Of a DNA stretch of 34,035 nt, positions 1 to 34,035 are shown in pieces; the stretch's first letter is position 1; every line of letters starts with the position of its first letter. Origin of the DNA: Bradymonadales bacterium (GTDB lineage Bacteria > Myxococcota_A > UBA9042 > PWKZ01); assembly GCA_003559575.1 (NCBI GenBank), contig PWKZ01000007.1, positions 1 to 34,035 of the forward strand, given 5' to 3'. Below the pieces are notes generated by a model. The model did not search any database, was not told where the DNA came from, and was given only the letters and a program-made list of their open reading frames with translations. A program made the translations under genes and the position numbers.

Positions 1-111
1 AAGAGCGGGGAAACCCGCGGAGTCGTGGCCAAAGTCACGTCGCACAAGGGTTTTCCCGATCTGACGAAGCAGCGCGCCGGGACCGCCCGCGGGACGCCGC
101 CAGGCGGCTGA
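1..111 (+). CDS. C-terminal fragment of an unidentified protein (5' end outside window)
   Basis: Frame 1 is open from the window edge to TGA at 109-111, reading ...KSGETRGVVAKVTSHKGFPDLTKQRAGTARGTPPGG*. Too short to identify. Confidence 0.35.
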   Translation, partial: KSGETRGVVAKVTSHKGFPDLTKQRAGTARGTPPGG

Positions 112-126
112 CTGAGGTGTCCTAGA

Positions 127-1668
127 TCACCGGGTCACTCGCGGCGCTGGAGGTGAGGCGTGGCTTGAACAGCCGCAGTCGCTGGGCGCGGCGGGGGACG
201 GATTGTCGGTGGGCGGCCTGGGGACATGCCGAAGTCGCTTGAGCGGCGCCTGGTCGCTCGGCTTGAGCCCCACCGGTCGTGTTCTCACCGCTGGTGGAGT
301 TTGTATTCGCGCCGAGGAGCGCCGGTTCTTGAACTCGTCGATCATGTCTTGAACCGTCGGGTCATCTTCCAGGTGAGCCCCGAGCGAGACCAACTCAAAC
401 TCGATGAACGACGCGGCGGGGTTCGCCGGCGCGACCTGTTCGAGTTCAGCGACCAGTTCCTTTCGCTCGGCTATCTGCCGCTCGATGCTGCGCTCGAAGA
501 AGTCGAGCCGTCGCTGCTGAACGTCGGGGCGGTTGGCGAAGCGCTCCCACTGGCGTTCCTGGACACGGATGCGCCGGTCGAGCTGTTGAATGGCCTCCAC
601 GAGGCTGCGACCACGCGCCCGCTCGACTATCTCGAGGCCACCGGGTTGCAGGTAGAGGGAGACGAGCCCCAGAAACTGGCCGCGCATCTGGCTGGTGGCG
701 TGGGGGCGCCCTGCCAGCTCGCCGAGTGTTCTCATGCGGCTCGCGCGCTGCGAGCCCAGAATCATACCTATCTCCGGCGCGGCCTCGATGACCTCAACTA
801 CCTCTTCCTCGAGGAGCTGGCTGAGCAACACGATGGCGTGAACCCGTCGCTTCTTCAGCTCCCGCACCGCTGCCTTGGCGGCCTCGGCGGGATCGCCGAT
901 TTTGAACTCGGCCTGCCCATCGGCGTCCACCGGCGGGAGGCTCCTTGGGCTCAACAAGCCCACGAACCCGATCCGGCGGCCCCCCGCTTCGGCCACGACA
1001 AACGGGCGAAAGATGGGGCGCTCGGTGGAAGGATCGAGCAAGTTGGCCGACAAGAACGGGAATCGGGCTCGTTTGGCCAGATCCTGCAGCGCCTTGCGGC
1101 CGGCGGCGAGATCGCGATCACCGATATTGAGAGCGGCCGCGCCCGTCTCGTTCTTGGCCGCCACGATGAGCTCGGCCTGGGCGATTGCTTGCTCGCGCTG
1201 AGCTTCGAGCACCCTCTGAGAAGAGAAGAGTAGACTGCCGGAGTCGACCACCAGCATACGGTTGGAGTCGTCGGAGCGGGACTTGAGATAAGATGCTTTC
1301 CTGGCAAGACCGCCAAGTCGATTAGCACCTCATCCGCTCGGTTCGAGCTGTCCCGCCACGTTTTCGGTGTGGACGATGAACAGCGGCTCCCCCTTGAAGT
1401 CGGGGTACTCGTGATCCGGGGCGACCACCGGCGGCAGCTCGGCGCGCTCGAGCTCGCGGCGCTCCGGTGTCTCGACGGTCGGTTCGGAGGCCTCGGTGGT
1501 CGGGGGCGCCTCCTCCGGTGGCGGCGGCGCGGGGATCTCTTCGGCCCGTTTGGCCTCTTTTGCGGCGGGCGGTGGCGAGGCCGCCTGCTCTTGCGTGTTT
1601 TGGCAGGCCACCTGCAACAGAGAGGCGGCCAGCAGGACTCCCAAGGCTCTTGTGGTACTCTTGATCAT
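127..1668 (-). CDS. UshA/5'-nucleotidase-like metallophosphoesterase lipoprotein, predicted selenoprotein with in-frame UGA (Sec) at 1330-1332
   Basis: ORFs 1330-1761(-) and 127-1257(-) are in the same frame (72 nt = 24 sense codons between the TGA and the next ATG). Joined translation: MIKSTTRALG...FIVHTENVAGQLEPSG-U-GANRLGGLARKASYLKSRSDDSNRMLVVDSGSLLFSS..., continuous with the family pattern hTx..GxLEPCGCxxxxxGGLARRAxxl...lvDsGdllf. ATG at 1668 is preceded by GGAGGAG and a signal-peptide-like N-terminus (LLAASLLQVAC). 513 aa if the UGA is read through. Confidence 0.85.
1292..1329 (-). promoter_or_regulatory. Bacterial SECIS-like stem-loop immediately 3' of the in-frame UGA
   Basis: RNA: UGA-GGUGCU-AAUCGA-CUUGGC-GGUCUU-GCCAGG-AA-AGCAUC. 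Lower stem GGUGCU/AGCAUC (6 bp, one G-U), internal loop 6/2, upper stem CUUGGC/GCCAGG (6 bp, one U-G), loop GGUCUU. The GGU of the loop starts 18 nt after UGA. Confidence 0.8.
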
Positions 1669-1759
1669 GTTTCCAAACTCCTCCCGCGCCCGGCGCGGCT
1701 TCAGGGAGTGAGTGTAGACTAGTATGACTTTTGGTCGCAAATGATTGTTTTGGTGAGCC

Positions 1760-3301
1760 ATGGCTCAATCGCGACAAGAGAGACCCGCGGCCGATCTTGC
1801 GAGACGTGTGGCGCGGACCATCGCTGAGCAGAGACTCCTGCCACGAGGGGCACACTGCCTGGTGGCGCTGTCCACCGGGCTGGACTCCACCGTCTTGCTC
1901 GATCTACTGGCGACGCTGGCGCCGGAATTGGAGATCGATCTCTCGGTGCTCCATGTGGACCACGGGTTGCGCCCGGAGCACGTCGTCGAGGCGACCTCCG
2001 CTCGCCGCGCCGCCGAGTCGTACGGCCTCCCGCTCTGGATAGTGCCGGTGAGCGTACCTCGGTCGGCCGACGGCCGCGCCAGCGAGGAGAGCTGCCGCCG
2101 GCTGCGTCTCGAGGCCTATCGCCGCGTCCAGGCCGCCAGCGGAGCCACCTGTGTCGCCACCGGCCACACACTTGACGATCAGGCTGAGACGGTGCTCCTC
2201 AGGCTCGGGCGGGGGGCCGGCTTGGTGGGCTTGGGCGGGATGGCGTTCGAGCGGCGTTTCCAAGACGGTCTCCGGATTGTTCGCCCGCTCCTCGGCGAGT
2301 CTCGGGGGGTGCTGGCCGACCACGCGGCCGCCGGCGGGCTTTTTTGGCATGAGGACTCGAGCAACCGCAGCGCGCGCTATCTCAGAAACCGGGTGCGGCA
2401 CGAGCTGTTGCCGCTCCTCGCCGATTTGTTCGGTCCCGCGGTGACGGAACGGATCGGGGGGATCGCGCGGCGCATGAGCGGCGAGCATGAGGCGCTCACG
2501 GCGCTCCTCGAGGCGGAGGAGGGCCGCCTCTATCGCGTCCGCGAGTCGAGGGAGACGGCGGGAGGCGCGCTCGCTTTCATTGGGCCGGTCGTGACGGTCG
2601 AGCTTGTCGAGGCGCGCGCGCTCCCCGAGGCGGCGCTCGCGACACTGTTGCGGTTCCTGCTTCATCGCCAAGGAGTACGGGAGGGGCTCTACAGCGTTCA
2701 CCTGGCGAACCTGGTGCGGTTCGCCGCCGGGAGCGAGGGGAGCGCCGTGCTTCATCTGCCGGCGGGGCTCAGCGCCCTGCGGGTCTACGACGAGCTTCAC
2801 TTGGGGCGTCTCGCCTCGCCGGGCGTTTCGGGCGCCGAGGTGGAGACGCCGCCGCTCGTGCTCCCCGGCCCAGGGCGGTTCGAGCGGGGCGGGCTGGCGT
2901 TTACACTCTCGCTGGGCGAGGCCGAAGACGGCGTCGAGCGCGGTCCGGCCACTCTGATCGCCGCTTCGCCGTCGCCTCTCCCGTTGACCCTGCGTCCACC
3001 CCACCCCGGGGAGCGGTTGCCGCTCACCTCCGGTGGCCGTCGATCAGTGCGGCGGATGCTCATCGACCGCAAGATCCCTCGGCTGTTGCGGTCTCAGGCG
3101 CTCGTGCTGGCCGATTGCCGTGATCACCCGCTGTGGCTGATCGCGCCTTCGGGAATCTTGGCGCCGTCCGGGCGGTTGGGCGGAGAGACGTCGTGCGCCT
3201 GGCGCGAGGTGTATCGGACCGCGCACCGGCGACCGGGGTGCGATGACGCGGTGCAGTATGTTTGCGTTGTGGAATGGGCCGGAAATGACTATGCTGTTTG
3301 A
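1760..3301 (+). CDS. tilS: tRNA(Ile)-lysidine synthetase
   Basis: PP-loop ATPase N-terminus (LVALSTGLDSTVLLDLL, VLHVDHGLRPE, CVATGHTLDDQAETVLLRLGRGAGLVGLGGM, RYLRNRVRHELLPLL). Sits directly upstream of ftsH. Confidence 0.92.
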   Translation: MAQSRQERPAADLARRVARTIAEQRLLPRGAHCLVALSTGLDSTVLLDLLATLAPELEIDLSVLHVDHGLRPEHVVEATSARRAAESYGLPLWIVPVSVPRSADGRASEESCRRLRLEAYRRVQAASGATCVATGHTLDDQAETVLLRLGRGAGLVGLGGMAFERRFQDGLRIVRPLLGESRGVLADHAAAGGLFWHEDSSNRSARYLRNRVRHELLPLLADLFGPAVTERIGGIARRMSGEHEALTALLEAEEGRLYRVRESRETAGGALAFIGPVVTVELVEARALPEAALATLLRFLLHRQGVREGLYSVHLANLVRFAAGSEGSAVLHLPAGLSALRVYDELHLGRLASPGVSGAEVETPPLVLPGPGRFERGGLAFTLSLGEAEDGVERGPATLIAASPSPLPLTLRPPHPGERLPLTSGGRRSVRRMLIDRKIPRLLRSQALVLADCRDHPLWLIAPSGILAPSGRLGGETSCAWREVYRTAHRRPGCDDAVQYVCVVEWAGNDYAV

Positions 3302-3470
3302 CGCCGGGCGGCTACGAGATCGCCCGTTCTCGCGCAGCGTTCGCGCGGCACGGTCGAAAACCCGGTGCCGGTACAATGAAGCGAACTGGGACAAGGCGGA
3401 GGCGACCTGACGGTGGCGGCACAAAGCCTGATTCTCATCGAAAGGCGGGAGTGATGGGAGACAGAGAGAG

Positions 3471-5423
3471 TTGAAATACATGCCCAAGAAAATACTCCTG
3501 TGGATCTTCATAGGTGTCGTCTTCCTTGCGGTCTACCAGAGCTTGCAAAGCGCCGCGGCCGGCGAGCGCTGGCCGTTTAGCCAGTTCTACTCCGTGGTGG
3601 AGCGTAGCCCGAATACGTTCAGCTCTCTCGTGGTGCGTGGTGATGAGATCGAGGGGACCACCCGCGACAACCGCCGGTTTCGAACGACCGGCGATTTCTC
3701 CGTGGTCCAGGAGCGACTCCTGGAGGTCGAAAACATCCGCATCGAATACGAGTCCAAGGATAGCCACTTTTGGTTGTCGGTGATCACCACCTGGTTGCCG
3801 ATGACGTTTCTGTTCGTGATATTTTTTCTGTTCATGCGCCAGCTCCAGTCCGGCGGCGGGAAGGCGATGAGTTTCGGCAAGAGTCGCCACCGCTTGCTCA
3901 ATGAGACCTCAAAGCGGGTCACTTTCGCGGACGTCGCCGGGATCGAGGAAGCCAAGGAGGAGCTTCAGGAGATAATCGATTTTCTGCGCGATCCGCGGCG
4001 CTTCACGAAGCTGGGCGGACGGATCCCCAAGGGGGTGCTGTTGATGGGCCCGCCGGGGACCGGTAAGACCCTGCTGGCTCGAGGGGTGGCCGGCGAGGCA
4101 GGGGTCCCATTCTTCTCCATCAGCGGCTCCGATTTCGTCGAGATGTTTGTCGGCGTCGGGGCCTCCAGGGTGCGCGACCTGTTCGAGCAGGGCAAGAAGC
4201 AGGCGCCTTGCATCATCTTCATCGACGAGATCGACGCGGTCGGGCGCCACCGCGGCGCGGGGCTCGGGGGCGGCCACGACGAGCGCGAGCAGACCTTGAA
4301 TCAGCTCCTGGTCGAGATGGACGGGTTCGAGTCCAACGAAGGGGTGATCCTCGTTGCGGCCACCAACCGGCCGGACGTGCTGGATCCCGCCCTGTTGCGG
4401 CCCGGTCGCTTTGATCGCCGTGTGGTGGTGCCGCTCCCCGACGTCTCGGGGCGCGAGGGGATTTTGAAGGTCCACGCGCGCAAGAAACAGTTGGCGCCCG
4501 GGATCGATCTCGCCGCCATCGCCAAGGGGACTCCGGGGTTCTCCGGCGCCGATCTCGAGAATCTTTTGAATGAGGCCGCGCTTCATGCCGCCCGCGCGGG
4601 CCGAGAGTTTATCACGCCGGAAGAGTTGGAGCAGGCCAAGGACAAGGTGCTGATGGGCTCCGAGCGCCGTAGCATGATCATGACCGACGAGGAGAAGCGC
4701 CGCACCGCGGTTCATGAGTCCGGGCACGCTCTGGTGGCGCGCGCGGTCAAGCACGCCGATCCACTGCACAAGGTGACCATTATCCCCCGCGGCCGGGCTC
4801 TCGGGGTGACCAGTCTGCTCCCCGAGAAGGATCGCCTGAGCTATACCCGCGACTGGCTCGAAGACAACATCGTCCTGACAATGGGAGGGCGGGTGGCCGA
4901 CGAGCTGGTTTACGGCGAGCTGACCTCGGGGGCCGGTAACGACATCAAGCGCGCCACCGAGATGGCGCGCAACATGGTCTGCGAGTGGGGGATGAGCCGG
5001 CTTGGCCCCATCTCTTTCGGCAACCGCGAGGAGCCGATCTTCCTGGGCCGCGAGATCTCCCGCAGCCAGGGGTTCAGTGAGGCCACCGCCATCCGGATCG
5101 ACCGGGAGGTCAAGCGCATCTTGACGGACGGTTACGAGCGCGCGCGCGCGATCATAACGGGTGAGCGGAGCGCGCTCGAGACGCTCGCCGATGCGCTGTT
5201 GGTTCACGAGACCCTCGACGCCGAGGAGATCGAGTGGGTTATCCACGGGCGCGATCTGGCAGAGCTGCACGCGGAGCGTGCCGCGGTGGCGGAAAAGGCC
5301 GCCGGGGAAGCGCGCGCCGCCGCCAAAGAGGCCGCCGAAAAGGCCGAGTCGGAGAAGGCGGAGAGCGGCGAGCCGCGGCCCCAGCGGAGCGGCCCCTTGA
5401 ACACCGGTGAGGAGCAAACCTGA
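3471..5423 (+). CDS. ftsH: ATP-dependent zinc metalloprotease FtsH (start may be ATG 3480)
   Basis: N-terminal TMs; Walker A GPPGTGKT; Walker [13 protein letters not shown] region; zinc motif HESGH; M41 C-terminal domain. Confidence 0.97.
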
Positions 5424-5479
5424 GCGCGCGCAAATGGAAGTATGCGGGGGGCGGCTTCGATCTGACCCGACCGCAGGTC

Positions 5480-6262
5480 ATGGGGATCTTGAACGTTACC
5501 CCGGACAGCTTCTCCGACGGGGGGCTTTTTTTGTCCACCGAAGCGGCTGTCTCGCAAGGTCGCGCGATGGCGGCGGCGGGTGCCGACATCATCGATGTGG
5601 GGGGCGAGTCGACACGCCCCGGCGCCGCGCCGGTCGATGCCGCAACCCAGGTGGCGCGGGTCGTGCCGGTCATTGAGGTGCTCGCGCAAGCCTTGACGGT
5701 CCCCATCTCGATCGATACTACCCAGGCCGAGGTCGCGATCGCCGCGCTCGACGCCGGCGCGCGCATCGTGAACGATGTAAGCGCCGGTCGCGATTCAAAG
5801 GCGATGTTGCCGCTCCTGGCCGAGCGGGGCGCCGGGGTGGTTTTGATGCACATGCGGGGCACTCCCCGCACCATGCAGGAGGACCCTCGCTACGACGATG
5901 TGGTTCATGAGGTGACTGAGTTCCTGCGCGCGCGCGCGGAGTGCGCTTGCGTCGCCGGGGTGGCGCCGGAGGCGATCGCGGTCGACCCCGGGATCGGGTT
6001 CGGCAAGACGGTCGCTCAGAACGCGCTCCTGTTGGGGGCGCTTGACCGTCTGGCGCGATTGGGTTACGCCGTGCTGGTGGGGCCGTCGAAGAAAATGTTC
6101 CTCGGGGCGCTCACCGGCCGGGAAGTGGGCGTGCGAGGATCCGCGACCACCGCGGCGGTGGCGCTGGCGCTGTGGCGCGGTGCTCATATTGTTCGAGTCC
6201 ATGATGTGGCCGCCGCGCGGGACGCGGCGGCGGTGGTGAGCGCGGTGAAAGCCGGGGTGTAG
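5480..6262 (+). CDS. folP: Dihydropteroate synthase (true start may lie up to about 60 nt upstream)
   Basis: MGILNVTPDSFSDGG, DIIDVGGESTRPG, ISIDTTQAEVA, NDVSAGRD, DPGIGFGKT, GPSKKMFLG are diagnostic of DHPS. Confidence 0.95.
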   Translation: MGILNVTPDSFSDGGLFLSTEAAVSQGRAMAAAGADIIDVGGESTRPGAAPVDAATQVARVVPVIEVLAQALTVPISIDTTQAEVAIAALDAGARIVNDVSAGRDSKAMLPLLAERGAGVVLMHMRGTPRTMQEDPRYDDVVHEVTEFLRARAECACVAGVAPEAIAVDPGIGFGKTVAQNALLLGALDRLARLGYAVLVGPSKKMFLGALTGREVGVRGSATTAAVALALWRGAHIVRVHDVAAARDAAAVVSAVKAGV

Positions 6263-6271
6263 ATAAGACTG

Positions 6272-7222
6272 ATGGTCGAGTGGCTGGCAAGATTCTTCGC
6301 CTTGGACGATTTGGCGTCCCTACCGTGGCTGTTGCTGGACATTGTGATCGTCTACTACATAATTTACCGCTCGCTGTTGCTCGTCAAAGGGACTCGGGCG
6401 GTCCAGATGCTGGTCGGCCTGGTCCTCATCGTCGGCCTGTTCTTCCTCTCCAAGATCGAGCCCGTCGGTTTGACGACCCTCAACTGGTTGCTCGACAAGG
6501 TGGTCGGCGCCTTCATCTTCATCTTGGTGGTCATCTTTCAGCGTGACATTCGGCGCGCATTGGTGGAAGTGGGCAAAAACCCCATCATCTCGGGGAAAGC
6601 CAACCCATCCGCGATCCAATGGTATGAGGAGATCATTCGCGCGCTCGTCAATATGTCGCAGAAACGGATCGGGGCGGTCATCGTCATCGAGCGCGAGACC
6701 GATCTCAGCGAATACGCACAGCAGGGGGTGACACTCGACGCCGAGGTCTCCAAGGAACTTTTGTTTGCCGTCTTCATCCCCAAGTTTCAAAACTCCTTGC
6801 ACGACGGCGCGCTCCTGATTCAAAACGGGCGCATCACCGCCGCCTCTTGCTATCTGCCGCTGTCCGACGATCCCGATCTTGAGCGCAGCCTGGGTTCGCG
6901 CCATCGCGCCGCGGTGGGGTTGTCTGAGGAGACGGACGCCGTCATCCTGGCCGTCTCCGAGGAGACCGGGACCATCTCCATGGCGGTCGAGGGCAAACTA
7001 CTCCGGAAGCTTGATGCCAACTCGCTGCGCGAGGAGCTGCAAAAGCTCTTCGGTGGCCGCAAGCGGGCAAAAAAATCATCGTGGTGGCGAAAGAAAACCC
7101 TCAAGCCGGTGGTCGACATCGCATCCCCGAGCCCTGATCCGTTGGGGCGCGCTGACCGCCAAGGGGCCGACGCCGAACCCGCTAAGGGCGCGGATGATCG
7201 CCGGACCGGGGAGGAGCGCTAA
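6272..7222 (+). CDS. cdaA: Diadenylate cyclase (CdaA/YbbP type, DisA_N domain)
   Basis: Three N-terminal TMs, then DAC domain with DGALLIQNGRI and GSRHRAAVGLSEETDAV; adjacent to YbbR/CdaR and glmM. Confidence 0.93.
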   Translation: MVEWLARFFALDDLASLPWLLLDIVIVYYIIYRSLLLVKGTRAVQMLVGLVLIVGLFFLSKIEPVGLTTLNWLLDKVVGAFIFILVVIFQRDIRRALVEVGKNPIISGKANPSAIQWYEEIIRALVNMSQKRIGAVIVIERETDLSEYAQQGVTLDAEVSKELLFAVFIPKFQNSLHDGALLIQNGRITAASCYLPLSDDPDLERSLGSRHRAAVGLSEETDAVILAVSEETGTISMAVEGKLLRKLDANSLREELQKLFGGRKRAKKSSWWRKKTLKPVVDIASPSPDPLGRADRQGADAEPAKGADDRRTGEER

Positions 7223-7223
7223 G

Positions 7224-8270
7224 ATGCGTGGGCTGCTCCTCGACAACCTGATCTACAAACTCGTGGCGCTCACGTTGACACTCGTGTTCTTCGTGATGGT
7301 TCGGATGGACACCACCGAGCAGTTCTCCCACAGGATCCCGGTGATGATGGAGAACATGCCCGATGATCGGGCCCTGACACACGATCTGCCCAGCTACTTG
7401 ACCGTGCATCTGAGCGGCTCCTGGTCGAAGATCATGCGCGCCGTGCAACCGGGCGGCCGACCGTACGTGATCGACATGCAGGACACTTTTGACGGTGAGG
7501 TGGTGTTCTTCGAGGAGGAGAAGATCCGCGAGCTGTTGGGCCCCCGCCCGCCGGCCATCTCCTCGTTCGAACCCGCGTCGGTCACCGTTCGTATGGAGCC
7601 CAAGATCCGCAAGAGCCTTCGGGTTCGTCCCGACATCGTGGGCGAGCCGGCGCGCGGGTTCATCTTGAAACGCGACTCAGTGCGCGTCGAACCCGAGGAG
7701 GTCTCGGTGTACGGGCCGCTCAGCAATTTGCGGGATCTCACCGAGGTGCTCACCGAGCCCCTTGATATCAGCGGGCTCGAGAATGATTTTGTGCGCAACG
7801 ACGTGCGCTTGAACATCGGTGTCCCCAGATCGGTCAGTGTTGATGGCGAACGAGTCAGGGTTGAGATCCCCCTCGAAGAGGTGCTCACATCGACCATTTT
7901 CCCCAATGTGCCGGTTGAAGCGCGCGGGTGTCGGGTAGGTCGGATTTGCAACGTGCGTCCCTCCCGGGTGGGGGCGCATCTCACGGGTCCGCTGCGGCAG
8001 ATCGAGCGCATCAAGGCCTCCGGCGGCGCGCAGCTTCTCTGGATTGACGCCGGCGCGGCGAGTGACCAAGACGGTTCATATGAAGATGTGGAGATCATGA
8101 TCGACGCTCCTTATGGAGTGCTGGTGGCGCCGACACCTTCGACCGTGACCCTGGAGGTGACCGTCCTCAAGCCGACGACACCCTTTGCGCCCATCGAAAC
8201 TTCGCCCTCTGAGAGCGCCGCGCGAGAAGGAGACGGGCACCAAGAGCACGAGCCGGAGGGCCGGAATTGA
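7224..8270 (+). CDS. cdaR: YbbR/CdaR-like protein
   Basis: ATG 7224: MRGLLLDNLIYKLVALTLTLVFFVMVRMDTTEQ, one TM followed by YbbR-type repeats; lies between cdaA and glmM. Confidence 0.85.
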   Translation: MRGLLLDNLIYKLVALTLTLVFFVMVRMDTTEQFSHRIPVMMENMPDDRALTHDLPSYLTVHLSGSWSKIMRAVQPGGRPYVIDMQDTFDGEVVFFEEEKIRELLGPRPPAISSFEPASVTVRMEPKIRKSLRVRPDIVGEPARGFILKRDSVRVEPEEVSVYGPLSNLRDLTEVLTEPLDISGLENDFVRNDVRLNIGVPRSVSVDGERVRVEIPLEEVLTSTIFPNVPVEARGCRVGRICNVRPSRVGAHLTGPLRQIERIKASGGAQLLWIDAGAASDQDGSYEDVEIMIDAPYGVLVAPTPSTVTLEVTVLKPTTPFAPIETSPSESAAREGDGHQEHEPEGRN

Positions 8271-9703
8271 GGGTGTCCCAAATGCCGGTCGAGCCCTGGT
8301 TCGGGACCGATGGGATTCGTGGTCCCGCCAATGTTTTCCCCCTGATCCCCGCTGTCGCCCAGGCGCTCGGGGAGACCTTGGTGGCGATGGCGCGCAGCCG
8401 TGATGGTGTCGCCACGCCGCTCATCGCCATCGGTCGCGACACTCGCTCTTCGGGATCGATGTTGGCCGAGGCGACCGCCGCCGGTGTGGCGGCCGCCGGC
8501 GGCAAGGTGGTGCACTACGGAGTCCTGCCGACTCCGGGGGTGGTCCGGTTGGCGCTCCTCGACCGAGCGCACTTCATGATAGTCGTTTCGGCTTCGCACA
8601 ATCCCCACGATGACAATGGCCTCAAAGTGGTCGGCCCGGACGGCTTCAAGCTTGCCCCCGAGCAGGAGGGCGAGCTTGAGCTTGCTGTGCGTGACGTGTT
8701 GCGGCGGGGTTCGCGCGCGCTCCTCGCGGAGTTGGACCCAAGCCCCGTGGTCTCTCCGGCGACCGAGCGTTTCCCCGGGCCGGCCAGGGCGCCGGGGGAG
8801 ATCGCGACTTCGCCCGTCGCCGCCGAGCGTTTCGTGGCGACGGCCCTCGAGGCGTTGCCCGAGAGGCCGGACCTGAACGGATTGACGGTGGCGCTCGACT
8901 GCGCCAACGGCGCCGCCTTCGAGACCGGCCCGGCGCTGTTGCGGGCGCTCGGCGCCGATGTGCGCCCCACCTGTGTCGCTCCCGACGGCCGCAATATCAA
9001 CCTCGGCTGCGGTGCCACCAAGCCGGGGTGCATTGTGGAGCACACCTTGGCCGAGGGCGCCGCGGTGGGGATCGCGCTCGACGGCGACGCTGATCGGGTC
9101 ATCCTGGTCGACGAGCGGGGGGGTGTGATCGACGGCGATCACCTCATGACTCTGCTGGCGCTCGATCTGGCGGCGCGCGGGAGGTTGTCGAAGCGGGCCG
9201 TGGTGGCGACGGTGATGAGCAACATGGGGATGGAGTTGGCGCTCGCGCAAGCGGGGATCGATCTACTGAGGACTGATGTCGGTGATCGGCATGTGGTGGA
9301 TGTGATGCGTCGTGGAGGGTACTTGCTTGGGGGTGAGCAGTCCGGGCACATCATCTTGCTCGACCGGTCCACCACCGGCGATGGAATATTGGCCGCGCTG
9401 GCCGCGCTGGAGGTGATGGCGCGCACCGGGCGCAAGTTATCCGAACTGGCGGGCGTGATGACCAGGTTGCCTCAGGTTTTGGTCAATGTGGAGGTCGCCC
9501 GGAAGTGTCCGTTCGACGATTTGCCGGAGGTGCGCCGTGCCGCAAGCGCGGTGGAGCGCGAGCTGAGCGGGGAGGGCAGGGTGCTGCTGCGCTACTCGGG
9601 CACGGAGAGTTTGGCGAGGGTGATGCTGGAGGGTCCGAACAAGGATCGCCTCACCGAGATGGCCGCACACATCGCGGACGCCATCAGGGCCGAGCAGGGG
9701 TGA
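8267..9703 (+). CDS. glmM: Phosphoglucosamine mutase (TTG 8267 or ATG 8282 start)
   Basis: WFGTDGIRGPAN, active-site SASHNPHDDNGLKV, DGDADR, GEQSGHIILLDRSTTGDGI, RYSGTESLARVM. Confidence 0.96.
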   Translation: MRVSQMPVEPWFGTDGIRGPANVFPLIPAVAQALGETLVAMARSRDGVATPLIAIGRDTRSSGSMLAEATAAGVAAAGGKVVHYGVLPTPGVVRLALLDRAHFMIVVSASHNPHDDNGLKVVGPDGFKLAPEQEGELELAVRDVLRRGSRALLAELDPSPVVSPATERFPGPARAPGEIATSPVAAERFVATALEALPERPDLNGLTVALDCANGAAFETGPALLRALGADVRPTCVAPDGRNINLGCGATKPGCIVEHTLAEGAAVGIALDGDADRVILVDERGGVIDGDHLMTLLALDLAARGRLSKRAVVATVMSNMGMELALAQAGIDLLRTDVGDRHVVDVMRRGGYLLGGEQSGHIILLDRSTTGDGILAALAALEVMARTGRKLSELAGVMTRLPQVLVNVEVARKCPFDDLPEVRRAASAVERELSGEGRVLLRYSGTESLARVMLEGPNKDRLTEMAAHIADAIRAEQG

Positions 9704-9719
9704 CCATAATCGTCGGCGC

Positions 9720-9749
9720 TTGACATCGGCCCTGGTTGTTTGCTCTATT
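9720..9749 (+). promoter_or_regulatory. Putative sigma70-type promoter for tRNA-Leu
   Basis: TTGACA (9720-9725), 18-nt spacer, TCTATT (9744-9749), GC-rich discriminator, tRNA starting at 9758. Confidence 0.5.
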
Positions 9750-9757
9750 CCGGGTGG

Positions 9758-9842
9758 GCCGAAGTGGCGGAATCGGCAGACGCGCGGGACTCAAAATCCC
9801 GTACCCCTTGCGGGTGTGTGGGTTCGACCCCCACCTTCGGCA
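9758..9842 (+). tRNA. tRNA-Leu (anticodon CAA)
   Basis: Acceptor GCCGAAG/CTTCGGC, anticodon stem CGGGA-CTCAAAA-TCCCG, long class II variable arm (TACCCCTTGCGGGTGTG), T-arm TGGGTTCGACCCCCA. Confidence 0.95.
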
Positions 9843-10063
9843 CTTGAGATCATTAGGAAAATCCCATCCGACAGGCGCCGCCCGCGCCTTCCTGCTCACC
9901 CGTCAATGAGCCCCATTCATGGCCGTTTTGAAGGGCCATTTGTAGCAAAAAATGTAGCCCCCGTCGGAGCCGTCTGGCTAACAGGCAACCAATGTGTTAT
10001 AGAATCAAGCCACTTGAGACACACATCGGGAGCGCCGGATTCGGTCGCTCATAGGATGTCGGA

Positions 10064-11671
10064 ATGGGCTGCTTGCTAGGTTTTGCCGCTCTTTTATTGG
10101 TCGCCTGGTGTGTCGTGCGCGCGGCGCGGACCATCCGCGACTGTCTCTCCAGTCGGTGGCCCTGGTTCGCTTTCGCGCTCCTCGTCGTAATTCAAATCAT
10201 CCTCCACTGTAACACCACGGCGTTCCTGGCCGACATTGCGCCGAGCACCGCGATGGCGGTCAACCCTCACACGCTCCGCTACTCTTACCTCTGGGGAGCG
10301 GTGCTGTCGGTGATGCCGTTCACTCTCGAAGTCTGGCATGTGGCCGTGTTCAACAACGCACTCGGCGTCTTGATGTTGTTCCCCCTGTTCTCCTTTCTCC
10401 TGGGCTTCTGGCGGCATGAGCGCGTCGCGCTCGTCTCCCTGGCCTTCGCCGTCTTTGCCATCACCCCGCTCAAGTTCATCAGCTCCGAAGGGCAGTTTGC
10501 CCTCCTCTTGTTTTGCGCCACGGCCGGCGCCGACAGGCTGCTCTGCTGGTTGGGCTCGGCGCGACGCTCGGATCTCTTTCTGGCGGCGGCTTGCCTGAGC
10601 TGTGCCGCCAACCTGCGGCCCGAAGGGTTCCTGGTGGTCGCGTCCGTCGCGCTGTTGATTTTGTTGAAGCCCGCCCGCCTGAAGATGATGTTCAGGCCGC
10701 TGAACCTCCTCCTGATCGCGCTGCCGGTGTCGCTCGTGGCGCTCGGCCCGTTTGTCGGACTCTTCAGGGAGGCGCTGGGAGGAACCGGGCTGGACTGGTT
10801 TTCGCCGAACCCTTTGCACTACCTGGCGTTTGCCTTCTACTTTTGGCCCGAAGGATTCTTCGCGAGCTCTGTGTATGCCGCCTTCATGTTCGGGCTGACT
10901 CTGATGGTCGCGCGGCGGATGCCGGCGCTGCGCTTACGCCTCTTGCTGCTGGTCCTGATGATAGGGGTGGTGTCCTTTGGTATGGCGCGGCCGACGACGT
11001 ACTCCAACGAGCGCTATCTCGTGACGGCGGTGTTGCTGCAGTGGGTCTTTGTCGGCGCGGTGGTTTACCACGGAGTGGGCCTCCTGTTGCAGAGTTGGAG
11101 CACAAGACGACGGCAGATTGCGCAACTCGTGGTTTGCGCCGTGGGCTTGAGCGCCGCTTTTCTGGCAGAGGCCCGCCTCCTCGACAAGAAATGGGCCCAC
11201 ACGGCGGAGTACACGTTTCTCATCCAAACGCTCGAGAAGTTGCCGGACGGCTCCACGATCCTCGCCGACCTGTTTTGGGAGCGCGAGGCCGGGCTCGAAA
11301 TACATGGCAACTCGCTCTCAATGTTGGTCGACAGGCGCCACGAGTGGCTGGATTTCAAGGATTTGGACAGCCTGGCGGATCTCGAAGAGGCATACTTCTA
11401 TCTCGGTGGAAGCTGTCGCATCAGACAAAGAGATGGGCAGGGCGGATTGCCCTACGAGACCTTCAGTGAGTTTTTCCCAAAATGTCGCGCGGCGCTCGAA
11501 TCGCTCCAAGAGCGGGGCACGATGGAGCTACTGTACGAGACCCGGGCGCCGGGGAGATCTCTGGTGGGCGGCACCAGCACCAGGAAGTCGATTCCGATAG
11601 AATTGTACCACTTCACAGCTGATCAAGAGGACTCAAAGGCGACCGCAGCGCGCGCAGCCGGGGAGAATTGA
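10064..11671 (+). CDS. Polytopic membrane protein, GT-C glycosyltransferase-like
   Basis: 535 aa with many hydrophobic segments and a soluble C-terminal part; overall layout resembles GT-C/PMT-like membrane proteins. No diagnostic motif identified by eye. Confidence 0.6.
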   Translation: MGCLLGFAALLLVAWCVVRAARTIRDCLSSRWPWFAFALLVVIQIILHCNTTAFLADIAPSTAMAVNPHTLRYSYLWGAVLSVMPFTLEVWHVAVFNNALGVLMLFPLFSFLLGFWRHERVALVSLAFAVFAITPLKFISSEGQFALLLFCATAGADRLLCWLGSARRSDLFLAAACLSCAANLRPEGFLVVASVALLILLKPARLKMMFRPLNLLLIALPVSLVALGPFVGLFREALGGTGLDWFSPNPLHYLAFAFYFWPEGFFASSVYAAFMFGLTLMVARRMPALRLRLLLLVLMIGVVSFGMARPTTYSNERYLVTAVLLQWVFVGAVVYHGVGLLLQSWSTRRRQIAQLVVCAVGLSAAFLAEARLLDKKWAHTAEYTFLIQTLEKLPDGSTILADLFWEREAGLEIHGNSLSMLVDRRHEWLDFKDLDSLADLEEAYFYLGGSCRIRQRDGQGGLPYETFSEFFPKCRAALESLQERGTMELLYETRAPGRSLVGGTSTRKSIPIELYHFTADQEDSKATAARAAGEN

Positions 11672-12748
11672 GCGGCGCACCGCCCGCCGCAGCGCGCGGT
11701 AGGAGCGCCCATTCCAGATCTCCAGCAAGGGCTCTCGCAGGGCGTTGCCGAGCTTGGTGTCCATGTAGTTGAGACATGGAATCACGTTGCCCGCAGGATC
11801 GAGAAACAACGAACGCCAAACGAACAAGCACATCCGGCTCATGGAGTGCCGGGCGGTGTACCAGCTGCGCATCTCATCGTCGCCGAGGCGAGGTTTGAGC
11901 ACTAGAAAGCTCCCGTAGCGGCGGCGTAGCGCGGACAGCACGCGCGCGATCTCGGCGGGCGAGTCGCCGAACCGAGTGTCGCCCCGGATATAGGAGCTGA
12001 GCTTCATTCGCGCGCGGAGATTCTCCGGCAGGTGCACGCGGCAATACTCCTGGTGGCGCTCGATCTCGGGATCGGTAATGAACTCGAGATGCTCGATCCG
12101 CACCTGGTCGACACCGATGCGCGCTCCAATCTCAACTACCTCGGCGATGTGGTCGATGTTGTTGCCCGTGAGCACCACGTTCAGCAGCACCCGCGTCTTG
12201 CCCTTGGAGCGGCAGAACAGCTCAATATTGTCTATTACGCGCTCAAAAGTCCCAGTTGTTCGCGTAATGCGCGCATGGACCGCCTCCGGACCGTGCAGAG
12301 AGAAGATCATCTGCTCCGGACCGAGCGCTTTCAAGTCGCGCCCCACCTCGCCGGTAACCGCCAGACCGTTTGAGATCATGCCGAGCGGCAGACCGTGCTT
12401 CTTGACGGCGACGACCAGATCCAGCACATCGTCTCGCACGAACGGTTCGCCGCCACCGAAAAAGAAGGTCGGCCTGAATGGCAGCGTCTGGCGGACGATA
12501 TGTCCGAGCTCGTCGGCGGACAGCTCCTGATGCGCTTGCCGGCGAAACGCTCCGACCTCGCACATCTCGCAGTTCATGTTGCACCGCGAGGTGACGAGTA
12601 GGTTGAGCACCATCGGCGGCCCGGCCCACCCCCCAGGCGAGACGAGATCGCGCGGCAACGTGAGCATATTGGACGCGAGTAGCCGCGGCGGAAACAAGCA
12701 GGTGAAGGTGCGCAGGCAGTCGAGCTGCGATTGCAATGTCGTCGCCAC
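11633..12748 (-). CDS. Radical SAM protein with SPASM/Twitch-like C-terminus (start uncertain: GTG 12748/12754 or ATG 12667)
   Basis: LLVTSRCNMNCEMCEVGAF (CX3CX2C), FFFGGGEPFVRDD; C-terminal CLFVWRSLFLDPAGNVIPCLNYMDTKLGNAL...GCARCGRL. Confidence 0.88.
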   Translation of the reverse strand: MATTLQSQLDCLRTFTCLFPPRLLASNMLTLPRDLVSPGGWAGPPMVLNLLVTSRCNMNCEMCEVGAFRRQAHQELSADELGHIVRQTLPFRPTFFFGGGEPFVRDDVLDLVVAVKKHGLPLGMISNGLAVTGEVGRDLKALGPEQMIFSLHGPEAVHARITRTTGTFERVIDNIELFCRSKGKTRVLLNVVLTGNNIDHIAEVVEIGARIGVDQVRIEHLEFITDPEIERHQEYCRVHLPENLRARMKLSSYIRGDTRFGDSPAEIARVLSALRRRYGSFLVLKPRLGDDEMRSWYTARHSMSRMCLFVWRSLFLDPAGNVIPCLNYMDTKLGNALREPLLEIWNGRSYRALRRAVRRSILPGCARCGRL

Positions 12749-12756
12749 CCCCACTC

Positions 12757-14460
12757 CTATCCTTCCGCCGACGTCGAAGGCGGCGCGACAGCCAGATAAG
12801 GGCCTATCGCCAGCGCGTCGAGCCGGGCCTGCCGCCAAGCGCCGATGGCCTCCTCGGGGCGGCAGACGATGGGCTCCTCGTGCATGTTCAAGCTGGTGTT
12901 GATGAGCGCCGGCAGTCCACTCAAGCGGGTGTATTCCTCGAGAATTCGCGCCAACGCCGGGTGCGCCGCGCGGGTCACTCGCTGCGGACGCGCCGTGGCG
13001 TCCACATGCACCGCTCCCGGCGCCAGTTCGCGCATCCTGGGGGTCACATCGAAGCTTATGGTCATGAACTGGGAAGCGTGCCGCGCCTTGCCGCCGCCGA
13101 TGATACAGGAGTCGAACTCGTCTTCGTGAATGACCGGCGCAAACGGCATGATCGGGTTGCGCTTGAGCTTCCGGTTGAGCCAGTTGATCGTGTCGGGATC
13201 GGTGGCCGGCGCGAGGATCGAGCGATTGCCGAGCGCTCGCGGGCCGCACTCCATGCGCCCGTCGAAGCGCGCCACCGTCTTCCCCTGCGCAAGCAACTTG
13301 GCCACCTCGAGTTCGATGTCGAGCCCACCGCGGAAAGTGACCCCGGCCTCCTCTAGCGCGGCGCGGATCTCGTAATTGGTGAACTCCGGGCCCAAAAACA
13401 CGTCCGGCAGGGGCTCCGGCGGCGATCTCAAGAACGCCTCTGCCCCACCGATTGAAAGTCCTCCGTCACCCATGTGCGGCATCACATAAATACGGTGCAC
13501 CTCCGGCATCGCCGCCAGCCGCTGGTTGAGCTTCACGTTGGCAAACGCGCCCCCGGCCAACGCCACATGATCACACCCGGTGCGCCGTAGCCAATGGCGC
13601 AAGTAGTCGGTGAGCACCTCTTCCAGGTTTTTCTGAAAGGACGAGGCGATTTCTTCGCGCGAAAACTTGGCCAGCGCCGAATACGGCCGGCCTCTCGGCG
13701 ATCGCGGCAGCAGGTGGTTTTGAGTGCTCAACCGACCATTCTCGTGCCAGAGAATGCGGCGCGCCTCCTCGAGCGCCGGGTAGGTATCGTCATGCGCCGC
13801 CAGAGCGTTCACCTTGCCCTCATCGCGCACCGCAGTGTAGCCCAGCAGCTCCGTCAACCGTGAGTAGTAGAGAGTCAGCGCCGAGTAACCGGTCTCTTCG
13901 TGCAACAGCGTGAGCCCCTTGCCACGCTCGCCGACACTGACCGTCACCGCGAGCCCATCGCCGAGACCGTCGGCGGTGAGGACCAGCGTGCGGTCGAACC
14001 CCGAGGTGGCAAAAGCCCCGTAGGCATGGGCCACATGATGATCGACGACGTGTAAGTCGGCCTCGATCCCGAGCGCGCGAAGCTCGCGGGCCAGAACCAA
14101 CCGCGCGGCGGCCGCTTCCGCGGCCAGCGGCAGCCGCAATTTACGGGCGACGGTCTGATAGGTGATGAACGCGCTCAACAGGTAGCGGAATTGACCGTTC
14201 CAACGCCGCAGCGGTTGGTGAGCGCCACGGAACAGCCGGGCCAGGATGTTGGGAGTGATAGCGCTCCCGAGCACCACCGCGTCGACGTCTCGCGGCTCCA
14301 GCGCCGCAATTTTGAGCACCGCCGAAATGGACTCGCGCGGCACGCCGCCCCAGAGTTTGATGCGGTTCAAGCGCTCTTCGTTGACGGCGGCCACGAGTCG
14401 GCCGTCGACCAGGAGGGCGGCGCCGGCGTCCTGGCTGTCACAGATGCCCAGTACGATCAT
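12757..14460 (-). CDS. Carbamoyltransferase, NodU/CmcH family
   Basis: MIVLGICDSQDAGAALLVDGRLVAAVNEERLNRIKLWGGVP, VVDHHVAHAYGAFATSGF, LALAGGAFANVKLNQRL, FDGRMECGPRALGNRSILA, PALINTSLNMHEEPIV. Confidence 0.92.
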   Translation of the reverse strand: MIVLGICDSQDAGAALLVDGRLVAAVNEERLNRIKLWGGVPRESISAVLKIAALEPRDVDAVVLGSAITPNILARLFRGAHQPLRRWNGQFRYLLSAFITYQTVARKLRLPLAAEAAAARLVLARELRALGIEADLHVVDHHVAHAYGAFATSGFDRTLVLTADGLGDGLAVTVSVGERGKGLTLLHEETGYSALTLYYSRLTELLGYTAVRDEGKVNALAAHDDTYPALEEARRILWHENGRLSTQNHLLPRSPRGRPYSALAKFSREEIASSFQKNLEEVLTDYLRHWLRRTGCDHVALAGGAFANVKLNQRLAAMPEVHRIYVMPHMGDGGLSIGGAEAFLRSPPEPLPDVFLGPEFTNYEIRAALEEAGVTFRGGLDIELEVAKLLAQGKTVARFDGRMECGPRALGNRSILAPATDPDTINWLNRKLKRNPIMPFAPVIHEDEFDSCIIGGGKARHASQFMTISFDVTPRMRELAPGAVHVDATARPQRVTRAAHPALARILEEYTRLSGLPALINTSLNMHEEPIVCRPEEAIGAWRQARLDALAIGPYLAVAPPSTSAEG

Positions 14461-15749
14461 GGTGCTCCCGTGTCCCGTTTGTCCCCGCCGCTCGCCATTG
14501 ACTCCTCGACGGCGGCGGCGATCCGATCCATCTCGGCCGAACCAAGCTCCGGTCCCACCGGCAAATAGAGGTTGGACCGCTCGAGCTCGGCGCTGTGAGG
14601 GTACTCCGGTTGCCCGGGGGAGTTCGGCAGCCGCGAGCAGTCCATGAGGTAGCCCGCCGTCGAGTCGACACCGCGGGCGAGCAACCGGCGGCGAAGCGCC
14701 AGGCGGTCGGCAACGCGCACGACCACGTTGGTCCAGAGCGGCTCCGCGTCCGCCACCGGCTGCTGGAGGCTCACCCCCGGGACGTGGCGCAGGCGATCGC
14801 GCAGGCGCAAAGCGTTGCTCAGCCGGCGCTCGTTGGCTCGCTCGAGATCGGCCAGCACCGCCAGACCGGCGCCGGCCTGAGCCGGCCCCATCGGCGCCAT
14901 CATGGCGTCGATATCCAACACCCCGTGATCGAACGCCGCAGGGCGCATTTTGACCAGTGTGTCGACCATCGCCGGCGACAATCCGTCCAAAGCGCGGATT
15001 GCCGGGAAGACACCGTTCGAGAACACCCACGGTCGTGTCGCCACCCAGATGGCGGCGCAGGAGAGGAGTGTGCGCAACACCGCCACCCTCCCGGCGGCAG
15101 GATTGCGCCCGACGACTGCGCGGGCGCGGCGCGCCACCCCGGAGTCGCCGGTGGTGAGCATCCCACCCTTGAGGGTGTTGAGCGCTTTCATGGGGCCAAA
15201 ACTGAACAGCGCCGGAGAGCCTTGCGCGCCGACCCGCCGCCGGCCGCACCGGGCACCCAGCGCTTGCGCGCAGTCCTCGACCAGGACGAGGCCGTGGCGC
15301 CGGGCCAGGGTCTTGAGCGCCCCGAGCGGTGCGGGGTTGCCGTAGAGATGAGTGGCCAACAGGAAGCCCGTCTCGGGAGTCAGCGCGGCCTCAACCGCCG
15401 CCGGATCCAGGTTGAAGGTTTGAGGATCGATGTCCACGAAGCGAGGGATGAGCCCGAGGCCCCGGATCACCCCAACCACCTCGGGGACGTTGTAGGCCGC
15501 CAACACCACACCCTGCCCGCGCTTGGCGCCACACGCCTCGAGAATCGCCGCCAGGGCGACTTTGCCGGATCCGACCGCGACGGCGTGGCGCACTCCGAGC
15601 CAGGTGGCAAACGCCTCTTCAAACCTCGCCACGGTGCGCTCGGCGCTCGATCTCCAGAGGAGGCCGCCGAGCGCGCCGGTCAGTTGCCGCCCGGAAAACC
15701 GAACCGTCCCGCGCGGAATTCGGCGCCGGCTCGTGTTCAACCTCGCCAC
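14457..15749 (-). CDS. DegT/DnrJ/EryC1-family PLP-dependent sugar aminotransferase
   Basis: FEEAFATWLGVRHAVAVGSGKVALAAIL, VEDCAQALGARC, SFGPMKALNTLKGGMLTT (PLP Lys context). 4-nt overlap with the next gene. Confidence 0.88.
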   Translation of the reverse strand: MARLNTSRRRIPRGTVRFSGRQLTGALGGLLWRSSAERTVARFEEAFATWLGVRHAVAVGSGKVALAAILEACGAKRGQGVVLAAYNVPEVVGVIRGLGLIPRFVDIDPQTFNLDPAAVEAALTPETGFLLATHLYGNPAPLGALKTLARRHGLVLVEDCAQALGARCGRRRVGAQGSPALFSFGPMKALNTLKGGMLTTGDSGVARRARAVVGRNPAAGRVAVLRTLLSCAAIWVATRPWVFSNGVFPAIRALDGLSPAMVDTLVKMRPAAFDHGVLDIDAMMAPMGPAQAGAGLAVLADLERANERRLSNALRLRDRLRHVPGVSLQQPVADAEPLWTNVVVRVADRLALRRRLLARGVDSTAGYLMDCSRLPNSPGQPEYPHSAELERSNLYLPVGPELGSAEMDRIAAAVEESMASGGDKRDTGAP

Positions 15750-16975
15750 CGTTTGCGTTCCAGCGCGCCCTGATTTTCAAGCCCGGAACCCAACCCAAAC
15801 CATTTGTCGTAAACGGACAGCGGCAAAAATCCGAGCCGACAAAGCACCCAAATGGGATACTTGACCTTGTTGAGCAGATTGAGGCTGTTGGGATAGTCGG
15901 TGAAGTTGCGGGGCGGGAGCCGCATGTATTCGTCGAACTCGTCGCGCGTGATCCCGAGCCTGTCGATGCACAGACGGATCACGTCCTCGTCTTCGATGAC
16001 GTAGATCTCCTCGAGCGCTTCGAGCGCCGCGCGACGCTCCATCTGGCCGGAGCGCACCAGCGCGGCGTAACTGGTGCGCCGGATGTCAACACCGAACTTG
16101 ATTCGTTGCACATGGGAGATAAGAGCCCAATAGAGATCGTCGAAATAGTGTGCTCCGGGATAGACCCACCCGAAATCGCGCGCCATCATCTCTTCCGCTT
16201 CGCGGCGCACGTAGGGGTAGTTGTACAGTGGCGCCAGCACGCGGATTCCTTTGACGATCAAATAGTAGGCGAGCTCCTTGACTCCGAGGCTGTAACCCGG
16301 CGCCGTAGGCTCCCAGGGGGGGAACTCCACCCGGCCGAAGCGTTTGTGGATCGCCCGCAGATAGTCGCCGTCAAAGTACGCCCAGCACAGCGGCTTCAGC
16401 CCTTCGGTGCGAAACGACTGGCCGAAGAGGATGTGCTTGATCCCTTCCTTGGCGGCGACCCCGTAGAGTGAAGCGCCAATCCCGACGTCGGTCCCCGAGT
16501 TCATCAGAGGAGTTGAGGCCTTGAGTTCCGTGATTTTCAAGTCCTTGGCGAGACGCCAGTCCGAGGTGATTGTCCGTAGCTCGACACCGAGATGTCTGAC
16601 CTGCTTGATCATGTTCTCGCCGCCGACGGGGTTATCAAAGCCGTCGTTGAAGTGCACCGCCAACGGCCTGAGTCCCCACTCCTTCTTGGCCAGATGAAGA
16701 AGAAAAGAGCTGTCCCGTCCCCCGCTCACACCAATCACGCAGTCGTATGGCTTGCCGGCGCCGCCCGTCTTGATCGAGTCGATGAGTTTTGCGAGCGCGC
16801 GGCGGCCTTCGGGGCCTTCATTCGGGTAGGCGCGGCAAAGTTGATCGTGCAGGTGACAATAGAAGCAGACCCCGCTCGAGTCGAAGGTTATCCCAGGGGT
16901 GGAAGTGTCTTGCACACAGCGGACGCAAAGTTGGTAGGTGGGGCTCGTGTGAAACCGCTGACTACTCCTGAACAT
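15737..16975 (-). CDS. N-acetyl sugar amidotransferase (PseA/WbpG-like)
   Basis: LCVRCVQDTSTPGITFDSSGVCFYC Zn-ribbon-like N-terminus, PP-loop GVSGGRDSSFLLHLAKKEWGLRPLAVHFNDGFDN, ELRTITSDW. Confidence 0.88.
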   Translation of the reverse strand: MFRSSQRFHTSPTYQLCVRCVQDTSTPGITFDSSGVCFYCHLHDQLCRAYPNEGPEGRRALAKLIDSIKTGGAGKPYDCVIGVSGGRDSSFLLHLAKKEWGLRPLAVHFNDGFDNPVGGENMIKQVRHLGVELRTITSDWRLAKDLKITELKASTPLMNSGTDVGIGASLYGVAAKEGIKHILFGQSFRTEGLKPLCWAYFDGDYLRAIHKRFGRVEFPPWEPTAPGYSLGVKELAYYLIVKGIRVLAPLYNYPYVRREAEEMMARDFGWVYPGAHYFDDLYWALISHVQRIKFGVDIRRTSYAALVRSGQMERRAALEALEEIYVIEDEDVIRLCIDRLGITRDEFDEYMRLPPRNFTDYPNSLNLLNKVKYPIWVLCRLGFLPLSVYDKWFGLGSGLENQGALERKRWRG

Positions 16976-17306
16976 CTCTCCCCTCTCGCTCCCGGTCGTC
17001 GGCCGACAAAAAACGCGCGCGCCTGCAAACTGTTTAACAGGGATCGACTCCGACGCACAGTCGGCTTTTTGCTTGGCCCACCAGTACGCTGCCCCGGCCA
17101 ACCGGGCCTTGTCAATAGATCGCGGGGCGATCGCCAGGGCAATCGCCAGGGCGGTCGCACCTCAAGCCATCGATTCGGCGCTACTCTTCATGCGATTGCC
17201 CTGAGAACTCGCGGCGTCGCGGTGGCGCTTTTGCACCCCAAAGTGTATGGTAGGCGCCTCGTGTCCGGGTCGCGGCGACGATCCAATATTGCCGGAGGAG
17301 TATACA

Positions 17307-19472
17307 ATGCCCAAGATTTCTCTCGTGTTACTACTCACCATGATCACGGCCTGCGCCACCGTCAAAGAGACCAAACCGGACGAAGTGCCGGCCCGTGCCG
17401 CCGAGGAAGATGCGATGACGCTCGAAGCTAATCCGTTCCTGGAAGAGAGCCCTCTGCCCCACGGTATGCCGCCGTTCGACCGCATTGAGAACGAACACTA
17501 TCTGCCGGCCTTCCTCTTGGGGATGGAGCAACAGCTCGAAGAGATCGAGCTTATCGCCAACTCGCGCGAGGCGCCGACCTTCGAGAACACAATCGTCGCA
17601 ATGGAACTGAGCGGACAGCTTTTGAGCAGGGTCGGGCGCGTCTTTCGCAACCTGAACTCGGCGCACACCAACCCCGAGCTGCAAGCTGTGCAGAGGGAGG
17701 TGGCGCCGCGTCACGCCGCTCACATGGACGCGATCTTTTTAAATGAGAGGCTCTATACCCGTCTCCAGGCGATCTATGAGCAGCGCGCCGAGCTGAGCCT
17801 TGACGCCGAGTCCCGCTGGTTGCTCGAACGCTACCACACCGATTTCGTGCGCGCCGGGGCCAATCTCGGCCCGGAGGAGAAAGAGCGGCTGAAGGCCATC
17901 AACTCCGAGCTGGCCTCGCTCGCCACCGAGTTTCAAAACAACGTTTTGGCCGAGACCAACAACAACGCAGTGCTGGTTGAGACGGCGGGCGAACTCCAAG
18001 GGCTCTCCGACAGTGAACTGGCCACCGCCGCCGAGGCCGCCGCCGAGGCCGGTCACGAGGGCAAATACCTGCTGACGCTGCAGAACACCACCATCCAGCC
18101 GATCATGAACAACATACTAAACCGCGAGCTTCGCCAGCGCATCCACGTCGCCTCCATCTCGCGCGGCGCGCGCGACAACGAATACGACAACCGCGAGATA
18201 TTGGTGCGAATGGCGGTGCTGCGGGCCGAGCGTGCGCAAATGCTCGGCTACGACAACGCCGCGCAGTACATCCTGGAGGACCAGACCGCCGCCACCCCCG
18301 AGGCGGTCAACGAGTTACTGGCGATTCTGGCGCCCCCCGCCAGGGCCAACGCTGAAAAGGAAGCGGCCGATCTCCAGGCCCTGATCGACGCCGAAGGCGG
18401 CGACTTCACGCTTCAACCGTGGGACTGGGCCTTTTATGCCGAGCAAGTGCGGGAGACCCGCTACGACATCGACGCGTCTCAACTCAAACCCTACTTCGAG
18501 TTGAACTCGATTATTGAAAATGGGCTGTTCTACTCGGCCGAGCGCCTGTTCGGCATCAGCTTCAAGGAGCGCCCCGACTTGCCGGTCTACCACCCGGACG
18601 TGCGCGTCTGGCAGGTCTTCGACGAAGACGGCACTTCGCTGGGGCTCTTCCTGGGCGACTTTTGGGCGCGCGATTCAAAGCGCGGCGGCGCATGGATGAA
18701 CCAGTACACGCTCCAGTCCCACCTCCTCGGGACCCGCGCGGTGGTGGGCAACCACATGAACATCGTCAAGCCGCCCGAGGGCCGGCCCACCCTGCTGACG
18801 GTGCGCGAAGTGGAGACCCTGTTTCACGAATTCGGTCACGCCGTCCACGGGCTGTTTTCAAATGTTCGCTACCCGCGCTTCAGCGGCACCTCCGTACCGC
18901 GCGATTTCGTCGAGTTCCCCTCCCAGGTGTATGAGATGTGGGCCTTTTGGCCCGAGGTGCTGGCCAACTACGCGCGCCACTACCAGACGGGCGAGCGGAT
19001 CCCGCAGGAGCTGCTCGACCGTGTCCTCGCGGCGCGCCAGTTCAATCAGGGCTACATTACCACCGAGTATGTGGCCGCCTCTTTCATCGATCAGGCCTGG
19101 CATCAACTCCCGGCCGACGAGATCCCGTCCGACATCGAGGCTCTCGAGACCACTACCCTCGAAAAGGCGGGTCTACTGATGGAGGCGATCCCACCGCGCT
19201 ACCACAGCACTTATTTCAACCACGTCTTCTCGTCGCCGTCGGGATACGCGGCGGCTTACTACGCCTATATCTGGTCCGAGGTGCTGGACGCCGACAGCGT
19301 CCTTTGGTTCGAAGAAAACGGTGGACTCACGCGCGAAAACGGGCAGCGGCTTCGCGACAAGATCCTGTCGCGCGGCGGCAGCCGCGACGCGATGGAACTA
19401 TATCTCGAGTTCACCGGACGCGAGCCGAAGATCGAGCCGCTGCTGATTCGTCGAGGGCTGATGACGCCATGA
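17307..19472 (+). CDS. M3-family oligopeptidase / peptidyl-dipeptidase Dcp-like lipoprotein
   Basis: MPKISLVLLLTMITACAT lipoprotein signal; NPFLEESPLPHGMPPFDRIENEHYLPAF; zinc motif LFHEFGHAVHGLF; GGAGGAG RBS. Confidence 0.93.
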   Translation: MPKISLVLLLTMITACATVKETKPDEVPARAAEEDAMTLEANPFLEESPLPHGMPPFDRIENEHYLPAFLLGMEQQLEEIELIANSREAPTFENTIVAMELSGQLLSRVGRVFRNLNSAHTNPELQAVQREVAPRHAAHMDAIFLNERLYTRLQAIYEQRAELSLDAESRWLLERYHTDFVRAGANLGPEEKERLKAINSELASLATEFQNNVLAETNNNAVLVETAGELQGLSDSELATAAEAAAEAGHEGKYLLTLQNTTIQPIMNNILNRELRQRIHVASISRGARDNEYDNREILVRMAVLRAERAQMLGYDNAAQYILEDQTAATPEAVNELLAILAPPARANAEKEAADLQALIDAEGGDFTLQPWDWAFYAEQVRETRYDIDASQLKPYFELNSIIENGLFYSAERLFGISFKERPDLPVYHPDVRVWQVFDEDGTSLGLFLGDFWARDSKRGGAWMNQYTLQSHLLGTRAVVGNHMNIVKPPEGRPTLLTVREVETLFHEFGHAVHGLFSNVRYPRFSGTSVPRDFVEFPSQVYEMWAFWPEVLANYARHYQTGERIPQELLDRVLAARQFNQGYITTEYVAASFIDQAWHQLPADEIPSDIEALETTTLEKAGLLMEAIPPRYHSTYFNHVFSSPSGYAAAYYAYIWSEVLDADSVLWFEENGGLTRENGQRLRDKILSRGGSRDAMELYLEFTGREPKIEPLLIRRGLMTP

Positions 19473-21061
19473 GTTCGCCCCCTGAGCCGCATGTGCTCGC
19501 CGTCGATCTGGGCACTTCGGGCCCCAAGGTGGCGCTGATTTCGGCCTCCGGGCGAATCACCGCCGCCACGTTCGAGGCAAACGAGGTGCTCTATCTGCCG
19601 GGCGGAGGCGCCGAGCAGCGCCCCGAGGAGTGGTGGCGAAGCATCGCGAGAGGAGTGCGCCGGGCCCTGCGCGAGAGCGGGCTCCCGGGCAGCGCCATCG
19701 AAGCCGTCAACTGCACCGGCCAGTGGTCCGGGACAGTGGCCCTGGGGGGCGATGGAGAGCCTCTCTGCGACGCCATCATTTGGATGGACACCCGCGGCGC
19801 GCGTCATGTGGCCGAACTCACCGGCGGAATCCTGAACATCGCCGGCTACTCCCCGGGGGCGCTCCTCGCCTGGCTGCCGCGCACCGGCGGCATTCCGAGC
19901 CGCTCGGGCAAGGACTCGCTGGCCCACATCCTTTTTCTCAAGAACGAGCGCCCCGAAATCTTTGAAGCCACCCGCTGCTTCCTGGAGCCGAAGGACTGGC
20001 TCAACTTCAAGCTCACCGGCCGCATGGTCTCGACCTATGACGCAATCGCGCTCCATTGGCTCTCCGACAACCGCAGTATCGATGCCGTCGACTATCACCC
20101 GCGGCTGCTGGCGCGCGCGGGGATCGAGCGCCACAAGCTACCGGATCTCATCGGCGCCACCGACATAGTCGGACCGCTCTCGGCGGAAGCCGCGGGGGAG
20201 CTCGGCGTGCCGGCCGGGATCCCGGTGGTAGCCGGCGCCCCCGACACCCACTCGGCGGCGGTGGGCTCCGGCGCGGTGCGCGACAACGAGGTCCACCTTT
20301 ATGTGGGCACCTCCTCATGGATGCTGGCCCATGTGCCGCGCATGAGGAGTGATCCGCTACACAACCAGGCCGCGCTTCCGGCCGCGCTGCCCGGTCGTTA
20401 TCTGCTCTTGAACGAGCAAGAGTGCGCCGGGGCGTGCCTGTCTTTTTTGCGTGATCGTTTGCTCCTGGTGGACGACGAGCTGACTCCGGGGGCGAACCGG
20501 GACGGCGCCTATGCGGCCTTTGATCGGCTGGCGGCCGGGGTCCCGGCGGGGAGCGGGGGGGTCATCTTCACCCCTTGGCTCTACGGGGAGCGCACGCCCG
20601 TGGAGGATCACCATGTGCGCGGCGGCTTTTTCAACCTCTCGCTCGAGACCGATCGTGCCCAAATGATCCGCGCGGTGCTGGAAGGGGTCGCCTATAACAC
20701 CCGCTGGCTGTTCGACGGAGTCGAGTCGTTCCTGGGCCGCCGGGTGCCGCACATCAATTTCATCGGCGGCGGCGCGTGCTCCGATCTGTGGTGCCAGATA
20801 ATGGCCGATGTCCTTGGATGTCGGGTCCGCCGGGTGGCCGACCCAATCCACGCCAACTTGCGGGGGGCGGCCTTCCTGGCCCAGATCGCGCTTGGCCGCC
20901 TCGACGCCGCCGACATCCCGGCGCGAGTCGAGATCGAGCGCGAGTTCGTCTTTGAGCCGCGCAATCGTCATGTCTATGAGCAAATGTTCAAGGCATTCAA
21001 GACTCTCTACAAAAACAACCGGCGTCTTTACGCCAATCTCAACGCCTGGGGCGTGGAATAA
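19469..21061 (+). CDS. FGGY-family carbohydrate kinase (xylulokinase-like)
   Basis: LAVDLGTSGPKVALISASG, NCTGQWSGTVALGGDGEPLCDAIIWMDTRG, AGAPDTHSAAVGSGAV, YVGTSSWM, GGGACSDLWCQIMADVLG. Overlaps upstream stop (ATGA). Confidence 0.92.
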   Translation: MSSPPEPHVLAVDLGTSGPKVALISASGRITAATFEANEVLYLPGGGAEQRPEEWWRSIARGVRRALRESGLPGSAIEAVNCTGQWSGTVALGGDGEPLCDAIIWMDTRGARHVAELTGGILNIAGYSPGALLAWLPRTGGIPSRSGKDSLAHILFLKNERPEIFEATRCFLEPKDWLNFKLTGRMVSTYDAIALHWLSDNRSIDAVDYHPRLLARAGIERHKLPDLIGATDIVGPLSAEAAGELGVPAGIPVVAGAPDTHSAAVGSGAVRDNEVHLYVGTSSWMLAHVPRMRSDPLHNQAALPAALPGRYLLLNEQECAGACLSFLRDRLLLVDDELTPGANRDGAYAAFDRLAAGVPAGSGGVIFTPWLYGERTPVEDHHVRGGFFNLSLETDRAQMIRAVLEGVAYNTRWLFDGVESFLGRRVPHINFIGGGACSDLWCQIMADVLGCRVRRVADPIHANLRGAAFLAQIALGRLDAADIPARVEIEREFVFEPRNRHVYEQMFKAFKTLYKNNRRLYANLNAWGVE

Positions 21062-22579
21062 ATGCCAATGCGCGAGATCCCCAAACCAATCGAACGAATA
21101 CTCGGCGCGCTCGACCCTCGGCTCGTCACCTGGCTCTGGCAGCACATCAAGACTCTGCCGTTTGTCGCGACCAGGGTGGAGCAAGAATACGACGAGCTGC
21201 TGGCCGGGATCGAGTCCGAACTCAAGCCGTACCGTGATCTGCTGCCCCGCTACCGCGCGCTGCCGGCGCGCGGCCGCGAGCGGGAGGAGATCCTGGACGA
21301 GATGCGCTCGCTCTCCGCGCGCGAAGAGGAGCGCTGGCGCGAGGGGTTCGTCTCCGGGGCGGTGTACCACGGCGATCAAGAGCACATCCGTTTCTTGTCC
21401 GAGGTCTACTCGCTCAACTCCCAGAGCAACCCGCTGCACGCCGACGTCTGGCCGAGCGCCAGCAAGTACGAGGCCGAGATAGTCGCCATGACCGCCTCGC
21501 TCTTCGGGGCCTGCGAGGCCACCTCGGAGATCTGCGGGACCGTCACGTCGGGTGGCACCGAGAGTATCTTGTTGGCCATGAAGGCCTATCGCGATCAGGC
21601 GCGCGCCGAGCGCGGTATACGCACGCCTGAGATAGTGATCCCGACAAGCGCCCACGCGGCGTTCGAGAAGGCCGGCCAGTACTTCGAGATGCCGGTCATC
21701 AAGGTGCCGGTCAAATCGGACGGCGGCGCCGATTGGGAGGAGATGCGCCGCGCCGTCGGTCGCCGCACCGCCGTGGTGGTGGGCTCGACACCCTCGTTCC
21801 CTCACGGCATCATCGATCCGATCGAGGAATTGTCGGAGCTGGCCCGCTCCAACGGCGCCGGGTTCCATGTGGACGCCTGCCTCGGCGGCTTTGTTCTGCC
21901 GTTCGCCAAAAAACTGGGTTACTCGGTGCCCCGCTTCGACTTCACACTCCCCGGGGTGACCTCTCTCTCGGTCGACACCCACAAGTTCGGCTACGCCGCC
22001 AAGGGCACCTCGGTCATCCTGTACCGCACGCCTCAACTGCGCCGCTACCAGTTCTACACAACGACCGACTGGCCGGGCGGGCTGTATTTCACCCCCACCT
22101 TCGCCGGTTCGCGTCCCGGTGGCCTGTCGGCGGCTTGCTGGGCGGCGATGGTGGCGATTGGTGAAGACGGCTACCTGGACGCCACCCGACGGATCCTCGA
22201 AACCGCGGCGACCATCAAGCGCGGCATCGCGAAGCTCCCTGGGCTGCGGGTGATAGGCGATCCGCTGTTCTGTATCGCCTTCGCCTCGGACACCCTCGAC
22301 ATCTACCGCGTCCTCGACCGGATGAGCGCCCGCGGCTGGAGCTTGAACGGCCTGCACAAACCGGCCTGCCTCCACCTGTGCGTCACTTTGCGCCACACCG
22401 GCCCAGGAATCGCAGAGCGCTTTGTGGCCGACCTCGAGGCGGCCCTGGGCGAGGTCCGCACCTCGCCGGCATCGAAAGAGGGGATGGCGCCTCTCTACGG
22501 CCTGGCGGCCACCTTACCCGTGCGCGGCATAGTCGGCGACTTGCTCAAGCGCTACATCGACGTGCTCTACAAGGTTTAG
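21062..22579 (+). CDS. PLP-dependent group II decarboxylase-fold enzyme, sphingosine-1-phosphate lyase-like
   Basis: [82 protein letters not shown]. Confidence 0.88.
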
Positions 22580-22587
22580 GAGAAGAG

Positions 22588-23859
22588 ATGTCAAGAAAGT
22601 CATCCCGCGCCAGGCCCACCAAGACGGCCGAGGCGCGCGCCGCGTTCGATCTCATCGAGCGCATTGTCGACACCTGTCCCCGCCGAATCGCGACGAGCGA
22701 TTCCGAGCGCCGCGCCCATCAGATCGTGGCCGAAGAGTTCGCGCGACTGGGGCTCTCCTCCACCCGGCAAACCTTTCAATTCAACGACAGCCTTTACAAG
22801 AACCTGGCGTTGCACTTCGGTATCGGCACGCTGGGGACCGCGGTAGGCGGCTTGCTGCCCCCCGTGGGGGCTCTGTTGCACGCGCTCGCGGCCTCGTCCT
22901 ACTGGGCCGACTCCACCCGTCGAGGCTATTTCTTACGGCGGCTGTTGGGATTCAAGGACTCGCAGAACATCCTCGCCACCCTCCCGGCCAAAGGGCCGCC
23001 CAAGCTCCGGATAGTCTTCCTGGCGCATGTGGACGCGGCCTTCACGGGTATCATGTTCCACCCCAAATTGATCGATCTCTTCGCCACCAACCCCCCTCCC
23101 GGGCTCAGGTTCACCGCCCGCTCGCTGGCGCTGGCCACCCGCACCGAGGCGACACTGGCCATGACCGGGCTCATCAGGACCTTTATGGGTCCATTTGGGC
23201 TCCTGTTGCGCCCCGCCGAGCTGGTTCTCGGGCTACCTAGCCTGATAGCGTTCCTGTTGGCGCTCGACGCCGTGCTGCGTGACGAGGCGGTCCCGGGAGC
23301 GGCCGACAACTTGAGCGGGGTAGCCGGGATGTTGCTCCTGGCGGCGCGCTTGATGGATAAGAAGCCGGACAATGTGGAGTTGGTCTTCGTGGCCACCGGC
23401 GCGGAGGAGGCCAGCCTCGGCGGCGCCGACGCGCTCGCGGTCGAGAAGGAACACCTCTGGCCGACCGATCAGACCGTCATTCTGGCTTTCGACACGTTTT
23501 CAAACGGCGCGCTGCGCTTCGTCGACCGCGAGGGCGAGGTGGTCCGCACCTCTCCGCCGGCCTGGCTGACGCAAGTATTGCGCGAGACGGCCGCCTCCGA
23601 GCCGCGCTTCAGCGAAGTGGCCGGGATGGAAATCCCGGTGGGGGGGACCGACGCCGCCCCGTTCTCATACCGAGGTTATCCGGCCACTTGTCTGACCTGT
23701 ATCGACCCGTCGCGCAAGGCGCCGGATCACTACCACCAGCCGACCGACTCGCCGGAAAACGTCGATCCGCACAAGATTGTCTTTTGTGTCGATTTCGCCG
23801 AGAAGCTGGTCGAGCGGCTTGTTGAGCACTTTGATCGCGGCCCCCGGCCTCTGGCATGA
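22588..23859 (+). CDS. M28-family metallopeptidase with internal hydrophobic segments
   Basis: IVFLAHVDAAF, GAADNLSGVAGMLLLA, VATGAEEASLGGADAL, GGTDAAPFSYRGYPATCL, HYHQPTDSPENVD match the M28 metal-ligand order. Confidence 0.82.
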   Translation: MSRKSSRARPTKTAEARAAFDLIERIVDTCPRRIATSDSERRAHQIVAEEFARLGLSSTRQTFQFNDSLYKNLALHFGIGTLGTAVGGLLPPVGALLHALAASSYWADSTRRGYFLRRLLGFKDSQNILATLPAKGPPKLRIVFLAHVDAAFTGIMFHPKLIDLFATNPPPGLRFTARSLALATRTEATLAMTGLIRTFMGPFGLLLRPAELVLGLPSLIAFLLALDAVLRDEAVPGAADNLSGVAGMLLLAARLMDKKPDNVELVFVATGAEEASLGGADALAVEKEHLWPTDQTVILAFDTFSNGALRFVDREGEVVRTSPPAWLTQVLRETAASEPRFSEVAGMEIPVGGTDAAPFSYRGYPATCLTCIDPSRKAPDHYHQPTDSPENVDPHKIVFCVDFAEKLVERLVEHFDRGPRPLA

Positions 23860-23877
23860 TGGGAGGATTGAGGAGTC

Positions 23878-24072
23878 ATGGACTGTCGGAGAGAAGAGAA
23901 CTTGGCGCGGTGCACTTGTACCTATGAGGGGTGTCCGCGCAAGGGCGACTGCTGCGCCTGCTTGACTCACCACTTGAACAAGAGACAACTCCCGGCGTGT
24001 TGCTTCCCGCCCGAGGTCGAGCGCACTTTCGACCGGAGTTTCGAGGCCTTCGCGCGCGCCTGGAAACTCTGA
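23878..24072 (+). CDS. Small cysteine-rich protein (DUF6485-like)
   Basis: 64 aa MDCRREENLARCTCTYEGCPRKGDCCACLTHHLNKRQLPACCFPPEVERTFDRSFEAFARAWKL; 9 Cys; resembles short MxCxxxxNLxxCxCTYxxCxRKGxCCxCxxxHxxxxxLPACCF proteins. Confidence 0.8.
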   Translation: MDCRREENLARCTCTYEGCPRKGDCCACLTHHLNKRQLPACCFPPEVERTFDRSFEAFARAWKL

Positions 24073-24102
24073 GCGGCCGGAACGACGGACGGCATTCTGA
24101 CC

Positions 24103-25722
24103 ATGGGAATCGGGCCAAAGAATCTCGGTCTGCGTCACCCCGGCTTTGGGCTGCTCCTGCTCTTCCTGGTGCAGAGCTTTTACATTCAGCTCTGGCCCAC
24201 TTTCCACCCGGCCAATGAGTCGATTCGCTTCTACTTCGTCGAATCCCTGGTGCGTGATGGTACGCTCAGCGTCGACCCGGCGCTCGAACGCTACGGCGTC
24301 CCCAACAAAGACGTCTCCATCCACGACGGCCGCGCCTACATGGACAAAGCGCCGGGAGTCGCGTTCGCCGTCGCGCCGCTCTACGTCGCGCTGCGGACGG
24401 TGGGCTTCGACTCCCTGCCGTGGGAGATGCGCTGGTTCTTGCTGACCCTGCTTGGGTTGACGATCCCCAACCTGCTCGCCACCGCCTTGTTTTTCAGGCT
24501 CGGGCGCGATCTCTCCGGGGGACGCGACGATGTGGCGCTCGGGCTGGCGGCGGCCTACGCCGTGGCCACCCCGGCGCTGCTCTACAGTACACTTTTCTTC
24601 GGGCACCAGTTCGCCGCGATCCTGTTCTTGGCGGGGTTTTACCTACTGCGTCCCGCCACGGTGGTAAGCTCCGGGGCGGCGTTCACGGCCGGATTCCTGA
24701 TAAGCTTCGCGGTCGCCTCCGAGTATCAAGCCGTCCTGGCGGCCGCGGGCCTCGCCGTCTATGGAATGGTGCGCGCCGTCGATTGGCGCGGGCGCGCGAT
24801 GCTCGTGCTCGGCGGTCTCGTCCCGGCGGCGATTGTGCTCGGGTATCACTGGCTCTCGTTCGGCGGGCCGCTCAACTTTCCATACGCATACAAGGGGGCC
24901 GAGGAGCTGGCCGAGATGCACGCCCAGGGGCTCTTCGGGTTTGTTTGGCCCTACTGGGAGGGTGGCCACGGTCAGCTCCTGAGCGCCCGCCGCGGGCTCA
25001 TCTACTCGGCGCCCATCACAGCACTCTGGCCCCTCGGGATAATCCGAATGTGGCGCGCTCCCGGGTGGCGGGCCGCCCGCTATGCGGTCCTCTTCGTCGG
25101 GCTGGCGCATACGATCTTGTTGACCGGCTACCTCTACTGGACCGGCGGCTACTGCCACGGGCCGCGCTTTCTGGTGCCCGTTTTGCCGTTCATGGTGCTG
25201 CCGCTGGCGGCGTTGTGGCGCCCCCCGGGCGAAGGAGAGACGCCACGCGCGATCTCGAGCGTGGTGCGGACGTGGCTCTTCCCCGGGCTCGCCCTTGTGG
25301 GCGCCCTTTTGCACCTCGCGGTGCTCATGAGCTTCCCCTATCCCCGCGAGGAGATCCAGGCGCCGTTCTACGAGCTTACCTTCCCGCTCCTGCTCCAGGG
25401 CTGTACGGCGCCGAACGTGCTTGGGCTCTCCTCCGGCCCGGCGATGCTGGTGTTTGCTCTGCTGGTGGGAGGAGCGGCACTCTGGCTCTTCACTCGCCTG
25501 AGAGCGGGCGCGAGCCGCCCCATCGCAGGCAGGCTGCTCGTGGCCGTGGCGGTGGCATTGGCCATCATCCTCGCGCAGCTGCTAGTCGCCCCACCGCCCG
25601 ACAGCCCCGCAGCGCGCCGGTGGCAAAACGAAGCCCGCGAGCTGATGCAATGCCCACCCATCGCGGCAACGCTCGTTCCCATATCAGCAATCAGCTCAGG
25701 TACTCTCAAAGTAAGGACATAG
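24103..25722 (+). CDS. Polytopic membrane protein, glycosyltransferase (GT-C)-like
   Basis: 539 aa, many TMs; VESLVRDGTLSVDPALERYGVPNKDVSIHDGRAYMDKAPGVAFAVAPLY resembles the N-terminal loop of PMT-like proteins. Confidence 0.7.
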   Translation: MGIGPKNLGLRHPGFGLLLLFLVQSFYIQLWPTFHPANESIRFYFVESLVRDGTLSVDPALERYGVPNKDVSIHDGRAYMDKAPGVAFAVAPLYVALRTVGFDSLPWEMRWFLLTLLGLTIPNLLATALFFRLGRDLSGGRDDVALGLAAAYAVATPALLYSTLFFGHQFAAILFLAGFYLLRPATVVSSGAAFTAGFLISFAVASEYQAVLAAAGLAVYGMVRAVDWRGRAMLVLGGLVPAAIVLGYHWLSFGGPLNFPYAYKGAEELAEMHAQGLFGFVWPYWEGGHGQLLSARRGLIYSAPITALWPLGIIRMWRAPGWRAARYAVLFVGLAHTILLTGYLYWTGGYCHGPRFLVPVLPFMVLPLAALWRPPGEGETPRAISSVVRTWLFPGLALVGALLHLAVLMSFPYPREEIQAPFYELTFPLLLQGCTAPNVLGLSSGPAMLVFALLVGGAALWLFTRLRAGASRPIAGRLLVAVAVALAIILAQLLVAPPPDSPAARRWQNEARELMQCPPIAATLVPISAISSGTLKVRT

Positions 25723-25751
25723 CGGGGTGCGGGGGGATTGCCGGTCCGATC

Positions 25752-25781
25752 TTGGCCTCCTGCCGGACTTCGGTGTATAAC
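25752..25781 (+). promoter_or_regulatory. Possible sigma70-like promoter upstream of the lytic transglycosylase gene
   Basis: TTGGCC (25752-25757), 18-nt spacer, TATAAC (25776-25781), GTG start at 25803. Confidence 0.3.
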
Positions 25782-25802
25782 TCCCTCTTGGGAGGGCAAG
25801 GC

Positions 25803-26537
25803 GTGTCTCGCGCGAACCAAAAACTGCCGCTGCTCACGTTTTTGACGGTCCTGCTGCCGCTCTTGTCGGCCACCGAAGCAAAGGCCGACTTCTACCGCTG
25901 CGAGTACGACGGTCGCGTCTGGGTGACCAACAAGGTGCCCGCCGGGCAGCGGCGTAATTGCCGGCTCATCATGAAGACCAGGGTGCGCGAGGAGCCCGCG
26001 CAAGAACAGGCCGCGGCATCCCAGGCCGCCCCTCCGGCACCCCGCAAGCGCCTCGCCCCCCACACCCCGCGAGTCGCCGGTCGCGCGGTCTTCCCGGAAG
26101 AGCGGCTGTGGGCCATCGTGCAGGAGGCGGCCGAGCGCTACACCATCCCGGAGGCGCTGATACTGGCGGTGATCAAGATCGAGTCGAACTTCAGCCCGAC
26201 CGCGGTCTCGCGCGTCGGCGCCCAAGGTCTCATGCAGTTGATGCCCGGGACCGCCTCGGACCTCGGGGTAACGCGACCTTTCGACCCGCACCAAAACGTC
26301 ATGGGCGGGACACGGTTCTTGAGACAACTCGCCAACCGCTTCGAGGGCGACATAGTCCGCACCCTGGCCGGCTACCACGCCGGAGGCGGAGCCGTCAGCC
26401 GTCGCGAGGGGGTTCCGTTCACCGCCACCGAACAGTATGTGCGCTGGGTACTCGACCAGTACTATCGCTACAGGACCCTTCTTGAAGATCCTTTGCAGAC
26501 GAGCGCCCAGCAACGGGTGGAGGACGAGACACGTTGA
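25803..26537 (+). CDS. Lytic transglycosylase (SLT domain) with N-terminal DUF4124-like region
   Basis: GTG start with GGGAGG RBS; ADFYRCEYDGRVWVTNKVP (DUF4124-like); ALILAVIKIESNFSPTAVSRVGAQGLMQLMPGTASDLGV; NVMGGTRFLRQL; AGYHAGGGAV. Confidence 0.92.
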   Translation: MSRANQKLPLLTFLTVLLPLLSATEAKADFYRCEYDGRVWVTNKVPAGQRRNCRLIMKTRVREEPAQEQAAASQAAPPAPRKRLAPHTPRVAGRAVFPEERLWAIVQEAAERYTIPEALILAVIKIESNFSPTAVSRVGAQGLMQLMPGTASDLGVTRPFDPHQNVMGGTRFLRQLANRFEGDIVRTLAGYHAGGGAVSRREGVPFTATEQYVRWVLDQYYRYRTLLEDPLQTSAQQRVEDETR

Positions 26538-27199
26538 GCCCTCGCAAATCACAACGACGCTCCGGGGCGCGCCAACTGCGCGACGAGTTTCTAAACGTCC
26601 CCAACATGCTCACGATGATGCGGATCGCGGCGATCCCTTTCGTCATGCTGTTGCTCGAGCTTTCTCGCTTACCGGCCGAGGCCTCCGACAGGCAGGTTTA
26701 TGTCTCCCACCTCTACTGCTTCTGGGCGGCGGTGGTGTTCGGCCTGGCGGCGGGCACCGACTGGCTCGACGGGTGGTTGGCGCGCAACATGGGCTGGACG
26801 AGCCTGATCGGCAAGCTGCTCGATCCCTTGGCCGACAAGTTAATCGTCATGGCGGCGCTCGTCACCCTGGTCGCGCTGGAGCGCTCCCCCGCCTGGCTGG
26901 TCGTGCTCCTGTTGGCGCGCGAAATTGGGATCTCGGGGCTGCGGAGCCTCGCCTCCAGCGAGGGGCTCATCATCGACGTGGTGCAAACCGGCAAGTGGAA
27001 GACCGCCTTCCAATTGGTCGGGATCATCGGCCTACTGATGCACTACACCTATCCTATCGATTTCTTGTTCATTCGTTTCGAGGTGAACTTCCACGTGGTC
27101 GGGCTCACTCTGGTCGGGATATCGATGGCGTTCTCGCTGCTCAGCGCCTTCTCCTACTTCCGATCCTTCCTGCGAGCCATCGCCGCAAGGTATCGTTGA
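26534..27199 (+). CDS. pgsA: CDP-alcohol phosphatidyltransferase, CDP-diacylglycerol-glycerol-3-phosphate 3-phosphatidyltransferase
   Basis: NVPNMLTMMRIAAIP; DWLDGWLARNMGWTSLIGKLLDPLADK (DGxxAR...GxxxDxxxD); LAREIGISGLRS. Confidence 0.92.
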   Translation: MSPRKSQRRSGARQLRDEFLNVPNMLTMMRIAAIPFVMLLLELSRLPAEASDRQVYVSHLYCFWAAVVFGLAAGTDWLDGWLARNMGWTSLIGKLLDPLADKLIVMAALVTLVALERSPAWLVVLLLAREIGISGLRSLASSEGLIIDVVQTGKWKTAFQLVGIIGLLMHYTYPIDFLFIRFEVNFHVVGLTLVGISMAFSLLSAFSYFRSFLRAIAARYR

Positions 27200-27224
27200 G
27201 AGTCGATCTGCGTACTGGTAGCAT
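27196..27224 (+). promoter_or_regulatory. Possible sigma70-like promoter upstream of the Cys-rich lipoprotein pair
   Basis: TTGAGA (27196-27201), 17-nt spacer, TAGCAT (27219-27224), start codon at 27261. Confidence 0.3.
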
Positions 27225-27260
27225 ATCGACTGTGTTGAGCTTTGGTGGGGAGCCGGGACC

Positions 27261-28979
27261 ATGAGAGCAATTGCCGACAACAGACTGACCGTGCGGTTTG
27301 CCGTGTTCGCGACGCTCGCGCTGCTGGCTGTGCTTTCCACCGCGGCCTGCGAAAGTCCGGACGACTCGGATCTCGGCGATAGACCTCCCGGCCTCGACAT
27401 CTCGTTCGGTGGAGGAGGCGGCTCCCCGCGACCAGACACGGGCTGCATCCCCAATTGCGCCGGCAGAGACTGCGGTGATGACGGCTGCGGCGGCTCGTGC
27501 GGTCAATGCCAACCTGGTGAGGATTGTGTCGACGGACAATGCCTCCCCTGCGTGCCCCAATGCGCCGCCGACGGCACCCCTTGCGGGCCGGACGGCTGCG
27601 GAGGTTCGTGTGGCGAATGCGAAGGCAACGAGACCTGCCTGGCTGGTCGCTGCGGCGGCTGCGTGCCGAGCTGTGCCGGCAGGGACTGCGGCGGCGACGG
27701 CTGCGGCGGCTCGTGCGGCCAATGCCAACCTGATGAGGATTGTGTCGACGGGCAGTGTGTGCCCTGCGTGCCCCAATGCGCCACCGAAGGAACCCCCTGC
27801 GGGCCCGATGGTTGCGGCGGGTTCTGCCCGCCGGGCAGCGACGGCGAATGCGAAGGCACCGACATCTGCCACCTTGGAGTGTGCGTCCCTTGCGAGCCCA
27901 CCTGCGCCACGGAAGGGACCCCCTGCGGGCCCGACGGCTGCGGCGGGTTCTGTCCGCCGGGCAGTGACGGCTTGTGTGAGGGCAACGACGTCTGCCAGGG
28001 CGGCGTCTGCCAGCCGTGCATCCCCAACTGCGAAGGGATGACCTGCGGTGACGACGGCTGCGGTGGTTCGTGCGGCGAGTGCCCTGATCGAAACCAGGAG
28101 TGCGACCCGCACCTGGGTCGCTGCGTGATGAAGTGCATCCCCAACTGCGCCGGGCGCGAGTGCGGGCCCGACGGTTGCGGCGGAGTCTGTCCGCCGGGCG
28201 GCGACGGTGAGTGCGAGGAGGGGCTCGTCTGCAACAACGCCAACGGAAACTGCCAGGAGACCTGCGTCCCGTTTTGCACCTTACGCGAGTGCGGCTCCGA
28301 CGGCTGCGGCGGGTTATGTCCGCCGGGAAGCGACGGGACCTGCGAGTTTCCCAGAAACTGCCACGAATTCAGCGGAAAGTGTGTCGACGAATGCCAGCGC
28401 CAATGCGACGGCCGCGAGTGCGGCGACGACCAGTGCGGGGGGCGCTGCGGCTATTGCGATCTCGATTACGGCTGCGACGAGGATGGCCAGTGCGCGCTGC
28501 TGGCGCTGGCCTGTCCTCGGATTCGAGACTGCGTGCGGGCCTGCGGGCCCGACAACCCGCCCTGTGTGAGTCGTTGCCGCACAGAGGGGGCTCCGTCCTC
28601 CAAGCTGCTCTACGACAACTTGCAGAGCTGCCGCAATGTCCACTGCACGGGGAACCTCTCCGCCGCCGAGCTCGAGCGCTGCCTCGCGGAGAGCTGCCGG
28701 CAACAACTCGTCTCCTGCAGCCTCGACTTCAACTGCGGCTGTCCCGGCACGCTCTCCTGTCTCTCGGTCTCCCAGTGCATGGTTGGCTGCGGCGACGCGA
28801 TTTGTCTAAACTACTGCCTGTGCCAGGCCAATGAGCCCTCGTTCGCGGCTGCAAAGAACCTGGCTGTCTGTTATATCAACAACTGCCCGGCGATCACCCC
28901 CGGCTGCCTGCAATCGGCCGGAATGTTCGGGATGGGCGCCTGCTTCGGAGCGCAAATGAGCTGTTGGGGAGAGAACTGA
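27261..28979 (+). CDS. Cys-rich repeat lipoprotein (about 9 repeat units plus conserved C-terminal Cys domain)
   Basis: Lipoprotein signal (LLAVLSTAACES); repeated 8-Cys units of the type CxPxCxGRxCGxDGCGGxCGxCxxxxxCxxGxC. Confidence 0.88.
   Translation: MRAIADNRLTVRFAVFATLALLAVLSTAACESPDDSDLGDRPPGLDISFGGGGGSPRPDTGCIPNCAGRDCGDDGCGGSCGQCQPGEDCVDGQCLPCVPQCAADGTPCGPDGCGGSCGECEGNETCLAGRCGGCVPSCAGRDCGGDGCGGSCGQCQPDEDCVDGQCVPCVPQCATEGTPCGPDGCGGFCPPGSDGECEGTDICHLGVCVPCEPTCATEGTPCGPDGCGGFCPPGSDGLCEGNDVCQGGVCQPCIPNCEGMTCGDDGCGGSCGECPDRNQECDPHLGRCVMKCIPNCAGRECGPDGCGGVCPPGGDGECEEGLVCNNANGNCQETCVPFCTLRECGSDGCGGLCPPGSDGTCEFPRNCHEFSGKCVDECQRQCDGRECGDDQCGGRCGYCDLDYGCDEDGQCALLALACPRIRDCVRACGPDNPPCVSRCRTEGAPSSKLLYDNLQSCRNVHCTGNLSAAELERCLAESCRQQLVSCSLDFNCGCPGTLSCLSVSQCMVGCGDAICLNYCLCQANEPSFAAAKNLAVCYINNCPAITPGCLQSAGMFGMGACFGAQMSCWGEN
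27511..27830 (+). repeat. Near-identical DNA duplication within the first Cys-rich gene (about 216-bp period)
   Basis: AACCTGGTGAGGATTGTGTCGACGGACAATG at 27511 recurs as AACCTGATGAGGATTGTGTCGACGGGCAGTG at 27727; both followed by CCCTGCGTGCCCCAATGCGCC. Confidence 0.75.
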
Positions 28980-30268
28980 TGAAAACCGCCCGTTCAACCA
29001 TGGCCACCATGGCCGCTATCTTGCTATTTTTCGCCCTGCCTGCTTGCGAGAGCGACGACGCCGATCCCGTCGCGAGTGACATCACGGGAGGCCAAGAGGT
29101 GAGCTTCGGCAACGGCAGCCCGCCCACCGACACGGCCTCTCCGGAGGACACAGTCGAAGACGATCCGGACGGCCAGTTCTACTCCGATGTTCCGAGCGAT
29201 TGCGAGCCCAACTGCGAAGGGCTCGAATGCGGTCCCGATCCGGTGTGTGGTTGGAGCTGCGGCGATTGCCCAGGCTACGACTTCTGCATGGAAGGAGTCT
29301 GCCACGAGTGCATCCCCAACTGCGAGCGCGATTTCAGGAATTGCGGTGACGACGGCTGCGGCGGAAGCTGCGGCGAGTGTACCGATCAATACCAGGAGTG
29401 CGACGAGCACATCGGCCGCTGTGTGATGGGCTGCATTCCCAACTGCGCAGGGCGCCAGTGCGGCCCCGATGGCTGCGGCGGGAGCTGCGGCGACTGCGCG
29501 CCGGAGCTCACCTGCAACACCGCCAACGGCAACTGCCAAGAGACTTGTGTCCCATATTGCACCAACCGCGAGTGCGGCACCGACGGCTGCGGTGGGTTCT
29601 GCCCGCCGGGCAGCGACGGGACCTGCGAGTTCCCCAGAAACTGCTACGAGTTCAGCGGGAGATGCGTCGACGAATGCGTCCGCCAGTGCGAGGGCCGCGA
29701 GTGCGGCGACGATCAATGCGGTGGCCGCTGTGGGTACTGTGCTCTCGGCTACGGTTGCAACGAGATGGTCGGCGAGTGCGAGCCGTTGCCGCTCACCTGC
29801 TCCCAGGTGCGGCTCTGTATCCGGGCATGCGGCACGGTCGACGAGGAGTGTCCGGACGAATGTCGCGCGATCTCCACCGGCACGTCGTTGACCCTGTTCG
29901 ACAACTTGCAGTCCTGCCTCGCGACCCACTGCGCCGATGAGCCCTGGGCATCGCTCAACATCTGTCTGGCGGAGCACTGCCGCAGCGCGCTCACGGCCTG
30001 CGGACTCGACTTCCGCTGCGGCGATCCGGGTACCCAGGCCTGCATGAGCGCCGCCACTTGCATGGGGAGCTGCGGTGACGCGGCGTGTGTCAACAACTGC
30101 CTGTGCCAGGCTGACGAGCCCGCCTACGGTCAAGCGCGCGCGTACGCCGAGTGCATCGTCCAGAACTGCCCGGCGTTCGACGCCGAGTGCCTCCAGGAAG
30201 CCCAGATGCCGATGATGGGTTCATGCGGTATGCAGTGGATGAGCTGCATGGGCGGGACACCCATGTAG
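28979..30268 (+). CDS. Cys-rich repeat lipoprotein, paralogue of the upstream gene (about 5 units)
   Basis: Lipoprotein signal (FFALPACES); same repeat units and matching C-terminal domain (RLCIRACG...LFDNLQSC...LDFRCGDPGT...CMGSCGDAACVNNCLCQA). ATG overlaps upstream TGA. Confidence 0.88.
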   Translation: MKTARSTMATMAAILLFFALPACESDDADPVASDITGGQEVSFGNGSPPTDTASPEDTVEDDPDGQFYSDVPSDCEPNCEGLECGPDPVCGWSCGDCPGYDFCMEGVCHECIPNCERDFRNCGDDGCGGSCGECTDQYQECDEHIGRCVMGCIPNCAGRQCGPDGCGGSCGDCAPELTCNTANGNCQETCVPYCTNRECGTDGCGGFCPPGSDGTCEFPRNCYEFSGRCVDECVRQCEGRECGDDQCGGRCGYCALGYGCNEMVGECEPLPLTCSQVRLCIRACGTVDEECPDECRAISTGTSLTLFDNLQSCLATHCADEPWASLNICLAEHCRSALTACGLDFRCGDPGTQACMSAATCMGSCGDAACVNNCLCQADEPAYGQARAYAECIVQNCPAFDAECLQEAQMPMMGSCGMQWMSCMGGTPM

Positions 30269-30317
30269 CCGCCCGCGCTCGAGAGCGCAGGGAGCGCGCA
30301 AGGCGGGTTCGCGCCCG

Positions 30318-31373
30318 CTATGCGCGTTGGCGGTACTTGCGGGTCGTAGCGTAGTAGAGAATCCCCAACAGAGGCACCAGGAACACCCCCCAATCGCGCA
30401 CCCCGGCGGCGATGGCGTCCAGGTCCGAACCCCAGACCTCCAGGAGCGACCTCCTCAGTAGCTGCCCAAACGCTTCACCGCCCATCACTTCGAGCGCCAG
30501 CGCGACCCCCCAGCATCCGAGCGTCACGAACGCCCCCAGGAGCCCCAGCCACAGCCCGGGCATACTGAAGGTCAGCGGCGGGACGACGAGCAGCAAAAGC
30601 CCCACCGCCATCCCAACCACCAGCGGGAGCGGAGTCAAAGCCTGCGGCAGCGCCGCCCCATGGAACAGATCGCGGGCGATGGTGATGAGCGGTAGCGCAC
30701 CAAGCAGGGAGATGAGCAGCGGCATCAGCGGCAACGGCGGGGGCACGATGGTGGGGCTCGTGTGTCGAGGGCGCCCCTCCGAGATCGGCGGCGCCGGATG
30801 CTCGATCAGCTCGGCCGACACCGACGAGGCCTGCACTGTCTCGGCCTCCTGCTTGTCGTGCACCTCAACCGGAGGTGTCGAGTCGCCCGACGGCGTCGAG
30901 TCGGCCGGCCCCTGAGCATCCAAAAATGGGCTTTGCTGCACTATCGTTGCCGCGTCGTCGGAGTATTGTTCCGTTTCGGCCTCACGCGCAGCCGACTCCT
31001 CGGCCTCACGCGCAGCCGCCTCCTCGGCCTCACGCGCAGCCGCCTCCTCGGCCTCGCGCAGAGCCGACTCCTCGGCCTCACGCAGAGCCGCCTCCTCGGC
31101 CTCACGCAGAGCCGCCTCCTCGGCCTCACGCGCAGCCGCCTCCTCGGCCTCGCGCGCAGGCGACTCCTCGGCCTCACGCGCAGGCGACTCTTGCTCCTCG
31201 AAAAGAGAAGCGAACTCTTCGACCTCGGCCGCCCGCAGCCATTTCTCCATCCCGGGCCGCCAGATCTGAGTGCGCCCAGTCACCTTCTTCTCGGCGACCC
31301 AGGCACGAATGGTCTCCTCATCCACCGGACCGAGTTTCTGGCCCTGAATATAGGCCTTCCAGACCGCCGCCAT
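30318..31373 (-). CDS. GYF_2/DUF4339-like domain protein with octapeptide repeat and C-terminal TM segments
   Basis: N-terminus WKAYIQGQKLGPVDEETIRAWVAEKKVTGRTQIWRPGMEKWLRAAEVEEF; 9 x (E)E(A/S)(A/P)(A/L)REA; hydrophobic C-terminus. Confidence 0.8.
   Translation of the reverse strand: MAAVWKAYIQGQKLGPVDEETIRAWVAEKKVTGRTQIWRPGMEKWLRAAEVEEFASLFEEQESPAREAEESPAREAEEAAAREAEEAALREAEEAALREAEESALREAEEAAAREAEEAAAREAEESAAREAETEQYSDDAATIVQQSPFLDAQGPADSTPSGDSTPPVEVHDKQEAETVQASSVSAELIEHPAPPISEGRPRHTSPTIVPPPLPLMPLLISLLGALPLITIARDLFHGAALPQALTPLPLVVGMAVGLLLLVVPPLTFSMPGLWLGLLGAFVTLGCWGVALALEVMGGEAFGQLLRRSLLEVWGSDLDAIAAGVRDWGVFLVPLLGILYYATTRKYRQRA
30979..31194. repeat. 24-bp tandem repeat, about 9 copies, inside the GYF-like CDS
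   Basis: Plus-strand unit gcctcacgcgcagccgcctcctcg with minor variants; 9 x 24 = 216 bp; encodes EEAAAREA-type octapeptides on the minus strand. Confidence 0.9.
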
Positions 31374-31439
31374 TCCGACCTCCCGGGTTCATCTTGTCCT
31401 AAAGAACCACACCGCTTGCGAAGCCAGTGTGCATCAGGC

Positions 31440-32768
31440 TCACTCGCCGGTCAAGCCTGGGGGGAGGCGTTCGATGTGGGTCACGAGCTCTTCGCCCATG
31501 AGGAGCCGCAGCGTATTCTTGAGTTTGGTGAGCTGGATGAACAGATCGTGCTCCACATGGTGGTTCTCCGGCACCATCGGGCTCTTGAAGTAGAAGGACA
31601 ACCACTCCTGAATGCCCCGCAACCCCGCGCGCTTGGCGAGATCCATGAACAGCACCAGATCAAGGACGATGGGTGCCGCCAAGATACTGTCACGGCAGAG
31701 GAAATCCACCTTGATCTGCATCGGGTAGTCGAGCCAGCCAAAGATGTCGAGGTTATCCCATCCCTCCTTGTTGTCTCCACGGGGCGGATAATAGTTGATC
31801 CGCACCTTGTGATAAATGTCCCCGTAAAGTTCAGGATACAGATCGGGCTGGAGAATGGTGTCGAGCACCCCCAGCTTGCTCTCCTCCTTGGTCCGGAATG
31901 AATCGGGATCGTCCAGCACCTCCCCGTCGCGGTTGCCCAGGATATTGGTCGAGAACCACCCGGCGAGACCAATCTGGCGCGCTTTCAGCCCCGGCGCCAG
32001 AATCGTCTTCATCAAGGTCTGGCCCGTCTTGAAGTCCTTGCCGCAAAGCGGCACCGCATTCTCGCGCGCCAGCATGATCAACGCCGGAATGTCGGCGGTC
32101 AGGTTAGGCGCCCCGTTGGCGTACGGCACTCCGCACTTGATCGCCGCGTAGGCATACAACATGCTTGGAGTGATGGCAGGATCGTTTTCGGCCAACCCCT
32201 TCTCGAACGCCTCCGGCGTGGCGTGCACCGCCGAACGCTCGAGGTAGACCTCGGTGCTGCCACACCACACCATCACCAACCGCTCGAGGCCGTGCTCGTC
32301 CTTGAAACGCTCGATGTCGTCGATCAGCATCCGCGCGAGGTCGGCTTTCCCGGCGGCGCGCTTGACGTGTGGTCCAGAGAGCTTGCGCACATAGTTGCTG
32401 TCAAAGGCCGCCTTCATGGGCTTGATCGAGCGCAAGAAATCCTCGATCGACGCCAGGGATCCGGCGTCCAACACCGCCGCCTTACGGGTGGCCTCGAACA
32501 TGTCATCCGGGAAGACATCCCAGCCTCCGAAGACCAGATCATCCAATCCGGCCAACGGAACGAACTCGTGGATTCGCGGGAATCGGTTCTCGGGTCGTTT
32601 CCCGAGACGAATGGTCCCCATTTGCGAGAGGCTGCCTATCGGTCGCGCCTCACCTCGCCGGATCGCCTCGACGCCGGCGATAAAAGTGGTCGCCACCGCT
32701 CCCAGGCCCGGGAGCAAAACCCCCAACCGGCCTTCTTTCGGGCTAATTGAGATAGGTGATTGTTTCAT
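31440..32768 (-). CDS. myo-Inositol-1-phosphate synthase family protein
   Basis: GVLLPGLGAVATTFIAGVEAIRRG; VMVWCGSTEVYLER; PLCGKDFKTGQTLMKTILAPGLKARQIGLAGWFSTNILGNRDGEVLDDPDSFRTKEESKLGVLD; IKVDFLCRDSILAAPIVLDLVLF. Confidence 0.92.
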   Translation of the reverse strand: MKQSPISISPKEGRLGVLLPGLGAVATTFIAGVEAIRRGEARPIGSLSQMGTIRLGKRPENRFPRIHEFVPLAGLDDLVFGGWDVFPDDMFEATRKAAVLDAGSLASIEDFLRSIKPMKAAFDSNYVRKLSGPHVKRAAGKADLARMLIDDIERFKDEHGLERLVMVWCGSTEVYLERSAVHATPEAFEKGLAENDPAITPSMLYAYAAIKCGVPYANGAPNLTADIPALIMLARENAVPLCGKDFKTGQTLMKTILAPGLKARQIGLAGWFSTNILGNRDGEVLDDPDSFRTKEESKLGVLDTILQPDLYPELYGDIYHKVRINYYPPRGDNKEGWDNLDIFGWLDYPMQIKVDFLCRDSILAAPIVLDLVLFMDLAKRAGLRGIQEWLSFYFKSPMVPENHHVEHDLFIQLTKLKNTLRLLMGEELVTHIERLPPGLTGE

Positions 32769-32881
32769 ATCTTCATGTCCCTCCCGACAAACGCCTCCAA
32801 CCGGGCCTCACGGATGCAAAGCCACAACGGCGGATAGCACACCTTGGAAAACCGAGCAAATCCATTGCAAGCTCGACAAAA

Positions 32882-33883
32882 TCAAACGGTGGGGCGCAAG
32901 GCGCCGATCTCTTGCACGCCGAGCCACAGCATCATGAGCCGCTCGAGACCGAGGCAACCTCCCGCGGTACGCGCCGGGAGTCGCCGCAAGCTCATCAAGA
33001 AGCGCTCATCCGGCGGCGGCGGACTCCGTCCCTCGGCCCGCTCGGCTTCTTGCTCGAAGCGCCGGCGTTGAAGATCAGGGTCGGTCAGCTCGGAGTAGCA
33101 GTTGGCAAGCTCCACGCCGGCGACGAACAACTCCAGCTGCTCGGCCAGCCACGGGCGCTCGGGATTGGGCCGCGCCTGAGCGGCGATGCCTGCGGGGTAG
33201 TGGGTCAGGATTGTGGGCGCGGTGAGGCCCAACTTCGGCTGAATCTCGACCGCCAACAGACGATGGAAAGCTTCCCGCCAGTCACTGACACCCTTATGAC
33301 CACACCTCTCGGCGAGCGCCGGCAAGCCCTCAATCGCGTCCGGCCCCTCGATGGGGTAATCGAGATGCCGCCGAAATGCTTCGGGCACCGAGAGCCGCTC
33401 ACACCTTTGGGCCAGCAGCGCCGGGGCCGGGTTCCCCAAAACAGGGGGGCGCATAGCCCCCGGCGCGGCCCCCTCCTCGCCAGAAGTGAGCCACCGCCGC
33501 AGCGAGTCCAAAAGCCCGATCAAATCAGCCTCGATCTCGTCCAGGCCGGCCTCCAGCCGATACCATTCGAGTAACCTGAAATGACTGCGGTGCAGAGGTC
33601 CCTCCTCCTCACCGTCGCGAAACGAGTGCCCGATCTCAAAGAGATCGCGCCCGACCTCGGCCAACAGTATCTTGAGCGCCCCCTCGGGCGAGGTGGGCAG
33701 ATAGCGTCTCTCCGCGCCCTTGCGTCGCTGCAGTGTCACCGTGAGCGGCGTGATGTGGGCCTCGCTCGGCACCCACGGCACGAGCAGGGGTGTGTCAACC
33801 TCTAGAAAACCGCCCCAAAGAAAGAAGCTCCGCACGCGCGAAAGGAAAAGCGAACGAGCGATAATGACTTCACTCCGGTTCAT
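32882..33883 (-). CDS. epmA: EpmA/GenX-type lysyl-tRNA synthetase paralogue (EF-P lysine lysyltransferase-like)
   Basis: Class II LysRS-like catalytic core without anticodon-binding domain: FLEVDTPLLVPWVPSEAHITPL, YLPTSPEGALKILLAEVGRDLFEIGHSFRDGEEEGPLHRSHFRLLEWYRL, FVAGVELANCYSELTDP, GGCLGLERLMMLWLGV. Confidence 0.9.
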   Translation of the reverse strand: MNRSEVIIARSLFLSRVRSFFLWGGFLEVDTPLLVPWVPSEAHITPLTVTLQRRKGAERRYLPTSPEGALKILLAEVGRDLFEIGHSFRDGEEEGPLHRSHFRLLEWYRLEAGLDEIEADLIGLLDSLRRWLTSGEEGAAPGAMRPPVLGNPAPALLAQRCERLSVPEAFRRHLDYPIEGPDAIEGLPALAERCGHKGVSDWREAFHRLLAVEIQPKLGLTAPTILTHYPAGIAAQARPNPERPWLAEQLELFVAGVELANCYSELTDPDLQRRRFEQEAERAEGRSPPPPDERFLMSLRRLPARTAGGCLGLERLMMLWLGVQEIGALRPTV

Positions 33884-34035
33884 CCGGATCTCTCCTCTCA
33901 CCAGTCCGGCGCCCACCTCAATCCTCCACCGCGTCCGTGGACCGAGGGGAGTGAGGCGGGTGCAAGTGCAAGGAAACAAGCCAAATCGAGCGGAGGCAAA
34001 CGCAGCGCCTACGTCGAGCATCGATTTGGTGAAGG

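Follow-up and report, generated by a model that had tools for sequence, protein, structure and literature searches.

A three-gene aminotransferase, carbamoyltransferase and radical-SAM core shared by Myxococcota-like bacteria and Omnitrophota, with a putative role in sugar tailoring

The conserved unit of the operon analysed here is a three-gene core, not a four-gene cassette as described earlier, and consists of an aminotransferase (AT), a carbamoyltransferase (CT) and a radical-SAM protein. The core is a compact set that crosses phyla and displays a mechanistic anomaly, namely the replacement of a catalytic His by Gln across an inner clade of the carbamoyltransferases. The description rests on what was observed, namely the genes and their domains, the joint occurrence of AT, CT and radical SAM, their conservation across phyla and the residues of the active sites. 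Regarding function, we lean slightly towards a core that tailors a sugar or cyclitol, by amination, radical oxidation and carbamoylation, for a glycan or a lipid-linked saccharide, with an amidotransferase (AMT) step added in the genome studied here. If ureido or carbamoylated, radically modified sugars are indeed made, the module would add to the glycan chemistry of poorly known, mostly uncultured lineages and illustrate how carbamoyltransferases switch acceptor type.

The window, i.e., the whole stretch of DNA that was analysed (34,035 nucleotides), is one entire contig of an assembly with 306 contigs that is 92% complete. As the preliminary description reported, its minus strand carries four genes, and Pfam and NCBIfam matches agree with the enzyme classes proposed for them: an N-acetyl-sugar-amidotransferase-like AMT of the WbpG/WbuX/NASAT family (15737-16975, ATG start, 412 aa), a DegT/DnrJ/EryC1/StrS aminotransferase (14457-15749, GTG start, 430 aa), a NodU/TobZ-class (class III) carbamoyltransferase (12757-14460, ATG start, 567 aa) and a radical-SAM protein with a one-auxiliary-cluster, twitch-like C-terminus of the truncated SPASM type (11633-12754, 373 aa). 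The overlaps of 13 nt between AMT and AT (15737-15749) and of 4 nt between AT and CT (14457-14460) are likewise present. The gap before the radical-SAM gene had been given as about 8 nt, which holds with a start at GTG 12748; however, the radical-SAM homologues have a common N-terminal stretch (S-Q ... F ... L-F-P), coded upstream of ATG 12667, which fits an upstream start, so that GTG 12754 is most likely the start codon and the gap would be 2 nt. The operon is flanked by housekeeping genes (glmM, tRNA-Leu, an M3 peptidase, an FGGY kinase and a PLP-dependent decarboxylase-like protein), and a scan for promoters and terminators gave a result near the chance level.

Within the class, 52 genomes were sampled and seven carriers were found, namely the window genome (G000), G004, G019, G026, G031, G033 and G039. 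CT orthologues occur in these seven genomes at 59-64% identity, the next best match being at 42%, and AT orthologues (41-51% identity) occur in the identical seven, with profile scores of 516-684 compared with at most 329 elsewhere; two identical sets of seven in 52 would arise by chance about once in 130 million if they were independent, a figure that ignores shared ancestry. Radical-SAM orthologues (about 43-51% identity) are present in six of the seven, the exception being G039, where the AT-CT pair lies at a contig end. The three genes stand together in G000, G031 and G026 (in the last, an additional ORF separates AT from CT), while AT and CT are adjacent in G019, G004 and G039 and AT and radical SAM in G033; overall, AT and CT are neighbours in five of the seven carriers. 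The radical-SAM gene of G019 is located about 2.7 kb from AT, and the core genes of G004 and G033 are split across contigs. Claims of absence are limited by assembly completeness and contig breaks. The class orthologues form one supported group in the trees of both AT (95/95) and radical SAM (100/99), but the deep position of the Omnitrophota sequences is less well supported in each.

In two carriers (G026, G033), the radical-SAM gene is closely followed by carB, which encodes the large subunit of carbamoyl-phosphate synthase and was identified from the start of its sequence; as a housekeeping gene, carB could be there by coincidence. At two carrier loci (L035, 9918-13946; L086, 10574-14424), a HEAT-repeat protein and carB directly follow the radical-SAM gene. 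A second, partial radical-SAM copy (41% identity) is found at a contig start of one carrier (L097, G033:C284:3-698).

The earlier idea of four genes forming one conserved cassette is not borne out, as AMT was found in the operon only in the window genome. The preliminary description had regarded occurrence in this genome alone as grounds for abandoning the cassette; within the class, the full set of four is indeed confined to this genome, whereas the three-gene core is not. AMT scores 192.9 bits against TIGR03573 (WbuX), just below the cutoff of 203.2, and would at best be a divergent NASAT (TIGR03573) member. It carries the PP-loop SGGRDSS and the tetracysteine C17xxC20...GVC37xxC40, in agreement with the NASAT motifs SGGXDS and CxxCXn[GN]xCxxC (PMC10607449). 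Distant relatives are present elsewhere in the class (34-37% identity in G046 and G039), and in the phylum sample AMT was detected at E<=1e-40 in 11 of 379 genomes. Seven of the ten other phylum AMTs adjoin HisH and HisF, whereas neither was found beside the window AMT, and no second HisF was found in this 92% complete genome, whose single HisF locus lies next to a HisA-like frame; the dedicated HisH and HisF partners of the WbpG-HisH-HisF acetamidino system were therefore not recovered. Because AMT lies beside the core only in G000, and because of this single HisF locus against the HisH/HisF neighbours of the other AMTs, it is most plausibly an addition specific to this lineage that, being present in one carrier only, says little about core function. 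In the window genome, the WbpG/WbuX-type enzyme added upstream may convert an N-acyl group to an amidine. In another genome, a locus (L187, G080:C106, 1303-10378) encodes a CT and an amidotransferase lacking HisH/HisF, along with a polytopic membrane protein and two proteins that bear Cys motifs of the radical-SAM type, and is apparently an independent assembly resembling the window operon. Elsewhere in the window genome (L043, G000:C212, 5756-7753), a class-II glutamine amidotransferase domain lies in the same frame as a PP-loop region of the WbuX type.

A polytopic membrane protein with about 11 predicted TM segments (10064-11671, plus strand) converges on the operon and shares 39 bp with the 3' end of the radical-SAM gene. 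Pfam gives no match to this protein, even with a threshold of E=1, its tentative GT-C-like identity derives from topology and one profile-profile match (probability 96), and a single-sequence AlphaFold model, with a pLDDT of 43.8, was unusable. The suggestion that this protein works with the cassette is not supported: a homologue was sought in the other six carriers and is absent from them, and on this conservation test the protein was rejected as a cassette member.

Conversely, the suggested direction of sugar or glycan tailoring gains support from Omnitrophota, where copies of the core lie within glycosyltransferase clusters. Searching public genomes with the radical-SAM alignment retrieved two Omnitrophota records (32-36% identity), and 18 of 285 genomes in an Omnitrophota sample gave strong radical-SAM matches; a plasmid search returned generic matches alone (24-26%). 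One Omnitrophota locus (L168) has all three core genes, accompanied by one GT2 and two GT4 proteins, a methyltransferase and three proteins of the PMT_2 type, of which two exceed the Pfam cutoff; similar clusters hold CT and radical SAM (L165, L166) or radical SAM and AT (L104). Besides GT2 and GT4, these clusters taken as a group encode B12-type radical-SAM proteins, a methyltransferase and several polytopic proteins that match PMT_2. In the CT tree, the sequences of L165, L166, L168 and L172 join the seven CTs of the class in a group supported at 97/97, and the in-class paralogues fall outside. On the strength of these clusters, the product would most likely join a surface glycan or a lipid-linked saccharide. 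Against this reading, neither the window nor most class carriers have a glycosyltransferase of a recognised family next to the core, and no NDP-sugar enzyme is adjacent to it. Three of the Omnitrophota clusters (L165, 6421-7191; L166, 6527-7309; L168, 10898-11683) also encode a conserved protein of 256-261 aa with one TM segment, between CT and a PMT-type protein, for which no Pfam match was obtained in the two tested.

The two enzymes that accompany CT may act on a common scaffold. AT matches PF01041 (214 bits) as a DegT sugar aminotransferase, its candidate PLP lysine, K188, is invariant in the seven orthologues, and the enzyme would aminate a keto-sugar or cyclitol. The radical-SAM protein matches PF04055 (78.4 bits) and PF13186 (48.1 bits) and combines the CxxxCxxC motif (C58/C62/C65) with the C-terminal auxiliary-cluster Cys (C309-X17-C327-X39-C367-X2-C370) expected of a twitch or SPASM protein. 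These four C-terminal Cys occur in all 31 aligned relatives, in a few of which the middle gap contains one more Cys. The seven-Cys motif of a full SPASM domain, with two auxiliary clusters, is not present despite the PF13186 match, so that of the earlier radical SAM/SPASM assignment the radical-SAM part stands, while the SPASM part becomes a one-cluster, twitch-type Cys pattern. This pattern is consistent with one four-Cys auxiliary cluster of the twitch type like that of BtrN, as judged against a residue spacing that we take to be that of BtrN. BtrN itself has one four-Cys auxiliary cluster (PMC9012708). Like BtrN with BtrS and DesII with DesI, the enzyme may oxidise or rearrange, by radical chemistry, the scaffold on which AT acts. 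In the AlphaFold model (pLDDT 84.8), the nearest folds are SkfB, SuiB, DesII and BlsE (TM ~0.6), a likeness that, in a predicted structure, gives family-level and not substrate-level information: the sugar/nucleoside enzymes DesII and BlsE count for the sugar reading, and the peptide-modifying enzymes to which these modest similarities also point count against it. A defence system was considered and set aside, the radical-SAM domain having given merely weak viperin-type matches.

The same features would also suit a diffusible aminocyclitol-like natural product instead of a glycan, made by a TobZ-like CT, a BtrS-like AT and a BtrN-like oxidation as in aminoglycosides: among the solved relatives of CT, TobZ is the best match (E 5.7e-60), 2-deoxy-scyllo-inosose aminotransferases are among the AT relatives, and the twitch-type Cys pattern is like that of BtrN. 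Yet, in the loci that were read, the neighbours of the core include no recognised cyclitol synthase or exporter, and the Omnitrophota context is rich in glycosyltransferases, so that this product appears improbable.

CT shows both domains of its family above the cutoffs (PF02543, 100.9 bits, and PF16861, 172.6 bits; N-terminal Kae1-like and C-terminal YrdC-like) and, as a member of this class, would add a carbamoyl group to the scaffold from ATP and carbamoyl phosphate. Both His and both Asp of the iron site are kept in all aligned members (H141, H145, D164, D332; the iron ligands of GdmN are described in PMC9633730). Gln10 aligns with the His of the TobZ FHD motif in a loop that reads D-S-Q-D, and DSQD with Gln is found in all seven class CTs and all three Omnitrophota inner-clade CTs (10/10), while the nearest outgroups (L172, L039, L040, L041) keep the His (DNHD). 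GdmN uses His27 as the general base that serves the acceptor hydroxyl, and its H27N variant is inactive (PMC9633730); His27 is equated here with the TobZ FHD His through the residues named in that paper's text, not by alignment. CT lacks the general-base His of GdmN-type class III O-carbamoyltransferases, and its loss suggests unusual chemistry. One possible explanation, put forward tentatively, is N-carbamoylation, whereby CT would act on the amine made by AT and yield a ureido sugar, with no need of a base for a hydroxyl and hence with Gln in place of His. The intact iron-ligand positions, the His of the outgroups, the inactivity of H27N and the 4-nt overlap and frequent adjacency of CT and AT argue for it, as does the NodU-like enzyme StdF, which carbamoylates a lysine amine (PMC13174530, preprint). 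However, the His is also missing from the base loop of other uncharacterised NodU-type clades (HEDTNAN, NFSNDA), so its loss is not unique, and another residue may act as the base. The fuller picture of a ureido (N-carbamoyl) sugar that also undergoes a BtrN-like radical-SAM step and is common to Myxococcota-like bacteria and Omnitrophota is doubtful as a whole.

Outside the window, G000 has nine NodU-type carbamoyltransferase matches in its 3.9-Mb assembly. A second recurrent gene set in related genomes (L045, G000:C197, 2248-7923; L044, G010:C76; L142, G080:C95) comprises a QueC-like PP-loop protein, a small protein, a class-V aminotransferase, a B12-type radical-SAM protein and a NodU-type CT with the base loop HED[TS]NAN, with variants in L142.

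Carbamoylated bacteriohopanepolyols exist, and squalene-hopene-cyclase-type domains are present in three of the seven carriers, which raised the biosynthesis of a carbamoylated composite hopanoid as a further destination for the carbamoyl group. The cyclase search largely refuted it, the domain being missing in G000, G004, G019 and G031 (92-96% complete), i.e., in four of the seven carriers, as well as in the two Omnitrophota genomes tested, and this reading is now very improbable.

The enzyme families of the operon are already known, and a literature search found no paper describing the combination of AT, CT and radical SAM; what is new is the inner clade of CTs with DSQD in place of the general-base His and the one-cluster twitch pattern of the radical-SAM protein. 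In comparison with known systems, AMT has the PP-loop SGGxDS and the tetracysteine motif in common with the WbpG/WbuX (NASAT) acetamidino-sugar pathway but is without adjoining HisH and HisF. Legionaminic/pseudaminic acid or O-antigen loci share with the operon a DegT aminotransferase and a WbpG-type enzyme, although the other sugar-pathway genes expected there were not recognised nearby. CT has both Pfam domains and the iron ligands in common with TobZ and GdmN (NodU/CmcH family), but the base-loop His (GdmN H27) is Gln throughout its inner clade, and its 567 aa leave no room for a C-terminal extension of the GdmN type. Lastly, the BtrS/BtrN and DesI/DesII pairs resemble the core in that a DegT aminotransferase is encoded with a radical-SAM enzyme, BtrN through the pattern of its four-Cys auxiliary cluster and DesII as one of the top fold matches of the radical-SAM model; identity to these systems is low (about 15-18% in fold alignments), and the core set adds to them a carbamoyltransferase.
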